This document shows positions 1-64,000 of a stretch of DNA of 64,000 nt, in pieces. The notes below the pieces were generated by a model, which worked only from the letters and a program-made list of their open reading frames with translations, searched no databases and had not been told where the DNA came from. Location: assembly GCF_021021555.1 (NCBI RefSeq), contig NZ_JAINWA010000001.1, forward strand, positions 1,488,001-1,552,000, given 5' to 3'. The position numbers and the translations under genes were made by a program. This DNA is from Teretinema zuelzerae (GTDB taxonomy: Bacteria > Spirochaetota > Spirochaetia > Treponematales > Treponemataceae). How positions within the stretch are numbered: position 1 is the first letter of the stretch; each line of letters opens with the position of its first letter.

Positions 1-1271
1 ACAACCGTCCTGGACGACAGGGCGCCGATCTCTCCCGCGGACGCCTGGCTCCGTTCGGCGAGCTTGCGCACTTCGGATGCGACTACGGCAAAGCCCTTGC
101 CTGATTCTCCCGCCCGCGCGGCTTCGATCGCGGCATTCAATGCCAGAAGATTGGTTTGGCGGGCAATTTCTTCGATTATCGAAATTTTCGCCGCGATCTC
201 CTTCATCATGCTCACCGCTTCGCGCACCGCGATGCCGCTTTCCTCGGCGTCCTGAGCCGCTTTCACCGCGATTCGATCCGTCTCGGTAGCGTTGTCGCTG
301 CTCTGTTGAACCGCGCCCGACATCTGCTCCATCGAGGCGGAAACCTCTTCGGCAAGCGACGCCTGCTCGGTCGCGCCCTGAGACAGCTGCTGGGCAGTAC
401 CGCTTAGCTCGATGCTGCCTGCCTTCACATTCCGCGAAATTTCCCCGGAATGGGCTATGACGTCCATGAGCGTTTCTTTCATCTGATCGATGATTCTCGC
501 CAGATTTCCGAATTCGTCTTTTCTTGTTCGGTGCGCTTCGTCCATGAGAACAGTCAGATCTCCGCCCCCGATTTTCTGCGCGAATAATCCGGTATCGACC
601 AACGGCCTTGTCAACAGATTCGTGAGAATCAAGCCGGACACCACAGAAATAAAAACAATAACGCTCATAATAACGACAAGAATGATCAAAGCGGCGGCGA
701 ACCCGCTTTGAGCCATCGTATAATTCTTCTGAGTTTCAGCAGTCATTATACCGGTCAGTTCGTCCATCGCCGTGCGCGTCCTGGAGAACGCAGCGGAATA
801 CGGTCCAAAATACACGCCGCTCGCTTCGTCGAGGCGTTTTGCCCCCAGTGCGTCTACAATTTTAGAAGTCAGGCTTTGCATTTCGGCATAGCCGTCTTTA
901 TATTGCCGGAAGAAATCCTTTCCATCCAAGCCGGCTGCGACAGAAACCTTTTCGAATACCTCAAACCGCTGATTAACCTGTTCAATATTCGCTTTCGCTT
1001 CGGTTATATACGACGAGACATCTACGTCTGCGCCCATGCCCAAATTATTGAGCGCATGGGAAATCGCGATGCTTGATTGATACGCGTCGCGGTCGGCTTC
1101 CAACAAATGCTGTATGCCTACAAGCCCCTCGTTATAAATGCCGTCAGTCGCGGAATTCATGCCGGTCAACGTATAAAAAACATAGCCGAACCCGCCGATT
1201 ATCACCGTGATGATCAGGGCGAACACAACGAAAAGCTTGGACCGAACCCTTAAATCTCTTAATTTGAACAT
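1..1271 (-). CDS. Methyl-accepting chemotaxis protein (3' end outside window)
   Basis: Membrane chemoreceptor that would signal to CheA/CheW. Translating the minus strand from the ATG at 1271 gives about 423 residues before the window edge. There is an N-terminal membrane helix (about 13-35), a helical periplasmic sensor region, a second helix (about 190-215), a HAMP linker, then the cytoplasmic signalling domain. The conserved hairpin tip is visible ([20 protein letters not shown], then [16 protein letters not shown]), so the family is certain. An AGGTG ribosome site lies 7 bases upstream of the ATG. The C-terminal helix of the signalling domain and the stop are beyond position 1. The ligand cannot be predicted. 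Confidence 0.95.
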
Positions 1272-1367
1272 CTCATTGCACCTCGCTTCATACAATTCTC
1301 GTATATGAAGAATGAAAGCGCAAATAAAAAGACAATACAGGTTCTGCAAAAAAGACGCGCGGAGCCG

Positions 1368-2270
1368 TTATCTCAAGACCTGATTATAGAGGCCTTGCAG
1401 AAAGGGCAGCGCCATCCATACGGAAAAAAGAAACAAAAGCAGATATCCTAAGAACTCGATGCCGGCGGAGATTCTTCCAAGAAAAACTGTATTGCTTTTT
1501 AGGCCGAGGAAGAGACCGGTCCGGCCGAACCAGGCAAGATAGCCCGCGAGAATGATCGGAACGCTCATTCCAAGAGACATCGACAATACGGACAGTATAC
1601 CCAGGAAAAATCTATCGAGCGTCAGGGCGAGAACCAAAACCAAAATAGCGCCGGGACAGGGATATACTCCGCTGGCGAAGAGCGCCCCCAAACTCATCCG
1701 TCCCGCCTTGCTTCTTTTCTCTTCGGTTGGGATCGAAAAGAATTCGCGCAGGGACATGACAAGCAGCAGCAGGGAAGCTGCAACCAACAGACTGTAGGAT
1801 CCGCCCTCGAGATACCGGGCAAGAGCGTCGGTTTTGCCCGATATTGCTCCGCCAACTCCCTTGAAAGCGCTCATGACCGCTATGGAGGCGCCGCCGTGCA
1901 ACACCGCGAGAAACACGCCGGTCAGCAGGGGTTCGATCGGAGGAGCTTTGCGCGCCAGATACAGGGAAAACACGACCGTTTTGCGATGCCCGGGACCTGA
2001 GGCGTGAAGAACTCCGTAGACAAAGGAAAAGCCGAGAATGCCCCAGAGCATCGACCAGGAGCCTTCCTCTCCGTATGCCGTGAAGGCTTCAGCTAAAGAA
2101 GAACGAATCTCCGATTGTCTGGATACGAGCGAGGCGTCTGCCGGCGCGGTTCTCACCGAAGGAGAGGTCCCCGAACCGGTGAAGGGATTCGCCCGGAGGG
2201 GCAAGGAAACCGACGCGAGAATCAATACAACGGCAAGCAAGGCCTTCCCCGCAGACCCGTTACCAGACAA
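1368..2270 (-). CDS. NicO/RcnA-family nickel/cobalt-type transporter
   Basis: Polytopic inner-membrane protein of about 300 residues related to the NicO/RcnA metal transporters. The family signature HASGPGHRKT lies in the first transporter helix after an N-terminal hydrophobic segment, and the second signature ASGVYPCPGAILVLVLAL lies in the middle. Six or so helices can be drawn. It is the last gene of feoA-feoB-DUF1007-nicO. The frame is open to a TTG at 2276, but a GGGAGA ribosome site at 2277-2282 sits directly against that codon and 6 bases from the TTG at 2270, so I prefer 2270. It overlaps the DUF1007 gene by 11 bases. Linkage to a DUF1007 gene is common for this family. Whether it moves Ni, Co, Zn or Fe, and in which direction, cannot be read from the sequence. 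Confidence 0.85.
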   Translation of the reverse strand: MSGNGSAGKALLAVVLILASVSLPLRANPFTGSGTSPSVRTAPADASLVSRQSEIRSSLAEAFTAYGEEGSWSMLWGILGFSFVYGVLHASGPGHRKTVVFSLYLARKAPPIEPLLTGVFLAVLHGGASIAVMSAFKGVGGAISGKTDALARYLEGGSYSLLVAASLLLLVMSLREFFSIPTEEKRSKAGRMSLGALFASGVYPCPGAILVLVLALTLDRFFLGILSVLSMSLGMSVPIILAGYLAWFGRTGLFLGLKSNTVFLGRISAGIEFLGYLLLFLFSVWMALPFLQGLYNQVLR

Positions 2271-2913
2271 GAACAATCTCCCGGGGATAATACGTCATCA
2301 AGCCTTTTTTCCATTCATAGTACACGGTCGTGTCGTCGATAGCACCCTTGGGATTGTAGTACACCGGGAAGCTGCGGTTCTCCCGGATTTCGTAACGCGG
2401 AGAGACTTCGCCTCCGTGGGTCAGTACGACGGGATTTTTCTCGGTATAGGAGATATCGCAGAAAAACGTATAATCGTATACCGCCAGCGCAAGCTCGTTT
2501 CCGCTCGTCGAAGAAAGGTCGACGAAGAACCGATAGGACAGCTTCCCGTCGGTTTGCTTCGCGGAAAAGCGCTGTATCTCTTTCGGATTCGATCTGGTGG
2601 AACCTTCCCTGATGAAGGTGAAATAGTAATAGTTTTTTAGATTGCTGAAGGCTCCCGCGAATACGTCCCGGCTTTCCTGCTCGGAAAATTTTCCGTCCTG
2701 ATTCAAATCAAAGCCGTGAATGATGTCGGCGCTGAAAAACTCGTCGAAGGTCCATTCCAGCCAGCAACCGGAAAGCGCGTCTCCGTCCCATACGAATTCT
2801 GCGGAACTCTTCAGGAACATATGCGGATGCGCATGCGCAAAAGACGCCGCGCATGCTAAAACAAGAATTAGAACGAGCTTCCTCACGGCGCGCGGCGATT
2901 GAACCCGGCTCAT
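2260..2913 (-). CDS. DUF1007-family periplasmic protein
   Basis: Exported protein of 217 residues. A positively charged start and hydrophobic stretch ending AASFAHA form a signal peptide, and the mature protein begins HPHMF, the histidine-rich N-terminus usual in DUF1007. An acidic EF-hand-like stretch (DLNQDGKFSEQE) lies near residue 80. The reading frame is open further upstream, but the ATG at 2913 forms an ATGA overlap with the feoB stop and has GGGAAG 9 bases upstream, so I take that start. In other bacteria DUF1007 proteins are adjacent or fused to NicO transporters. A role in presenting metal to the transporter is inference. Confidence 0.85.
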   Translation of the reverse strand: MSRVQSPRAVRKLVLILVLACAASFAHAHPHMFLKSSAEFVWDGDALSGCWLEWTFDEFFSADIIHGFDLNQDGKFSEQESRDVFAGAFSNLKNYYYFTFIREGSTRSNPKEIQRFSAKQTDGKLSYRFFVDLSSTSGNELALAVYDYTFFCDISYTEKNPVVLTHGGEVSPRYEIRENRSFPVYYNPKGAIDDTTVYYEWKKGLMTYYPREIVLVW

Positions 2914-4916
2914 ATCCATATGCTTCCCGCCGTATACGCAAGCGCCGAAAAAAACCAGGCAACGAAAAGCTGAAACCCTACAGCCGCCGCGGTCCACTTA
3001 AGGGAAGCGAACTCTCTGCGCATAGCCGCCACCGCGGCGAGACACGGAGTATAGAGAAGGGTAAAAACAAGGAAGGACGCGGCAGAAAGCGGCGTAAAGT
3101 ACGAGGCCAGGCCTTCCGGAAGAACAACCGACAAGGTGCTGATGACCGCTTCCTTCGCGGTAAATCCGCTCACCAGGGCGGCTACGGCCTGCCAGTTGTC
3201 GAAGCCGTTCAACGCGAACAGCGGAGCGACGAAAGAGCCGAGCGAAGCAAGAATACTGAGAGAGCTGTCCTCCGCAAGATGAAAGCCCCACGTCAGATTG
3301 GTCAAAAGCCACACGATCAGCGAGCCGAGAAAAATAATGGTGAATGCCCGGCTGATGAAGTCCTGAACCTTCGACCATAAATGGATGCGAAGCGCGGAAA
3401 AGGATGGAAGACGATACACCGGAAGCTCAAGAACAAAGGGAACCGAATTCCCCTTGAATATCGTATTCTTAAAAATCAGGCCGCTTATTACCGCGACGAC
3501 GATGCCGCCGAAGTACAGGAGCATCATCACCAGAGCGGTATGATTCGGGAAAAAAGCGGCGCAGAAAACCGAATACACTGGAACCTTGGCCGAACAGGAC
3601 ATGAAGGGGGCAAGCAAAATCGTCAGCTTTCTGTCCCTTTCGCTCGAGAGCGTCCTTGTCGCCATTACGGCGGGCACGGTGCATCCGAATCCGATCAGCA
3701 TCGGGACGAAGGACCTGCCGGACAGGCCGATCTTGCGCAGCAGCGAATCGAGAACGAAGGCGACCCGGGCCATGTATCCTGAGTCTTCAAGAAGAGAAAG
3801 AAAGAAAAACAGAATAACGATGATCGGAAGGAAGGATAACACGCTCCCCACTCCGGTCAAGGCTCCGTCTACTATCAACGAACGCATCCAGGGATTTACG
3901 CCCGCTCGTTCCAAACCTGAAGCGGACAATTGTACGACTAAATCCACCGCGGCGGAGAACAGGTCCGATATCGCGCTTCCTATCGGCCCGAATGTTATCC
4001 AGAACACCGTCGCCATCACGAGAACGAACACGGGAATGCCGAAATACGCATGAGTCAACACGCGGTCTATCTTGATCGAGCGTTCCTGCTCCCGCGACTC
4101 TCCGCGCGAACGCACTATGGTTTTTAAAACAAGTTTTTCGATGAAGGCATACCGCATATCTGCTATGGCGGCTTCGCGGTCGGTTCCCAGATCATGTTCC
4201 ATTTCTGAAACGATCTTTTTTACGATGTCTTTATCGGTTTGAGTCAAATCGAGCGCTTTCTCAAGAGGAGGATCGCCTTCGATCAATTTAGTGGCGGCAA
4301 ACCGCGGTTCGAAACCGATCCGGCGGGAATTGTCTTCAATTATATGAGTGATGGCATGCAAGGCCTTGTGGACAGGACCGGCGCAAAAATCGATTTTTCG
4401 CGGAGAATTGCCTGAAAGGGGCGATTTCCCCGTCGCCGCGTCCTGCACCCGCTCCAGAAGCTCGTCGATGCCCTCGCCCTTATTCGCTACTATGGGAATG
4501 ATGAAAAGCCCCAGTTCCTGCTCCATGGTGGCGAAGTCGATCGTCATGCCGTTGGAACGGACCTCGTCCATCATATTAAGGGCAAGCACCATCGGAATGC
4601 CGAGGGTCATCAACTGGAGGGTAAGATAGAGGTTTCGTTCAATATTGGTGGCATCGAGGATGTTGACGATGACGGCGGGCCTTTCATGGACGAGAAAATC
4701 CCTGGAAACCACTTCTTCGGCGGTAAACGGCGAAAGCGAATAAATCCCGGGCAGATCGACGACAGTCATCGTCCCGTTCTTCCGCACCGTGCCTTCTTTC
4801 TTTTCCACGGTAACGCCGGGAAAATTCCCGACATGCTGATTGCTTCCGGTCAGCTGATTGAAAAGAGAGGTTTTTCCGCAATTCTGGTTTCCGGCGAGCG
4901 CGATGTGAAGGTTCAT
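2910..4916 (-). CDS. feoB: Ferrous iron transport GTPase/permease FeoB
   Basis: Imports Fe(II) across the inner membrane. The 668 residues have the expected order: an N-terminal G-protein domain with the P-loop GNQNCGKTSLFN (about 9-20), DLPGIYSLSPF (G3), NMMDE (G4), a helical spacer (about 170-270), then a polytopic membrane domain with two Gate-like regions (LLEDSGYMARVAFVLD, and FISRAFTIIFLGSLIVW). The length is slightly below the roughly 700 residues common in the family and nothing appears truncated. Its start overlaps the feoA stop and its stop overlaps the DUF1007 start, both as 4-base ATGA junctions, implying translational coupling along the operon. Confidence 0.97.
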   Translation of the reverse strand: MNLHIALAGNQNCGKTSLFNQLTGSNQHVGNFPGVTVEKKEGTVRKNGTMTVVDLPGIYSLSPFTAEEVVSRDFLVHERPAVIVNILDATNIERNLYLTLQLMTLGIPMVLALNMMDEVRSNGMTIDFATMEQELGLFIIPIVANKGEGIDELLERVQDAATGKSPLSGNSPRKIDFCAGPVHKALHAITHIIEDNSRRIGFEPRFAATKLIEGDPPLEKALDLTQTDKDIVKKIVSEMEHDLGTDREAAIADMRYAFIEKLVLKTIVRSRGESREQERSIKIDRVLTHAYFGIPVFVLVMATVFWITFGPIGSAISDLFSAAVDLVVQLSASGLERAGVNPWMRSLIVDGALTGVGSVLSFLPIIVILFFFLSLLEDSGYMARVAFVLDSLLRKIGLSGRSFVPMLIGFGCTVPAVMATRTLSSERDRKLTILLAPFMSCSAKVPVYSVFCAAFFPNHTALVMMLLYFGGIVVAVISGLIFKNTIFKGNSVPFVLELPVYRLPSFSALRIHLWSKVQDFISRAFTIIFLGSLIVWLLTNLTWGFHLAEDSSLSILASLGSFVAPLFALNGFDNWQAVAALVSGFTAKEAVISTLSVVLPEGLASYFTPLSAASFLVFTLLYTPCLAAVAAMRREFASLKWTAAAVGFQLFVAWFFSALAYTAGSIWI

Positions 4917-5146
4917 TGGCTTACGACCTTAACCCGTATGTTCCGGGCGTCTTCTCCGCGCAAAGTCAGCTCGTATCCGCGAAGACTCAATTCCAGCGGA
5001 TCGCCGAACGGAGCTGTTTTCCGCACCAGCACCTTTGTCCCGGGCGTAAGCCCCATGTCGAGCAGCCTGCGCCGCAAAGCGCCCGTTCCGCCCACAGCTT
5101 CAATTATCCCGGACTCCCCGGGCTTCATCCCACTTAAATCTCGCAC
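4913..5146 (-). CDS. feoA: Ferrous iron transport protein FeoA
   Basis: Small SH3-like cytosolic partner of FeoB, 77 residues. The typical sequence LRRRLLDMGLTPGTKVLVRKTAPFGDP-like block is present in parts (LLDMGLTPGTKV, APFGDPLEL). The start codon is GTG at 5146 with GGGG 7 bases upstream. An internal ATG six codons in has no usable ribosome site. First gene of the feo operon, transcribed away from the DtxR-type regulator. Two GTTAACCC copies lie immediately upstream. Confidence 0.95.
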   Translation of the reverse strand: MRDLSGMKPGESGIIEAVGGTGALRRRLLDMGLTPGTKVLVRKTAPFGDPLELSLRGYELTLRGEDARNIRVKVVSQ

Positions 5147-5148
5147 TT

Positions 5149-5173
5149 GTTAACCCCGGTTGTTCGTTAACCC
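5149..5173. promoter_or_regulatory. Direct repeat of GTTAACCC, candidate metal-regulator operator
   Basis: The 75-base gap between feoA (GTG at 5146) and the DtxR-family gene (ATG at 5222) contains GTTAACCC at 5149-5156 and again at 5166-5173, exactly 17 bases apart. GTTAAC is itself a palindrome. The first copy overlaps the feoA ribosome site. Position and repetition suggest a regulator binding region. No match to a specific published DtxR/MntR box is claimed. Confidence 0.45.
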
Positions 5174-5186
5174 TAGCGAATTTCAG

Positions 5187-5215
5187 TTGTTTTGTCAAAG
5201 GATATCAGATATAGT
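5187..5215 (+). promoter_or_regulatory. Putative promoter of the DtxR-family gene
   Basis: TTGTTT (5187-5192), a 17-base spacer and TATAGT (5210-5215). The expected transcript start falls on or next to the ATG at 5222, so the mRNA could be leaderless. GGGG lies only 2 bases before that ATG. Confidence 0.4.
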
Positions 5216-5221
5216 GGGGAT

Positions 5222-5617
5222 ATGCCCGATTCATTAACCGCGTCAAAACAGGATTACCTGGAAACGATACTCGATTTCACGGCTGAAGCAGGACAGGTGC
5301 GCTCGATAGACATAGCGCGCGCGCTCGGCGTATCCCGCGCAAGCGTCAACAAGTCGTTAGGCTTTTTAAAAGAATCAGGCCTCATCGAACACGAGCATTA
5401 CGGCGACGTAAAACTCACAGAAGCCGGATTGCGGGCCGCGCGCCAGGTGAGGGCGAGGCATAACCTGCTCAAACTCTTCCTGATCGACATCCTTAAAGTT
5501 TCCCCTGATACGGCCGAACAGGACGCCTGCCGGATGGAGCACGCGATAAGCCGTGAAACGGTCGAAAAACTCGAGGTGTACCTTAAAACAACCCTCGCCC
5601 AAAACAACGCGGAATAA
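5222..5617 (+). CDS. DtxR/MntR-family metal-dependent transcriptional regulator
   Basis: Metal-sensing repressor of 131 residues. An N-terminal winged helix (SIDIARALGVSRASVNKSLGFL, about 28-50) is followed by the dimerisation/metal domain with the conserved run ARHNLLKLFL and then DACRMEHAIS, giving the His, Cys, Glu and His ligands typical of the family. There is no C-terminal SH3-like domain, so it is MntR-sized rather than DtxR-sized. The frame also opens at a TTG (5192), but that would lie inside the promoter, so the ATG at 5222 is preferred. Being divergent from feoAB, it is the natural candidate to control iron uptake. Confidence 0.9.
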   Translation: MPDSLTASKQDYLETILDFTAEAGQVRSIDIARALGVSRASVNKSLGFLKESGLIEHEHYGDVKLTEAGLRAARQVRARHNLLKLFLIDILKVSPDTAEQDACRMEHAISRETVEKLEVYLKTTLAQNNAE

Positions 5618-5640
5618 ACTTCTGTACGCGTAATCAATAA

Positions 5641-5678
5641 AAAAGGCTGTCCGGGCTTTGATCCCCGGACAGCCTTTT
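5641..5678. terminator. Strong bidirectional terminator after the DtxR-family gene
   Basis: A perfect 15-bp inverted repeat (5641-5655 with 5664-5678, core GGCTGTCCGGG) has an 8-base loop and A/T tracts on both sides, so it can stop transcription in both directions between the convergent regulator and hydrogenase operon. Confidence 0.9.
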
Positions 5679-5687
5679 TATTATGGG

Positions 5688-5794
5688 GACCTCTAAAAAC
5701 TTCAGTTTTTAGAGGTCTACCTTAATATAAGTGTAAATCCTGTAAGGATTTACAAGGGCACCGAGGAAAACTAACCAAGTTTTTCGAGGTGCCC
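5688..5794. repeat. Three consecutive hairpins between convergent genes
   Basis: Three separate inverted repeats follow the terminator: 5688-5700 with 5705-5717 (13 bp perfect, loop TTCA), 5732-5741 with 5745-5754 (10 bp perfect, 3-base loop), and 5756-5762 with 5788-5794 (7 bp, continued by an inner 6-bp stem 5767-5772/5778-5783). The last ends 14 bases beyond the stop of the final hydrogenase gene. A short mobile palindromic element or a stack of mRNA-3'-end structures are both possible. Confidence 0.6.
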
Positions 5795-5808
5795 TATGCG
5801 TGAAGCGA

Positions 5809-7254
5809 TCAGCTTCCTTTTTCTACGTATTTTTTCAATTGCGCGCTTGCGACCTTCGGGTTTGTAATAACGGAAGGTCCGGCGATGCAGCCGCCGGGAC
5901 AGGCCATAACTTCGACCAGGTTTGCTTCGCAGGGCTTCTTCTCGGCAGCGGCCTTGCCGAAAGCTTTCAGCTGCTTCATTCCGGCGACATCGAGCCCGTT
6001 GATCACGAAGGGCCGCAGGTTTTCCGGATGCTTCAACCGGACGCGCACCGCTTCCGCGACTCCGCCGGACTGCGCGAAATTCCGTCCGCTCGCGGTCGGC
6101 TGCTGTCCGCATACGATCACTTCGCATTCGCCGATGTCGATTTCCTTGGCGACGAACAGGGCTCCGATCTCTTCTGCGGAAAGCACGTAATCCACATGGG
6201 AATCGTCCAAGCCTTCCTTCCGCTTGGCGAGGCAGGGACCGATGAACACGGTCACGTACTCGGGGTCTTCCTTCTTCGCCATTTCAGCCGTGTAGTGCAT
6301 GGGCGATCGCGTGTCGGATACGCAGGGGATCAGGTCGGGAGCGTGAATCTGCACCGCGCGCACATAGGCCGGACAGCATGACGTCGTCATGAGGGTGTCT
6401 CCGTGCTCCATGCGTTCCTCGAACTCGTGAGCCTCTTTGTCGGCGGTGATGTCCGCGCCGACCGCGACTTCGAAGGTTTTATGGAAGCCGGCCGCCTTGA
6501 AAGCTCCTTCGAGCTGGCCCGGCTGTGCGCGGAACTGGGCGGCGATCGCCGGAGCGTACATCGCCACGACCTTTTTTCCCTCCATCAGCTTGCGGATCAC
6601 GTCTACGATCTGGCCCTTGTCCATCATCGCCCCGAAGGGGCACTCCCGCATGCAAGCGCCGCAGAAGGTGCACTTCGAGTAATCGATGCGTTCCTTGCCG
6701 TTCTCGTCCTTGCTGATCGCTCCGACCGGGCAGGCTTCCTCGCAGGGAACGGGAATACGGATGATCGCGTGATACGGACAGTTCTGCATGCAGATGCCGC
6801 AGTTCACGCAAGCCTCGGGATCTATATGGGCGCGTCCGCCGGTGATGTCGATGCACTTCTTCGGGCAATTCATCATGCAGGGCCGCGCGATGCACGCCTG
6901 GCACGCGTTGGTTACCATATAATGAGCGCGGACGCAGGCGTTGCAAGCGTCGTCCAGAACCGTCAGCATCGGCTCGGTCGGCTTTTCGCGCTCCAGGGCT
7001 TCCTTCGCGTATTCGGCAAGCTTCTTTTCGTCGTCGTAGTCTTCCACGCTGTGTCCCAGCCGTGCCATCACGCGCAGGCGCAGCACTTCGCGATCGTGGT
7101 AAATGCAGCATCTGCGCGGCTCGGAATTCCGGGGAGCCATTTCGCGAGGAATATAATGCACGCCTTCTTCCAGCTTTCCGGCCAGTTGAAGCTTCGCGAT
7201 CCGTACAAGGATTTCGCGCTTGATCTGCGCGGCACCATTGTTGATATTAAGCAT
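5809..7254 (-). CDS. hfsD: [FeFe] hydrogenase, HfsD-like catalytic subunit
   Basis: Iron-only hydrogenase of about 481 residues that reduces protons with electrons from ferredoxin-type clusters. After an N-terminal region (about 1-95) come cysteine-rich motifs including CNACVRAHYMVTNACQAC, CVNCGICMQNCP and CTFCGACMRECP, then the H-cluster domain. All three H-cluster motifs are present: TTSCCPAYV (with both cysteines), FIGPCLAKRKE and EVMACPGGCIAG. GPC rather than MPC in the second motif is usual for this branch. The ATG at 7254 has AGGAG 7 bases upstream and overlaps the preceding gene by 8 bases. The order and neighbours match the hfsABCD operon known from Thermoanaerobacterium saccharolyticum, where the operon is needed for most H2 production. 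H2 evolution in vivo is inferred. Confidence 0.9.
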   Translation of the reverse strand: MLNINNGAAQIKREILVRIAKLQLAGKLEEGVHYIPREMAPRNSEPRRCCIYHDREVLRLRVMARLGHSVEDYDDEKKLAEYAKEALEREKPTEPMLTVLDDACNACVRAHYMVTNACQACIARPCMMNCPKKCIDITGGRAHIDPEACVNCGICMQNCPYHAIIRIPVPCEEACPVGAISKDENGKERIDYSKCTFCGACMRECPFGAMMDKGQIVDVIRKLMEGKKVVAMYAPAIAAQFRAQPGQLEGAFKAAGFHKTFEVAVGADITADKEAHEFEERMEHGDTLMTTSCCPAYVRAVQIHAPDLIPCVSDTRSPMHYTAEMAKKEDPEYVTVFIGPCLAKRKEGLDDSHVDYVLSAEEIGALFVAKEIDIGECEVIVCGQQPTASGRNFAQSGGVAEAVRVRLKHPENLRPFVINGLDVAGMKQLKAFGKAAAEKKPCEANLVEVMACPGGCIAGPSVITNPKVASAQLKKYVEKGS

Positions 7255-7504
7255 CTGCAAACTCCTGAATTTTCTGAAGCACGCCCGGCAGGGTCGCTTC
7301 AGTCATCACTTCTCCGTTTATCGTTACGAAAGGCGCCTTTCCGTTCTTCGAATCCTTGCACAGGCCGAGACAGGTGGCTCCCTCGATTTCAACCTTATCT
7401 TTCAAATCTTCCGGCAGACTCTCTTCCAGAAGAAGAATCTCCGACGCGCCCATGACGAAGCAGGCGGTTCCGGAACAGATAACGACCTTGATTTTCTCTG
7501 ACAT
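7247..7504 (-). CDS. Small thioredoxin-like 2Fe-2S ferredoxin
   Basis: Protein of 85 residues with the NuoE/HydC-like arrangement: CSGTACF (C-x4-C) near residue 10 and CLGLC (C-x3-C) near residue 48, the four ligands of a 2Fe-2S cluster in a thioredoxin fold. It lies between the phosphatase and the catalytic hydrogenase genes and probably passes electrons to or from one of the hydrogenases. The frame opens at an ATG at 7519, but GGGGGA 7 bases before the ATG at 7504 favours the shorter form. It is a paralogue of the first gene of the same operon (10488-10748). Confidence 0.85.
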   Translation of the reverse strand: MSEKIKVVICSGTACFVMGASEILLLEESLPEDLKDKVEIEGATCLGLCKDSKNGKAPFVTINGEVMTEATLPGVLQKIQEFADA

Positions 7505-7531
7505 AGCTCGATCCCCCATTTACTTTCTTGT

Positions 7532-8758
7532 TTAGAGATACCGCACCTGAACATCTTTCAGGTACTGTTCTGAAAGCAACGCTTGTATTTTTTTGACGAT
7601 ATTTCGTCTGATTTCAAGTTCAACCGGCATATTGGGATCCTGATGGGCCTCGTTGATTTTCGTTCCCACCATAAAATGAATCCTGTCGCTGTCGAGAAGC
7701 ATTTCGACGATCCGGGTGGCCCCGTTGTCGCCCTCTCCCTCGAGAATATTGCCGCCGCGCAGGGCTCCCCGCTCCAGAATCTCGGAAACCTTTCCGAGGG
7801 TGATAATGCCTTCGGTGACGAGATCGGCGCCTTCCATAACCGACATCGGCGGAATTTTCGGATCGATCTTCTTGAGCTGCAGCTTGACCGGTTTTCCGGT
7901 CTGGCGCGAGATGATGTTCGCGGTGGTTCCTCCGCACAGAATCTTCCGGCCGGGAAACGCGTTGAAATCGCGGGCCATTTCGTCGTCGTGCTCGGGATTC
8001 ACCGGCGGTCCCGTCAGAATCAAAAGGTCCCGGGGATGGCGGAAATAAATCACGCCGCAGGTGATGTCGTCCTTTGCCTTGAACGCGTCGTTCCGGTGAG
8101 CCTGCTGCACTACCAGCCTCGCGAGATCCCGCGCGCTCACGAACGGATTCTCCTGTATCTTCTCCAGCACGTAATCCTGAACCGCGCACGCGCCCCAGCC
8201 CATCGGATGGGCTTTTGTCCCCATGCCGGACTGGGTTACGCCGTCGGAAAAAAACACCAGCCGGTCGCCCGGGCGGGCCCGGTAATCGGAATAATACAGC
8301 ACGGCTTCACGGGTGGGCGCCGTTTTTTTGTTTTTCCTTTCTATAGTCGTACACTGCTTTATCGGTTCGACCACCGTATGCTGGCGAACCAGAATATAGT
8401 AGGGATTATCATACTCCATTATTCGCACGGCCGAATTCGGCTCGATATCTACGAGCGTGAACGTGGCATAGCTGATTCCCCGCTCCTTGCAGACAGGAAG
8501 AGTATTCATGATGATATTGGCGGCGCGCTTTATAGGGATGTCCGCCGCGATGAATTTCATCGCCATGGTAGCTGTCAGCGTCGAAAGTACGCCCGCCTTT
8601 ATTCCCGAGCCCAGGCCGTCCGAGAGAACCGTTATAATGCGTCCGTCGTTGTCGTGCTTCTGGGAGAGGAAGGAATCTCCTCCGGCGCCCTGCCCGGCCT
8701 TATACAGCTGGTAGTGCCCGACCTCTATGAAGGTTCCCCCGGTAAGAAGATCGCTCAT
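7532..8758 (-). CDS. hfsC: SpoIIE/PP2C-type serine phosphatase, HfsC-like
   Basis: Protein of 408 residues. The N-terminal half (about 1-240) is a SpoIIE-type phosphatase with metal-binding motifs VLSDGLGSG, LVFFSDGVTQ and DDITCGVIYF. The C-terminal 170 residues (from about LILTGPPVNPEHDDE) form a separate domain I cannot name. It starts in an ATGA overlap with the sensory hydrogenase gene, as in hfs operons. A plausible role is to translate the H2 or redox state sensed by HfsB into dephosphorylation of a target protein. The target is unknown, and no anti-sigma-factor or serine kinase gene is adjacent. Confidence 0.88.
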   Translation of the reverse strand: MSDLLTGGTFIEVGHYQLYKAGQGAGGDSFLSQKHDNDGRIITVLSDGLGSGIKAGVLSTLTATMAMKFIAADIPIKRAANIIMNTLPVCKERGISYATFTLVDIEPNSAVRIMEYDNPYYILVRQHTVVEPIKQCTTIERKNKKTAPTREAVLYYSDYRARPGDRLVFFSDGVTQSGMGTKAHPMGWGACAVQDYVLEKIQENPFVSARDLARLVVQQAHRNDAFKAKDDITCGVIYFRHPRDLLILTGPPVNPEHDDEMARDFNAFPGRKILCGGTTANIISRQTGKPVKLQLKKIDPKIPPMSVMEGADLVTEGIITLGKVSEILERGALRGGNILEGEGDNGATRIVEMLLDSDRIHFMVGTKINEAHQDPNMPVELEIRRNIVKKIQALLSEQYLKDVQVRYL

Positions 8759-10491
8759 TCCTTTCCTTCGTCGCTTTCCGTAAACGAATCGATGATCGAG
8801 TTGAGCGTCGCTTCAGTCTCCGCGGCGTTCTCGCCCAGCAAAAACGCTATTTTCTGCACAACCGCGAGATTCTTGTTGATAACCCGGCGAGTTTGCTTTA
8901 TCACCCGCTCCCGTTGTATCTGCGGAGCCGTAACGTCCTGAATGACGCCGCAAGCGCTCTCGCCCTTTTCAATGGAAAAAACGGTCGTCTGGAAAATCTT
9001 CGTTCCTTCCCGCAGTTCGTGTTCAACCACATCGGGCCCGTCGAGCGCCATCACGTCCTTGAAGAAGCGCGCGATTCCGGAAATTTTTTCCAGATCGGCA
9101 CCCTCCATTCCGGGCTTCGCGTCGAACATGGCCTTGGTGTCTTCGCCCATCAGCCGGGCGAAGTTTTCATTGCACTCTACGATCTTCAGGGCCGAATCGG
9201 CGATCACAACGCCGGAAGGAATCGCTTTGATCAAGCCGTTCGCCTTGTTCTGGGCGAGCTTGCGCATATAGGAAACGCACATGACCTTCTCGGCCCGGTG
9301 CTCGAGAAGGGCTTCCGCGAAGGCCCTGCAGGTGTCGTAGCCGCAGCTTCCGCAGTTCAATTCGTCGTGAATATCGTATTTGCCGACCTGCCGGAGCGCC
9401 GCGCAAATCTCTTCGTCGGTATGGCGGATCGGAGGCGTCGTATTCACCGGCAGCGTTCCTTCCATATTCGGGCGCTCGGCTTCCAAAGTGTCGGCTGAGC
9501 TTTCGGCGTAATCGAGCAGGGTTATGCGCTTCAAGGCGGTAGACGTCGCCGAATTCGAAAGCGGACCGTTTATGCAGCCGCCGGGACACGCGAGAAGCTC
9601 CATAAACAGCGGATGCCGCAGCTCGGCGGGATCAAGGCCGCGCAGCGCCCGGTCGATCTCGGCAAGGCCGGTAACAGACATCATGCGGACGTTTTCGGTT
9701 CCCGGATATTTCTTCACCGCGGCGATCATGCCGCCGTCCACCGGGTAGAGCGAGCCTTTGGCAGCGCGGTACGGGATAAAGGATTCTGAGGAAGGCGACG
9801 CCCGCGGCTTCGCTTCCAAAGCGGCCAGCGAAATTCCGGCAGTCTCGATCCATAAACGCAGATCCCTGAAGGATATGGCGCAATCGATCGTTCCCCACAC
9901 GTCGGCTTCCCGTTTTTTCGCGATGCAGGGTCCGACGAAAACGACGCCCGTATCCGGGCCGTAGAGATCGCGTAAAAGACGTGTGTGCGCCAGCAACGGA
10001 GAAGCCCTATCGGTGATATGCGGCGCCGCTTCCGGAAGATACAGTTTCAGATACTCCACCGCAACCGGGCAGGCCGAAGAAAGATACAGCCGGCGCTCGG
10101 GATCGGATGCGAAATCGCTTGCGAGCTGGGCGGAAACCAAATCGGCCCCGATCGCGGTTTCCGATACGCCGTAGAATCCCAATGCCCTGATCGCTTGAGA
10201 AAGCGTTTCCGGGGAAATGCCGGGAAATTCGGAGGCGAAAGAGGGCGCAAGAGAAACGATAACCTGTTTTTTCAGGGTTAACAGCTGCTTCGCGCGGATC
10301 AGATCGTCGCGGACGCGCTTTGCGCCCGCAGGGCATACGGTGACGCAATGGCCGCACAGCACGCACTTGTCCGACACTACCTGGGCATGCCCGTTCTCCA
10401 CACGTATTGCCTTGACGGGGCATTCGCGTATACATTTATAGCAGTCTTGGCATTGAGTTTTTTCCGTGTAAATCGGATTCTGATAATTCAT
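8755..10491 (-). CDS. hfsB: Sensory [FeFe] hydrogenase with PAS domain, HfsB-like
   Basis: Protein of 578 residues. Order: two 4Fe-4S ferredoxin motifs (CQDCYKCIRECP, CVLCGHCVTVCP; about 10-60), H-cluster domain (about 75-340), a CGSCGYDTC Fe-S domain (about 380-420) and a PAS domain (about 435-530). H-cluster motifs are SSACP, VFVGPCIAKK and ELLACPGGCINGP. In the first motif the proton-transfer cysteine of catalytic enzymes (TSCCP) is alanine, as established for the sensory hydrogenase HydS of Thermotoga maritima. This supports H2 sensing rather than turnover. The ATG at 10491 forms an ATGA overlap with the upstream gene and has GGAG 6 bases before it. Confidence 0.92.
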   Translation of the reverse strand: MNYQNPIYTEKTQCQDCYKCIRECPVKAIRVENGHAQVVSDKCVLCGHCVTVCPAGAKRVRDDLIRAKQLLTLKKQVIVSLAPSFASEFPGISPETLSQAIRALGFYGVSETAIGADLVSAQLASDFASDPERRLYLSSACPVAVEYLKLYLPEAAPHITDRASPLLAHTRLLRDLYGPDTGVVFVGPCIAKKREADVWGTIDCAISFRDLRLWIETAGISLAALEAKPRASPSSESFIPYRAAKGSLYPVDGGMIAAVKKYPGTENVRMMSVTGLAEIDRALRGLDPAELRHPLFMELLACPGGCINGPLSNSATSTALKRITLLDYAESSADTLEAERPNMEGTLPVNTTPPIRHTDEEICAALRQVGKYDIHDELNCGSCGYDTCRAFAEALLEHRAEKVMCVSYMRKLAQNKANGLIKAIPSGVVIADSALKIVECNENFARLMGEDTKAMFDAKPGMEGADLEKISGIARFFKDVMALDGPDVVEHELREGTKIFQTTVFSIEKGESACGVIQDVTAPQIQRERVIKQTRRVINKNLAVVQKIAFLLGENAAETEATLNSIIDSFTESDEGKE

Positions 10492-10748
10492 TGCTCGCTC
10501 CGGCACAGTTTGTGCTCGAGGAGATCTGCAATCATTCCGGGCTTAACGCCTTGAATCAGCTCTCCGTCTATCTTGATATTCGGACCGTCTTTGCAATGGC
10601 CCTCGCACAAGCAGCCTTGAATAACGACGCGGCCGGATAAATTTCGCTCCTGGAGAAAACGCTCTATAATTTCAGCATTGATGTTGTTTCCCCGGGAAAA
10701 GCAGGAACTGCCCATGCAAACAGTGATTACGGTTTCAGGTGATTCCAT
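10488..10748 (-). CDS. hfsA: Small 2Fe-2S protein, HfsA/NuoE-like
   Basis: First gene of the hydrogenase operon, 86 residues. CMGSSC (C-x4-C, about residues 11-16) and CEGHC (C-x3-C, about 48-52) form the usual NuoE-like 2Fe-2S site. AGGAG stands 7 bases before the ATG, and a consensus promoter lies just upstream. Likely an electron carrier or docking subunit for HfsB. The exact partner is inferred from gene order. Confidence 0.87.
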   Translation of the reverse strand: MESPETVITVCMGSSCFSRGNNINAEIIERFLQERNLSGRVVIQGCLCEGHCKDGPNIKIDGELIQGVKPGMIADLLEHKLCRSEQ

Positions 10749-10766
10749 CTATCGGCTCCTGGAATA

Positions 10767-10795
10767 ATTGTATAAAAATATATCGATATAGTCAA
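10767..10795 (-). promoter_or_regulatory. Promoter of the hydrogenase (hfs) operon
   Basis: On the minus strand TTGACT (10795-10790), a 17-base spacer and TACAAT (10772-10767): close to the sigma-70 consensus with ideal spacing. The expected transcript start is near 10760, about a dozen bases before the hfsA ATG. Confidence 0.8.
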
Positions 10796-10814
10796 TCATA
10801 CAGAAGGAGTACAT

Positions 10815-11627
10815 ATGATTCATAGCAGTTCTCAGTCCAGGGATAATTCCCAGGTTATTGAAACCCTGCAGGATTTTTATACCGCGATTTTAGAATACTA
10901 TGACGAACTCTTTCCAATGAATACGCAAGCCCTGGACTGTATTTCACGAATCCAGCTTATTCATAAAGCCGATAAAGGCGGTTCTTCCGCGCCGATGTTC
11001 CGTTATCTGGGCGTCGGATGTGCAACGGGCAATCTGGAAAACCGATTAAGCGGTCCGGGCCTCGATATCACGGGAATAGACAAGAACTCCGCGATGATCG
11101 AAACGGCAAAAAGAAGAATTAAAAAAGGATTTTCCAGCATCCGATTCTTTGAAATGTCGGCCATGGATATGGGAAGGTTTCTTAAAAAAGAGTCGTTTCA
11201 TCTCATTGGCTGCCTCGAGAACACGCTGCCCTACATAGGAGACGAGATACTCGTCCGGAAGTTTTTCCATGACGCCCGCGAACTTCTCGCTCCGGAAGGA
11301 CTGCTGCTGCTTCAAACCGTCAATTTCGACTCTTTCGACAGCTCAAAACCGTTTGTTCTGCCCCAAAAACAGTCCGTCCGCGTCCAGCTCGACCGGTCCT
11401 ACATCCCGACGAACGACGGTTGCGTAACGCTCAAAGCCGAACTGGAACAGGGAAACGGTCGCAGACTGATCCTTCAACAGGACACGAAGCTTCGCCCCGC
11501 CCCGACGGAAAAAATATTCCACTGGGCGAACGAGGCAGGCTTCAGCGAATGCGCGTTTTTCGCGGATTTTAATCAATCTCCCTGGTCCGCCGATTGTCCG
11601 GAAACAATCATCGTCTGCAGGAAATAA
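10815..11627 (+). CDS. Class I SAM-dependent methyltransferase
   Basis: Protein of 270 residues with the SAM-binding motif YLGVGCATGNLENRL (about 55-70) followed by an acidic residue at the end of the second strand (DITGIDKNS). The C-terminus carries FADFNQSPWSADCPE. GAAGGAG lies just upstream of the ATG. The substrate cannot be predicted. It is homologous to the protein at 44744-45520: both begin with a DFY...YYD..FP block, share GCATG and end with a GFS...DF..SPWS...PE block. It is divergent from the hydrogenase operon and separated by only 66 bases, so their promoters are back to back. Confidence 0.85.
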   Translation: MIHSSSQSRDNSQVIETLQDFYTAILEYYDELFPMNTQALDCISRIQLIHKADKGGSSAPMFRYLGVGCATGNLENRLSGPGLDITGIDKNSAMIETAKRRIKKGFSSIRFFEMSAMDMGRFLKKESFHLIGCLENTLPYIGDEILVRKFFHDARELLAPEGLLLLQTVNFDSFDSSKPFVLPQKQSVRVQLDRSYIPTNDGCVTLKAELEQGNGRRLILQQDTKLRPAPTEKIFHWANEAGFSECAFFADFNQSPWSADCPETIIVCRK

Positions 11628-11630
11628 CCC

Positions 11631-12560
11631 TTACACGATGCGCCATTTTCCGTCCACGCGGTTCATTCGCGTAGACGGGATTTCAAGAACCCGCCCGTCT
11701 TCGCCCTGAAGACGTATTATGCGGGTTAACGGATTCACCTCGGTAACCCTGAAATTGCATTCATCGTAAAAAAGGCGGATTCCCTCGTTCGGCAGGGTTT
11801 TTCGAGCCTCGCAATACCATTCATGCTCATACGACAGGCAGCAAAGCAAACGTCCGCACTGGCCGGAAATTTTCATTGAATTCAGCGAAAGATTTTGATC
11901 CTTCGCCATGCGAATTGATACGGGCTTCAGCTTGTCCGTTACGGAGTGGCAGCAATACGGACGGCCGCACACGCCGAGGCCGCCGGTGATCCGGGACTCG
12001 TCTCGAACGCCGATCTGCCTGAGTTCGATGCGCATTTTGAATATGCCGACCAAGTCTTTCACCAAATCCCGGAAATCCACCCGGTTTTCGGAACTGAAGA
12101 AAAAGAGAATCTTGGGCTCGTCGATCAAATAATGCGTCGCTACCAGCTTCATTTCCAATCTATGCTGAGCGACCTTATCGCGGAAAACCTGGAATGCGGC
12201 CGCTTCTTTCTCCCTGAATTCCGCCGCGCGGACAAGTTCTGCCTCTTCGGCTTTTCGTTCGACGACGACGACGTCTTCCGGCCTGATTCCCATGGGAACG
12301 CGGACCTTGCCCATAACCAGCGCCAGATCCCGCCCGTAGCGGGTAGGAACCAGCACATAATCGCCGTTCTCGAATTCCAGTGACGGATGCGTGGCATACA
12401 GGCTTTCGCTGGAATAATCCAGCTTCAAATGCCATAAGGGCTCGGGAAACACCCAATCGCCCTTCGAGGCGTCTATCGCAATTCCGTCCCGCCCTTCGTC
12501 GAGATGATCCTCCAGATTAGAAAGATCTTCGCCCTGGATATCTTCAAAAGATGAACCCAT
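11631..12560 (-). CDS. PSP1 C-terminal-domain protein, YaaT-like
   Basis: Protein of 309 residues whose C-terminal half is the PSP1 domain (VATHYLIDEPKILFFFSSENRVDFRDLV-type region, then GGLGVCGRPYCCHS and CGRLLCCLSYEHEWY with clustered cysteines). In Bacillus, YaaT belongs to a complex affecting phosphorelay and RNA turnover and its gene is close to yaaR, which is also upstream here. The ATG at 12560 follows GGCGGAAAAATC. In the raw sequence this frame is joined to part of yaaR, but only because yaaR carries a frameshift. The two should be treated as separate genes. Confidence 0.88.
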   Translation of the reverse strand: MGSSFEDIQGEDLSNLEDHLDEGRDGIAIDASKGDWVFPEPLWHLKLDYSSESLYATHPSLEFENGDYVLVPTRYGRDLALVMGKVRVPMGIRPEDVVVVERKAEEAELVRAAEFREKEAAAFQVFRDKVAQHRLEMKLVATHYLIDEPKILFFFSSENRVDFRDLVKDLVGIFKMRIELRQIGVRDESRITGGLGVCGRPYCCHSVTDKLKPVSIRMAKDQNLSLNSMKISGQCGRLLCCLSYEHEWYCEARKTLPNEGIRLFYDECNFRVTEVNPLTRIIRLQGEDGRVLEIPSTRMNRVDGKWRIV

Positions 12561-12582
12561 GATTTTTCCGCCTTTTGGTTTG

Positions 12583-13109
12583 TCAGGAGAGCAAATCCAC
12601 CAACAATCCATTGATTTCTTCGATTCTTGCCAAAAGACCCAATTGATCTTTTTGATTGGAAAGAATCCCTGCAGCCATCTGCTCCAGTTTCTCGTCGATA
12701 ACCTGTACCTGGAAAAATTTCTTGCGTTTGAGGATGTTCCCCCCGAGGTACGTTCGGTTACGGTAAAACTTCGGTCCACAACATACTGAATGAACGACCG
12801 GACCGCGTTCTTATAGGCCAATATGGTATCCGGAACCTGCTTTTCCTTCAATATATCACCGCTTGAATGGACGTCGTCCATAAGCAGTTCTAAAACCTTC
12901 TCTGCGGGCAAGCCGGCAAAACGGGCAGGAACGGCAGGCTCCGCAGGAGAAGCCTCATCGAGCCGCTCCTTAAGCAACGCATCGAATTTTCGTGTTTTGG
13001 TTTTTTCTTTCGAACCGGACGCCTTGCCGGCTCCGCTGCGAAGCGCCGCCTGGCTGGCCAATGAACTGAAAAACGGAGAGGAGGGATCAACCGGACCGGG
13101 TCCAGCCAT
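12583..13109 (-). CDS. YaaR/DUF327-family protein, interrupted by a one-base frameshift
   Basis: The first 120 or so residues contain the family core (VLELLMDDVHSSGDILKEKQ, TILAYKNAVRSFIQYVVDRSF). At the six-C run 12739-12744 (six G on the coding strand) the frame breaks. Adding a seventh base restores a family-like end (NILKRKKFFQVQVIDEKLEQ, later EEINGLLVDLLS) and a TGA at 12583-12585, for about 175 residues. As read, the frame runs out of yaaR into the PSP1 gene. Sequencing error in the homopolymer is likelier than a true mutation because the restored tail is intact. It starts at 13109, overlapping the bactofilin stop by one base. Confidence 0.8.
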
Positions 13110-13540
13110 TACGTTCTCCCCAAACCGGCGGAAGCGAGGGATCCGTCGAGAGCTTTTTTATTGTTATAATTGCGCAGCGCTTCGTCGAAGGCTTTTTGAT
13201 CGTCGATAGCGAAGCAGCTCCCGTTCAAAACGACGGATTCTTCGACATGCAGCCGTTTCGTTATAACGGAGCCGAGAACCAGCGCGCTCGATAGAATGAG
13301 CACGCCTTCCGGAGCGATTATGTCCCCGAGCACTATTCCGCCGACCGTAATCTGTTTCGCGCGGATATCTCCCCGAATTCTGGCGTTCTCTCCGATAATT
13401 ACGCGGCCGGGCGTATCAAGACAGCCGTCGATGTCTCCGTCTATCCGCACGAAACCGTTTACGCGGAGATCGCCTTTAAAAAAAGAGCCCGGTCCGATAA
13501 GAGTATTTATGGAGACGTCGTCAATTGCGGAAAGAGCCAC
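13109..13540 (-). CDS. Bactofilin (polymer-forming cytoskeletal protein)
   Basis: Protein of 143 residues with the bactofilin beta-helix: strongly repeating I/V-G patterns (LIGPGSFFKGDLRVNGFVRI, VIIGENARIRGDI, ITVGGIVLGDI). Such proteins polymerise without nucleotide and organise cell-wall enzymes. It lies 11 bases downstream of an M23 peptidase gene, a pairing that in Helicobacter and other curved bacteria controls cell shape. The start is GTG at 13540 with AAGGA upstream. Confidence 0.92.
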   Translation of the reverse strand: MALSAIDDVSINTLIGPGSFFKGDLRVNGFVRIDGDIDGCLDTPGRVIIGENARIRGDIRAKQITVGGIVLGDIIAPEGVLILSSALVLGSVITKRLHVEESVVLNGSCFAIDDQKAFDEALRNYNNKKALDGSLASAGLGRT

Positions 13541-13551
13541 GGGTGTTTTCC

Positions 13552-14580
13552 TTATCTGGATGCGGAAGCCTTGATGTTGAGGTACTTCATAGGATCAACT
13601 ACGTCCGAACCGATGTGAACTTCATAATGGAGATGAGGACCGGTCGAAAGGCCGGTGTTGCCGATATAACCGATTACCTGCCCCTGCTGGATATACTGTC
13701 CCTTGGAAACCCGGAAAGACTGCATATGAGCGTACCGGGTGTAGAATCCGTGCTTATGCTTGATGATCACGTAGTTTCCGAAACCGGAATCGTAATCGAC
13801 CTGTACGATCTGTCCGTCCGCGGTCGCAAGAATCGCGTCTCCCGACCGATACGTCGAAAGATCAAGACCCTTATGAATATACCACTGTCCGGTAAAAGGG
13901 TTTCTGTTCTGACCGAATTCCATCGAAGCATGGCCGATTCCGCCCTTGATGGGCCACAGGCTCGGAATATCGGAAAACAAGGTTCCCTGGGAATTCAGCA
14001 GCTTCCCGATTTCCTGAATGGGCTGAACAGAACTTTCAAGATAGCCGGTCAGACGCTGCAATTCGGATGCTTCACGCAGCGAGCCCTGAGCGGATTCGGT
14101 AACATTGAACAGGGAAGAAAGATCGCCGTTCTGAATGGAGCTTTTCGCGGCAGAAGTGGAGGAATCAAGACCGATAAGCGAAAGCGTTCCGGAAAAGGCG
14201 TTTTGAAAGTTCTGAGCGGCTTTAATAAGCCGGCCGGTTTCGTCCTTCAACAGGTCCAGGCTGGCGCGGGTCTCACCGGCTTCCTGGCGAAGTTCCGCAA
14301 GATCCTTGCTTGCAAGGACGGAATGGCGCGAAAACAGAAAAAACGACCCGATAATACCGGCAATCGCGAAAACAAAAAATATGAGGGAAAAGAAACTCGT
14401 TTGAAAATTTATCACTCTTTTTTGAGAGTGGGGAACAATCATGATTGTAAGCTTGCGCCGTCCGCCGCGGGCTACCGAAGCGAATGCAGAGCCGATGGCG
14501 CGAAAGCTCTTTCCGAAAAAGCGTCCGATGGACCGGATTACATTATTCTCAACCCGTTTATAACCTCTCGTTCTCGGCAC
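13552..14580 (-). CDS. Membrane-anchored M23 family peptidoglycan endopeptidase
   Basis: Protein of 342 residues. A basic cytoplasmic tail (about 1-55), one membrane helix (about 60-85), a helical linker (about 90-200) and a C-terminal LytM/M23 domain. The zinc and catalytic residues are visible in HKGLDLSTYRSGD, and in TRYAHMQ and GPHLHYEVHIG, so the enzyme should be active in the periplasm. The start is GTG at 14580 with AGGGAG 7 bases upstream. First gene of the group M23-bactofilin-yaaR-PSP1, which suggests a shape or division function. Confidence 0.93.
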   Translation of the reverse strand: MPRTRGYKRVENNVIRSIGRFFGKSFRAIGSAFASVARGGRRKLTIMIVPHSQKRVINFQTSFFSLIFFVFAIAGIIGSFFLFSRHSVLASKDLAELRQEAGETRASLDLLKDETGRLIKAAQNFQNAFSGTLSLIGLDSSTSAAKSSIQNGDLSSLFNVTESAQGSLREASELQRLTGYLESSVQPIQEIGKLLNSQGTLFSDIPSLWPIKGGIGHASMEFGQNRNPFTGQWYIHKGLDLSTYRSGDAILATADGQIVQVDYDSGFGNYVIIKHKHGFYTRYAHMQSFRVSKGQYIQQGQVIGYIGNTGLSTGPHLHYEVHIGSDVVDPMKYLNIKASASR

Positions 14581-14682
14581 CGTTTACTCCCTTCTCCGCA
14601 ACCCTATAACCATATAATTCTACCATATACGCAAAATACCTGTCAAATCATCCGTAGCTCATTATCGACTCTTTTTTAAAGG

Positions 14683-14711
14683 TTGACGACGACCCAAGGG
14701 TGTGGTATTTT
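14683..14711 (+). promoter_or_regulatory. Putative promoter of the tatD-dus run
   Basis: TTGACG (14683-14688), a 17-base spacer and TATTTT (14706-14711). The leader of about 50 bases has a small CTGCC/GGCAG hairpin near 14730. Confidence 0.5.
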
Positions 14712-14771
14712 TCTATTATACTTATCATCTGCCTATTCGGGCAGCTACTACTCTCGTATCGGATGTCAGCC

Positions 14772-15545
14772 ATGCAATTTTTTGATACTCACGCTCACAT
14801 AGGGCTTATCTATGAGGACCCCATAGAACAACTTCGCGTCATACAAGAAGCGAAGCAGGCTCAGGTTACGCGAATCGTCAGTATCTGCAACAGTCTGCAC
14901 GATTTCAGCAAAGTATATCCTCTTTTAAAATCCGCTTCGTCGGTATATCACGCTATCGGTGTTTCTCCGTCCGAAGTCACAAACCCGGGCAAAGACTGGA
15001 TTCATACGGTAGAGGAAGGCCTTAAGCTTTCGAACGTAGTCGCACTCGGAGAAATCGGGCTCGATTATTTCCGTAAATACGGAGACAAGCGATCCCAGAT
15101 CGAGCTGTTCATTACGCAGCTTGAAATCGCGTCGAAGGCCGATATGCCCGTCATTATACATAATCGGGACGCGGGCAAGGATGTATTAGACATACTTGCG
15201 GAACGCCTTCCGGAAGCAGGCGGCGTTCTCCACTGCTATTCAGAAGACGCAGAATACGCGCGGATCGCCCTTGATCTGAACCTCTATTTCTCCTTCGCGG
15301 GCAATCTGACGTACCGGAACGCGAGAAATCTGCATGAAACCGTGCTGAGCCTGCCGATCGACCGCATTCTCGTAGAGTCCGAAAGCCCGTTCATGGTTCC
15401 CGCGGATTATCGCGGCAAGCGGAATATGCCGGCCTACACTCCTTCGACCGTAAAATTTCTCGCGGAAATGCTTGAAATGGATCTTGAGGAGCTTGCGGAC
15501 CAGCTGTGGAAAAACAGCTGCAAATTTTTCCGTCTTCCCGAGTAA
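14772..15545 (+). CDS. TatD-family metal-dependent hydrolase
   Basis: About 257 residues of a TIM-barrel metallo-hydrolase. Metal-binding motifs: FDTHAHI at the N-terminus, GEIGLDYF, HNRDAG, LHCYS and ESESPF (the usual ETDSP variant). TatD proteins are 3'-5' DNases or general quality-control hydrolases. The exact substrate is unknown. Two in-frame ATGs (14763 and 14772) compete and neither has a clear ribosome site. The longer frame to 14700 would include promoter sequence. Confidence 0.9.
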   Translation: MQFFDTHAHIGLIYEDPIEQLRVIQEAKQAQVTRIVSICNSLHDFSKVYPLLKSASSVYHAIGVSPSEVTNPGKDWIHTVEEGLKLSNVVALGEIGLDYFRKYGDKRSQIELFITQLEIASKADMPVIIHNRDAGKDVLDILAERLPEAGGVLHCYSEDAEYARIALDLNLYFSFAGNLTYRNARNLHETVLSLPIDRILVESESPFMVPADYRGKRNMPAYTPSTVKFLAEMLEMDLEELADQLWKNSCKFFRLPE

Positions 15546-15547
15546 AC

Positions 15548-16579
15548 ATGGCCTCCTTGTATCATCCAGTGAAAATAGGCTCCCTTCAACTCGAAGGGAA
15601 CCTGTTTCTCGCGCCGGTAGCCGGATATTCCGACCGCGCGTTCAGATCCCTCTGCATCGAGTTCGGAGCCTCGTTCACCTATACAGAGATGGTGTCCTCG
15701 GAAGCGCTCACGCGCGGATCGGGAAAAACCGAGAAGCTCCTGCAACGGGCTCATAACGAAAAAAAATACGCTGTCCAGATATTCGGAAGCGACCCGGAGC
15801 GGATGGCCGACGCGGCTTCGATGGTCGCGGACGAAGCAACCCCCGAATGCATCGATATCAACGCCGGATGCCCCGTGCCCAAAATCTGGAAAAACGGAGC
15901 AGGCTCTGCCCTGACCCGGGATCCGGATCGGCTTGCCCTCATCGTCCGGGCGGTAACGGACAGAATGAAAAACAAGGCCGCTGCCGAAGAAAGAGACACG
16001 ATGCCGGTGACTGTGAAAATCCGCTCCGGGTGGGATGATTCGGCCTTAAGCTGGAAAGAAGCCGCCGAAGCCGCTGTTTCCGCTGGAGCCGCCGCGATAA
16101 CGCTGCACCCGCGAACCAGGGCCCAGGGATACGAAGGCAAGGCCGACTGGAAGATTCTCGCGGAACTGTCGGCCCTGATTCACTCATCCCATCCCGGAAT
16201 CCCTGTTTTCGGTTCGGGTGACCTGTTCACTCCGGAATCGGCGAAAGAAATGCTGGAACAAACAGGCTGCGACGGAGTCATGTTCGCTCGCGGCGCAATG
16301 GGAAATCCGTTCATTTTCCGCCAGGCTATCGAATACCTCTCCGAAGGCACCTGGGAAGCGGTTCCTGCCCAGGACAGGATCGAAGCGGGCTGGCGGGAGC
16401 TGCGCCAACTGAGCGAGGATTCAGGGGAAACAGCCGCCTGCAGGGAAATGAGGAAACGCTTTTGCGCCTATTCCAAGGGCCTCGAGGGAGGGGCCTTTCT
16501 CCGTCTCGAAATCGTCAAAGCATCGAGCATAGAAGACTACAGAAACCTCTTCGCCTCGCATGGATTCGTCCTTTCCTGA
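15548..16579 (+). CDS. dus: tRNA dihydrouridine synthase (DusB-like)
   Basis: FMN-dependent reduction of uridine in tRNA. About 343 residues with FLAPVAGYSDRAFR at the flavin site, DINAGCPVPKIWKNGAGSAL holding the catalytic cysteine, TVKIRSGWDD, and the C-terminal phosphate-binding SGD and FARGAMGNPFIF. The ATG at 15548 is 2 bases after the tatD stop, so the two are co-transcribed. Confidence 0.94.
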   Translation: MASLYHPVKIGSLQLEGNLFLAPVAGYSDRAFRSLCIEFGASFTYTEMVSSEALTRGSGKTEKLLQRAHNEKKYAVQIFGSDPERMADAASMVADEATPECIDINAGCPVPKIWKNGAGSALTRDPDRLALIVRAVTDRMKNKAAAEERDTMPVTVKIRSGWDDSALSWKEAAEAAVSAGAAAITLHPRTRAQGYEGKADWKILAELSALIHSSHPGIPVFGSGDLFTPESAKEMLEQTGCDGVMFARGAMGNPFIFRQAIEYLSEGTWEAVPAQDRIEAGWRELRQLSEDSGETAACREMRKRFCAYSKGLEGGAFLRLEIVKASSIEDYRNLFASHGFVLS

Positions 16580-16625
16580 GCCGAACTCCCTTGCAAATTC
16601 AAGCTCCGACCGTCTAATATGAGGC

Positions 16626-18275
16626 ATGAGTCTTTTGAACGCTCTTTTCGCTTTCCTGAAAGAATTAGTCGAAACACTGTTCGCCTCCTCTTCTTCCCCG
16701 GAACAAAAAAAGCGTCACGACCTCAAACAACTCCAGCTGAAAATCAAGGAAATCGATCCGCCCCTCTATCGTCCGGACGGCTTTCTCCTTGCCTCCTTTC
16801 CCGCCGCCCTCTATCAAATGTACCAGTTCATCGCTCCGATCCGGGAAATTCTTTCGGCAACTCTGGCAAGCACAGACAAGCGGATAAGCGAAAAATACCG
16901 GGATTTTCTTATCGAGTCGTCTCTCGCGACCGAACAGCTTGCGCTGAGGCGAACATTTCTCTACCAGGAAAGAATAAAAGCGCTCATCGCTTCTCACCTG
17001 TCCCCGGAGCGCGTCATCGAGGAGCAGGCAAAGCAGTTTTCGCAGTTCATCAAGGCGCTGGACACCCCGCAGGTGCAGCAAAGCTCACGGCTTATCGAGA
17101 AACTCTTCTGTTTGCACGATTTTTGTCAATTCGATTTCAACTCGTTTTTCGCGAACTTCGACCCGGCCTTTAAAACGCATGCCGGACAGGATACGACAGT
17201 TGAAAATCCCAGCTTCAAACCGGTCGAAGTAGCAGAAATCGTGCCCCAGCTGATGGATCTGCATTATCTGGTGTCCAGGCTCGAGATATCGAAACAGGTA
17301 ATTGAAACCGTGGCCGAACTCGAGAGCAAGCGGACAAACGACGAAATGACGCCGGAAAGCCACTCGCGCATCGACCGTATTTTCCAGGCTCTCATGTGGC
17401 TCCTGCAAAAAAAGCTGTCTGCCGACACCCTCCTGACCATCATCCGCCTGACGAAAAACGACCCGGACTTCAAGCCCGAACAGCCCTCCCTGAAAATAGA
17501 CCACATCGCGGACTACCGAGAGCATATAACGGAGTTCTTCCACAGCGATTCGCGAAAGCTTCAGAAAGAACAACAGGAAAACGAGATAAAGACCCTGATT
17601 GAAGGCGCATTCGGCAACCGGCCGCTGGAAACAATCGCCGGCTATAACGAGTCGACAGCCGCCCTGCTCCAGGATTTTACGCCCTTCTCCCTCGACTGGG
17701 TCAAACCGCTGGAAATAATCAAAACCTTTTCCATACACCACTTCACCCCCCACTATCGCCAAATCCTTAAAAGCATCATCGTCGAGGGCTATTTCAATAA
17801 CAGAAACCTTCAAAGCTCGTTTGCCGGATCCTTCTCTTTCTGCGAATCGATTCCCGCTAAACTCAGGGAATTCGAACAGCTGTTCGAGGACAACCAGCCG
17901 TGCAGTTTGAAAATCATGACCGGGTATTTAACTGAAATGCAAAACGGACTTGACTTTGAAAAACCGTTGCGGAAGATGGTCGAAAACATGAATAACCACG
18001 CGAAGGGATTCGTGCAGCAAGCCGTAACGCAGCTGTCGGATGTTTTCAATTTTTGCATCATTATTCTGGAAGATAATAAAAAAACGATTCCGGATTATAT
18101 AACCAATATCCGCAATCTGACCGCTTCGACGAAAAACAGCGAATCGTTTGCATGGATCGAGAAAGAGCATCCAATCTTCCGTAATTTTCTTGAAATAATG
18201 AAAAAGTATGCTATAGTAGGTACGTTATCCGTATCATCTAGCGTTTCAGACCAGTCGGAGACCCGGGAACCATAA
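16626..18275 (+). CDS. Large uncharacterised spirochete protein
   Basis: Protein of 549 residues with no signal peptide or membrane segment and no motif I can tie to an enzyme. It is mostly helical and rich in Gln, Glu, Lys and Phe. It may belong to a spirochete-restricted DUF family (possibly DUF5312), which I state as recollection only. It overlaps the next gene, a GGDEF cyclase, by one base (TAATG), so the pair is translationally coupled and may act together in c-di-GMP signalling. Confidence 0.75.
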   Translation: MSLLNALFAFLKELVETLFASSSSPEQKKRHDLKQLQLKIKEIDPPLYRPDGFLLASFPAALYQMYQFIAPIREILSATLASTDKRISEKYRDFLIESSLATEQLALRRTFLYQERIKALIASHLSPERVIEEQAKQFSQFIKALDTPQVQQSSRLIEKLFCLHDFCQFDFNSFFANFDPAFKTHAGQDTTVENPSFKPVEVAEIVPQLMDLHYLVSRLEISKQVIETVAELESKRTNDEMTPESHSRIDRIFQALMWLLQKKLSADTLLTIIRLTKNDPDFKPEQPSLKIDHIADYREHITEFFHSDSRKLQKEQQENEIKTLIEGAFGNRPLETIAGYNESTAALLQDFTPFSLDWVKPLEIIKTFSIHHFTPHYRQILKSIIVEGYFNNRNLQSSFAGSFSFCESIPAKLREFEQLFEDNQPCSLKIMTGYLTEMQNGLDFEKPLRKMVENMNNHAKGFVQQAVTQLSDVFNFCIIILEDNKKTIPDYITNIRNLTASTKNSESFAWIEKEHPIFRNFLEIMKKYAIVGTLSVSSSVSDQSETREP

Positions 18276-19318
18276 TGGCAAAATCGAAAAAAAACAGCGC
18301 TCTTGAGGCCTCATCCGAAAAACAAATCTATGATCTGAAACAACTGCTCGAAATATCTAAAAGCCTCAATTCGGTGATCGATTTTTCAACGCTGATCGAA
18401 GCCATCCTTTACACCTGCATGGGTCAGATGAAAACCCTCGGCGTCGCGATTTTTACCAAACAGAATTTCGACGCGTGCTGCTTTCAGCTAAACAGAAACT
18501 ATTGCGGCTTTGAATTGAATCCGAATTCCGATTACTCATTCCCCGAAACGCACCCCCTGATCGCCTTGCTGAGCAGCCAAAATTCTTGCGTGACGCCCGA
18601 GGTCATCCAAAAGGAATTAACGCCGGATACTGCTCTCAAGAATCTGATGGAACTCAATCCAAGCCTCATCGTTCCCCTCAAAGCCAAGTCGCATATAAAC
18701 GGAATGCTCGTTCTCGGGGAACAGATTACCGCGGAAGAGTATTCGACCTATGAAAAAGAGCATATCCTGAACATCGCGTCTCTGGCGGCCATCGCTATCA
18801 GCAACGCCGCGCTTCTGGAAATGACGACGACCGACATGATGACGCATCTGAAACTGAAGCATTACTTTTATACCGTCCTCATGCAGAGGCTGGAAGACAG
18901 CATATCTCAAAAGTCCCCGCTTTCAATTCTCATGCTGGACATAGACTTCTTTAAGCGATTCAACGACACCTACGGACATGCGTGCGGTGACGTCGTCTTG
19001 CAGATGGTGGCTTCGGTCATACAGGCTAATACGAGAAATCAGGATATGGCGGCCCGCTACGGCGGCGAAGAATTCGTCATCATGCTCTGCGATACGCCGG
19101 TTCACACCGCTGAAAAAATCGCTGAGCGGATCAGAAAATCCATTGAAAACCTCGATATCCTCTACGACAGCCAGCACCTCAGGCTCACCATTTCCATCGG
19201 CGTGGCCGAGTTCAATCACACAGTCGATCAAACCGCGAAAAACCTCGTAGACCGCGCCGACAAGGCCTTGTATACATCCAAGCAGACAGGAAGAAACAAG
19301 GTTTCGGTAGCAGAATAA
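18275..19318 (+). CDS. Diguanylate cyclase with N-terminal GAF-like domain
   Basis: Protein of 347 residues that would make c-di-GMP. Residues about 20-180 look like a GAF domain (LLEISKSLNSVIDFSTLIEAI at the start). The C-terminal GGDEF domain has an intact active site ARYGGEEF, the metal site LDIDFFKRFND and a product-inhibition I-site RNQD five residues before GGEEF. No membrane helix is present, so it is cytosolic. It sits directly downstream of the unknown 549-residue gene. Confidence 0.93.
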   Translation: MAKSKKNSALEASSEKQIYDLKQLLEISKSLNSVIDFSTLIEAILYTCMGQMKTLGVAIFTKQNFDACCFQLNRNYCGFELNPNSDYSFPETHPLIALLSSQNSCVTPEVIQKELTPDTALKNLMELNPSLIVPLKAKSHINGMLVLGEQITAEEYSTYEKEHILNIASLAAIAISNAALLEMTTTDMMTHLKLKHYFYTVLMQRLEDSISQKSPLSILMLDIDFFKRFNDTYGHACGDVVLQMVASVIQANTRNQDMAARYGGEEFVIMLCDTPVHTAEKIAERIRKSIENLDILYDSQHLRLTISIGVAEFNHTVDQTAKNLVDRADKALYTSKQTGRNKVSVAE

Positions 19319-19345
19319 ATTCCAAAATATCAATGAGGAAGAATA

Positions 19346-20965
19346 ATGCGCGAACCCTGGTGGAAAACAGCCGTATTTTACCAAATTTATCCGAGAAGCT
19401 TCCAGGACAGCAATAACGACGGAATCGGAGACCTTCCGGGCATCATCTCCCGTCTGGATTACCTCGTGGAACTCGGAGTCACAGCTTTGTGGATATCTCC
19501 GTTTTTCAAGTCTCCTATGGACGATTTCGGCTACGACATCAGCGACTACTGCGACGTAGACCCCGTCTTCGGGAACCTCGAGGACGCCAAGAAACTCATT
19601 GCGGAAGCTCATGCGCGCGGTCTTAAGCTTATTTTCGATTTGGTCATAAACCATACGTCGGACCAGCACCCCTGGTTTCAGGAAGCCCGATCTTCGCTCG
19701 ACAATCCCAAGCACGACTGGTACATCTGGAAGCCCCGGCATGATCGGGCTACCGGCAAAAAATTGCCGAAACCGAACAACTGGGTATGCCAGTTCGAATT
19801 TAAAAGCGCCTGGTGGGATAATCCCCAAACCGACGAATGGTATCTTGCAACGTTCACCCGCCATCAGCCGGAAGTAAACTGGCGGAATCCCGAACTGAAA
19901 AAAGCCATGTTCGATGTGATCCGCTTCTGGCTCGACCTCGGCGTTGACGGTTTTAGAATGGACGTAGTGAACTGGTTTATCAAAGATCCGCAGTTCAGGT
20001 CGAATCCCTTCACCTTCAACGCGAATCCCGAGATCTTTCAAAAACACATATACGATAGAAACCAGCCAGAAACACACGATATATGCAAGGAAATCAGACG
20101 GATCGCCGACTCCTACCCGGGAGACAGGGTGCTCGTCGGCGAAATTTTCAGCCGAGATCCAGACATCGCGGCATCCTATCAGGGGAACGGAAAAAACCAG
20201 CTTCACCTGGCCTTCAATATGGAGATGCTCTATCTCAAATGGGACGCGAAACGCCTTGCGCAGGCGCTGGAGCATTGGTACCGGGTCCTGCCGCAGGAAG
20301 GGTGGCCGAATTTCACGCTCAGCAACCATGACCAGCCCCGCCACGCAAGCCGCTTCGCCGACAAAAAAGGACGATATTTCAAGCAGCGCGCGGAAATCGC
20401 GGCGATGATGCTGTTAACGGTTCGAGGCACCCCGTTCGTATATTACGGAGAGGAGCTCGGAATGCCGAACACTGCCATCCCCCGGAATGAGCTGGTCGAT
20501 CCGACGGGAATAACGTTCTGGCCCCTGCCCCTCGGACGCGACGGCGAACGGACCCCGATGCAATGGACGCGCGCAAAAAACGCGGGATTCACGTCTGATG
20601 ACGCGTCTCCCTGGCTTCGGCTCGGCGATCTTGAAAACGGCGCCACCCTGGAAGACCAGAAAAACGACGAGCGCTCGCTGTGGAACTGGTACCGCTCGCT
20701 CATCGAAATCAGGAAAACCTCCGAGGCTTTGACGATCGGAGACTTCGCTATGATCAGTCCCGGCGAAAACGATGTGGTATCCTATGAACGGACAAGCGGA
20801 ACCGAACGCATTCGTTGCGCGCTGAATTTCTCGCCCTCCGCGCGAACCATCGGCTTCAACTCTCAAGCAGAAGTAATTCTGGGCAACGAAAGGGCAGCTG
20901 GTTCAATACTCGAAGCCGGAGCCGTATGCCTTGCGCCTCACGAGGCATTGCTGGTACGCTTTTGA
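19346..20965 (+). CDS. GH13 alpha-glucosidase (oligo-1,6-glucosidase type)
   Basis: Cytosolic glycoside hydrolase of 539 residues that cleaves alpha-linked gluco-oligosaccharides. Family regions: DLVINHTSDQHPWF, DGFRMDVVN (nucleophile Asp), VLVGEIFS (acid/base Glu) and LSNHDQPR (transition-state Asp). The start NPWWK-type sequence (EPWWKTAVFYQIYPRSF) and the length match oligo-1,6-glucosidases and trehalose-6-phosphate hydrolases. AGGAAG lies 5 bases before the ATG. No sugar transporter is adjacent, so the substrate is open. Confidence 0.92.
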   Translation: MREPWWKTAVFYQIYPRSFQDSNNDGIGDLPGIISRLDYLVELGVTALWISPFFKSPMDDFGYDISDYCDVDPVFGNLEDAKKLIAEAHARGLKLIFDLVINHTSDQHPWFQEARSSLDNPKHDWYIWKPRHDRATGKKLPKPNNWVCQFEFKSAWWDNPQTDEWYLATFTRHQPEVNWRNPELKKAMFDVIRFWLDLGVDGFRMDVVNWFIKDPQFRSNPFTFNANPEIFQKHIYDRNQPETHDICKEIRRIADSYPGDRVLVGEIFSRDPDIAASYQGNGKNQLHLAFNMEMLYLKWDAKRLAQALEHWYRVLPQEGWPNFTLSNHDQPRHASRFADKKGRYFKQRAEIAAMMLLTVRGTPFVYYGEELGMPNTAIPRNELVDPTGITFWPLPLGRDGERTPMQWTRAKNAGFTSDDASPWLRLGDLENGATLEDQKNDERSLWNWYRSLIEIRKTSEALTIGDFAMISPGENDVVSYERTSGTERIRCALNFSPSARTIGFNSQAEVILGNERAAGSILEAGAVCLAPHEALLVRF

Positions 20966-20966
20966 T

Positions 20967-21608
20967 ATGAGTTTTTTTTCGTTCATGCAGAAACGCCTCC
21001 GCTGGAGCTACTGGAACGCCGCGCTTTTGCTGATTGCGGTTAACATCGGCGTCTTTATGCTCACATCAATGAATTACCGTCTGACGCAATATCTTGCGCT
21101 CAATCCCCTGCTCATGCTCAGACAGGGAATGTGGTGGCAGGTTTTCACCTACCAGTTCGTTCACGGCGGAACCGGACATCTGTTGTCCAACATGATCGGC
21201 CTGTTTTTCTTCGGCGCCATGCTGGAACGGCATAGAAGCTTCGGATCGTCGGAATTTCTCCTTTTCTACCTCGTATCCGGCACCCTTTCCGGAATCGCTT
21301 CCTTCTTTGTGTATTGGATCACCGGAACCTGGTTCGTTTTTTTGATGGGTGCTTCGGGCGCCGTCTTTGCGGTGCTCTTCGTGTATGCAGTGGTCTATCC
21401 ACGATCGACGATCTACCTCATGGGATTCGTTCCCGTTCCCGCCCCGCTATTGGTAATAGGATATGCCGGCATCGAAGTATTCAGCCTCATCAGCGGAAGC
21501 AACAGCGGAATAGCGCATGGAACGCATCTGTTCGGCTTCGGCTTCGCCTGGCTGTATTGCCGAACGCGCCTCGGAATCAAACCCCTACAGGCCTGGCGGA
21601 ACATGTGA
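20967..21608 (+). CDS. Rhomboid-family intramembrane serine protease
   Basis: Protein of 213 residues with six or so membrane helices. Rhomboid landmarks: the WWQVFTYQFVHGG loop, HLLSNMIGLFFFG, the catalytic serine in MGASGAVFAV and the catalytic histidine in AHGTHLFGF. The ATG at 20967 starts one base after the glucosidase stop. It ends in a GTGA overlap with the following exported protein, so that protein is the obvious candidate partner or substrate, as inference. Confidence 0.93.
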   Translation: MSFFSFMQKRLRWSYWNAALLLIAVNIGVFMLTSMNYRLTQYLALNPLLMLRQGMWWQVFTYQFVHGGTGHLLSNMIGLFFFGAMLERHRSFGSSEFLLFYLVSGTLSGIASFFVYWITGTWFVFLMGASGAVFAVLFVYAVVYPRSTIYLMGFVPVPAPLLVIGYAGIEVFSLISGSNSGIAHGTHLFGFGFAWLYCRTRLGIKPLQAWRNM

Positions 21609-22300
21609 GCCGATTCCGGCTTTTTTCGGCATTCAGATTCTCGAAAATTGTTATGCTCGTCGGCGTATCCGGCATGTTGCACTGCGCTCTTGCGGCTCAG
21701 ACAATGCTCAGCATTCCGGTCTGGATATATCTTGAAGCCGTTCCCGGCAGCGGAAAGACTCATTCCTCGCTTTCCGATATTCCGCCGTACGAAGATCTGC
21801 GGGATCTCTCGTCCTTTCTCTTCGGCGGAATGATTTACGGATGGAAGTTTTCCTATATCCCGCCGGATAAAGCCAGAAACGTGGAAGAGGAATTTTCGCT
21901 CGAACCGATAGTCGCGCTGTCTCCGGAGGACCCCTCGCTAAGGCTCGAAGATGTAAAAAGCAGCTATCCGCGGCTCGAAGGCTGGGCACGATACGCGCTT
22001 TCGGAGGCTCAGGCAAAAAGGCTTCAATACTGGGAATCGAGCGGGTTCAGAACCGGAAAGGGAAGAGGAAGCGGAGAAAGGAAAGACGAAAGCGGCGGAA
22101 TCAGGGATGCGTACGTCAAAGCCCTGCTGAATTCAGTCCGAGAGCGAGCCAGAGAGATGGAAAAAAACAAGCCGAAGGAAATAACCGGTGAATTGCTCCT
22201 CAGAGACAACCCCCGCCTGTTTCCGGACGAAGGCTTGTTCATCGCGGAAGTCAGGACTGTCATTCATATTGAAAGCGTCGTTCCCTATCGGTTGTATTAA
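21605..22300 (+). CDS. Exported protein of unknown function
   Basis: About 231 residues. A GTG at 21605 overlaps the rhomboid stop by 4 bases and gives a basic N-terminus before a hydrophobic stretch ending HCALAAQ, a type I signal peptide. An ATG at 21653 would leave a shorter signal. The mature part has SFLFGGMIYGWKFSYIPPDK, a Lys/Arg/Gly/Glu-rich low-complexity stretch (about 145-165) and no recognised domain. Likely periplasmic. Confidence 0.7.
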   Translation: MSRFRLFSAFRFSKIVMLVGVSGMLHCALAAQTMLSIPVWIYLEAVPGSGKTHSSLSDIPPYEDLRDLSSFLFGGMIYGWKFSYIPPDKARNVEEEFSLEPIVALSPEDPSLRLEDVKSSYPRLEGWARYALSEAQAKRLQYWESSGFRTGKGRGSGERKDESGGIRDAYVKALLNSVRERAREMEKNKPKEITGELLLRDNPRLFPDEGLFIAEVRTVIHIESVVPYRLY

Positions 22301-22312
22301 GGCGTCGCTTCG

Positions 22313-24001
22313 TCACGCTAACGGAAAGAAAACCCGGACCCGCGAGCCTGAATCGCAGCGGTCTATCAAGAGAGAGCCGTTCAACTGCGAAACCAGAGCC
22401 TCGATCATCTCGTAGCCGAGAGAGTCTCCCTTTCGGACGGATTCGTCGAAGCCGCGTCCGTTATCGATGATCGACAAAACTGCCATGCCCTGCGCCGCGT
22501 CGAGAAATTCAATATCGATGAAGCCTTCATCTCCGATGCCGAAGGCATGAAGAAGGCTGTTCGACACCAGCTCGTTTATTACCAACGCCAGAGGAAGGGC
22601 CCTCTCGATGGAAAGCGAAATATCGATTCCCGACACTGAACACTGCACCTTCGAGCCGATCTCCGAATAGAGCGATACCAGATAATCGCACAAGCCGGTG
22701 CAGTATTCCTGCATGACGATGGACTCGACATCCGAAAATCGGAAAAGCGTTTCATACACCATGGAAAGAGCCATTATGCGCGAATGCGTCGTTTGGAGCG
22801 CTTTTTTCACCGGCTCATCCGTTGCGTGGATCTGCTGGAGATGCACGATGCTCGACAACAGCTGAAGATTGTCCGCCACCCGTTTTTTCAATTCCAGAAG
22901 AAGGTTTTCCTTTTCTTCAAGAATCCGTTCCGAATCCCGCGTCCGGTCTTCAAGAGATGCGGCCATGCGGTTGAAGGCGATCATCAAGTCGGTGATTTCG
23001 TCATGGGCGCGGTTCATGCCGGATCGCACGGCAAGGTCTCCGTCGGCCAAACTTTTGGAAAACTCGGTGAGCCGGATTATTCGGTCGACGAAGAGACGCC
23101 TCGCCATCTGAATGCACACGGCAAAAGCAGCGATACAGGCGAATAACATTAAAATCAGCACGCGCGCTATCGGAACCCCGGCCTCGTACAGCACGACGTC
23201 GTACGGAATCCGGACGGTTACGGTGAATTTCTGGCCGGAATCTGAAAGGGTTTGAGACGACGCCAGGTATTTTTCTCCGCCTATCTGAATAGTGCGCGTT
23301 TCCGCCCGTTCCCCGATCGATGAAAGCGCCTGCAGCTCGGAAAGAACGAAATCGCCCGGCTTGTCGGAATTCATACCGCTGGAAGAGAACAGGCGTCTCC
23401 CGTGAGCGTCGAATATTTCAAGAATCGTACCGTCGTCGGGAATGCGCTGGAGAGACAGCTCCGTGTTGTAATACGAGAGGTCGTAGGCGGCGATAAGGAC
23501 AAGGGATGCGCCGGAAGCGATCTCTGCCGGAAGCGAATAGATTATAGACGGGGCGCCGGTCGATTTGCTGTAAAGAAAAGAACTCGCCGTAAATTCCCTG
23601 CGCCGCAAAGCATCGCTGAAATACTCGCGGTCGGACAGCGAATAGCCTGTTTTGCCCACTCCGGATGCGACGACAGAGCCTGCTTCGTCGGCTGCAAGCA
23701 AAACCGCGTAATCAGGATAAATTTTCATCAAGCTCTTGAAATAAACGTCCAACGTAGCATAATCCGCGCGACCGACTGCCCGGGTCTGTGATACCGCTTG
23801 CAGCAATTCTTTCGCGGAGCGGCAGATCAAACGCTGCTCGTTGATAAATCCTTCGCACAAATTGTCTAAAAACTGTTCTTTTTTGGAAATGGAAGCATAG
23901 CGCGCCGATGTGACGGAATACACGGTTATCACCAGCGTTGGAACAAGCGCAATGAGAACTATGAAGAAGATCTTTGTCCAGATTCTCAGGTTTTTTTGCA
24001 C
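22313..24001 (-). CDS. Membrane histidine-kinase-like protein lacking the phospho-acceptor His
   Basis: Protein of 562 residues. Membrane helix 1 (about 11-32), a periplasmic Cache-like sensor (about 35-270), membrane helix 2 (about 278-300), HAMP (about 302-355), a HisKA_2 dimerisation segment (about 365-440) and a HATPase_c domain (N-box LVINELVSNSLLHAF, G1 IIDNGRGFDE). HisKA_2 normally reads HHR.KNNLQ, but here it is LKKRVADNLQ, with Lys372-Lys373 where the histidines should be. The ATP site looks intact. The GTG start at 24001 is uncertain. No response regulator gene is adjacent. Confidence 0.88.
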   Translation of the reverse strand: MQKNLRIWTKIFFIVLIALVPTLVITVYSVTSARYASISKKEQFLDNLCEGFINEQRLICRSAKELLQAVSQTRAVGRADYATLDVYFKSLMKIYPDYAVLLAADEAGSVVASGVGKTGYSLSDREYFSDALRRREFTASSFLYSKSTGAPSIIYSLPAEIASGASLVLIAAYDLSYYNTELSLQRIPDDGTILEIFDAHGRRLFSSSGMNSDKPGDFVLSELQALSSIGERAETRTIQIGGEKYLASSQTLSDSGQKFTVTVRIPYDVVLYEAGVPIARVLILMLFACIAAFAVCIQMARRLFVDRIIRLTEFSKSLADGDLAVRSGMNRAHDEITDLMIAFNRMAASLEDRTRDSERILEEKENLLLELKKRVADNLQLLSSIVHLQQIHATDEPVKKALQTTHSRIMALSMVYETLFRFSDVESIVMQEYCTGLCDYLVSLYSEIGSKVQCSVSGIDISLSIERALPLALVINELVSNSLLHAFGIGDEGFIDIEFLDAAQGMAVLSIIDNGRGFDESVRKGDSLGYEMIEALVSQLNGSLLIDRCDSGSRVRVFFPLA

Positions 24002-24061
24002 CCTTTACTGCGCTCCGGTGAAAATGATATAAAGGTAGGCATATTGTAACAGGAGTAAGTC

Positions 24062-25618
24062 ATGGATGTACAGTCGATAATCAAAAATCTGCATCCCCTG
24101 GAAATCCGCGTTCTCCGGGCCTATGAGCCGGGAACAGAGTTGTCCATGGAGAAACTCGAAAAAGAACTCAATTATAAACCCGGACATGCGAACCAGGCGT
24201 TTTCATGGCTTGGAGGAAAATTTCTGGTCAAGGAGCTTCGCAGGGAAGCGAATACTTTTTTTGAAATAACAGAGCTCGGCAGGGCATGGGCATCGGAAGG
24301 AACGCCTGAAGAAAAAATCCTGAAACTCCTGCAGGAAAAAGGACCGCACAGCCTTCCGGAGATAGCCGCCGCGCTAAAACTGGAAAACAAGGACGTCGGT
24401 TCGGCCTTCGGACAGCTTTCTAAAGAAGGCGCCGTTCAGATGGGAGAAGACAAAAAAGCCGTCTTCAACTGCATGCCCCAGGATAAACGCATGGCCATAA
24501 CCATCGCTCTGGTCCGCCTCGCGTCCCAGACGCCTTCCGGCGCCATCGACCAGAAAACCCTGACCCCCGATGAAATAGCCGTCATGTCGTCTCTCGCCAA
24601 AAAACGAGGCTCGGCGGATTCGCCCTTCCGCATTCTTGAACGGGAAACCGTCTTTTACGCGCTTCAGGACGAGGCGAAGGACGTTAAGAAAGCCCTGGAT
24701 GCCGCGGGCATCACCGGAGAAGAAATAGGCACGGTTACCCCGGCGCTGCTGAAATCGGGAGACTGGAAAAAAGGTTCGTTCAGAGGATACAACATCGCCG
24801 TTCCGCCGGCCCGCGTCATACCGGGAAGAACCAATCCCTACGTGAGCTTTCTCGAGAGCGTGAAAGACAAGCTGTGCTCGCTCGGCTTCGAAGAATTCGA
24901 CGGGCCCCTGGTAGAGACGGAATTCTGGAACTCCGACGCCCTGTTCATGCCGCAGTTCCACGCCGCGCGCGACATCCACGACGCGTATTACGTGAAAAAT
25001 CCCACCCACGCCAAATCGATAGAAGAACCCTGGCTTTCGAACGTAGCCGCCGCCCATCAGAACGGCGGAAACACCGGAAGCCGCGGATGGAACTACAGCT
25101 TCGACCGCGACTTCACCCGCCGGCTCATCCTCAGAAGCCAGGGAACAGCGCTCTCAGCGCACCAGCTCCACAAAGCGAAGATTCCCGGCAAGTATTTCGG
25201 CATCGCCCGCTGCTTCCGCTACGACAAGGTCGACGCGACCCATCTTTCGGACTTCTATCAAACCGAGGGAATCGTTCTCGGCGACGAAGTGAATCTGAAA
25301 ACCCTTCTCGGCTTCCTGGAAATGTTCGCGGTGGAAATCGCCGGAGCGACGGAAGTAAAATACGTTCCCGGATACTTCCCCTTCACCGAGCCCTCGATCG
25401 AAGTGCACATCAAGCACCCGGTTCTCGGATGGTTCGAGCTGGGAGGCTCCGGAATCTTCCGCCCGGAAGTAACGAAGGCGATGGGAATCGACGTGCCGGT
25501 TCTCGCCTGGGGAATCGGCATCGACCGCATGGCGCTCATGGCCCTGGGCCTCAACGACCTGCGCGAGCTTTTCTCCGGAGATATCGAAGGCGTCCGCCTG
25601 CGGAAAGCAAAGTATTAA
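24062..25618 (+). CDS. pheS: Phenylalanyl-tRNA synthetase alpha subunit, archaeal/spirochete type
   Basis: Charges tRNA-Phe together with PheT. The 518 residues are much longer than the bacterial form of about 340. N-terminal winged-helix DNA/tRNA-binding repeats (about 1-150) precede the class II catalytic domain, with motif 2 GIARCFRYDKVDATHLSDF and motif 3 AWGIGIDRMALMALG. Spirochetes are known to carry this archaeal-type enzyme. AGGAG lies 7 bases before the ATG. pheT follows after 12 bases. Confidence 0.96.
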   Translation: MDVQSIIKNLHPLEIRVLRAYEPGTELSMEKLEKELNYKPGHANQAFSWLGGKFLVKELRREANTFFEITELGRAWASEGTPEEKILKLLQEKGPHSLPEIAAALKLENKDVGSAFGQLSKEGAVQMGEDKKAVFNCMPQDKRMAITIALVRLASQTPSGAIDQKTLTPDEIAVMSSLAKKRGSADSPFRILERETVFYALQDEAKDVKKALDAAGITGEEIGTVTPALLKSGDWKKGSFRGYNIAVPPARVIPGRTNPYVSFLESVKDKLCSLGFEEFDGPLVETEFWNSDALFMPQFHAARDIHDAYYVKNPTHAKSIEEPWLSNVAAAHQNGGNTGSRGWNYSFDRDFTRRLILRSQGTALSAHQLHKAKIPGKYFGIARCFRYDKVDATHLSDFYQTEGIVLGDEVNLKTLLGFLEMFAVEIAGATEVKYVPGYFPFTEPSIEVHIKHPVLGWFELGGSGIFRPEVTKAMGIDVPVLAWGIGIDRMALMALGLNDLRELFSGDIEGVRLRKAKY

Positions 25619-25630
25619 AAAGGAGCTATC

Positions 25631-27372
25631 ATGCCAAAGATCGAAGTGAACGAGCGGCTCTTCTTCAGCCTCCTCGGCGATACATACGACTACCAGAAAC
25701 TCGAAGACCGGCTCACCTGCGCGAAGGCTGAGCTCGATGAAAAGCCGGACATGTCCGTCTCTTCGGACGTCCGCACCATTAAAATCGAGCTGAACGATAC
25801 CAACCGCCCGGACCTCTGGTCTACTGCCGGCGTTGCCCGCCAGCTCAGGCTGCACGCGAAAAAAGGACCGGGAAAGAACGGAACCAAAGCGGACTATTCG
25901 GCATTCTTTTCGACGCAAAACGACGTTAAAGACTGCGCGAACCGCGTCGTTACGGTGGACCCGGCCCTGAAGGAAATCCGGCCCTACATGACGGCCTTCG
26001 TGATTTCCGGAAAACCCATCGACGAGCCGATGCTGCTGGACATCATTCAAACGCAGGAAAAACTGTGCTGGAACTTCGGACGAAAGCGCAGATCCATCTC
26101 CATGGGAGTATACCGCTCCGCAAACATTTCCTGGCCGGTTCATTACAAGGCAGTCGATCCCGATAAAACCAGCTTCGTTCCGCTCGCATGCGACGCGCCC
26201 ATGACCTGCCGTCAAATTCTGACCGACCATCCCAAGGGAAAAGAGTACGGCTGGATCCTCGCCCAGGCAGAGAAGTTCCCCCTGCTCGTCGACGACAAAA
26301 ACGAAGTCCTCTCGATGGCGCCCATCATCAACAGCGCAACGCTCGGAGCGGTCCAGGTGGGAGACAGGGATCTGCTCGTCGAAATGACCGGCACGGATAT
26401 GCCGAGCCTCGTTCTTGCAACCAGCATCGTCGCCTGCGATTTCGCGGACGCCGGCTACTCCATCCTTCCTGTAAAAGTTGAACACCCCTACGACACAGGA
26501 TTCGGCAAGGCCGTCACAACGCCCTTCTACTTCCAGAAGCCCGCCTCGACCACAATACCCGCGATCAACCGGCTTCTCGGCACCGAGCTCAAAGCGGCGG
26601 AGATTGCCGACGCCCTCGAGCGAATGGGCTGCGCCGTAGAAATTTCAAAGGAAACCGTCGCCATTCGGCCTCCCGAATACCGCAACGACTTCTTGCATGA
26701 AGTGGACATCATCGAGGATGTAATGATGGGCAGGGAAATCTCGAGCTTCCCCCCGCCAAACCGTCGGACTTCACGATCGGCCGGCTAACGCCTGTAACCC
26801 TTTTCAGCCGCAAGGCGAAAAGCCTGATGGTCGGGCTCGGCTACCAGGAGATGATTTTCAACTATCTGGGTTCGGGAAAAGATTTTATCGAAAGAATGAA
26901 TATCGCAGGAACGGAAATCGGGGCAAAGGTCATCGAAATTTCCAACCCGATGACCGAAAACTATCAGTTCGTCAGGCCGTCCATTCTTCCAAGCCTCCTC
27001 GCCGCTGAAGCTCCTTCCGGCAACGCCGTCTATCCGCACAGAATTTTCGAAATCGGAAAAGTCGCGTATCTGGAAGAAAGCGAAAATACCGGAACCCGAA
27101 CCAGACAGCACCTCGGCTTTCTTTCGGCGTCCGGCGAGGCGAATTTCAACGAAGCCGCAAGCCAGGTCGCCAGCCTGCTCTATTATCTGGACCATGATTA
27201 CTCGGTATTCGAAACGCAGGACCCGCGGTTCATCCCCGGGCGCCAGGCAGGAATCCTTGTAAACGGCGTCCAGGCGGGCATTTTCGGAGAAATCCATCCC
27301 CAGGTTTTGGAAAACTGGACGATCGGCATCCCCTGCGTCGCAGGAGAGATCGATCTCGAATTGCTGATGTAA
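25631..27372 (+). CDS. pheT: Phenylalanyl-tRNA synthetase beta subunit, interrupted by a one-base frameshift
   Basis: Archaeal-type PheT. The first 375 or so residues (from MPKIEVNERLFFSLLG to VDIIEDVMMGREISSF) contain the B3/B4 and B5 regions. The frame breaks at the six-C run 26749-26754. One extra C restores the sequence PPAKPSDFTIGRLTPVTLFS and joins it to the frame ending at 27372, for about 580 residues, the normal length. The gene is essential, so an assembly indel is far likelier than inactivation. AGGAG is placed 6 bases before the ATG. Confidence 0.92.
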
Positions 27373-27377
27373 TCAGA

Positions 27378-28223
27378 CTATAAAACGGAAACCCGGACAG
27401 AATCGCCGCTGATCCGGGCTTTTTTTTGATACTCCGATCCCGTCAAGTCAGCGTTCCATATTTCCCGGGAACACCGTTCATACACAAAACTGTTCAGCTT
27501 AACAACCGCCTCCGGGAAGAAGCCCTTCAACCCCGTAACATCCATGATGGCGAACACATAGAGAACGCCGTCGCTCGTATTCCGCTTATGAGCCAATTTC
27601 CCGTTAAAATACAACGGCTCCCGATCCAGCAGACATTCTATTTGACAAACGGTGTTTTGAGTTACAGCTGTCCACTCGTCCGGAAGATAACAGGATAAAT
27701 GCGTTATGCTGATGTCGAACACCTCGGCCGCGTGGACTTTAGAATCGGCAAGAATTTTGACCGAGCTCGAAGTTCCGCCCCGCGCGCGAAGCACGGAGCG
27801 GGAACCGTTAACCCTCAACGACTCCAGCATATTCGCCAGAGAAAAAAGATTCCGATACGGGCACACGTCCAATGGCAGGAACGGACGCCCGTGCGTACCG
27901 TTCGCCCTGAAATGATAAAAAAAATCTTGAATGGTCGACTGGGAATGCTCGCGATTATATAAAATTCCGAAGTGAATGCGTCCGTTCCATGTTTTTTCAG
28001 TAGTTTCAATCCATGCGGTCCAATCCAGATCGGGGATGCGGGAATCGATGCAGCAGAGAAAAAAAACTTCGGGGACAAAGGCCAGAATATTCCGGATCTG
28101 TAAATCGATTTCCGCTCGGCTTTCTCCTTCCAGGAAATGAACCTCGCAGCCTTTCATACAGAATCCTTTAAGAAACTCAAAGGGAATTCGCGATCTATCA
28201 GGAGCAACTACAAACGTCTTCAT
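27378..28223 (-). CDS. PilZ-like protein of unknown function
   Basis: Protein of 281 residues. The N-terminal half (about 1-125) resembles a receiver-like alpha/beta fold with no obvious phospho-acceptor. The C-terminal half has the outline of a PilZ domain: basic SRSVLRARGG, then EVFDISITHLSCYLP in the position of the D-x-S-x-x-G motif (Ser replaces Gly). If so it binds c-di-GMP, or has lost the ability. GGAGG lies 5 bases before the ATG. Assignment is from pattern only. Confidence 0.6.
   Translation of the reverse strand: MKTFVVAPDRSRIPFEFLKGFCMKGCEVHFLEGESRAEIDLQIRNILAFVPEVFFLCCIDSRIPDLDWTAWIETTEKTWNGRIHFGILYNREHSQSTIQDFFYHFRANGTHGRPFLPLDVCPYRNLFSLANMLESLRVNGSRSVLRARGGTSSSVKILADSKVHAAEVFDISITHLSCYLPDEWTAVTQNTVCQIECLLDREPLYFNGKLAHKRNTSDGVLYVFAIMDVTGLKGFFPEAVVKLNSFVYERCSREIWNADLTGSEYQKKARISGDSVRVSVL
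27392..27428 (+). terminator. Terminator after pheT
   Basis: CCCGGA (27392-27397) pairs with TCCGGG (27413-27418), followed by eight T. It lies within the tail of the convergent PilZ-like gene. Confidence 0.7.
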
Positions 28224-28408
28224 CCCGGCCTCCGCTCATTTTTTTGGATACATTTTAGCGATCTCTCTAAATGATATGGAAGCAAATGAGCATTACAAGG
28301 CGGTTTAGTAAAATGGCCGTTCTTTTTACAATCGGCTTGCAGGCATGGACCGGATGTTTTAGTATTCCGGGTAATCGATACGCGGCGTTTTATGCACAGG
28401 GAGGGACC

Positions 28409-29242
28409 ATGCGGCATCAGATAATTGAACTGGACTGCGATTATTCGCGCGCAGGAATCGGCGCGCCCCAGCAAAAAGCGACGTTGCACACCTATATATT
28501 GGACAATTCGCTGGAAATGCAGCCGTTCAGACGAAGGCCTATGGTCCTCATCTGCCCGGGGGGCGGCTATGAATTCACCTCGTTTCGGGAAGGAGAGCAT
28601 ATCGCCGTCAGGATGAACGCGTTGGGATTCCAGGCCGCGATCCTGAAGTACAGCTGCAAGCCCGCTGTGTTTCCGGCGCCTCAGCTTGAAGCGGCCGCGG
28701 CCGTCGCCCTGATACGAAAAAACGCCGCCGCCTGGCATATACATCCGAAGAAAATCATCGCCGCGGGCTTTTCTGCGGGGGGACATCTGGCGGCCAGCCT
28801 CGGAACGCTTTGGAACGAACCCTTTCTTTCGGAGCTGACAGGAGTAAAACCCGCGCTGATACGGCCGAACGCTCTGCTCTTGTGCTATCCGGTTATCACT
28901 TCGGGTGAATTCGCCCACAAAGGATCTTTTAAAGCCTTGCTTGCGGAACGCCACGACGAGCTGCTCGAGAGCGTTTCTCTGGAAAAAAGGGTGACGAGCG
29001 ACACGCCGCCCGCGTTCATCTGGCACACGGTCGAGGATCAGCTGGTTCCGGTCGAAAACTCCCTGCTTTTCGCGCAAGCCTTGCGGGCAAAGGGAGTTCC
29101 CTTCGAAATGCACTTGTATCAAAGAGGAGGGCACGGGCTTGCCGCGGCGACGGAAGAAACGGCGAACAGTCTCGGGTGGGGGATACAGGAAGACTGTCAG
29201 GGCTGGATAGACCTGGCCGGCCGATGGATACGATCTCTATAA
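28409..29242 (+). CDS. Alpha/beta hydrolase, acetyl-esterase type
   Basis: About 277 residues of a BD-FAE/acetyl-xylan-esterase-like hydrolase. Oxyanion motif CPGGGYEF, nucleophile in GFSAGGHLA, Asp in TVEDQLVP and His in RGGHGLA. The frame is open to 28271 and would add a hydrophobic N-terminus, but GGGAGG just upstream of the ATG at 28409 supports a cytosolic form. A G6 run at 28558-28563 does not disturb the frame. Confidence 0.85.
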   Translation: MRHQIIELDCDYSRAGIGAPQQKATLHTYILDNSLEMQPFRRRPMVLICPGGGYEFTSFREGEHIAVRMNALGFQAAILKYSCKPAVFPAPQLEAAAAVALIRKNAAAWHIHPKKIIAAGFSAGGHLAASLGTLWNEPFLSELTGVKPALIRPNALLLCYPVITSGEFAHKGSFKALLAERHDELLESVSLEKRVTSDTPPAFIWHTVEDQLVPVENSLLFAQALRAKGVPFEMHLYQRGGHGLAAATEETANSLGWGIQEDCQGWIDLAGRWIRSL

Positions 29243-29245
29243 GCG

Positions 29246-29926
29246 TTATTCCGATTTCTCGAGGATTTTTCTGAATCCTCTTTCATCGATTATCTTGATT
29301 TTGCCCCTGCTCAGCTCGACATACCCGTTTTTCTCGAAGTACTTGAGCATTCTGCTCACTACCTCGCGGGCGGTGCCGAGCTCTGCGGCAATCTCGTCAT
29401 GCGTCGAATACACGATAAGCGACGGTCGAGACAATAGATATTGGGCTATTCGGACGTCCATCGCCTTGAAGGCGACCTGCTCCAGAACCCACATAATATC
29501 GGAAAGCCTGGAGTTCATGGTTTCCAGCATCAATTTTTGGATCGAAGGGTACCGTGAATGGATATCAGAGAATATATCGTTTGAAAGGGTGGTTATCCTG
29601 CAATCGGTATCGGTTTGAATCATCGCCTGCATCGGCATCGATCCCATTACGCAGGAAACGGAGAGCGTGCATAAATCGTTCGCGAACAAGCGATACAGGG
29701 TGATTTCCCTGCCGCCGTCGGACAGGATATATACGCGTACGACCCCTGAAACGACGACGATAACGCCTTTACAGCTTGTTGAATCGAATAAAACCGTTCC
29801 GGCGGGAATATCGGCAACCCGCAGATGCGAATGAACCATCGACTTGTCTTCGGGAGAAAGATAGATATCCAGGGGAAAGGCTGTTTGCGTATCGTCCATA
29901 AGAGCCATTTTCTCCGAAAATACCAT
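29246..29926 (-). CDS. Crp/Fnr-family transcriptional regulator
   Basis: About 226 residues: a cyclic-nucleotide-like sensor domain (about 25-140, FDSTSCKGVIVVVSGVVRVY) and a C-terminal helix-turn-helix (STHDEIAAELGTAREVVSRMLKYFEKNG). Isolated cysteines occur but no Fnr-type N-terminal cysteine cluster. Start choices are 29926, 29908 and 29899 (all ATG), none with a good ribosome site. A regulator of this family would recognise a 5-4-5 palindrome such as the one upstream of hcp (44713-44726), but the link is inference. Confidence 0.9.
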   Translation of the reverse strand: MVFSEKMALMDDTQTAFPLDIYLSPEDKSMVHSHLRVADIPAGTVLFDSTSCKGVIVVVSGVVRVYILSDGGREITLYRLFANDLCTLSVSCVMGSMPMQAMIQTDTDCRITTLSNDIFSDIHSRYPSIQKLMLETMNSRLSDIMWVLEQVAFKAMDVRIAQYLLSRPSLIVYSTHDEIAAELGTAREVVSRMLKYFEKNGYVELSRGKIKIIDERGFRKILEKSE

Positions 29927-29959
29927 TCCCCGCAAGCGGTAACGGTTTACAACGATTCT

Positions 29960-30160
29960 TTAAAAAGCTTCTACTTCGCTTTTATTCGGAAGGACAAAGG
30001 CGCAGACGAGATAGATCAGAATGCCTGTTCCGTAGCATAAGCCGAGGACAGCCCACACAATCCGCACAATCGCGACATCGATATTAAAATACTCCGCGAC
30101 GCCGCCGCACACTCCGAATATCTTTCTTCCCTGTTCGATCTTATAAAGCCGTCGGGCCAT
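29960..30160 (-). CDS. PspC-domain membrane protein
   Basis: Protein of 66 residues with the PspC signature IFGVCGGVAEYFNID followed by a hydrophobic helix (about 30-58, VRIVWAVLGLCYGTGILIYLV). Stress-related phage-shock family. Lies 33 bases downstream of a small Xre regulator and is probably controlled by it. Confidence 0.9.
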   Translation of the reverse strand: MARRLYKIEQGRKIFGVCGGVAEYFNIDVAIVRIVWAVLGLCYGTGILIYLVCAFVLPNKSEVEAF

Positions 30161-30193
30161 GCTTATCTCCTCCGAATCAGAAAACGCATACGG

Positions 30194-30442
30194 TTATACG
30201 GAGCTTACCCTATCCAAAGATTCCGGTTCGACAGCCTCGTATGAATTCTCGTCATCAAATAAAAAAATCTCTTCTATCGGGGTTTCAAAAAAAACAGACA
30301 GTCGATGGGCAAGATGCAAAGAAGGGTTATACCTTCCCGATTCAAGCGAAATGATAGTTTGCCTGCTCACGCCGACCCATTCCCCCAATTCCTGCTGTGT
30401 CAAACCCCGCATTTGCCGTAAATCAGATAAAACATTTTTCAT
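30194..30442 (-). CDS. Xre-family helix-turn-helix regulator
   Basis: Protein of 82 residues made almost entirely of one Xre-type HTH (LRQMRGLTQQELGEWVGVSR, QTIISLESGRYNPS). AGGAGG lies 6 bases before the ATG at 30442, so the longer open frame is ignored. Forms a two-gene unit with pspC. Confidence 0.92.
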   Translation of the reverse strand: MKNVLSDLRQMRGLTQQELGEWVGVSRQTIISLESGRYNPSLHLAHRLSVFFETPIEEIFLFDDENSYEAVEPESLDRVSSV

Positions 30443-30512
30443 ACACACCTCCTGGCTTACGCACCAGTGATTTTCGTTATTTATGTACATTATTTTTACA
30501 TTCCTCAGCTAC

Positions 30513-30559
30513 GAAAAAAAACGTACGGCGTTCGGCTTCAGTAGCCGAACACCGTACGT
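30513..30559 (-). terminator. Terminator after the LPP20-like lipoprotein gene
   Basis: ACGTACGG-C-GTTCGGCT (30521-30537) pairs with 30543-30559 with one mismatch. On the minus strand it is followed by eight T (30520-30513). Confidence 0.85.
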
Positions 30560-30574
30560 TCCGATTAAACAGAC

Positions 30575-31156
30575 TTAGTCTTTAGCAGTTTCTTTCTCGA
30601 GGAAGGAGAGCGCTTCCTTCGCCTTGAATTCGGCGAAAGCGGCGGCTTCGTTGCGTACGAAGCTTCCTGAAACCTCTTCAAAGCTCTTTCCTACGTTCGC
30701 CTTCGGGAAAGAGGCCAGAACGTATACGCCTCCTTCAGGATCTACCCAGACCTCGTCGCGCTCGACGCCGGACAGAGACTGATCCGCGACCTGTTTGGAG
30801 ATGTTCTCCATGAATTCGAGAACCTGGCGGTTGTCGCCGGAACCGGAATCGCTGGTGTAGTTGGTCAGCGCGGTTTTAACGCTCGTGGTAACCCAGCGTG
30901 CGATCTGATCTTTGGCGTCTGCTTCAGCGCGCATGATGGAATTCGGCTTGTTGGACATTTTTCCATATCCTACGGCAAAATACATTTCCGCGGATTTCGG
31001 AATCTTGTTCACCCACTGAGGCTGAGGCACGCCTTCAAGACCAATAAGCGGTTTTGCTACTGGTTCAGCATCTTTGTCGGGGCTGGAACCGCAAGATACG
31101 AACACGGAAGCCGCGAGCGCGATAGTTGCCAGAACGGCAAGAATTTTCTTCGTCAT
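30575..31156 (-). CDS. LPP20-like lipoprotein
   Basis: Protein of 193 residues. A spirochete-type lipoprotein signal ends AASVFVSCGSS, so Cys22 should be lipidated. The mature part has the LPP20-like pattern (PQWVNKIPKSAEMYFAVGYG, then RAEADAKDQIARWV). AGGAAAATGT precedes the ATG, and a strong terminator follows. Probably an abundant periplasm- or outer-membrane-facing lipoprotein. Function unknown. Confidence 0.85.
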   Translation of the reverse strand: MTKKILAVLATIALAASVFVSCGSSPDKDAEPVAKPLIGLEGVPQPQWVNKIPKSAEMYFAVGYGKMSNKPNSIMRAEADAKDQIARWVTTSVKTALTNYTSDSGSGDNRQVLEFMENISKQVADQSLSGVERDEVWVDPEGGVYVLASFPKANVGKSFEEVSGSFVRNEAAAFAEFKAKEALSFLEKETAKD

Positions 31157-31236
31157 ACATTTTCCTCCAGAATAAATCTCATTGCAGTAAGCTTAACACA
31201 CTGCAAATAACAAAACAAATCAGCAAAGGTTATTTG

Positions 31237-32139
31237 TCACTTCTCCGCGAAAGAATCCTTAATAATATCCACTTCCTCTACAAACGCGGCGCGGGTCAGC
31301 TTTTCGCCGTCGTACAGCATCGCTTCGGGGACTCCGTAGGCCTTTTCCAGGGATTCCGCAGTCAGAACCTCTTCCGGAGTCCCCAGATCTATCGATCGAT
31401 CGGGATGAAAAAGCATGACCGTATCAAAGTACTTTCTGGTAAGCGCGAGTTCATGAAGAGAGACATACACAGACACAGGCGTTTCCCTGCACAGGTTTTT
31501 GAAGAAATCCAGAGCTTTTTCTTTTTGCCTCGGCTCCATGGCGAACATGGGCTCGTCCATCATAATCGACTTTGAACCGTACAAGGCTGAAAAAGCCAGA
31601 TACACGCGCTGCTGTTCGCCTTTGGACAAGGCGTCAAGCCGTCTATCCTTTAATTTTTCGAGTTCAAAGACCGAATAGACGTTTTTTTTCAGATCTTCCG
31701 CGTTTCCCTGCAATCCTCCTCCCTCATAGACCTGATCGAGAACGGCGGCGAGCGAAAGCTCTCCTGCGGAATCCTTCTCGAATTCCATATTCTGATAAAT
31801 ATATGAACACGCAAGGCTGCGCCGATGCTCTACTTCGGGGGTAAGACCGGGGCCGGGGGCCGTACCGTCGGGGGATGAAGCGCCTGAAAGAATGCGCGTA
31901 TCCATTCCGAAAAGACGGACGACGCCTTCAATCGGAAGAACCCGCGCTCCGGCCAGCAGCATGAAGGTGGTCTTGCCCGCGCCGTTCGGACCCGTCAAAC
32001 TGACGAAACCGCCCGGAATATCGGCCGTAAAGCCTGAAAAAACCGGTTTCGAGCCTGTTTCAATCTGCCCGGTTGACGGATCGGGCCAAAAAAAAGATAC
32101 GTCTGTAAAACTGACTATTGATGTGTTTGATTCGCTCAT
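31237..32139 (-). CDS. ABC transporter ATP-binding protein without permease nearby
   Basis: Protein of 300 residues. Walker A GPNGAGKTT, Q-loop YIYQN, signature LSKGEQQR, Walker B SIMMDEP and switch histidine in VSLHELAL are present, so it should bind and hydrolyse ATP. There is an insertion of about 30 residues between the Walker A arm and the Q-loop (around GASSPDGTAPGPGLTPEV). No permease or binding-protein gene is next to it. The transporter type is unknown. Confidence 0.88.
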   Translation of the reverse strand: MSESNTSIVSFTDVSFFWPDPSTGQIETGSKPVFSGFTADIPGGFVSLTGPNGAGKTTFMLLAGARVLPIEGVVRLFGMDTRILSGASSPDGTAPGPGLTPEVEHRRSLACSYIYQNMEFEKDSAGELSLAAVLDQVYEGGGLQGNAEDLKKNVYSVFELEKLKDRRLDALSKGEQQRVYLAFSALYGSKSIMMDEPMFAMEPRQKEKALDFFKNLCRETPVSVYVSLHELALTRKYFDTVMLFHPDRSIDLGTPEEVLTAESLEKAYGVPEAMLYDGEKLTRAAFVEEVDIIKDSFAEK

Positions 32140-32178
32140 GAGTACGGATTATACCATATAGGGTGAGTGTTCGTACCC

Positions 32179-32207
32179 TTGCAAAAAACGGGCAGGAAGA
32201 GTATTTT
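32179..32207 (+). promoter_or_regulatory. nifJ promoter
   Basis: TTGCAA (32179-32184), 17 bases, TATTTT (32202-32207). Confidence 0.6.
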
Positions 32208-32217
32208 ATAGCGTGAT

Positions 32218-32235
32218 TAGGTATTTTCTTACCTA
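32218..32235 (+). promoter_or_regulatory. Inverted repeat just after the nifJ promoter
   Basis: TAGGTA (32218-32223), TTTTCT, TACCTA (32230-32235): perfect 6-bp arms starting about where transcription would begin. Possible operator. Confidence 0.35.
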
Positions 32236-32277
32236 TTAACGTTTTCTTCTCTCAATTCTTTTTATAAGGACGGAAAT

Positions 32278-35200
32278 ATGTCTGAAAAAAAACTTGTAAT
32301 GATCGACGGCAACACCGCTGCCGGTCATGTCGCTCATGCCTTGAGCGAGGTCATCGCGATCTATCCGATTACCCCTTCAAGCCCGATGGGCGAAGTAGCT
32401 GACGAATACAGCGCGAAAGGCAAGAAGAACATTTGGGGAACCGTTCCCGAAGTCGTCGAACTCCAGTCCGAAGGCGGAGCCGCCGGAGCCGTACACGGCG
32501 CGCTGACGACAGGCGCTCTTTCTTCTACTTTCACCGCTTCGCAGGGTCTTCTCCTCATGATTCCGAACATGTACAAGATCGCAGGCGAACTCACCAGCAC
32601 CGTATTCCATATTGCGGCGCGCGCGATCGCGGCAAGTTCGCTTTCCATTTTCGGAGACCACCAGGACGTCATGGCCTGCCGCCAGACCGGCTGGGCGATG
32701 CTTGCGTCGAACAATGTCCAGGAAGTCATGGATCTCGCGGTCATCTCCCATGCCGCGACCCTTGAGTCCAGGATTCCCTTCCTCCACTTTTTCGACGGTT
32801 TCCGCACCTCTCACGAAGTGCAGAAAATCGAAGAAGTGTCATACGACGTGATGCAGAAGATGATCGACGCGGAACTCGTGCGCGCGCACCGCGCTCGCGG
32901 TCTGACCCCCGAAAATCCTGCCATCCGCGGAACCGCCCAGAACCCCGACGTATACTTCCAGGGCCGCGAAGCGGTCAACGAATACTACCTCAAAGTTCCC
33001 GCCATCGTTCAGAAAGCGATGGACAAATACGCCAAGCTCACCGGACGCCAGTACAAGCTCTATGAATACTTCGGAGCTCCCGACGCCGAACGCGTCGTCA
33101 TCCTGATGGGTTCAGGCTGCGATACCGTTGAAGAAACCGTTGAAGCCCTCGTTGCGAAGGGAGAAAAAATCGGACTTCTCAAAGTTCGCCTCTATCGCCC
33201 CTTCAGCGCGGAAGATTTCGTGAAAACCCTTCCCGCAACCGTTAAGGCCATCGCCGTTCTCGACCGCACCAAAGAGCCCGGTTCTCTCGGAGAACCCCTG
33301 TACGAAGACGTTCGCACCGCGATCGGCGAAGTACAAGCCGCGGGCAAATGCCAGTTCAAGGACTGGCCCCTCGTCATCGGCGGACGCTACGGTCTCGGAT
33401 CCAAGGAATTCACTCCCGCCATGGTCAAGGCTGTATTCGACAACCTCAAGAACGAAAAGAAGAAAAACTTCACCATCGGCATCGAAGACGACATCACCGG
33501 TTCGAGCCTGAAATACGACGAAAGCTTCCAGCTTGAAGACCGCGACATGCACCAGGCAATGTTCTACGGCCTCGGATCGGACGGTACCGTCGGCGCGAAC
33601 AAGAACTCCATCAAGATCATCGGCGAAGCCACCGACAACAAGGCGCAGGCCTACTTCGTCTACGACTCGAAAAAGTCCGGTTCGATCACGACCAGCCACC
33701 TCCGCTTTGGAAAGCACGCAATTCGCAAGCCGTATCTGGTTACTCAGGCCGACTTCGTCGCCTGCCACAAGTTCACCTTCCTCGAAAAATATGACATGCT
33801 TTCGAACGCCAAAAAGGGAGCGACCTTCCTTTTGACCAGCCCCTACGGCAAGGACGATGTATGGAACCACATCCCGGTCGAGGTGCAGAAGCAGATCGTT
33901 TCCAAAGAACTGAACTTCTACGTCATCGACGCCGTTTCCATCGCGGATAAGGCGGGAATGAGCGGACGCATCAACGTCGTCATGCAGACTGCGTTCTTCA
34001 AGATTTCCGGAATTCTGCCCGAAGCGGAAGCCGTATCCCTCATCAAGAAGTTCATCGAGAAGTCTTATGGAAAGAAAGGCGCCGACGTCGTCAAGAAAAA
34101 CATCGACACCATCGATATGGCCCTCGCGGGAGTCGAAAAGGTTAACTACCCCAAGACGACCGACAGCAAGCTCAAGATGCTCCCCGCAATGACTTCAGAC
34201 GCTCCCGAGTTCGTTCAGAACGTGCTGGGAACCATCGCGGTGAACAAAGGCGACTCCATCAAGGTAAGTCAGGTCCCGAACGACGGAACTTTCCCCTCGG
34301 CGACCACGCAGTACGAAAAGCGCGCGATCGCGGAACGCATGCCCATCTGGAACAAAGACCTTTGCATCCAGTGCGGCCAGTGCACCATGGTCTGCCCGCA
34401 CGCGGTAATCCGCGCGAAAGCCTTCGATCCCAAATTCCTCGACAAAGCGCCCGCGTCTTTCCAGTCGGCGGACTATAAAACCAAGGAATTCGAAGGATGG
34501 AAGTTCACCATCCAGGCTTCTGCAGAAGACTGCACCGGATGCGGTCTCTGCGTACAGCAGTGCCCCGCGAAGAGCAAAGACGATCCTAACGTCAAAGCAA
34601 TCAACATGAAGAACTTCGCGGATCACCGCGCAGAAGAATCCGCCAACTGGAACTTCTTCAAGAATCTTCCCGATCCCGATTCTTCAAAGCTCAACCTCTC
34701 CAACGCGAAGTTCATCGCGATGAAGCGGCCGTTGTTCGAGTTCTCCGGCGCATGCGCAGGCTGCGGAGAGACTCCCTACGTCAAGCTCCTTTCCCAGCTC
34801 TACGGAGACAGGGCGGTCATCGCGAACGCGACCGGTTGTTCCTCCATCTACGGCGGAAACCTCCCCTCGACCCCGTACTGCAAAAACATCAACGGAAACG
34901 GACCCGCATGGTCGAACTCCCTGTTCGAAGACGCGGCCGAATTCGGCTTCGGAATGCGCCTTACAAGCGACAAGCTCGCCGTTTACGCGCGCGAAGTTGC
35001 TGAAACAGTCAAGGGCAAGGGAATCGCGGCGGACACCATCGGACGCATCCTCGCAAACGAGCAGGCAGACGACGCGGCGGTTGCCGCTCAGCGCGCCGAC
35101 ATCGAAAAGCTCAAGAAAGAACTCGCTTCTTCTTCCGACGCAGACGCCAAGGAACTCGCTTCCCTGACCGACCACTTCGTAAAACGCTCCGTATGGGTTA

Positions 35201-35832
35201 TCGGAGGAGACGGATGGGCCTACGACATCGGATTCGGCGGTCTTGACCACGTTCTCGCGTCCGGACGCAACATCAACGTCCTCGTTCTTGACACCGAAGT
35301 GTACTCGAACACCGGCGGACAGATGTCCAAGGCGACCCCGATCGGCGCTGTCGCCAAGTTCGCGGCCGGAGGTAAGAGCACTGCAAAGAAAGACCTCGGC
35401 ATGATTGCGATGACCTACGGCTACGTGTACGTCGCACGCATCTCCATGGGCGCGAACATGAACCAGGTGATCAAGGCCTTCCGCGAAGCTGAAAGCTACG
35501 ACGGTCCGTCCCTCATCATCGCGTACAGCCACTGCATCAACCACGGCATCGACATGGAAAAGGGAATGACCAACCAGAAAGAAGCCGTTACCTGCGGTCT
35601 GTGGCCCCTGTACCGCTACGATCCCCGCCTTGCTACCGAAGGAAAGAACCCCTTCCAGCTCGACAGCAAGGAGCCGGATTACAACCTTGCGAACTTCATG
35701 TACAAGGAAGTTCGCTTCAAGAGCCTGAAGGCAGCCGATCCCGATCGCGCCGAAATGCTCCTGAAAAAGGCTGAGGACAAGGTCCGCCGCCAGTGGAAGG
35801 AATACGAATATCTTTCCAAGCGCGAATTCTAA
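32278..35832 (+). CDS. nifJ: Pyruvate:ferredoxin (flavodoxin) oxidoreductase
   Basis: Single-chain PFOR of 1184 residues that converts pyruvate and CoA to acetyl-CoA, CO2 and reduced ferredoxin. Order: domain I with PITPSSPMGE, gamma-like region (about 420-630), two 4Fe-4S motifs (CIQCGQCTMVCP and CTGCGLCVQQCP, about 700-770), then the TPP-binding beta domain with ACAGCGETPYVKLL, ATGCSSIYGG and GDGWAYDIGFGGLDHVL. Cysteines for the proximal cluster are present. AAGGACGG lies before the ATG. It gives the electrons that the hydrogenases at 5.8-10.7 kb can use. Confidence 0.98.
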   Translation: MSEKKLVMIDGNTAAGHVAHALSEVIAIYPITPSSPMGEVADEYSAKGKKNIWGTVPEVVELQSEGGAAGAVHGALTTGALSSTFTASQGLLLMIPNMYKIAGELTSTVFHIAARAIAASSLSIFGDHQDVMACRQTGWAMLASNNVQEVMDLAVISHAATLESRIPFLHFFDGFRTSHEVQKIEEVSYDVMQKMIDAELVRAHRARGLTPENPAIRGTAQNPDVYFQGREAVNEYYLKVPAIVQKAMDKYAKLTGRQYKLYEYFGAPDAERVVILMGSGCDTVEETVEALVAKGEKIGLLKVRLYRPFSAEDFVKTLPATVKAIAVLDRTKEPGSLGEPLYEDVRTAIGEVQAAGKCQFKDWPLVIGGRYGLGSKEFTPAMVKAVFDNLKNEKKKNFTIGIEDDITGSSLKYDESFQLEDRDMHQAMFYGLGSDGTVGANKNSIKIIGEATDNKAQAYFVYDSKKSGSITTSHLRFGKHAIRKPYLVTQADFVACHKFTFLEKYDMLSNAKKGATFLLTSPYGKDDVWNHIPVEVQKQIVSKELNFYVIDAVSIADKAGMSGRINVVMQTAFFKISGILPEAEAVSLIKKFIEKSYGKKGADVVKKNIDTIDMALAGVEKVNYPKTTDSKLKMLPAMTSDAPEFVQNVLGTIAVNKGDSIKVSQVPNDGTFPSATTQYEKRAIAERMPIWNKDLCIQCGQCTMVCPHAVIRAKAFDPKFLDKAPASFQSADYKTKEFEGWKFTIQASAEDCTGCGLCVQQCPAKSKDDPNVKAINMKNFADHRAEESANWNFFKNLPDPDSSKLNLSNAKFIAMKRPLFEFSGACAGCGETPYVKLLSQLYGDRAVIANATGCSSIYGGNLPSTPYCKNINGNGPAWSNSLFEDAAEFGFGMRLTSDKLAVYAREVAETVKGKGIAADTIGRILANEQADDAAVAAQRADIEKLKKELASSSDADAKELASLTDHFVKRSVWVIGGDGWAYDIGFGGLDHVLASGRNINVLVLDTEVYSNTGGQMSKATPIGAVAKFAAGGKSTAKKDLGMIAMTYGYVYVARISMGANMNQVIKAFREAESYDGPSLIIAYSHCINHGIDMEKGMTNQKEAVTCGLWPLYRYDPRLATEGKNPFQLDSKEPDYNLANFMYKEVRFKSLKAADPDRAEMLLKKAEDKVRRQWKEYEYLSKREF

Positions 35833-35839
35833 ATCTTCG

Positions 35840-35909
35840 TTTGAGAGCCTTGCGGCTCTCAAATAGAAAGAGGCTTCCCGGTAGATTCCGGGAAGCCTCT
35901 TTTTTTTTC
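35840..35909 (+). terminator. Double terminator after nifJ
   Basis: Two hairpins in tandem: 35840-35849/35854-35863 (10 bp, TTGC loop) and 35870-35881/35888-35899 (12 bp) followed by a run of T. Confidence 0.9.
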
Positions 35910-35947
35910 GCTGTACTGCTTATGTTGAGAGAATTATAGAATTTCTC

Positions 35948-37183
35948 TTAGAATCCCATCCGAACGCCTAAACCGGCTCCCAAACCGGCTCCGGTAAAGC
36001 TTTTCAGGAATGAAGGGGACTGCGCTCCGACGAATAGATTAAGCTCGAGCACTCGCAGATTAAAGATCATCCTGAGCTGCTGGCTCCAGGCAAGATCTTC
36101 GTATTGCGTGCCGAGGCTCAGAATTAAGATATTCGCAAGATTCAGTTTGCCTTCCAGTCCGCATTCCATAAAGACCGAATTATATACGCCCAAGCCAAGA
36201 GACGGTGTAACGGTCAGCAGTTTTCCGAACGGGGTATACCCTGCGTGAAGCCCGATTTTGAAAGGCCGTACGAATGAAACATTGCTTGAATCATAGGTAA
36301 AGTCGCTTTCTTCCGTCGTGGTAAACATCTCGGTTTCTTCTTCGCCTTCCTCTTCCTCTCCCAGACTGACGCCGTCCAGCACGCTTTGCGTTTCAACAGA
36401 ATAGGTCGCCGTCATGAGAGCCCGGTTGCTTAATCGGGCGGGAACGATCGGGATTTGCTTCAGCGAAGCGCCTACTGCGAGCACCGGAAACAGCTGATAT
36501 TCCCCGGTCACGCTCAAGTCCAAGCCGCCCGAACCGAACAGATTGGAAATCGCCTCGTTTGTGTTTATTCCCGAATCGATTCCTTCCAGCGAAACGACGG
36601 AATAGATGGGAACAGTTGCATTAAGGGAAGCAACGACTGTTCCGTCGCTCCGTGTCTCGAACAGGTATGTGGTTGTCGGATTGTCTATGTGGATAAGCGG
36701 CATGTAGTACACAGGCTTAAAGTCCACGGTAATCGGGCCGACAGGTGTCGGAATCCTGGTTCCCACATGCGCGCCCAGTTCTACGTTCAAATCGCCCCAC
36801 ATCAGGAAATCCCCGGTATATGCCTTATCGAGCGTGTTTCCTTCGGCTATGAGCTCGAACAGGGATCCCGGCACATTTCCGTACGTTGTTCCCTGTAGTC
36901 CGAAGAAAACGCCCATCTGAAGGGTTTTACCCAAATTCAGATTCATCAGCCATGCGGCATCAGCGCCGCCTGAAAGCCTGAATCCGGGCTTGGAGAGATC
37001 CGCGGCTATTTGATCGAGATCGATCACCAGGGTTTCCTGAAAGAAATCCGTTAGACCGATGTAGTTGTTAGACGCGGCCACTCCCAGATCAAAACCGGTT
37101 TCGAAAAACCTCCGCGGAGCGTCGGCGGCCCAGGAAGAAGCAAGAATCAAAAATAAGGCGACTGTAGGTAATAGCTTTTTCAT
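35948..37183 (-). CDS. Outer-membrane-type beta-barrel protein
   Basis: Protein of 411 residues. A signal peptide (KKLLPTVALFLILASSWAADA) and a mature region of alternating short strands with Gly and aromatic residues, ending in GVRMGF, so the final residue is Phe as in many outer-membrane barrels. An acidic loop (EEEEGEEETE) lies near residue 285. AGGAGAGGACTAAT precedes the ATG at 37183, which begins one base after the preceding gene's stop. The pair with the large lipoprotein upstream suggests a joint surface complex. No known family. Confidence 0.75.
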   Translation of the reverse strand: MKKLLPTVALFLILASSWAADAPRRFFETGFDLGVAASNNYIGLTDFFQETLVIDLDQIAADLSKPGFRLSGGADAAWLMNLNLGKTLQMGVFFGLQGTTYGNVPGSLFELIAEGNTLDKAYTGDFLMWGDLNVELGAHVGTRIPTPVGPITVDFKPVYYMPLIHIDNPTTTYLFETRSDGTVVASLNATVPIYSVVSLEGIDSGINTNEAISNLFGSGGLDLSVTGEYQLFPVLAVGASLKQIPIVPARLSNRALMTATYSVETQSVLDGVSLGEEEEGEEETEMFTTTEESDFTYDSSNVSFVRPFKIGLHAGYTPFGKLLTVTPSLGLGVYNSVFMECGLEGKLNLANILILSLGTQYEDLAWSQQLRMIFNLRVLELNLFVGAQSPSFLKSFTGAGLGAGLGVRMGF

Positions 37184-37184
37184 A

Positions 37185-39788
37185 TTAGTCCTCTCCTCCC
37201 AGGCTGAATGACTCATTGATATCTGTCACAACCTTCACGGTAATCGTAGCGTCCAGGCCGGCTAGCCGGGGCAAAGCCACGTCCTCGTTAACGGTAATGC
37301 TGAAATTAGGCGTAAAGGGAACCGTATCCATGATGTCTTGGATATCATCCCTTGATATCGTTAATTCATAATCCCCTTCGCCGACGTCGAGCGTGATCTC
37401 CTTGCTGAACGGAGAGCCGTCGGCTAGAGGCGCCGTGAACAGGAAGGTTCCGTTCAATCCCAACCGGTTGTTGTACGCGACGGACAATACCATCGATTCG
37501 AGGTTTCCGAGGGCCCGATTTATATCGTCCTCTTCCGGGTCGGTCGACGGTTCGCGTCCGAACAGATCCGTTGCAGGCTCGCCGTCTTCAGGGTTTAGAC
37601 CAGGTATGTTGAGTTCAGCCCCGCCTGAAGCAACCTCGAACGCGATCGGGAACACGATGACAAGGTCGGCAGTGAGCTTTGTGGCGCCTTTTGGCGTCAC
37701 ACCGTCAGCTTCATAGAGATCGGCCTTGTCCAAGGTGATCGAGTTTACGTCGATCGAGTATTCGAATCCAAGATTCGACGGGGAAGCGTTTAATACTCCA
37801 GCAAAGCCCGTAAGAGAGGCGCTGGGAGCGGGAAGGACAGAGGTAACCAGACCATCGGCATCGGCGGCGATTGCGAGAGGCGGAACATCCTCGATCGTGC
37901 CGTTGTAGTGGCTCGCGGTCTGCGGGGCGCCATCAGCGTCGAGGTAGGTAGAAGCAATAAGAGCGGTTCCCGAAAGATTATTCAATCCGCTCAAGTAAAA
38001 GTACATCGGGATGTCGACGAAGCCGAGGCCGTCGCCCAGATATTCGGTAAGGGAGCTCATGTCCAAGGGCTCGCCGCCTTCTTCGGGGTATGAGCCCGCA
38101 AAGCCTTCCTGGGGGTCGATTACGATGCTCGTCCACTCGGCCACGAGCTCGGCGGTGTCGAGAGCGAAACTGAAACTCGCGCCGGGAGTGAGATTTGCAA
38201 GAGTCATCGTCGCAGGATCCGTAGCCGTAGCAGCTACATAACCGGGAGGAGTCACGGTGAAGGTAAAGTCGATATCTTCGTAGTTTCCGGGAATGAACGA
38301 ATACGGGCCGTTCGTATAGGAATATTCGACTCCAGTCGGCGGATTCGAGGGCGCGATCGAATTGGTTTCGTTTATGCCGAATGCATTCGAAGCGATTTGA
38401 AGGCTGATATTATTCCCGGCAGGAAGTCCGTTCGTAAAGGTCAGGTCGAGGCCGACCTCTGTAAAGGCGACGGAAGATACCCATTGCTTCATATCGTCCG
38501 ATATGGGCTGCGACACCTCTGTAACGAATTCGAATCCGGCGCCGGGACGCAGCGTTACTGTCGCGAAACTATCGATAGCAACATCGGTTGCTACAGTAAA
38601 CACCAAACCGGTAGTTCCGAGTCCGCTAAAACTAGCATTTGTTGCGGAAAGGGTAATTTCGCCACTCAGATTTATCGAGTTAGCGTTGATTATTTCGCCG
38701 GCCAATGGAACAGAAGGATTCGCAGAAGTGTCGTTTACCAGCGAGGTGCTTAATCCTCCGGTCTGCGCGATTTCCAGATCAAGTTCGCGGGTAAATCCCG
38801 ATATAACTCCAGTCCCGGATGAAGGCCCGATGGTTAAATCGATCGAGCCGGTTCCTACGACTGCTTGAACAAAGGTCGCGTCGTTTATCGCGGGAATGGA
38901 AACGTTGGGAATCTCAACCGATACCGGATCAAGCGAGACGCCGGTCGCGGCGTCGAGGCGGGTTGAGTCGGCGAATGCCAGGCTGAATTGCAGCGTACCG
39001 GTTGTCGGCGCTGAAGCATTAAGACCGAGAACGATTCGCACTTCATTGGCTAAATCTGTCGTTCCAATCAAAGGAATCGACACTGAGGTGGTACCGGAAA
39101 GCGCGACAGGCAACCCGGTTCCCGAGGCTTTGATTGTTGTTCCATTCTGCAATGTCACCGAGGTCAGCGTCAAATTAGACGGAGCGCTTGAGAAATCCAA
39201 CACCATTTCGCCGGCTGAAAACGAAGCGGTATCGAATCCCGGAAGAGTCAGTTCAACGGGCAATTCTCCTGTGCCAGCAGAAAGAACAACAGGAATCGCC
39301 GGAACCGCAGGAATAGCATTCAACACTGCGAGCAGTTGAGCGTTAAAATCCACCGTCTGAGGATCGGGATCCGTGATATCCGGCACTGTAAAGGATTGCT
39401 CGGGCATATCTGCTGCGATTGAGTCTTCGAAATTCAAATCAGCAAGATACTGGCCGAAGTCCAGGTCTATCGAAGTCAGGGGATAATGAACCAGGAACCG
39501 CATGGTATTGTCCTGCTCAAGTTCAAAATCTTCGGGGTCATCCGCTGATAGCGCTCGCTCAAACGGATATTCGTATACCTGAAGCTCCGCGTCGGGGCTG
39601 TCGGCGCCCATCATTTCCCGGATATCCGCAATGGAAAGGTATTCTGATATCTCCAGACTCGTGCTGCCGAGCGGCGCATAAAAAGTCGGCGATCCTTTCA
39701 CCTGGATGTTGGAGACGAAGTCTCCGCACGATACGGCAAGGATAGATGCTGATAGAGTCAGTACGCTTAATCTCGATATAAATTTCAT
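37185..39788 (-). CDS. Very large lipoprotein of unknown function
   Basis: Protein of 867 residues. A signal peptide ending LAVSCGD makes Cys21 (approximately) the lipid site. The rest is rich in Thr, Ser, Gly, Asn and Ala, poor in Lys and Cys, and made of many beta-strand-like segments with no catalytic motif. AGGAGG lies 11 bases before the ATG at 39788. A longer frame to 39926 exists but has no such site and would destroy the signal. The gene ends one base before the barrel gene. Likely surface or periplasmic, possibly an adhesin-like or scaffold protein. This is inference. Confidence 0.8.
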   Translation of the reverse strand: MKFISRLSVLTLSASILAVSCGDFVSNIQVKGSPTFYAPLGSTSLEISEYLSIADIREMMGADSPDAELQVYEYPFERALSADDPEDFELEQDNTMRFLVHYPLTSIDLDFGQYLADLNFEDSIAADMPEQSFTVPDITDPDPQTVDFNAQLLAVLNAIPAVPAIPVVLSAGTGELPVELTLPGFDTASFSAGEMVLDFSSAPSNLTLTSVTLQNGTTIKASGTGLPVALSGTTSVSIPLIGTTDLANEVRIVLGLNASAPTTGTLQFSLAFADSTRLDAATGVSLDPVSVEIPNVSIPAINDATFVQAVVGTGSIDLTIGPSSGTGVISGFTRELDLEIAQTGGLSTSLVNDTSANPSVPLAGEIINANSINLSGEITLSATNASFSGLGTTGLVFTVATDVAIDSFATVTLRPGAGFEFVTEVSQPISDDMKQWVSSVAFTEVGLDLTFTNGLPAGNNISLQIASNAFGINETNSIAPSNPPTGVEYSYTNGPYSFIPGNYEDIDFTFTVTPPGYVAATATDPATMTLANLTPGASFSFALDTAELVAEWTSIVIDPQEGFAGSYPEEGGEPLDMSSLTEYLGDGLGFVDIPMYFYLSGLNNLSGTALIASTYLDADGAPQTASHYNGTIEDVPPLAIAADADGLVTSVLPAPSASLTGFAGVLNASPSNLGFEYSIDVNSITLDKADLYEADGVTPKGATKLTADLVIVFPIAFEVASGGAELNIPGLNPEDGEPATDLFGREPSTDPEEDDINRALGNLESMVLSVAYNNRLGLNGTFLFTAPLADGSPFSKEITLDVGEGDYELTISRDDIQDIMDTVPFTPNFSITVNEDVALPRLAGLDATITVKVVTDINESFSLGGED

Positions 39789-39823
39789 TCTTTGAATCCT
39801 CCTCTGGAAGGTCTGTATACAGT

Positions 39824-42667
39824 CTAATCTATTTGAACACATAATTCCTTTTGCGCTGTCAGGACTTTTACAAAAGCCTCGAAGTGCATGGGGCGGGACA
39901 CCAGAAATCCCTGAATCTGCTCGCAACCCCGCGTTTGGAGCATCTCCAGCTGATCGAAGGTTTCAACGCCCTCTGCGATGGACGCAAGGCCGAAGGCTCG
40001 GGCCATGGAGATCACTGCAGATACTATGTCGGCGCCGTTTCCCTTCTTGTCCATCGACCTGACAAAGGATTGGTCGATTTTCAGGCAATCGACGGGAAGA
40101 CGATGCAAATACTGCAGCGAGCAATACCCGGTTCCGAAATCGTCGATTGCGAAAGTGACGCCCAGCTCCCGAATCCTGCACATAATCTCTGTAACCTGGC
40201 TGATGTTCCTCATGCAACCCGATTCAGTCACCTCAAGTTTTAATAGTTCCGCCGGCAAGCCGGTTGTAGCAAGCGTCGATCGTACGCGCTCGGTAAAATT
40301 CCCCTGATCGAACTGCCTCGCTGCCACATTCACTGAAACCTGAACAGGAAAGCCCATATCGAGCCACTTCTTCGCGTCTTTGCACGACTGCAACAAGACC
40401 CAGTCGCCCAACGGCGATATAAAGCCGGATTCCTCGGCGACCGGAAGAAAATCGCCGGGCGGAATTATCAGATTAGGTTCAGGAATCCAACGAATCAGAG
40501 CCTCGACGCCCACCAGACCGAAGGGAGAACCCGGAATCGCCTCCGATGTTTTCGTCTGCGGCTGGTAAAACAACACGAATTCATTATTGGCAAGAGCCTG
40601 ATGCATTTTTGCTTCAATCTCGAGACGGCTTTTATTTGCCAGCTCCATTTCCCCCGAGGCGTAGCGGTACAAGCCTTTGCCGGCGTCTTTAGCAAGATAC
40701 ATGGCGCCGTCCGCCTTGCGGAGCAGGGTTTCAGGATCAGTTCCGTCCTTCGGATACAACGCTATTCCGACGCTGGCCCCGATATATACCTCCGTTTCCA
40801 TCACCTCGAAACACGCGGATAGTTTTTGAACGATCGCGCCGGCAATCTTTCCGGCGTTTTCCTCGGCGGCGAGGTTTTGCAAAATTATCGCGAACTCGTC
40901 GCCTCCGATCCTGCACAGAGTATCGGAATCGCGTATCGCTTCGCGCAACCGCTCGGCAACCTTCACGAGCAGAGAATCCCCGGCCAGATGGCCCATCGAG
41001 TCGTTCACGTTTTTAAACCGGTCAAGATCGACGAACAGCACGGCAAAGCAAGTGATATTTCTTTTCGAAACCGCTATTTCATGCTCAAGCCGATCGGCGA
41101 ACAGCATTCTATTAGGAAGAGCCGTTAACGGGTCGTAATACGCTAATCTGTTAAGTTTAGCTTCCGCTTCCTTAATTACCGAGATATCTGTGGAAATTCC
41201 GACATAGTTCACCGGAATCCGTTTTTCATCATAAATGGTATTGATGGTCTGCCACTTCGGGAATACAGTGCCGTCCTTCTTTCGGTCCCACACCTCGCCT
41301 TCCCAGCATCCGGATGAAAGCAGAGACTCCCACATCGACTGATAAAATTCAGGAGAATGATGATCAGACTTGAAAATACGCGAATTTTTTCCAAGAATCT
41401 CGTCTCTTCGATAACCCGTCATGATGCACATCGCGTCGTTCAAATCGATGATTTTCCCGGATAAATCGGTGATAATTACGGCTTCGCTGGTGTTTGCCAG
41501 AACTTTTTCAAACAGTTCCAGCTTTCCGTTTATTTTCACGAGATCCGAGGTCCGTTCCAGCACTTCCTTTTCAAGGTCGTTTTTCGCCGAAATAACCGCC
41601 TTATGAGCCGCGATCACCCGTTCATGCATCAATTTTACAGCCGACGCAATCTCCCCGATTTCATCCTTCGCATCTTGCACGTCATCAATTTCAAGGCCGT
41701 CTTCAAGACCGGAATAATCAGAATTTTCCCCATCCAGACTGTTTTCTTCCTCGATTTTCTTTACAGCGTTTCCGATCAACCCCAACGGACGAGCGATCCA
41801 ATAGTAAAAAGCGTGAGTTATGAGAAAAATGAAAAACAACGCGAATAAACCGGCCATAAGAACGACATTTTGCATTATTTCGCTGGTTTGAATCCGGAGA
41901 ATCCGTTGCGTCCGGGTAAAAAGCGAAAAAACATAGCCGCCGTTCTCGGTGTAATAATCGATTGAACCTTCTATCCAGTAGTCCTTTCGCCCTTCAAGCA
42001 GACCGGCTTTTCTGTTGTATTTAGAAAAATCTAACGATTCGCCCAGGAAAGGCCCTGTCATTACAAGATCGACGTAGACTGAACTGCGCTGGCGCAGCGA
42101 TTGAACCTTCGACTCGCCGATTTCCGTTCCCATAATCAACCATCCGGCGCTGTCTCCCGAGGCGTCGGACCGAAAAATGCGCGAAGACGAGGCCATATAC
42201 GCAGTGTTATCGACTCGGATCACTCCGGACGAGTTCTCGACTATTCCTTTCATGCACAAACACGCATCGACGTCTTCTGGACACGGCGATCCGCTGGTCA
42301 ATCCTGCGCCGGGAATATGCATTAATGAATATTTGAGCGAACCAGACGGGTCGTACATCGCTATGAAATCCACGCCCAGATTCTTCATGCTGGTTTCAGA
42401 AAAATTGTTTCCGGGAAATTCCGGATTTTTGCCTTCCATAAATTCGTACGTATCATCCCAGAAGGCATAATCCTTGACGGTTACTTCCAGCGCTTCCTGG
42501 TCGGACGCTAAGGAATCGATCACGCGCAGAATGTCTCTGCGGGCAAGGCTTTGCTCTATCGAGTAGAATTTGGTTTGAACAAGCGCGACTAAAAGCGATA
42601 AAAAACCGACAGTGAAAAATATAACCAGAGAAATGCTTAAAATTTGAAGCCGTGTTTTAATTCTCAT
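39824..42667 (-). CDS. CHASE4-HAMP-PAS-GGDEF-EAL membrane protein
   Basis: Protein of 947 residues. Membrane helix (about 8-30), extracytoplasmic CHASE4 sensor with the typical DYAFWDDTYEF (about 66-76), second helix (about 258-280), HAMP, PAS (about 390-500), GGDEF (about 515-670) with intact CRIGGDEFAIIL, and EAL (about 690-940) with EALIRW, DDFGTGYCSL and KIDQSFV. Both domains look catalytically intact, so it could make and degrade c-di-GMP, with the sensor setting the balance. Confidence 0.95.
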   Translation of the reverse strand: MRIKTRLQILSISLVIFFTVGFLSLLVALVQTKFYSIEQSLARRDILRVIDSLASDQEALEVTVKDYAFWDDTYEFMEGKNPEFPGNNFSETSMKNLGVDFIAMYDPSGSLKYSLMHIPGAGLTSGSPCPEDVDACLCMKGIVENSSGVIRVDNTAYMASSSRIFRSDASGDSAGWLIMGTEIGESKVQSLRQRSSVYVDLVMTGPFLGESLDFSKYNRKAGLLEGRKDYWIEGSIDYYTENGGYVFSLFTRTQRILRIQTSEIMQNVVLMAGLFALFFIFLITHAFYYWIARPLGLIGNAVKKIEEENSLDGENSDYSGLEDGLEIDDVQDAKDEIGEIASAVKLMHERVIAAHKAVISAKNDLEKEVLERTSDLVKINGKLELFEKVLANTSEAVIITDLSGKIIDLNDAMCIMTGYRRDEILGKNSRIFKSDHHSPEFYQSMWESLLSSGCWEGEVWDRKKDGTVFPKWQTINTIYDEKRIPVNYVGISTDISVIKEAEAKLNRLAYYDPLTALPNRMLFADRLEHEIAVSKRNITCFAVLFVDLDRFKNVNDSMGHLAGDSLLVKVAERLREAIRDSDTLCRIGGDEFAIILQNLAAEENAGKIAGAIVQKLSACFEVMETEVYIGASVGIALYPKDGTDPETLLRKADGAMYLAKDAGKGLYRYASGEMELANKSRLEIEAKMHQALANNEFVLFYQPQTKTSEAIPGSPFGLVGVEALIRWIPEPNLIIPPGDFLPVAEESGFISPLGDWVLLQSCKDAKKWLDMGFPVQVSVNVAARQFDQGNFTERVRSTLATTGLPAELLKLEVTESGCMRNISQVTEIMCRIRELGVTFAIDDFGTGYCSLQYLHRLPVDCLKIDQSFVRSMDKKGNGADIVSAVISMARAFGLASIAEGVETFDQLEMLQTRGCEQIQGFLVSRPMHFEAFVKVLTAQKELCVQID

Positions 42668-42779
42668 TTCTTCCGTTACTCCGCATCACATTGCTTTGAA
42701 GTATATGACCGAAAGAGAAACAGTCAAACTTCCCGGCATGTTGAGAAACGCGATGAAGCGATGCAAAACCGCAAAAAAA

Positions 42780-42812
42780 GTGTTTGACCATATTAAACAC
42801 CCTTGAGATAAT
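42780..42812 (+). promoter_or_regulatory. Consensus promoter with overlapping palindrome
   Basis: TTGACC (42784-42789), a 17-base spacer and GATAAT (42807-42812) form a near-consensus promoter. GTGTTT (42780-42785) and AAACAC (42795-42800) are inverted repeats overlapping the -35 and spacer, a place where a repressor would block RNA polymerase. The transcript would start about 10 bases before the small Cys gene. Confidence 0.7.
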
Positions 42813-42829
42813 CATCGATGGAGGAGTAT

Positions 42830-43018
42830 ATGGCGCAAAATTTCAAACCCATGAACGCGAAACACTGTTATGCTTGCATCCAGTGGGACGGCCAAAGAGC
42901 CTTGGATCATGAAAAACAGGTAATTAAGGTTGACGATAAAAAAGCGGAAACATGCCGAATTCTGCATAAAAAGGTGAAAGGCGACGGCTACTGCGAGAAA
43001 TTTTTTCCAATTCGATAA
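42830..43018 (+). CDS. Small cysteine protein of unknown function
   Basis: Protein of 62 residues. Four cysteines (CYAC near residues 13-16, then single Cys near 42 and 54) suggest a metal site or disulphides. GGAGGAG precedes the ATG at 42830, and the promoter is near-consensus, so it is very likely expressed. It is convergent with hcp, sharing a bidirectional terminator. No family recognised. Confidence 0.75.
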   Translation: MAQNFKPMNAKHCYACIQWDGQRALDHEKQVIKVDDKKAETCRILHKKVKGDGYCEKFFPIR

Positions 43019-43020
43019 AA

Positions 43021-43053
43021 AAAGAAAGACGGGCGTTTCTCCCGTCTTTCTTT
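43021..43053. terminator. Bidirectional terminator between the small Cys gene and hcp
   Basis: Thirteen-base perfect stem (43021-43033 with 43041-43053), 7-base loop, flanked by A and T tracts. Confidence 0.9.
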
Positions 43054-43083
43054 CATTTACTCTAAAAGATTCGTTTGCGACAA

Positions 43084-44658
43084 TCAGCCGAGAATTTTCT
43101 TCAAGTCCGCTTCCGGCGTTGAAATGGGAGTCACATTCCACTTTTCAACCAGAACCTTCAGGACGTTAGAGGAAACGAAGGCAGGCAAGGTCGGTCCGAG
43201 GTAGATGTTTTTTATCCCCAGAGAGAGAAGCGTAAGCAGAACGCACACAGCCTTCTGTTCATACCAGGAAAGAACCAGGGTGAGGGGCAGCTCGTTGACT
43301 CCGCACTTGAACGCGTCCGCAAGAGCGAGCGCAACCTTGATCGCGCTGTACGAATCGTTGCACTGGCCCATATCCATAATTCTCGGCAAACCGCCGATTT
43401 CTCCCAGATCAAGATCGTTAAAGCGGAACTTTCCGCAGGCAAGCGTCAGAATCACCGAATCCTTCGGTGTTTGCTGTACAAAATCCGTATAGTAGTTTCT
43501 TCCGGGCTTCGCGCCGTCGCAGCCGCCGACCAGGAAGAAATGCTTGATCGCTCCGGTTTTTACCGCGTCGACAACCTTGTCAGCAACCGAAAGAACTGTT
43601 CCGTGGCCGAAGCCGGTGGTGAGCACATCGCCGCCGTTGATTCCGGTCATCTTTCGCGCTTCCCTGTAGCCGCCGAGTGCTTTCGCCTTAGCGATGACAG
43701 CGGAGAAATCCTTTTTCCCGTTTTTTTCGTCGATATGCACCATTCCGGGATATCCGACTACGCTGGTCGTAAAAATCCGGTCCGAATAAGAAGCCTTCGG
43801 CGGCATCAGACAGTTTGTCGTAAAAAGGAATGCTGCGGGAACTCCGTCGAATTCCTTTTGCTGATTCTGCCAGGCTGTTCCGAAATTTCCCTTCAGCTGC
43901 GGATGCTTCTTCAGTTCCGGATACGAATGACAGGGAAGCATTTCGCCGTGCGTATATACGTTTATGCCCGTGCCGTCGGTCTGCTCCAACAACTGCTTCA
44001 GGTCGTGCAGATCATGTCCAGTCACGACGATGAACGGACCGGGTTCTACATTGGTAGTAACCTTGGTGGGCACTGGAACACCGTACGTTCCGGTATTGGC
44101 GGCGTCGAGGATTTCCATGCACTTAAGGTTCGCCTGACCGAACTCCATGTTCAAATCCAGCAGCGTCGGAACGTCGAAATTAGAAGCCAAGGCTGAAAGG
44201 CCTTTGTAGAAGAACGAATAGACTCCCGGATCGCGCTTGCCCAGAGCCGCCGCGTGATGAGCATACGCCGCCATTCCCCTCATGCCGAAAAGCAACAGGG
44301 ATTTCAGGCTCCTCGCGTCTTCATCCTTCGAATTCCAGATCGTGTTCATATCAATTTCGCGCGAGTTTTCGGCTGAAGCCTTGAGTTTCGCCGTTTCATC
44401 GGCGATTTTCGCGCCAAGAGCGCTGATATCGGCATTGTCGAAATTGACATTGGTGATGGTCATGAAAAGAGCGTCCACGATCAAATCGTCGGTGACCACG
44501 GAAGCGCCTTTTTCAAGAGCGGATCGCGCGAGAGCGATAAGCTTGCCTGTAAGCGCATCCTGAAGATTAGCAGTATCTTCCTTTTTTCCGCACGCTCCGG
44601 ATACCGTGCAGCCCTTCCCCCCTACAGTTTGTTCGCATTGAAAACAGAACATCGACAT
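43084..44658 (-). CDS. hcp: Hybrid-cluster protein (Hcp)
   Basis: Protein of 524 residues, formerly called hydroxylamine reductase, now regarded mainly as an NO reductase in anaerobes. N-terminal cysteines MFCFQCEQTVGGKGCTVSGACG bind the first cluster. Hybrid-cluster ligands lie in VVTGHDLHDL, CHSYPEL, TTNCLMPP, GGCDGAKPGRNYYT and LACGKFRFN, followed by DMGQCNDSYSA. Length is normal for the class I/II form. No Hcr reductase gene is adjacent. An FNR-type palindrome lies about 55 bases upstream. Confidence 0.95.
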   Translation of the reverse strand: MSMFCFQCEQTVGGKGCTVSGACGKKEDTANLQDALTGKLIALARSALEKGASVVTDDLIVDALFMTITNVNFDNADISALGAKIADETAKLKASAENSREIDMNTIWNSKDEDARSLKSLLLFGMRGMAAYAHHAAALGKRDPGVYSFFYKGLSALASNFDVPTLLDLNMEFGQANLKCMEILDAANTGTYGVPVPTKVTTNVEPGPFIVVTGHDLHDLKQLLEQTDGTGINVYTHGEMLPCHSYPELKKHPQLKGNFGTAWQNQQKEFDGVPAAFLFTTNCLMPPKASYSDRIFTTSVVGYPGMVHIDEKNGKKDFSAVIAKAKALGGYREARKMTGINGGDVLTTGFGHGTVLSVADKVVDAVKTGAIKHFFLVGGCDGAKPGRNYYTDFVQQTPKDSVILTLACGKFRFNDLDLGEIGGLPRIMDMGQCNDSYSAIKVALALADAFKCGVNELPLTLVLSWYEQKAVCVLLTLLSLGIKNIYLGPTLPAFVSSNVLKVLVEKWNVTPISTPEADLKKILG

Positions 44659-44712
44659 TTGGCAACCTCCTATTGGTTGTTCTAATCATATGTTCTCAAG
44701 CATTCTTCTGCT

Positions 44713-44726
44713 GTTGCAAATGCAAC
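44713..44726. promoter_or_regulatory. FNR/HcpR-type palindrome upstream of hcp
   Basis: GTTGC-AAAT-GCAAC: perfect 5-4-5 inverted repeat, the geometry of Crp/Fnr-family operators, 55-68 bases before the hcp start. HcpR-type regulators are known to control hcp in many anaerobes. Confidence 0.6.
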
Positions 44727-44743
44727 ACGAAAAAGAGATGCCC

Positions 44744-45520
44744 CTACCTTTCGCACACGCCGATGGTCAAAAACGACTCAGGGGACCAGGGGCTGCCGGT
44801 AAAGTCTCCATAAAAAGACACATGGGAGAAACCTGAACCGTGAAGCATTTCCAAAAGTTTGTCTTTTTTCAGCGGATTCAGAAGCGTCGACGATTGCAGC
44901 TCCAGCTCTTTTTCGCCGTCCTCAAGTATGGTATCGAAAGAAATGAGACCGTCAGGACCAGGCAGCGAATAATACCGCTCGAAGCTGACGTCGTCATGAA
45001 GAATCACCGGCAAACCGCGAATTTCCCGGGCGATAATCCGGTCGTAATTGAGTATCTGAAAAACAAAGACTCCCTCCGTCTCCAGAATATTTCCGACCTG
45101 CGTGAGAAAGCCGGTAACGGAACCAGGGTCGGTAAGATGAACCAGAGTATTGCCCAAACAGGTAATAAAGCTGAATTCGTCTTCGGGGAACAGGCTTTCA
45201 AGAGCTGTCATATCGCCGTTTAACAGCTCTACTTTACCGCTTTCTCCTGGATACATCTTTTCAGCCGCGAGTTGAAGCAGCCTTTCGTTGAGATCTATCC
45301 CGACAAGGCGTTTAAATCGTTCTGTGAACATAGAGAGAACGGTTCCCGTTGCGCAGCCGATGTCGAGAAAGGAGTTCGGCTGAACCGGGTTTTTACCGTC
45401 GCGAATTCCGCCGGCCCATTCGGAGGAAGGATTCAGCACATGGTTAAGGAATGATTCCTGAACAGGATCATACGGGAATATCAGATCATAATAAGGCGCA
45501 AGTCCGGAATAAAAATCCAT
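44744..45520 (-). CDS. Class I SAM-dependent methyltransferase
   Basis: Protein of 258 residues. SAM motif SFLDIGCATGTVLSMF (about 50-65) and GIDLNERLLQLA. Paralogue of the protein at 10815-11627 (shared DFY...YYD..FP N-terminus and DFTGSPWSPESF C-terminus). AGGAGG lies 6 bases before the ATG at 45520, so the longer frame is ignored. Downstream of the Trp-rich unknown gene by 10 bases, likely the same transcript. Substrate unknown. Confidence 0.88.
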   Translation of the reverse strand: MDFYSGLAPYYDLIFPYDPVQESFLNHVLNPSSEWAGGIRDGKNPVQPNSFLDIGCATGTVLSMFTERFKRLVGIDLNERLLQLAAEKMYPGESGKVELLNGDMTALESLFPEDEFSFITCLGNTLVHLTDPGSVTGFLTQVGNILETEGVFVFQILNYDRIIAREIRGLPVILHDDVSFERYYSLPGPDGLISFDTILEDGEKELELQSSTLLNPLKKDKLLEMLHGSGFSHVSFYGDFTGSPWSPESFLTIGVCER

Positions 45521-45530
45521 AGAATCCTCC

Positions 45531-46037
45531 TCAAATCTTTCTGCTATCGTACGCCCAATGCAACAAGGCCTGTCTCTGCCTCCTCCTGCATCCGAGATCT
45601 CCGGGTTCACAATGCGCGCGGATTTGAGACGCGTGCCGAGACATAGCCTTCCACCTGCGAATCTGCCGGTCGTCGTCGGGGCATCTTCTTCCCATCCAGT
45701 ACCTGCAGTACCACTGAAACCAACCCCGAGGATCTTCCTCGTAAATCCAGCCCTTGGCCCTCCAGTACCACAAGGGTTTTGAGGCGTTCACCAGGAAGTA
45801 ATTCAACTCGCTTCGATGCGATTCATGGCAAAGGCGGGCGTTTTCGAACCATTCAGCCGGAAATTCCTCAAGACAGTCTGTCATGTATTTTCCGCCGAAT
45901 ACTCCCAGTTCAAGCATTTCCTTCGGGGTCAACTCCGGTTTGAAAAACGGATCGAAGTTTTCGCCGGGCGCTTCCGTCCTGTAATAGCAGTAGCCGTGCT
46001 GCATTAAATCGTTCACGATCACCAATCGAGGCTCCAT
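45531..46037 (-). CDS. Conserved Trp-rich protein of unknown function
   Basis: Protein of 168 residues, unusually rich in Trp, Tyr, Arg and Cys and without signal or membrane segment. The C-terminal block (DPRGWFQWYCRYWMGRR, then DRQIRRWKAMSRHASQI and RQRQALLHWAYDSRKI) looks strongly conserved, and I recall similar proteins across bacteria, fungi and plants, with no function known to me. The start METRL-type region (MEPRLVIVNDLMQHGY) seems natural. Confidence 0.75.
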   Translation of the reverse strand: MEPRLVIVNDLMQHGYCYYRTEAPGENFDPFFKPELTPKEMLELGVFGGKYMTDCLEEFPAEWFENARLCHESHRSELNYFLVNASKPLWYWRAKGWIYEEDPRGWFQWYCRYWMGRRCPDDDRQIRRWKAMSRHASQIRAHCEPGDLGCRRRQRQALLHWAYDSRKI

Positions 46038-46086
46038 ACTTCAATCTTTATGGACAAACACCTTGCCGTCAAGGTACATTCGTGAG

Positions 46087-46752
46087 ATGTTTAAGCGTTG
46101 TTATCGGTGCTACAAACCCCAAAAAGCCTGTTTATGCGACTATATTCGCCCGATCGATACCGGAATCAAGTTCGTATTGTTAATGCATCCGAAGGAAGCA
46201 TATCAACAGAAAACCGGAACAGGGCGCTTGGCTTCCCAAAGTCTGATCGATTCGGAAATACTCATCGGCATCGATTTCACCGATAACGCGCGTCTGAACG
46301 CCTTGCTGGATTCTTCGGGAGAAGGGGCAGCATACCAGCCTTTTTTGCTTTTTCCCGGGGAGAAGGCATGGCACACGGAAGATCCGGGGTTTCCGGATTT
46401 GTTGAGCGGAAAAAAGCCGTTGGTCATCATCGTGGACGCAACATGGTTTTTCGCCAAAAAAATACTCAGGCTCAGTTCCAATCTTCATGATTTGCCGACG
46501 CTGTCGTTCAGAAACAGCTATCGCTCGCAATTCGAGTTTAAAACACAGCCGGCTCCGGAATGTCTTTCGACGATCGAATCGGCCTACTACCTCATAGAAG
46601 AGTTCAAATCGAATAATCTGATTTCAGCCGAAGTCGACCCGAGCGGTCTCATGAAGGTATTTCATGAGATGGTCCGATACCAGCTTGCATGCGAGCAGAT
46701 CCGCCATGAGGCCATGGCGGCCGAGCTCTATCCGGAGTTATTTCAGAACTAA
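46087..46752 (+). CDS. DTW-domain protein, tRNA aminocarboxypropyltransferase type
   Basis: About 221 residues. N-terminal CYRCYKPQKACLC cysteine cluster, LMHPKEAYQQKTGTGRLA, and VDATWFFAKKILR in the place of the D-x-T-W motif. DTW proteins TapT/TuaA add the acp group to uridine in tRNA. The ATG at 46087 is chosen over a TTG at 46063. The gene overlaps the convergent DUF4139 gene by 15 bases. Confidence 0.85.
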   Translation: MFKRCYRCYKPQKACLCDYIRPIDTGIKFVLLMHPKEAYQQKTGTGRLASQSLIDSEILIGIDFTDNARLNALLDSSGEGAAYQPFLLFPGEKAWHTEDPGFPDLLSGKKPLVIIVDATWFFAKKILRLSSNLHDLPTLSFRNSYRSQFEFKTQPAPECLSTIESAYYLIEEFKSNNLISAEVDPSGLMKVFHEMVRYQLACEQIRHEAMAAELYPELFQN

Positions 46753-48804
46753 CGCGGCTAAATAGTTCTCGAATTTGGCTTTCTTCGCTTCTGCTATTTT
46801 CATCGCGCTTTCGATGCCGGCTTCTGCCTCGTCTATGTCTTTTTCGCTCGCGGCAAGACGCATGAGATAGTCTTTACCCTGGGCGGTATCAGCTCCCGTT
46901 GCCGACAAATTCTGGCGAATCCGCTCTTGAGTCGCAAAAAGCCTGTCTCTCGAGGTTTCCAAAGTATGGACTTCGTTTTGAGCCGATTCATAATCCCGCT
47001 TCAAGGCTGCCGCTCTTTCGAGCGCCGAACGCAGCTCTGCCGAGAATTCTCCCGAGGCTGCATAACTCAATAGACTGTCGGTAGTCAGCCGAATAATCGC
47101 AATTCGCTCTTCAGCCGGCCTCTGTTCGACCACGACAAATGATTGTTCGGCGCCGGCGGGAAGTTGAAACTTGAAACGATACTCGTCGTCCGTTCGGCTA
47201 TCGCTCATCTTCGGCTCTGCCAATTCGGCACCGGCGCGAACCGGATGCTCAAGCAAAACAGTTCTGTCCCGGGAATCTGTGTTCTTAAGCGCATATTCTG
47301 TTCTATATTCGGTTGTTTTAAGCAGTGTTAAGACGCCGCCGGAAATTCGCGCGGCCCTGGTTGTTCGGGTTTCGCTTTTAAATACCGCGCCCGTTACCGA
47401 AAGATCGTCTCCCCATGAAATAACGCCTTCGCCTTTTTCAGGAACAAAATCCAATAACGCGTCGCCGGCATAAAGGCCGTCTTCCAAAACAACGACGGGT
47501 CCTGCAGGAAGGCTCATGCCGGCATTGTTTCGCAGTCTTGCGCCGAAGCGCGGATGAACAAGTCCGCGAGCTGAGGCCTCGGCGCCGGAAAAGAGAGAAA
47601 ATTGCTCGACCTCTATCGCTCCCTGAACCAGAGGAACCATTATGCTTCTATGACGGGGAACGGTAATTTCCCCGTCGGTAGTAAAACGGAACAGAGTGCC
47701 CGGCCTATCGCCTCTAACAGCATCGTACGACGTATTCTCTACCGACGGAGCGGCTTCAGGATAGCCGTATGCGTATTCGTCGGCCTCCAGTTCTGCCGCT
47801 TTGGCGGATTTGTACAGCCTTTGTTCATCAACCGGTGACGGAGCGGCCCGCTCGGCATACAAAGGAGAAAAACCGGATGAATGGCTTTCGGGCCTTGCCG
47901 TTCCCGCGTTTGAAAGAGGAACCACCGGTCTTTCGACGTACACGGGAGTATATAATGGTTGGATAAAGGAGGCCGGCCTTCCATTTAAAAACGAAAGAGA
48001 CACGGAAGTCCAATCCTGAGCGCTCGTATTATCGGCCAGAGCCCATCCCTGAAGAAATCCGGAATCTTTCGCGAGGGACAGCCGCCAGGATGTTTTCCAA
48101 ACCGGCGAGGCGACGACGTATGAAACGCTTACTGTCCGGGATGTTGTTCCGGGCAGAAGAATCCGCACAGATTTTCTGTCCTGCGAATACCCGTTTTTTA
48201 TAATTCCGAGAGCGGTTGCGAGATCTGCATTGACGACAGGATCTGTAAATACGATGCCCTTTATCTCGGACAGCGAGAACCTTTGTAAAACCCCGGACGC
48301 CGAGACAGTGATCCATATTTCAGTTTCTTTCGGGTATAGAACTCTGCCTTCAAGGTCCTCCCCGTTAAAAACCCGGTCGACTCCGACGAGCATGCCTTTC
48401 GCCGCGACAGACGTCTGAACCTCTATCTCCTCGCCCTTTAATCGATTCAGAATTTCCGGGAAATCGGGAGAATCGGAAAGATCAATCCGCAGACTTTCCA
48501 GCGTTCTTCGGGCCGTGTCTCCGCTTTCGTAGGCGACCGACGGCTTCACGGACCCCGCGTCGATCACAGTAAGCGATTTCAGCACATCGTCCATTTCGGA
48601 TTCCGAGAAAAAGAGCTCGATTTCGGCATTTCCGGCGACTGTTCCCCGATGTTCGAAAAAAGCCACGCCGGACGAAAAAAGCGATACAGACCTCAAAGGA
48701 AGATCGACGTCCGAGTACCGAGCGGGCTGTTGTGCAAACCCGAACGCCCCTGCGTACAGCCCAAGTAAAACCGGTATTATTTTCTTTCTTCCTGTTGCCA
48801 TCAT
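46738..48804 (-). CDS. DUF4139-domain exported protein
   Basis: About 688 residues, with a signal peptide (KKIIPVLLGLYAGAFGFAQQ) and a DUF4139-type core (SLFSSGVAFFEHRGTV at the start, then VASPVWKTSWRLSL, and LKNTDSRDRTVLLEHPVR). The C-terminal 90 residues are coiled coil. The start is an ATG at 48804 or 48801. GGGAGGG is close to both. The junction with the upstream hydrolase gene is an ATGA/TGATG overlap. The frame also extends upstream to 49494, but that part is antisense to the hydrolase gene and is not real. Confidence 0.85.
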   Translation of the reverse strand: MMATGRKKIIPVLLGLYAGAFGFAQQPARYSDVDLPLRSVSLFSSGVAFFEHRGTVAGNAEIELFFSESEMDDVLKSLTVIDAGSVKPSVAYESGDTARRTLESLRIDLSDSPDFPEILNRLKGEEIEVQTSVAAKGMLVGVDRVFNGEDLEGRVLYPKETEIWITVSASGVLQRFSLSEIKGIVFTDPVVNADLATALGIIKNGYSQDRKSVRILLPGTTSRTVSVSYVVASPVWKTSWRLSLAKDSGFLQGWALADNTSAQDWTSVSLSFLNGRPASFIQPLYTPVYVERPVVPLSNAGTARPESHSSGFSPLYAERAAPSPVDEQRLYKSAKAAELEADEYAYGYPEAAPSVENTSYDAVRGDRPGTLFRFTTDGEITVPRHRSIMVPLVQGAIEVEQFSLFSGAEASARGLVHPRFGARLRNNAGMSLPAGPVVVLEDGLYAGDALLDFVPEKGEGVISWGDDLSVTGAVFKSETRTTRAARISGGVLTLLKTTEYRTEYALKNTDSRDRTVLLEHPVRAGAELAEPKMSDSRTDDEYRFKFQLPAGAEQSFVVVEQRPAEERIAIIRLTTDSLLSYAASGEFSAELRSALERAAALKRDYESAQNEVHTLETSRDRLFATQERIRQNLSATGADTAQGKDYLMRLAASEKDIDEAEAGIESAMKIAEAKKAKFENYLAALVLK

Positions 48805-49796
48805 ACCCTCCCGGATAAATCGATTATTTTTTTCATGTATAACTCCGGAGCGTAGAAATACGCGCCGATATGCGGCGCATCCGGAATCACAACGACTTCG
48901 AAAGCAAGAGAGTCCGCCGCCGCAAGGAAGGATCTCACCATTCCTATCGGCACCAGAACGTCCTTTTGCCCATGAAACAAAATAACCGGGACGGGGATAC
49001 TTTTTAATGCGTTTTTCGGCGTCATTCTGCTGAACCCGATTCCGGACAGAACTAAACTCGCGAGATCGGCGCCGGCAAGAAGCGCGAAGCTCATCACGCG
49101 ATTCGGAAAAATCATTCTGATTAAACGCAGAAACACCGGCGCGTAGGCGGCGTAGGACGAATCGGCGATAATTCCTTTCACTAAGGGCGAAATGCTTTTT
49201 GCCTTTCCGCCGTACAACAGCACCGTCGCCGCGCCCATGGAGACTCCGTGCAAAAAAACGCGTGAGCCGGGAAGCCTTTTTTCCAGATCCAACAACCACG
49301 CGCCGATGTCGTCTGCCTCGCGAACGCCCATCGTCCGCTTTGTCCCTTCGCTTTCGCCGTGGGCGCGCTGATCGATAACAAGAACGTTCCATCCGTTCCC
49401 GTGATATTCTTCGGCCTGATACCCCATCCCTGCGCCCGAGTCCTGCATTCCATGCACTATAACCGCGCAATTCGCCGCGTCCGGAACTTTCCACAACCAG
49501 CCGGATAGCAGTAATCCGTCAAAGGAATGAACCGTTATCGGTTCAACCTCTCCGGAATCGACCCTGGCATACCATCGTTCCTTCGCCGCGTTCAAAGGCT
49601 CCATCACCCGCGGATCGCGGGTATGAGCTTTCATAACAGTCGTGTGTTCTGCCTGCGAAACGCTCTTCGTATCCAAATGAGCATGATCATTCGTCAAGGA
49701 CGTTAAATACAGTATAACGCCGGCGCTCATGATAAAAACGACGGCCCCGAACAGGCACAGAGACAGGAATACGGCGAAAACAATCCAAAACGACAA
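48801..49796 (-). CDS. Membrane-anchored alpha/beta hydrolase
   Basis: About 331 residues. One N-terminal membrane helix (FWIVFAVFLSLCLFGAVVFI), then an alpha/beta hydrolase with HGMQDSG, the nucleophile in HGVSMGAAT, Asp in FHGQKDVLVP and His in DAPHIGAY. The open frame begins at a TTG (49811), but GGAGG lies 8 bases before the TTG at 49796 instead. Likely an esterase or peptidase-like enzyme facing the periplasm; substrate unknown. Confidence 0.82.
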   Translation of the reverse strand: MSFWIVFAVFLSLCLFGAVVFIMSAGVILYLTSLTNDHAHLDTKSVSQAEHTTVMKAHTRDPRVMEPLNAAKERWYARVDSGEVEPITVHSFDGLLLSGWLWKVPDAANCAVIVHGMQDSGAGMGYQAEEYHGNGWNVLVIDQRAHGESEGTKRTMGVREADDIGAWLLDLEKRLPGSRVFLHGVSMGAATVLLYGGKAKSISPLVKGIIADSSYAAYAPVFLRLIRMIFPNRVMSFALLAGADLASLVLSGIGFSRMTPKNALKSIPVPVILFHGQKDVLVPIGMVRSFLAAADSLAFEVVVIPDAPHIGAYFYAPELYMKKIIDLSGRV

Positions 49797-49833
49797 AGGG
49801 ACGGCCTCCAAACATCAACGGTCTATCAACATG

Positions 49834-49842
49834 TTATACACA
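49834..49842 (+). promoter_or_regulatory. DnaA-box-like sequence TTATACACA
   Basis: Perfect match to TTATNCACA in the 37-52 base gap between the AGCS and hydrolase genes. A single site; could be chance. Confidence 0.3.
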
Positions 49843-49848
49843 ACTTGT

Positions 49849-51204
49849 TCATTTCTTTGAATTGCGGATCCGCAGTTTTTTTTCTTTGCGCAGAATTTCG
49901 TTAAAGTCCTTCGACTCGCTCACGATTACGCCGGACAAGGCCAATAAGCCGATAAGGTTCGGAATCGCCATCAGCCCGTTGAAGACATCCGAAATATTCC
50001 AGATCATATCCAGATTGGTGGAAAGAGCTCCGATTCCTGCAACCGCTATGAACAACACGCGGTACGGCATGATCAGCCGCTGGCCGAACAGATAATTGAT
50101 GCACCGTTCTCCGTAATACGACCAGCCGAGGACCGTCGAATACGCGAACAGGAAAAGACCGATTGTAACAATATACGGCCCGATTCCCCCTACGAAAATT
50201 CTGAACGACGACATGGTGAGTTCGGCGCCTTTCAAACCGGTTTCATACTCCCCGCCCATGACTAGAATAATGCCGGTCATTGAGCAGATGACGATGGTGT
50301 CCAGGAATACCTGCGTCATGGAAACGAGGGCCTGTCTTCCGGGATGGTCGCAGATAGCGGCTGCCGCGGCGATAGGAGCCGATCCGAGGCCTGCTTCGTT
50401 CGAAAAAACGCCGCGTGCCACGCCGTAGCGAATAGCCGCACCCGCCAAACCTCCGGCAATCGCCTGCGATGAAAACGCGCTCGAGAATATCACCGAGAAG
50501 ACAGCCGGAAGCAATTCATAATTTGAAACAATCACGAATAAGCTAATGCTTACGTAAAAAATCATCATAAAAGGCACAAAAAACGATACAACCTTTCCTA
50601 TCGTCTTTATCCCCCCCAAAATAACCAACGCGAGAGTAATCATTAAAAAGACGGCCGTAATATGAACAGGAATTTGGAACGTGCCCCGTATCGCCGACGC
50701 TATTGAATTTGTCTGAACCCCGCATCCAATCCCGAACGAGGCTATTACGGCAAAAAAGGCGAAGATCAATCCAAGCCACCTGGCGTTCAATCCTTTTTCT
50801 ATATAATACATCGGGCCGCCGGCCATCATGCCCTTCGAATCCGTTTCTCTGTATTTAACCGCGAGAATCGCCTCGCCGTATTTTGTCGCCATTCCGACAA
50901 AGGCGCTGAGCCACATCCATACCAGAGCCCCAGGCCCGCCGACAACCACGGCAGTCGCGACCCCGACGATGTTGCCGGTTCCGACAGTCGCGGCCAATGC
51001 CGTCATCAAAGCCTGATAATGCGAAATATCGCCGGCGGACTCATGATCCTGGTGCGGCGAAAAAGCCTGTTTTAATGCAAACGGCAATTGGGTGAGCTGC
51101 AACCCTTTAAGCCGAATAGTCAGATACAGACCGGTTCCCATCAATAACACGAGGACGGGAGGTCCCCAGACAAAATCAGATACCAACGACAACACTCGTT
51201 CCAT
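49849..51204 (-). CDS. AGCS-family alanine/glycine:sodium symporter
   Basis: Protein of 451 residues with about ten membrane helices. Family signatures: GTGNIVGVATAVVVGGPGALVWMW, AGGPMYYIEKGL, FSNEAGLGSAPIAAAAA. Imports alanine or glycine with Na+ (sometimes H+). AAGGATT lies before the ATG. Confidence 0.95.
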   Translation of the reverse strand: MERVLSLVSDFVWGPPVLVLLMGTGLYLTIRLKGLQLTQLPFALKQAFSPHQDHESAGDISHYQALMTALAATVGTGNIVGVATAVVVGGPGALVWMWLSAFVGMATKYGEAILAVKYRETDSKGMMAGGPMYYIEKGLNARWLGLIFAFFAVIASFGIGCGVQTNSIASAIRGTFQIPVHITAVFLMITLALVILGGIKTIGKVVSFFVPFMMIFYVSISLFVIVSNYELLPAVFSVIFSSAFSSQAIAGGLAGAAIRYGVARGVFSNEAGLGSAPIAAAAAICDHPGRQALVSMTQVFLDTIVICSMTGIILVMGGEYETGLKGAELTMSSFRIFVGGIGPYIVTIGLFLFAYSTVLGWSYYGERCINYLFGQRLIMPYRVLFIAVAGIGALSTNLDMIWNISDVFNGLMAIPNLIGLLALSGVIVSESKDFNEILRKEKKLRIRNSKK

Positions 51205-51288
51205 GACACAATCCTTGATGTGAGATTAAATGAGAATACAGTATACTACGACTCACCGCTCATTGTATTAGAAATCCTCCCTGGAACA

Positions 51289-51297
51289 TGCTATAAT
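51289..51297 (+). promoter_or_regulatory. Extended -10 promoter of the MoxR operon
   Basis: TG-C-TATAAT (51289-51297) with no good -35. The transcript would begin around 51304, 3 bases before the ATG at 51307, where no ribosome site is visible: candidate leaderless mRNA. Confidence 0.5.
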
Positions 51298-51306
51298 CCT
51301 TCCCAC

Positions 51307-52296
51307 ATGAATACCCAAATCTCGTCCGCAAAAATCATCGAAGGACTCTCTCAGGTCATCCAGGGAAAAAGAGATCAAATCGAACTTTTCACCGCGGCAG
51401 TTTTCGCCGGCGGCCACGTTCTCATAGAGGATTATCCGGGTTTGGGAAAAACAACCTTGGCGCGAAGCCTTGCGGCTTTAGTCGCCAGCGGTACGGACAA
51501 CGACCGGAGCGCGACTTTTTCCAGAATTCAATTTACACCGGACTTATTGCCCTATGATATTACCGGAGTCGATGTGTTCAATTCCGATACGCATTCTTTC
51601 GATTTTATTCCCGGACCTGTTTTTTCAGATATTCTGCTTGCGGACGAAATCAACCGCACCACGCCGAAGGTTCAATCAGCGCTGCTTGAAGTTATGGCCG
51701 AACGGCAGGTAACGCAGGGCGGGAAGACGCGAAAGGTAAGTCCTGTCTTTTTTGTCGTAGCCACCCAGAATCCCGTTGAGACGGAAGGAACCTATCCCCT
51801 TCCGGCCGCCCAGCTCGATAGGTTTATGATGAGGCTGTCTCTGGGGTACCCTGATTTCGAAGCAGAAGCGATTATTCTCAAACAGGATCCAGAAAAATCG
51901 ATCTTGCCGACGCTCAACCCCGTCCTGCACACAAGCGATCTGCTTTTTTCGCGCGAAGAACAAAAAACGGTATGGTGCCATCCAGCGCTGGAACGAATGA
52001 TTCTTTCGTTCATCAGGAAGACGAGAACACACAAAGACATTAAACTCGGCGCGTCTCCCCGGGGCGCCCTCCTCCTTCTACATGCGGCGAGGGCTCTGGC
52101 ACTTATCAGGGGCAGAAACTGGATAGAAGATACCGATATTTTCGATCTCTCGGGTCCGATCCTGGCGCACCGCCTTGTCCCGAAAAATTCAAGTTCTTCC
52201 GTTCCGCTGATCATAACCGACATCCTTGAATCCTGTTTTTCTGAAATGAATAAAAACACCGATTGGACCCGCGAAGCATATGATTCGACTTCATAA
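51307..52296 (+). CDS. MoxR-family AAA+ ATPase
   Basis: Protein of 329 residues. Walker A EDYPGLGKTT, Walker B ILLADEINRTTPKVQ, sensor VVATQNPVETEGTYPLPAAQLDRF and an arginine finger-type region. MoxR ATPases commonly help fold or activate proteins with their DUF58/VWA partners. First gene of MoxR-DUF58-transglutaminase. It overlaps the DUF58 gene by 17 bases. Confidence 0.95.
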   Translation: MNTQISSAKIIEGLSQVIQGKRDQIELFTAAVFAGGHVLIEDYPGLGKTTLARSLAALVASGTDNDRSATFSRIQFTPDLLPYDITGVDVFNSDTHSFDFIPGPVFSDILLADEINRTTPKVQSALLEVMAERQVTQGGKTRKVSPVFFVVATQNPVETEGTYPLPAAQLDRFMMRLSLGYPDFEAEAIILKQDPEKSILPTLNPVLHTSDLLFSREEQKTVWCHPALERMILSFIRKTRTHKDIKLGASPRGALLLLHAARALALIRGRNWIEDTDIFDLSGPILAHRLVPKNSSSSVPLIITDILESCFSEMNKNTDWTREAYDSTS

Positions 52297-53518
52297 TCCG
52301 AAATTTTCCCTCACCGGCTTCGGATTAACTGCCCTCGTTTCCTCTATAGTTCTCGTATTGAACGGAGTTCTTCGCCAGGAGTTATTCTCGCTAATTTCTG
52401 CCGGAGCGCTCATTATTGCATTGACGATCTCGCTGTCTTCAACCGGGCTGCTCTTCATACTACTATCGGCGAACCGTTTTCATCCTTCTGATGCTTCATT
52501 GAATCGAATCTCTTTCTTCTTCCAGGCTTACAGAAAAACCGAATATTCAGCGGATGCATATGTTCCGTTTAAAAAAAGCATCACCGCTTTCTCCAGCAAA
52601 ACACCGTGGAATCAGCCGTTTTCTGCTCAAGGCAGAGAAATTTCACGCGGCGTCTATCTGCCCCGTTCAGACGCATATGCCTTTTACGATGTTTTTTCTT
52701 TTTTTTGCGTAACAGTTCCCCTCCCAGAACAACTCTTTCCGTCAGCCTTCAGCATTCCGCCGCGGAAGGAGGCATCAGGATCTCGCGTCGTCGGCGATTC
52801 CAGATTCGCCCTGCCAACAGGAACAAGCCTCTTTCATCGTTCCAGCGAGCTGGTAGAAAACAGACTCTATCATCCCGGCGACGATCCTCGAAAAATAAAC
52901 TGGAAGCAATACGCTCATTCAGGATCCCTCATACTCAGAGAAGGCGAATTGCTTCCGCCGCCTGATACGCGAATCGCCGTGTTATTTCAGGGAATGGGAG
53001 GAAGACGCGTTTCAAAACTCGACGCGGCCCGCCACGATATGCTTATTGATCGCGTGCACTGGTTGTGCGAAGATTTATTGTTGCGGGGGTATCCGTTGCG
53101 GATTGTCGTACGAGATGCGCATGCAATTCATGGATTCACGCAAACGAATATTGACTTGCATCAACCGAACCCTTCAGCGCTTTTAGAACGATTGCTTTCT
53201 TATCCGCGTTTGCAGGATCCTCCGTTGCGCCAGGAAGACATACAGACCCTGTTTCCTTCGCAATCAACCATTTTTATCGTTACCCCGGAGAAATCAGGGC
53301 CGGTTTTGCCTCTTTCTTTTCCTGCGAACACGAAGATATCGTTAGTCACAGGACCTGCAAGCGCAACGAAATCAAGCACAACCTCTTTCATCGCGATAAT
53401 TAAGCACGTGTTCTTAAAATCTGAGCGCACATGCGCTTCTACTAAAAAACGAAATACACAATTAAATCGTTTTACAAGCACGATGAAGGAGAACGGAATC
53501 AGTGCATACATTCTGTAA
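52280..53518 (+). CDS. DUF58-family membrane protein
   Basis: Protein of 412 residues. Two N-terminal hydrophobic helices (about 12-62), then a soluble part with the DUF58 signature YHPGDDPRKINWKQYAHSG. The C-terminal 180 residues resemble a von Willebrand-A-like fold. Usual partner of MoxR. It overlaps the next gene by 17 bases. Confidence 0.92.
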   Translation: MIRLHNPKFSLTGFGLTALVSSIVLVLNGVLRQELFSLISAGALIIALTISLSSTGLLFILLSANRFHPSDASLNRISFFFQAYRKTEYSADAYVPFKKSITAFSSKTPWNQPFSAQGREISRGVYLPRSDAYAFYDVFSFFCVTVPLPEQLFPSAFSIPPRKEASGSRVVGDSRFALPTGTSLFHRSSELVENRLYHPGDDPRKINWKQYAHSGSLILREGELLPPPDTRIAVLFQGMGGRRVSKLDAARHDMLIDRVHWLCEDLLLRGYPLRIVVRDAHAIHGFTQTNIDLHQPNPSALLERLLSYPRLQDPPLRQEDIQTLFPSQSTIFIVTPEKSGPVLPLSFPANTKISLVTGPASATKSSTTSFIAIIKHVFLKSERTCASTKKRNTQLNRFTSTMKENGISAYIL

Positions 53519-56500
53519 ACCGATACTAGAACGCTTCCTTCACTTTATATCGTTATCGGTTCTAGCTGCAGTTTTTCTCCTTGAATATCAAGACATCCTC
53601 TCGGTTCCAGCCGTAATCGCAACGCTCGCCGCACTCATATGCGCGGCGCATGCGTTTCCCCATTCGAAAATTAGAACCGAAGCGGTTTTTATTCTCCGCG
53701 CGGCGGAAGTCCTTGCCCTTCTCGCAGTACCGGCCTTGCCGTCACTTTTCAACGCCCCTCTTGATTACAACCGTTTTTATACATATTACAGCACGGCCTT
53801 CCCGGTCGTTCTATTCTCTTCTTTTTTCGTCGTACTGCTCACGCAATTCTGGATCCGCTTCATTCGCTTTAGATCATATGAACCGCTTATGCTTCTTTTA
53901 CTCGCCGCCCTTATTTTTTATCCGGACTCCGGCTTTCACATGAACGTTTTCTCTCATCCTGTATATAAGTCCCTGTTCGCAGTCTTTTTTGTGTTTCTGC
54001 AAACTTTACGAATATTTCTATCGCGAAACTATTCATGCAAAAACGCATGTATGTTTTTGCTATCGTTGTTGATATACATTCTTCTTTCGTTCATCATCAT
54101 ACAAAAGCACAATACGTCCGCATCAATTAATAACGGCGGGTTGATTCAACCCAAACTGTTTCAGTTCGATTTTTCCAGGTTTCTTTCGCTGGAAAACGAA
54201 ATCAGCCTTAACGACAATCTTGTTTTAATCGCCCATGTTCCTCAAGAATACGAATCGCTGTTTCTGCGCCGCCTCTATCTTTCCGGATGGGATTCGCAAA
54301 AAGGCTTTTTCGATGCCGATGTTCCAGGAGAGGCGGGGCAAATCAAAACCGTCTCAGACTATTCAGCCGATCCTGAAACCCCCGATTTTGCATTCAGAGA
54401 ACAAGTTTCCCAGGAAATTTTCACCGTAAATATCGATCCGAAAGCCCTTATCGCGTTTGATTATCCCGTTGCTGTCGAACCCTATCGAATATGGAACACC
54501 GCTTCATTCTCCGGCGCGTATAAAACAGACAGCATGGTTTCAGGATTTTTCCCGTTTGAGCTGTATTCTGTTCGAACACCGTCAAGAGAGAGCTCAGAAG
54601 GTCTTTCAACCCAAGCCTTCGACTTTTACACCTCGATCGACGATGAAACCAGAAAACTTGTCGAACCTGTCGCAAAAAAAATTACAGAAAACGCCGTATC
54701 GTATTACGATATGATACTCGCCGTTACTTCTTATTTTCACGACGGCGACTTCCGGTACTCGCTGAAACCCGGCATCTCTCCGGACGGAAATCAACTCGCT
54801 TATTTTCTCGATACAGCGAAAAAAGGATATTGCACGTATTTCGCTTTTTCCATGGCGCTCATGCTTCGTTCGCTGGATATTCCCGCCCGCGTCGCGGCAG
54901 GCTTTTTCCTGGAACCCGGTTTAGGGCGCATGAATTATTATCCCGTTCGATCGAATATGGCACATGCATGGGTGGAAGTCTATTTTCCAGAGTACGGATG
55001 GATTTCCTTCGATCCGACTACCTCGATCGTCGCGGAAGGCGAAGAGGTCGCCGTCGATTCGTCCGCTGGTGAAGATTCCTTTACTTCTTTGCTCGAAGAA
55101 ATTCTTACTAATAGAGAGTTCTTGATCCGGGACGGACTTGATGCCGTACAACCGGAAACAGAATCTGATATTCGAGCCTTTCTGAAAACAGCGTATTCTC
55201 ACAAAGAATATATTGTACTGTTTATAGCTCTGCTGATTTGCATCGTTTCTGTTTTCTTCTACGTCCTGCTTCCGCTTCTCGTTATAACATATTCGCGAAA
55301 CAACAGGAAAAAAATTCTGACTATGTACGCTTTGATCGCACGAAAGTCTGTATTCTACGCAGTGGATACGACATCTGATGAGTTTCGGGCGCTTGTTTCA
55401 TTAAAGCAAAAAGCCCTGTATTCTCAAAGATGCGATTCTGAGGACGCTGATGTGGCTCGGTCTCTTTTCAGAAAGCTTCGAAAAAAAAGAATCAGCCTGT
55501 ATTCCAGGACAATCGCATGCGTCCTGTTGTTCATTTTTATCATGCAGTCCCGCGTCTCCGCACAGGATGTGCAAACAACGCAAGACGACACGCAGGAAAC
55601 AGTCTTGCTTAAACAGTCTCAAGAAGCGATCGACAACGAAAACTGGGATACGGCCGTATCGCTTCTCCAAACCGGTAAAAAAAAGCATTCGGGAAACGGA
55701 GAATTCGCCTATTTGCTCGGCACCGTTTACTTTAATCAGAAGCTCTATTCAACGGCATATAAGGAGCTTCTCCTTTCATATGAAACCGGTAATCGCTCAA
55801 CCGATATCTACAGCCTTTTGGCAGACTCTGCCGGCTATCTGAATAAGGACGAAGAAGCCCTAAAATGGATTACGCTCCATCTTGATACGAATTCACAGGA
55901 TATGTTTGCCTGGTCTACGTACGGCTGGTTATGCTACAAAACGAATCGTTTCGAAGAAGGCATTAAAGCCCTTCACAGGGTATTGGAAACACACGGACCC
56001 GATATCAATGTATTTGCCAGCTTGGCGAATCTCTATACTGCGGAATTCAATTATCCCGAAGCAAGAAAATACTACACATCCGCAATCGAATTAGCGGAAG
56101 AGCGGGATCAGAACTATTTAGCCGCTATTTATTACTACAATAGATCTATTCTGGAAGAAGTTTTTTATAATTTCAAAGACGCCTACAGCGACACGATTAA
56201 TTCAATTCAAGCGATGCCCCGCTCATCGGGGTATCTGATGCAAGGCGAACTTTACCTGAGAAAGCTGGAATATAAGGCGGCTTACAGCAGTTATTTAACG
56301 GCATGGAACGCCGATTCAAGTCCTCTTCCCTCGCTCGGCTTGGCGGAGACGCTTCTTTTATCAGGATACCCGAATGAGGCGTTAAATTATTTAACCCACA
56401 TTGTACATAAAACAGATGAGACCTGGATCGCTCATTACGGAACCACTCAAGATCAATTTCAAGCCGATCTGGCCCAGTTGACTCGAGATTGCTACGCGTA

Positions 56501-57308
56501 TTTGAAAAATCTTGAAAAACGGAAAATTGTCCACAGTTTGTCCACATTTTATAATCGACAGATACATATTCTTCAATATGCATGGAACGAATGGAGAAGC
56601 GATGCGGCGTACAGACAAGCTACGCAAAAAGTCGCTCGATATTACGAGAAGAAAGCATACTCCGAAACCATCTCTTCAGGGCAGGAACTGTATCTGCATA
56701 GCTTCTACTACCAGACGTTCAAGCCGCATTACAAATCAGCGATTAAACATCTGCATAGAGCAAAAGCGCTTGAAACACAGTACATTCCTCTTTCAAATCC
56801 CTCTTATCTATTCGAAGAAGGGTTGTTATCACGCAAAACAGAGCTGTTGGAGCAAGCAATTCGCTCTTTTGATCCCGTTTGGGAGGTGAAATATCGATCT
56901 GAGGCTCTTTCGCATCTTCTATCTCGCATAAAAAACCGCAAATCGCGGGAATACGCGCAACTAAGTTTGGCACTTTTTAATATCAGGCCGAGCGCCTTTT
57001 CATTCCATGCTATAGCCTTCCCTGTACGAGTAGAATATACAGATTTTTCCCTAAATCGAAATACGCTTCCGTACAGACTTTCACGAACCTTAACACAAGC
57101 AGGATTTTACAAATCCGACAATTCGCCTTTTATTCTGTCGATTCAATACTCCGAAGAGGACTTTTTTGTGCAGTTAAAAAATGAAAACAACAATAACACA
57201 CTTTTTACACAAGTTTTCCACAATTCAAGCCATTCTAGTGATTTCTACAGCCAGGTTATCAACATGTTATCCACATCGCTGTTTCGCTCAGATTTGGGGA
57301 TTCAATAA
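53502..57308 (+). CDS. Transglutaminase-like (TgpA-type) protein fused to TPR domain
   Basis: Protein of 1268 residues. About six membrane helices (about 10-205), a large periplasmic part with a transglutaminase core (Cys in KGYCTYFAF, about 445; His in MAHAWVEVYF, about 487; Asp in SFDPTTS, about 504), a helix (about 569-594), a cytoplasmic linker, a signal-peptide-like helix (about 670-690, ending SRVSAQD), then TPR-type helical repeats (from about 705) and a C-terminal region of about 250 residues that I do not recognise. The start is GTG at 53502 with AAGGAG upstream. The TPR half would lie in the periplasm. It is much longer than a normal TgpA. Confidence 0.9.
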   Translation: MHTFCKPILERFLHFISLSVLAAVFLLEYQDILSVPAVIATLAALICAAHAFPHSKIRTEAVFILRAAEVLALLAVPALPSLFNAPLDYNRFYTYYSTAFPVVLFSSFFVVLLTQFWIRFIRFRSYEPLMLLLLAALIFYPDSGFHMNVFSHPVYKSLFAVFFVFLQTLRIFLSRNYSCKNACMFLLSLLIYILLSFIIIQKHNTSASINNGGLIQPKLFQFDFSRFLSLENEISLNDNLVLIAHVPQEYESLFLRRLYLSGWDSQKGFFDADVPGEAGQIKTVSDYSADPETPDFAFREQVSQEIFTVNIDPKALIAFDYPVAVEPYRIWNTASFSGAYKTDSMVSGFFPFELYSVRTPSRESSEGLSTQAFDFYTSIDDETRKLVEPVAKKITENAVSYYDMILAVTSYFHDGDFRYSLKPGISPDGNQLAYFLDTAKKGYCTYFAFSMALMLRSLDIPARVAAGFFLEPGLGRMNYYPVRSNMAHAWVEVYFPEYGWISFDPTTSIVAEGEEVAVDSSAGEDSFTSLLEEILTNREFLIRDGLDAVQPETESDIRAFLKTAYSHKEYIVLFIALLICIVSVFFYVLLPLLVITYSRNNRKKILTMYALIARKSVFYAVDTTSDEFRALVSLKQKALYSQRCDSEDADVARSLFRKLRKKRISLYSRTIACVLLFIFIMQSRVSAQDVQTTQDDTQETVLLKQSQEAIDNENWDTAVSLLQTGKKKHSGNGEFAYLLGTVYFNQKLYSTAYKELLLSYETGNRSTDIYSLLADSAGYLNKDEEALKWITLHLDTNSQDMFAWSTYGWLCYKTNRFEEGIKALHRVLETHGPDINVFASLANLYTAEFNYPEARKYYTSAIELAEERDQNYLAAIYYYNRSILEEVFYNFKDAYSDTINSIQAMPRSSGYLMQGELYLRKLEYKAAYSSYLTAWNADSSPLPSLGLAETLLLSGYPNEALNYLTHIVHKTDETWIAHYGTTQDQFQADLAQLTRDCYAYLKNLEKRKIVHSLSTFYNRQIHILQYAWNEWRSDAAYRQATQKVARYYEKKAYSETISSGQELYLHSFYYQTFKPHYKSAIKHLHRAKALETQYIPLSNPSYLFEEGLLSRKTELLEQAIRSFDPVWEVKYRSEALSHLLSRIKNRKSREYAQLSLALFNIRPSAFSFHAIAFPVRVEYTDFSLNRNTLPYRLSRTLTQAGFYKSDNSPFILSIQYSEEDFFVQLKNENNNNTLFTQVFHNSSHSSDFYSQVINMLSTSLFRSDLGIQ
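56527..57275 (+). repeat. Cluster of DnaA-box-like 9-mers inside the transglutaminase/TPR gene
   Basis: On one strand: TTGTCCACA at 56527 and 56538 (11 bases apart), TTTTACACA near 57203, TTTTCCACA at 57214 and perfect TTATCCACA at 57267. Most differ from TTATNCACA by one or two bases. Confidence 0.35.
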
Positions 57309-57342
57309 AAAAGGCTGTCCAGCAAGTTACTGCCAGACAGCC
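57307..57342 (-). terminator. Terminator after the dual immunophilin gene
   Basis: GGCTGTC (57313-57319) pairs with GACAGCC (57336-57342). On the minus strand it is followed by six T. It shares the AAAGGCTGTCC arm with the terminator at 5641. Confidence 0.8.
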
Positions 57343-57367
57343 CCTCAAAAGGTATCTCTGCTTCGTT

Positions 57368-58453
57368 TTACTTAATTTCTAAAAGCTCGAGATCGAAAGC
57401 GATGAAACTGTTGCCGGGAATCACTCCGCCGGCACCTCTCGCTCCGTATGCCAGCTCGGGAGGGATTACGATGGTTCGTTTTTCATTCTTTTTCATTTCA
57501 AGCGCTTGCGAGTCGAAACCGGGGATAAGCTGTCCGCGTCCGACCTGGAATTCAAGCGGTGCGTGCATGTCGGAATCGTCGAATACGGTTCCGTCCAGCA
57601 AGTATCCCTTATATTTCATTTTAAGGGTTTGTCCTACCTGGACGCCGGCGCCGGATCCTTCCTTCGTGATGTGATAATAGACACCGGACGCAGACTGCTT
57701 CGCGGCGGGCCATTTCTTCATGATCGCATCGACGACGCTTTTTCTGGATTGCTCCAACATCGCTTTTTCTCTTGAAGCAGTGCCTTCAAGATATGCATTG
57801 AAATCGGCCTGTGTAGCGGAAAAAGCCTTCGCGGCTTCGCCGTTTCTAAGGATTTTAACCGACACGATTTTATCTCCGCCTGCAATAAGATTCACGACAT
57901 CCTGGCCTTCCCGAACTTTTCCGAAAACAGTGTGCTTTCCGTCAAGCCAGGGAGTCGGCACATGGGTGATGAAAAACTGGCTGCCGTTTGTACCGGGACC
58001 CGCGTTCGCCATGGAAAGGGTTCCAGGCGCATCGTGTTTCAAACTCGGCACGATTTCATCCGGGAACCTATAACCGGGATTTCCGGAACCTGTACCTGCA
58101 GGATCTCCGCCCTGGATCATGAAATCTTTGATAACCCGGTGAAAAGTCAAACCGTTATAAAAAGGTTTTCCGGAGGCAGCATCGAGGGTTCCTTCGGCTA
58201 GACCGACAAAATTACACACAGTAAGCGGCGTCTTGTCGTAATAAAGTTCGAGAACGATTGTTCCTTTCGACGTTTCCATTATTGCAAACACGCCATCGTC
58301 TTGAATGGCTGCAATATTCGTAGAATTCGACATCTTGTACATTTCTCCTGTTGTGGCGTTTTTACCGCCGAAAAATATAGCGGCTGCGGTTGCGCTGCCG
58401 ACCAATAAAACTAGCAGACCGATTACGATCAATAACCGACTCTTTTTGCTCAT
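57368..58453 (-). CDS. Dual immunophilin: cyclophilin-FKBP fusion peptidyl-prolyl isomerase
   Basis: Protein of 361 residues. An N-terminal membrane helix or uncleaved signal (about 5-28), a cyclophilin domain (about 55-210; [38 protein letters not shown]) and a C-terminal FKBP domain (about 265-361; [39 protein letters not shown]). Both active sites look complete. Such cyclophilin-first fusions are known from Treponema denticola. Likely a periplasmic folding enzyme. It starts 3 bases after the glpK stop. Confidence 0.94.
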
Positions 58454-58456
58454 GCG

Positions 58457-59953
58457 TTAATACTCCCTCGTGGCGTAAATCGCTTTATGCCACAATGTAA
58501 TCCTTTTTTCTCTTTCTTCAAGTTTCATCGACGGTTCATACCGGCATTTAATTTGCCAGTTTCGGGAGATATCTTCAAGACTTTCCCAAAATCCGCACTT
58601 CAATCCTGCCAAGTACGCGACGCCCAACGCGGTTATTTCAGCGATTTCAGGCAGCAATACTGGCACTCCTGATATGTCGGCCTGAAACTGCATCAAAAAC
58701 TGGTTCGCCGTGGCGCCGCCGTCTGCTTTCAAAACTTCGATCTTGTGACCGCAGTCTGCGCTCATGGAAGACAGCAAGTCCTCTGATTGGTACGCTATGC
58801 TTTCAAGAGCGGCACGGACGATGTGGGCCCGGCCCGAACCTCTGCTCAAACCCATGATGGAACCGCGGGCGTCGGGATCCCAATACGGAGCGCCCAGACC
58901 TACGAAGGCGGGCACTAAAAACACCCCGTTCGTATCCGAAACGGATTTCGCCAATTGTTCCGATTCCGCGGCTGACGAAAGAAGATGAACCTCGTCGCGA
59001 AGCCATTGTATTACCGCTCCTGCAATGAATACAGAGCCTTCAAGTGCATACGTCGTTTGATTTCCTATTTTCCATGCGATGGTCGTCAACAGATTGTTTT
59101 TCGACCATACCGGCGCGGAGCCTGTATTCAACAAGGTAAAACAGCCCGTGCCATAGGTGTTCTTGGCCATTCCCGGCTCGAAGCACGTATGGCCGAACAA
59201 GGCCGCCTGCTGGTCGCCGGCGACTCCCTGGATAGGAATTTCTCTCCCGAAATACTTTTGATCCGTATATCCGAAATCGTCCGAACTGGCTAAAACCTTC
59301 GGCAATACCTGAACAGGAATTCCTAAAATAGATAACAGAACCGGATCCCATTTTTGTTCTTTAATATTGAACAAAAGGGTCCGGGATGCGTTTGTAACGT
59401 CTGTAACATGATTTCCCGTCAATTTCCATAAAAGCCAAGAATCAATGGTTCCAAACAAAATCTCGCCGTTTTCTGCCAAGGCTTTCAGGCCGGGAATCTC
59501 TCTAAAAAGCCAACACAGTTTGGTTCCGGAAAAATACGGATCAAGCCTCAATCCGGTTCGAGAGCGGAATTCCTCTTCCAAGCCTGCGTCGATCAATTCT
59601 TCGCATATCTGATTCGACCTGCGGCATTGCCACACAATAGCTTTATATACCGGTTTTCCGCTGTCTTTATCCCATACGACTACGGTTTCGCGTTGATTCG
59701 TAATACCGATGGATACAATTTCAGCAGGATCGATAGATGCCGCGGCGATAGCTTCGCGAGCGACTGCTAACTGTGAGTCCCAGATCTCGACGGCATCATG
59801 CTCGACCCATCCCGGTTCGGGATAGTACTGAGAAAAATCTCGCTGCGAGCTGGATACGATTCGTCCTGAGTGATCGAACAAAATCGCTCTCGAAGATGTC
59901 GTTCCCTGATCAAGAGATAAAATGTATCCGGATTTTTCAGTTTTCATAGGCAT
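58457..59953 (-). CDS. glpK: Glycerol kinase
   Basis: Phosphorylates glycerol with ATP. The 498 residues show the FGGY kinase fold: SLDQGTTSSRAILFD at the N-terminus, SIGITNQRETVVVWD, GLRLDPYFSGTKLCWL, GVAGDQQAALFG, and KADGGATANQFLMQFQADI. Starts at 59953 or 59947 (both ATG; neither has a clear ribosome site) and overlaps the upstream gene by 11-17 bases, so translation is coupled. No glpF or glpD in the window. Confidence 0.97.
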   Translation of the reverse strand: MPMKTEKSGYILSLDQGTTSSRAILFDHSGRIVSSSQRDFSQYYPEPGWVEHDAVEIWDSQLAVAREAIAAASIDPAEIVSIGITNQRETVVVWDKDSGKPVYKAIVWQCRRSNQICEELIDAGLEEEFRSRTGLRLDPYFSGTKLCWLFREIPGLKALAENGEILFGTIDSWLLWKLTGNHVTDVTNASRTLLFNIKEQKWDPVLLSILGIPVQVLPKVLASSDDFGYTDQKYFGREIPIQGVAGDQQAALFGHTCFEPGMAKNTYGTGCFTLLNTGSAPVWSKNNLLTTIAWKIGNQTTYALEGSVFIAGAVIQWLRDEVHLLSSAAESEQLAKSVSDTNGVFLVPAFVGLGAPYWDPDARGSIMGLSRGSGRAHIVRAALESIAYQSEDLLSSMSADCGHKIEVLKADGGATANQFLMQFQADISGVPVLLPEIAEITALGVAYLAGLKCGFWESLEDISRNWQIKCRYEPSMKLEEREKRITLWHKAIYATREY

Positions 59954-60722
59954 TTATGAACCAATCATACAATGCTATAGAACGGGTTGAAAAGGATGAA
60001 TTTAATTTTTTTTCCAATCCCGGTATTTCAGGAACTTTAACATGAGTACAGCCGTACACCAGCAAATAATCGCCAAGATCGTGCACCACAAGAGACACTT
60101 TCATCCGCTCCGGTCCTACGACCGTTACGAACGATATTTTTAAGGGATCTACATTCGTTGAGGTAAGAGAGACCGCTGTCGGCGTTGCTCGATACGAGTA
60201 CTTATACAGATACTCGCCAAAGGTTTTATCCTTTTGAACAGCCAAAATTTGTTGCCCATCGATATCGGCGCTGATCGGATCTGCTATCCGGTTTCGGTTT
60301 GCAGCCGAATCGACGGCATAGGAATTCTCATAGAGAACCCGCATGGCATCACGGCTCGTGGAAAAATATTCAATGCCCTCAAGAGTCGAAAGGCTTCTTA
60401 ATATTATCCCGGTTTTCTCAACAGATTTTTCAATGTTTCCGGAAAGATTCGAATCCTTCTTCTTATACAAAAAAAGAGATTCGATCAGCAGATTGTCGTT
60501 CGGATCAATGGATTTGGATATTTCCGAGGACGGCGAAAGGGCCGGGGCCAAAGCGGTATGCAAAGGAGATTCGCGATATACCGTCCTCAGAATTCTGCCG
60601 TCTTTAACGAGAGTAGAAGCTACAGATCCGGGAAGAACAGATTCAAGCCCTTGAATCTGTTCTCCGGCAAGAAAAGAAACGCTTCCGATGCATAAAAGGG
60701 AAGCCAGAACAAGAATTCTCAC
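59937..60722 (-). CDS. Exported protein of unknown function
   Basis: Protein of 261 residues. A short signal peptide (LVLASLLCIGSVSFLAGEQ) and a soluble beta-rich mature part with no cysteine ligand set or enzymatic motif. The start is GTG at 60722 in a GTGA overlap with jag. I have seen similar treponemal proteins but know no function. Likely periplasmic. Confidence 0.75.
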   Translation of the reverse strand: MRILVLASLLCIGSVSFLAGEQIQGLESVLPGSVASTLVKDGRILRTVYRESPLHTALAPALSPSSEISKSIDPNDNLLIESLFLYKKKDSNLSGNIEKSVEKTGIILRSLSTLEGIEYFSTSRDAMRVLYENSYAVDSAANRNRIADPISADIDGQQILAVQKDKTFGEYLYKYSYRATPTAVSLTSTNVDPLKISFVTVVGPERMKVSLVVHDLGDYLLVYGCTHVKVPEIPGLEKKLNSSFSTRSIALYDWFINAYEN

Positions 60723-61444
60723 CTTCCGCCCTTATAAAAAACGCGTACCTGCTTGTAGAGTCCTTCGCCTTCGCTCTTTGTATCTACATCTCCGATATCG
60801 TTGAGGGTTGTATGGATAAGTCTGCGTTCGAACGGATTCATGGGTTCAAGAAGCATCGAACCCCGAGTAGTTCTCACTCTATCCGCAGTGCTGTATGCAA
60901 GCCTCACCAGAGACTCCTCGCGCCTGATGCGGTAGTTTTCCGAATCAAGAATAATGCGGGTTTCTTCATGGCCCAGTCTTCCGGCGTAAACATTTGCCAG
61001 AAGCTGAAGCGCGTCCAGGTTTTTGCCTTTTCTTCCGATCAGGATAGATGAACTCTTTGAAGATAAACGCAGTCCGATTTTTCTTTCTTCGCGGGACATG
61101 ATATCGACTGTCACATCGTATCCCATCTTCCGCACGACCGAAGCGATAAAATCGATCATCGATTTTTCAAAATCGTTTTTCGGAAGAGGATCCTGAAACA
61201 AATTCTTTCCCTTGGGAACTGAACCGTCGAATTCAGGATCGATGCGCTCGTTTTTATCCGGCGAATAGCTTTTTGCGTTCGAATCGCTGGTATGAACGCG
61301 GATTTTAACAAAACCTTTCTTAAAAATGCCTGTTTTCTGTGATTCGAGAATTTCAACGTCGAATTGGTCTTTTTCAAGACCTAATTCGCTTGCGGCTAGT
61401 TCAATAGCCTCTTTTTCTGTTTTTCCTTCAAATTCGTATGTCAT
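60719..61444 (-). CDS. jag: Jag/KhpB RNA-binding protein
   Basis: About 241 residues. N-terminal Jag domain (EFEGKTEKEAIELAASELGL), a linker, KH domain (IGRKGKNLDALQLLANVYAG) and R3H domain (NPFERRLIHTTLND). Regulates cell elongation/division via RNA in Gram-positives. Placed as usual directly after yidC. The ATG at 61444 has AGGAG 7 bases upstream. Confidence 0.95.
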   Translation of the reverse strand: MTYEFEGKTEKEAIELAASELGLEKDQFDVEILESQKTGIFKKGFVKIRVHTSDSNAKSYSPDKNERIDPEFDGSVPKGKNLFQDPLPKNDFEKSMIDFIASVVRKMGYDVTVDIMSREERKIGLRLSSKSSSILIGRKGKNLDALQLLANVYAGRLGHEETRIILDSENYRIRREESLVRLAYSTADRVRTTRGSMLLEPMNPFERRLIHTTLNDIGDVDTKSEGEGLYKQVRVFYKGGR

Positions 61445-61468
61445 ATTCACGCTCCTGGCGAATTAATG

Positions 61469-63226
61469 TTATTTAACCAATTTCAGTGAACTGGACCGCT
61501 TTTGTTCCATCATTTTGTTGATCACAACCTGTTGAATAAGCGTAAGCACGTTAGAGAAAATCCAGTACACAAGAAGTCCGGACGGCGCGTTGTAGAAGAT
61601 GAAAAAGAATATCAACGGCATGCCGTACATCATAAACTTCATCGAGCTGTTCTGCTGCGCTGATCCCGGAGTTTGAGTTACCTTGCCGAACAACAACTGA
61701 GAAATGACGTACACGATCGGAAGAATGCGCAAATCCTTCCATCCCACGAAGGGAACAGTGAAGGGGAGGGTCATCAAGCTGTCGCCCTGCGAAAGGTCTG
61801 GTATCCATCCGGGAATGAACATCGCGCCGCGGAATTCGAAATAATTATTGAATAATCCGTACATCGCGAAAATCAAAGGAAATTGAATGAGCATCGGCAA
61901 GCATCCCGAAAGGGGATTGTAGCCGGCAGTCTGATAGAACTTCGCCATCTCCTCATTCATTTTCTGAGGATTCGCCTTGTATTTAGTCTGAATTTCCTGA
62001 ATTTTAGGCTGAAGTTCCTGCATTTTATGCGTCGCTTCGGAGCTCTTCTTCGTCAACGGGAAAATCAGGGCCCTCATCAATATCGTCAAAAGGATGATAG
62101 AAACGCCCCAGTTCGGAATGATAAGATAGAACAACTCCATAATCCACTTAAGAATTACTTCGAGAGGGCCTAAAATTCCGCTGCTTTCGACTATCTGTTC
62201 AAGATGAAGATCCGCAAGACCCAAGGAATTGTTCACTGCGAGATTATACGGCGTAAGGTTTTTTTCAGTACGGGGTCCCAAGTAAAACAGCCAGTTATCA
62301 GTCGACTTGTTGGCAGTAATGGGAGCGCGAAGCAGTGAAATCTGTCCAACTGTCGCATCTGCAGATTCCGCCTGAGCAGAATACTGGTACGAAGAAACAG
62401 GCGTCGTACCGGGAATCGCGATCAACGCGAAATACTTTCCGGCTACTCCCGCCCATGAAACCGGATCGGTAAGAACTTTGCTTTTCTGTCCGGCGGATAC
62501 GTTTACCGTTTTCTTTTTTCCGTTTAATAAATGGTAAAACCTGCGGTATTCGTACTGATCCTGCTTCGCATTCCATTCTGGACCGATCTGCGGAGAGGTC
62601 TTCAAGGTATAGCCTGCGGGCAGGCCGGCAAAATTTGCGTCTCCGCTGACAGTGATCTTGACGTCCAGCAAATATTCTCCGGGAATAAGCGTGTACTGTT
62701 TTGCCAAGGTAAAAAGACTTTGAGAACCGTCTGAATTTTTTATGGCGAATGTTCTGTAAAATCCGATGCTTGCGTCATCGATTTTTTTAACATTGAAATA
62801 ATCCTGCAGGGGTCGGGAAGAATGATCGCCTAATGCAATGGAAAAGGCCCGGTTGGTTTGACTGATAGAATCCGCCATTTCAACCAAATCGTCTGAATCC
62901 TGATGATTCTTCAACTTGAAAGAAACGATATCTCCGCCCTGGTTCGAAAATTCTACCTTTACTAAATCGGTTTCTAACAGAAAACGTTCTTCCGAAACCG
63001 GACCTGCGCCGAGAGCAGTTTCTGTAAGAGTTTCTTCAGATTGAATAAAAGAAGGCTGCTCGGAAACAACTTCATTTACGGCGCTTACCGCGGAAGGTTG
63101 CTCTGCGTTTTGGATTTCAGTGGTTTGAATTGATTTTTCAGGCGGGAAAAAGGTCGCTTGAACAGTAAATCCCGCGACAATAACAATAGTGGAAAGGACA
63201 ATGGCAATGATCGTATTCTTGTCCAT
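61469..63226 (-). CDS. yidC: Membrane protein insertase YidC
   Basis: About 585 residues with the Gram-negative layout: an N-terminal membrane helix, a large periplasmic beta domain (about 60-340), and the five-helix core with WIMELFYLIIPNWGVSIILLT, the QELQPKIQEIQ-like loop, MNEEMAKFYQTAGYNPLSGCLPML and NNYFEFRGAMFIP. AGGAG sits 10 bases before the ATG at 63226. The ATG at 63235 is too near. Confidence 0.97.
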   Translation of the reverse strand: MDKNTIIAIVLSTIVIVAGFTVQATFFPPEKSIQTTEIQNAEQPSAVSAVNEVVSEQPSFIQSEETLTETALGAGPVSEERFLLETDLVKVEFSNQGGDIVSFKLKNHQDSDDLVEMADSISQTNRAFSIALGDHSSRPLQDYFNVKKIDDASIGFYRTFAIKNSDGSQSLFTLAKQYTLIPGEYLLDVKITVSGDANFAGLPAGYTLKTSPQIGPEWNAKQDQYEYRRFYHLLNGKKKTVNVSAGQKSKVLTDPVSWAGVAGKYFALIAIPGTTPVSSYQYSAQAESADATVGQISLLRAPITANKSTDNWLFYLGPRTEKNLTPYNLAVNNSLGLADLHLEQIVESSGILGPLEVILKWIMELFYLIIPNWGVSIILLTILMRALIFPLTKKSSEATHKMQELQPKIQEIQTKYKANPQKMNEEMAKFYQTAGYNPLSGCLPMLIQFPLIFAMYGLFNNYFEFRGAMFIPGWIPDLSQGDSLMTLPFTVPFVGWKDLRILPIVYVISQLLFGKVTQTPGSAQQNSSMKFMMYGMPLIFFFIFYNAPSGLLVYWIFSNVLTLIQQVVINKMMEQKRSSSLKLVK

Positions 63227-63240
63227 ACTCGTCATACTCC

Positions 63241-63462
63241 TTAGGGTACCGGGTCGTAACCGCCTTCATGGAAAGGATGACAGCGCAAGATACGTTTTAT
63301 AGCAAGAAATGAACCTTTAAACGGACCATATCGTGTTACGGATTCGTAGGCATACGCAGAACATGTCGGATAATATCTGCAGGTCGGGGGAAAGAGGGGT
63401 GATATCCATTTCTGATACAAACGAATTGCACCACAAATCAAGGATTGAAGCAACTTCTTCAT
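63241..63462 (-). CDS. yidD: Membrane protein insertion efficiency factor YidD
   Basis: Protein of 73 residues. The conserved [26 protein letters not shown] and [12 protein letters not shown] blocks are present. ATGA overlap with rnpA. Confidence 0.96.
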
Positions 63463-63812
63463 GAACTTTTCAACCGCAACCCGGCTTTTGCAAACAAGGT
63501 TGTCAGCTGTTTCTCCCTGACGGAAAAGGAATCCTTTCCCGGATACACCAAAACGGTTAAATCATAACCGGTCATCAGATCGTGCTTAATAATGCGATAC
63601 GCTTCTTTACTCAATCTGCGCGAATGATTTCTCTCAACTGCCGTACCATAACCTCTCGGAAAGGTGAAAACAATTCTGTTTTGCTCCAATCCGTTTTCCA
63701 ATACAAACAGTTTCGCCCCGTCACAGCTATATTTTTTTCCCTTCCGGAAAACTGACTGGATAGTTGCGGAACGCTTAAGGCGTTCCGCTTTTGTAAAACC
63801 TGAGCTCTTCAC
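63459..63812 (-). CDS. rnpA: Ribonuclease P protein component
   Basis: Protein of 117 residues. Basic RNR motif region [16 protein letters not shown] (N-H-S-R-R in the usual place) and an N-terminal sequence [23 protein letters not shown] start at 63812, 12 bases after the rpmH stop. Assists RNase P RNA in tRNA 5' maturation. Confidence 0.93.
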
Positions 63813-63824
63813 AGCTCAATTTGA

Positions 63825-63980
63825 TTAATACGGTTTCTTTTCGTCAGAAACTGATAGCTTATAGCGCCCTTTCGATCTGCGGCGCTTTAAAACCATTCTT
63901 CCGCCGCGTGTTGCCATGCGTGCGCGGAAACCGAATTTTCGGGTTCGTTTGGTTTTACTGGGCTGGTATGTCCGTTTCAT
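63825..63980 (-). CDS. rpmH: 50S ribosomal protein L34
   Basis: Protein of 51 residues translated directly from the minus strand. Starts [19 protein letters not shown], followed by [20 protein letters not shown], the L34 hallmark, with a slightly extended tail [15 protein letters not shown] lies just before the ATG at 63980. First gene of rpmH-rnpA-yidD-yidC-jag. Confidence 0.97.
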
Positions 63981-64000
63981 GGATTATAGACTCCTTTATT

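Follow-up and report, generated by a model that had tools for sequence, protein, structure and literature searches.

The window (the whole 64-kb stretch of Teretinema zuelzerae DNA analyzed here, genome G000) carries a sensor-kinase-like gene of 562 codons on its minus strand, placed between a small gene (window 21314–22300) and pheS. The small gene, conserved and lying between a rhomboid gene and the kinase-like gene, has no Pfam match; the start listed for it runs into the rhomboid ORF and was probably placed too far upstream. In species without the kinase-like gene, it sits next to pheS. The neighboring pheT is read in two frames, 25631–26788 (385 aa) and 26827–27372 (181 aa), with a C run near 26750, and is a single ORF of 574–592 aa in sister genomes where it is read whole. 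This frameshift in an essential gene is probably an assembly or sequencing error. The features of the kinase-like gene are as follows.

22313..24001, minus strand: predicted pseudo-histidine kinase, dCache_1-HAMP-HisKA_2-HATPase_c, 562 aa, GTG start (Pfam and same-locus orthologues)
23213..23770, minus strand: dCache_1 extracytoplasmic sensor, residues 78–263 (Pfam PF02743, E 2.4e-12; resembles KinD and other Cache sensors in fold and sequence)
22946..23101, minus strand: HAMP, residues 301–352 (Pfam PF00672, E 1.8e-6)
22667..22894, minus strand: HisKA_2 dimerization (DHp) domain, residues 370–445 (Pfam PF07568, E 2e-15, 56.9 bits against a cut-off of 22.3)
22319..22597, minus strand: HATPase_c (CA) domain, residues 469–561 (Pfam, 34 bits against a cut-off of 26.4)
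22883..22888, minus strand: AAA AAA codons of K372-K373, where HHRVKNN has HH (TTTTTT on the plus strand)
22868..22876, minus strand: A376-D377-N378, where homologues have KNN (alignment)

All four domains score above their Pfam cut-offs, and the HisKA_2 (PF07568) and HATPase_c matches exceed the curated thresholds for profile membership. The Cache-like sensor and HAMP domain described in an earlier reading of the DNA without database searches (the sequence-only reading) are recovered by Pfam as dCache_1 and HAMP. In an AlphaFold2 model with a mean pLDDT of 87.5, the DHp forms a hairpin that, together with the CA fold, matches EL346, and the sensor part matches Cache domains such as KinD.

The acceptor motif of the window protein (LLLELKKRVADNLQLLSS) reads ELKKRVADNLQ, versus E[IV]HHRVKNNLQ in active HisKA_2 kinases. 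In a phmmer search of the PDB, the EL346 motif EVQHRVKN (4r39/4r3a) has its histidine opposite K373, and because of this pairing the canonical HRxxN histidine position is, by alignment, a lysine. The replacement of the HH-R-KNNLQ pattern by LKKRVADNLQ, already recognized in the sequence-only reading, is seen in the translation and the EL346 alignment, with the refinement that KNN is altered as well; the AAA AAA codons it gave for the two lysines, at 22883–22888, appear as TTTTTT on the plus strand. An alignment of homologues, of the kind that it had called for, separates a clade without either histidine from 30 homologues that mostly have them (the first histidine in 29/30, the second in 27/30). 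Specifically, all seven clade members, the window copy and orthologues from six other species of the genus, lack the HRxxN H-box of HisKA_2 kinases, with histidine at neither position, and read KKRVADN (window copy), QKRVSDN (four), RKRVASN, or RQRIMDN. The KNN triplet has become [ASM][DS]N, so that its lysine and first asparagine (acceptor +4), invariant in 30/30 homologues outside the clade, are gone in 7/7 members and only the second asparagine is retained. The seven orthologues strongly support two earlier claims, that the Lys-Lys pair is no simple base error and that the protein is no ordinary phospho-relay kinase.

The orthologues in the six other genomes are 44–52% identical to the window copy, and identity among all full-length clade copies is 43–68%; the G010 copy is split across two contigs. 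Named orthologue records are metagenome assemblies, such as Treponema sp. AS08sgBPME_211, Spirochaetes bacterium ADurb.Bin215, and Spirochaetales bacterium Spiro_10, and were found by an alignment-based scan of genome contigs, a single-protein scan having given no match. The remaining 262 genomes of the family gave no match at E 1e-25, and full-length colinear homologues outside the genus, from order- and phylum-wide searches, carry HHR[VIL]KNN. A tree of 40 catalytic cores groups the seven rows without the histidines on one side of a branch supported at 100/100, a value unchanged when the seven motif columns are omitted. A single clade amid histidine-bearing homologues points to one old loss, and an ancient disappearance of the histidines on the clade stem is the simplest account of these sequences.

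The reading frame is open in every complete copy, and third codon positions show roughly double the differences of second positions among clade copies, and a still larger excess in the closest pair, G003 and G009 (0.62 versus 0.17). Mean identity within the clade falls from DHp helix 1 (64%) through HAMP (60%), the rest of the DHp (59%), and CA (48%) to dCache (44%). These patterns indicate that the protein is probably a conserved, functional pseudo-histidine kinase, neither a sequence error nor a decaying gene. Its ATP site appears largely preserved. Residues E477, N481, D513, G515, G517, and G529 are unchanged throughout the clade, and R408, the R-box arginine by alignment position, is invariant together with E477 and N481. 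HisKA_2 kinases have a conserved arginine (R-box) and a glutamate replacing the first N-box asparagine (PMC12148442), and the window protein has both. N378 (acceptor +5) and Q380 are also invariant in the clade. The ATP lid, long in HisKA_2 proteins, is a few residues shorter between G1 and G2 than in most homologues. Further clade changes comprise a hydrophobic residue for the N-box lysine, His416 to Tyr, and a G2 box reading LG[YF]; weighed as added signs of lost catalysis, these do not indicate it by themselves, EL346 having Q, Y, and a G2 of similar form in the corresponding positions. The earlier description of an intact N-box and G1 box holds for N481, D513, G515, and G517, whereas the N-box lysine and the G2 box differ from most homologues. 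The lower conservation of the CA domain relative to the DHp leaves ATP binding uncertain, and the ATP-dependent switch proposed earlier could be accommodated by the retained ATP-site residues.

The gene lies in reverse orientation between the small gene and pheS in all carriers with readable flanks; in G010 each of the two flanks is visible on a separate contig. Four species of the genus (G001, G004, G006, and G007) do not have the gene, the same neighbors standing ~65–120 bp apart, with the placement of pheS in G004 taken from a separate pheS search. The pseudokinase role is dispensable in at least these four species because the gene is missing there. The pheS of the window genome is 86% identical to that of three of these non-carrier species versus 80–84% to the complete copies of other carriers, which hints at gene loss from an ancestral state in the non-carriers. 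A functional tie to pheS was rejected, as the locus order is identical in species without the pseudokinase gene and only the site is fixed.

The window genome encodes about 54 receiver domains. Its HATPase_c proteins above cut-off number 45, and 35 of these, the pseudokinase not among them, have a receiver within 5 kb. None of the genome's 55 Response_reg hits falls inside the 64-kb window, the nearest being ~28 kb from the pseudokinase gene, in agreement with the earlier remark that no response regulator is adjacent; neither a receiver gene nor a kinase gene adjoins the pseudokinase gene in any carrier. In four of the seven carriers (G000, G003, G009, and G010, the last 77% complete), the pseudokinase is the only HisKA_2 protein found. 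ANTAR regulators are partners of some HisKA_2 kinases. As a consistent partner this class was rejected, none being found in carriers G009 and G011. The sole ANTAR protein of the window genome (G000:C3:944390-944530) lies in an open frame of 229 aa that gave no Response_reg match at E 0.001; any receiver it has must therefore be divergent. Separately, the only HisKA_2 protein of four non-carrier species (L091, L092, L093, and L098) reads HSR, HNR, HNR, or HYR, with the first histidine retained and the second, of HRxxN, replaced; judged by sequence, these may be unusual kinases as well.

We favor, with a probability of about one half, a pseudo-histidine kinase that cannot be phosphorylated and transmits its signal by the shape of its DHp and ATP-bound domains, probably by docking a response regulator in the manner of DivL. 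The extracytoplasmic dCache domain would sense a small ligand, and HAMP would relay this signal to a HisKA_2-type DHp dimer that has no acceptor histidine left to phosphorylate. The CA domain would probably keep binding ATP in a structural or conformational role. The output would most likely be non-catalytic: depending on the signal, the conserved DHp surface would dock a response regulator and so sequester, recognize, or present it, as with DivL and DivK~P. We infer ATP binding, dimerization, response-regulator docking, and the ligand alike, and favor signal-gated docking because the retained parts serve sensing, dimerizing, nucleotide binding, and docking, and because DivL provides a precedent. 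A wider proposal, that the clade represents a spirochaete-specific class of membrane sensors using an ATP-binding kinase fold as a ligand-gated, ATP-dependent switch outside any same-class phospho-relay, stems from the pseudokinase being the sole HisKA_2 protein in several genomes, and we advance it only tentatively.

Had only the kinase half-reaction been lost, the protein could act as a dedicated response-regulator phosphatase, in which the DHp (N378/Q380) and a nucleotide-bound CA would dephosphorylate under dCache control. Many histidine kinases are bifunctional. The phosphatase reaction of HisKA_3 kinases proceeds without involvement of the histidine, whereas that of the HisKA class requires it (PMC8092228). 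The clade-wide invariance of N378 and Q380 and the retained ATP-site residues agree with such an activity; the first asparagine, which is D or S in the clade, does not, and PhyP, earlier thought to be a HisKA_2-type phosphatase, had no such activity in tests (PMC5898713). On balance, we regard a phosphatase role as unlikely.

Somewhat less probable again is control of another histidine kinase through a heterodimer or scaffold, with the protein as an ATP-dependent regulator or a trans-kinase. Pseudokinase-kinase pairs are documented for ChrS/HrrS and DivL/CckA (PMC9491836, PMC4211667), the ATP-site residues are retained, and the genome encodes roughly 45 HATPase_c proteins. However, no carrier has a kinase gene next to the pseudokinase gene, and a same-class partner is argued against by the four carriers in which the pseudokinase is the sole HisKA_2 protein. 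The trans-kinase or heterodimer with another HisKA_2 kinase suggested earlier is disfavored on these grounds, and the more general notion of a regulator of another kinase, weakened for HisKA_2 partners, could still apply to a kinase of a different class.

A replacement acceptor, with lysine or another residue as the nucleophile of a non-histidine phospho-relay, is highly improbable. Lysine occupies position 373 in 6/7 clade members, but G005 has Arg-Gln (LRQRIMDN), leaving no conserved nucleophile at the site. A search of the cytoplasmic half across the clade returned N-box H485, common to many active homologues too, as the sole invariant histidine, and a conserved histidine elsewhere in the dimerization helices, which the sequence-only reading had named as the case against itself, was not found there. 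Least probable of all is a decaying gene or sequence error: the acceptor codons form part of a six-A homopolymer and the neighboring pheT is apparently frame-shifted in the assembly, but an indel in the A run would break the frame, and for the clade this explanation is already refuted by orthologue sequences from six independent genomes with the same loss, open frames, and purifying selection.

Several known systems resemble the pseudokinase in part. The NCBIfam model of PhyK, which with PhyT (PhyP) belongs to the alphaproteobacterial membrane HisKA_2 proteins acting in the general stress response, matches residues 16–559 (E 2.5e-46), at 158.4 bits, below the cut-off of 750 for the equivalog NF051872. 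PhyK does not autophosphorylate and the CA domain of PhyT is degenerate (PMC5964349, PMC5898713), but both keep and need the acceptor histidine for phosphotransfer, whereas the window protein has lost the histidine and kept the CA residues. Among solved structures, the DHp-CA nearest in sequence is that of the blue-light kinase EL346 (4r39, E 1e-8; profile 1.5e-18), which also ranks among the nearest in fold and itself retains the histidine. One subgroup of the EL346-like LOV-HKs reportedly lacks it (PMC10359499); EL346 and its relatives are soluble LOV kinases of alphaproteobacteria. The best-scoring homologue outside the genus is the HisKA_2 kinase L034 of G274, from another family of the same order, which is colinear over its full length (355 bits) but has EVHHRVKNNFQ, retains lysine in its N-box (NAFKHGF), and occupies another locus.

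DivL of Caulobacter has a tyrosine at the acceptor position, shows neither kinase nor phosphatase activity, and binds DivK~P (PMC4211667). Like DivL, the window protein has its acceptor histidine replaced across a conserved clade that retains the N and G boxes, the sequence signature of a DivL-type protein. DivL is PAS-bearing, carries Tyr (or Ala), and comes from a different HK class, which limits the docking analogy to function; the window clade is HisKA_2, with a dCache sensor and Lys or Gln. We found no literature on histidine-less HisKA_2 kinases in treponemes and no report of this pseudokinase clade, which annotation pipelines would probably label as ordinary sensor histidine kinases. 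Histidine-less kinases being represented already by DivL and the EL346-like subgroup, the clade is new but its kind is not. Naturally kept histidine-less kinases, of which few cases are known, test the roles of DHp and CA apart from phosphotransfer. To these the window clade adds a transmembrane HisKA_2 sensor that keeps its ATP-site residues, allows a phylogenetic before-and-after comparison with HHRVKNN relatives, and draws part of its value as a test case from the species in which it is the sole HisKA_2 protein.
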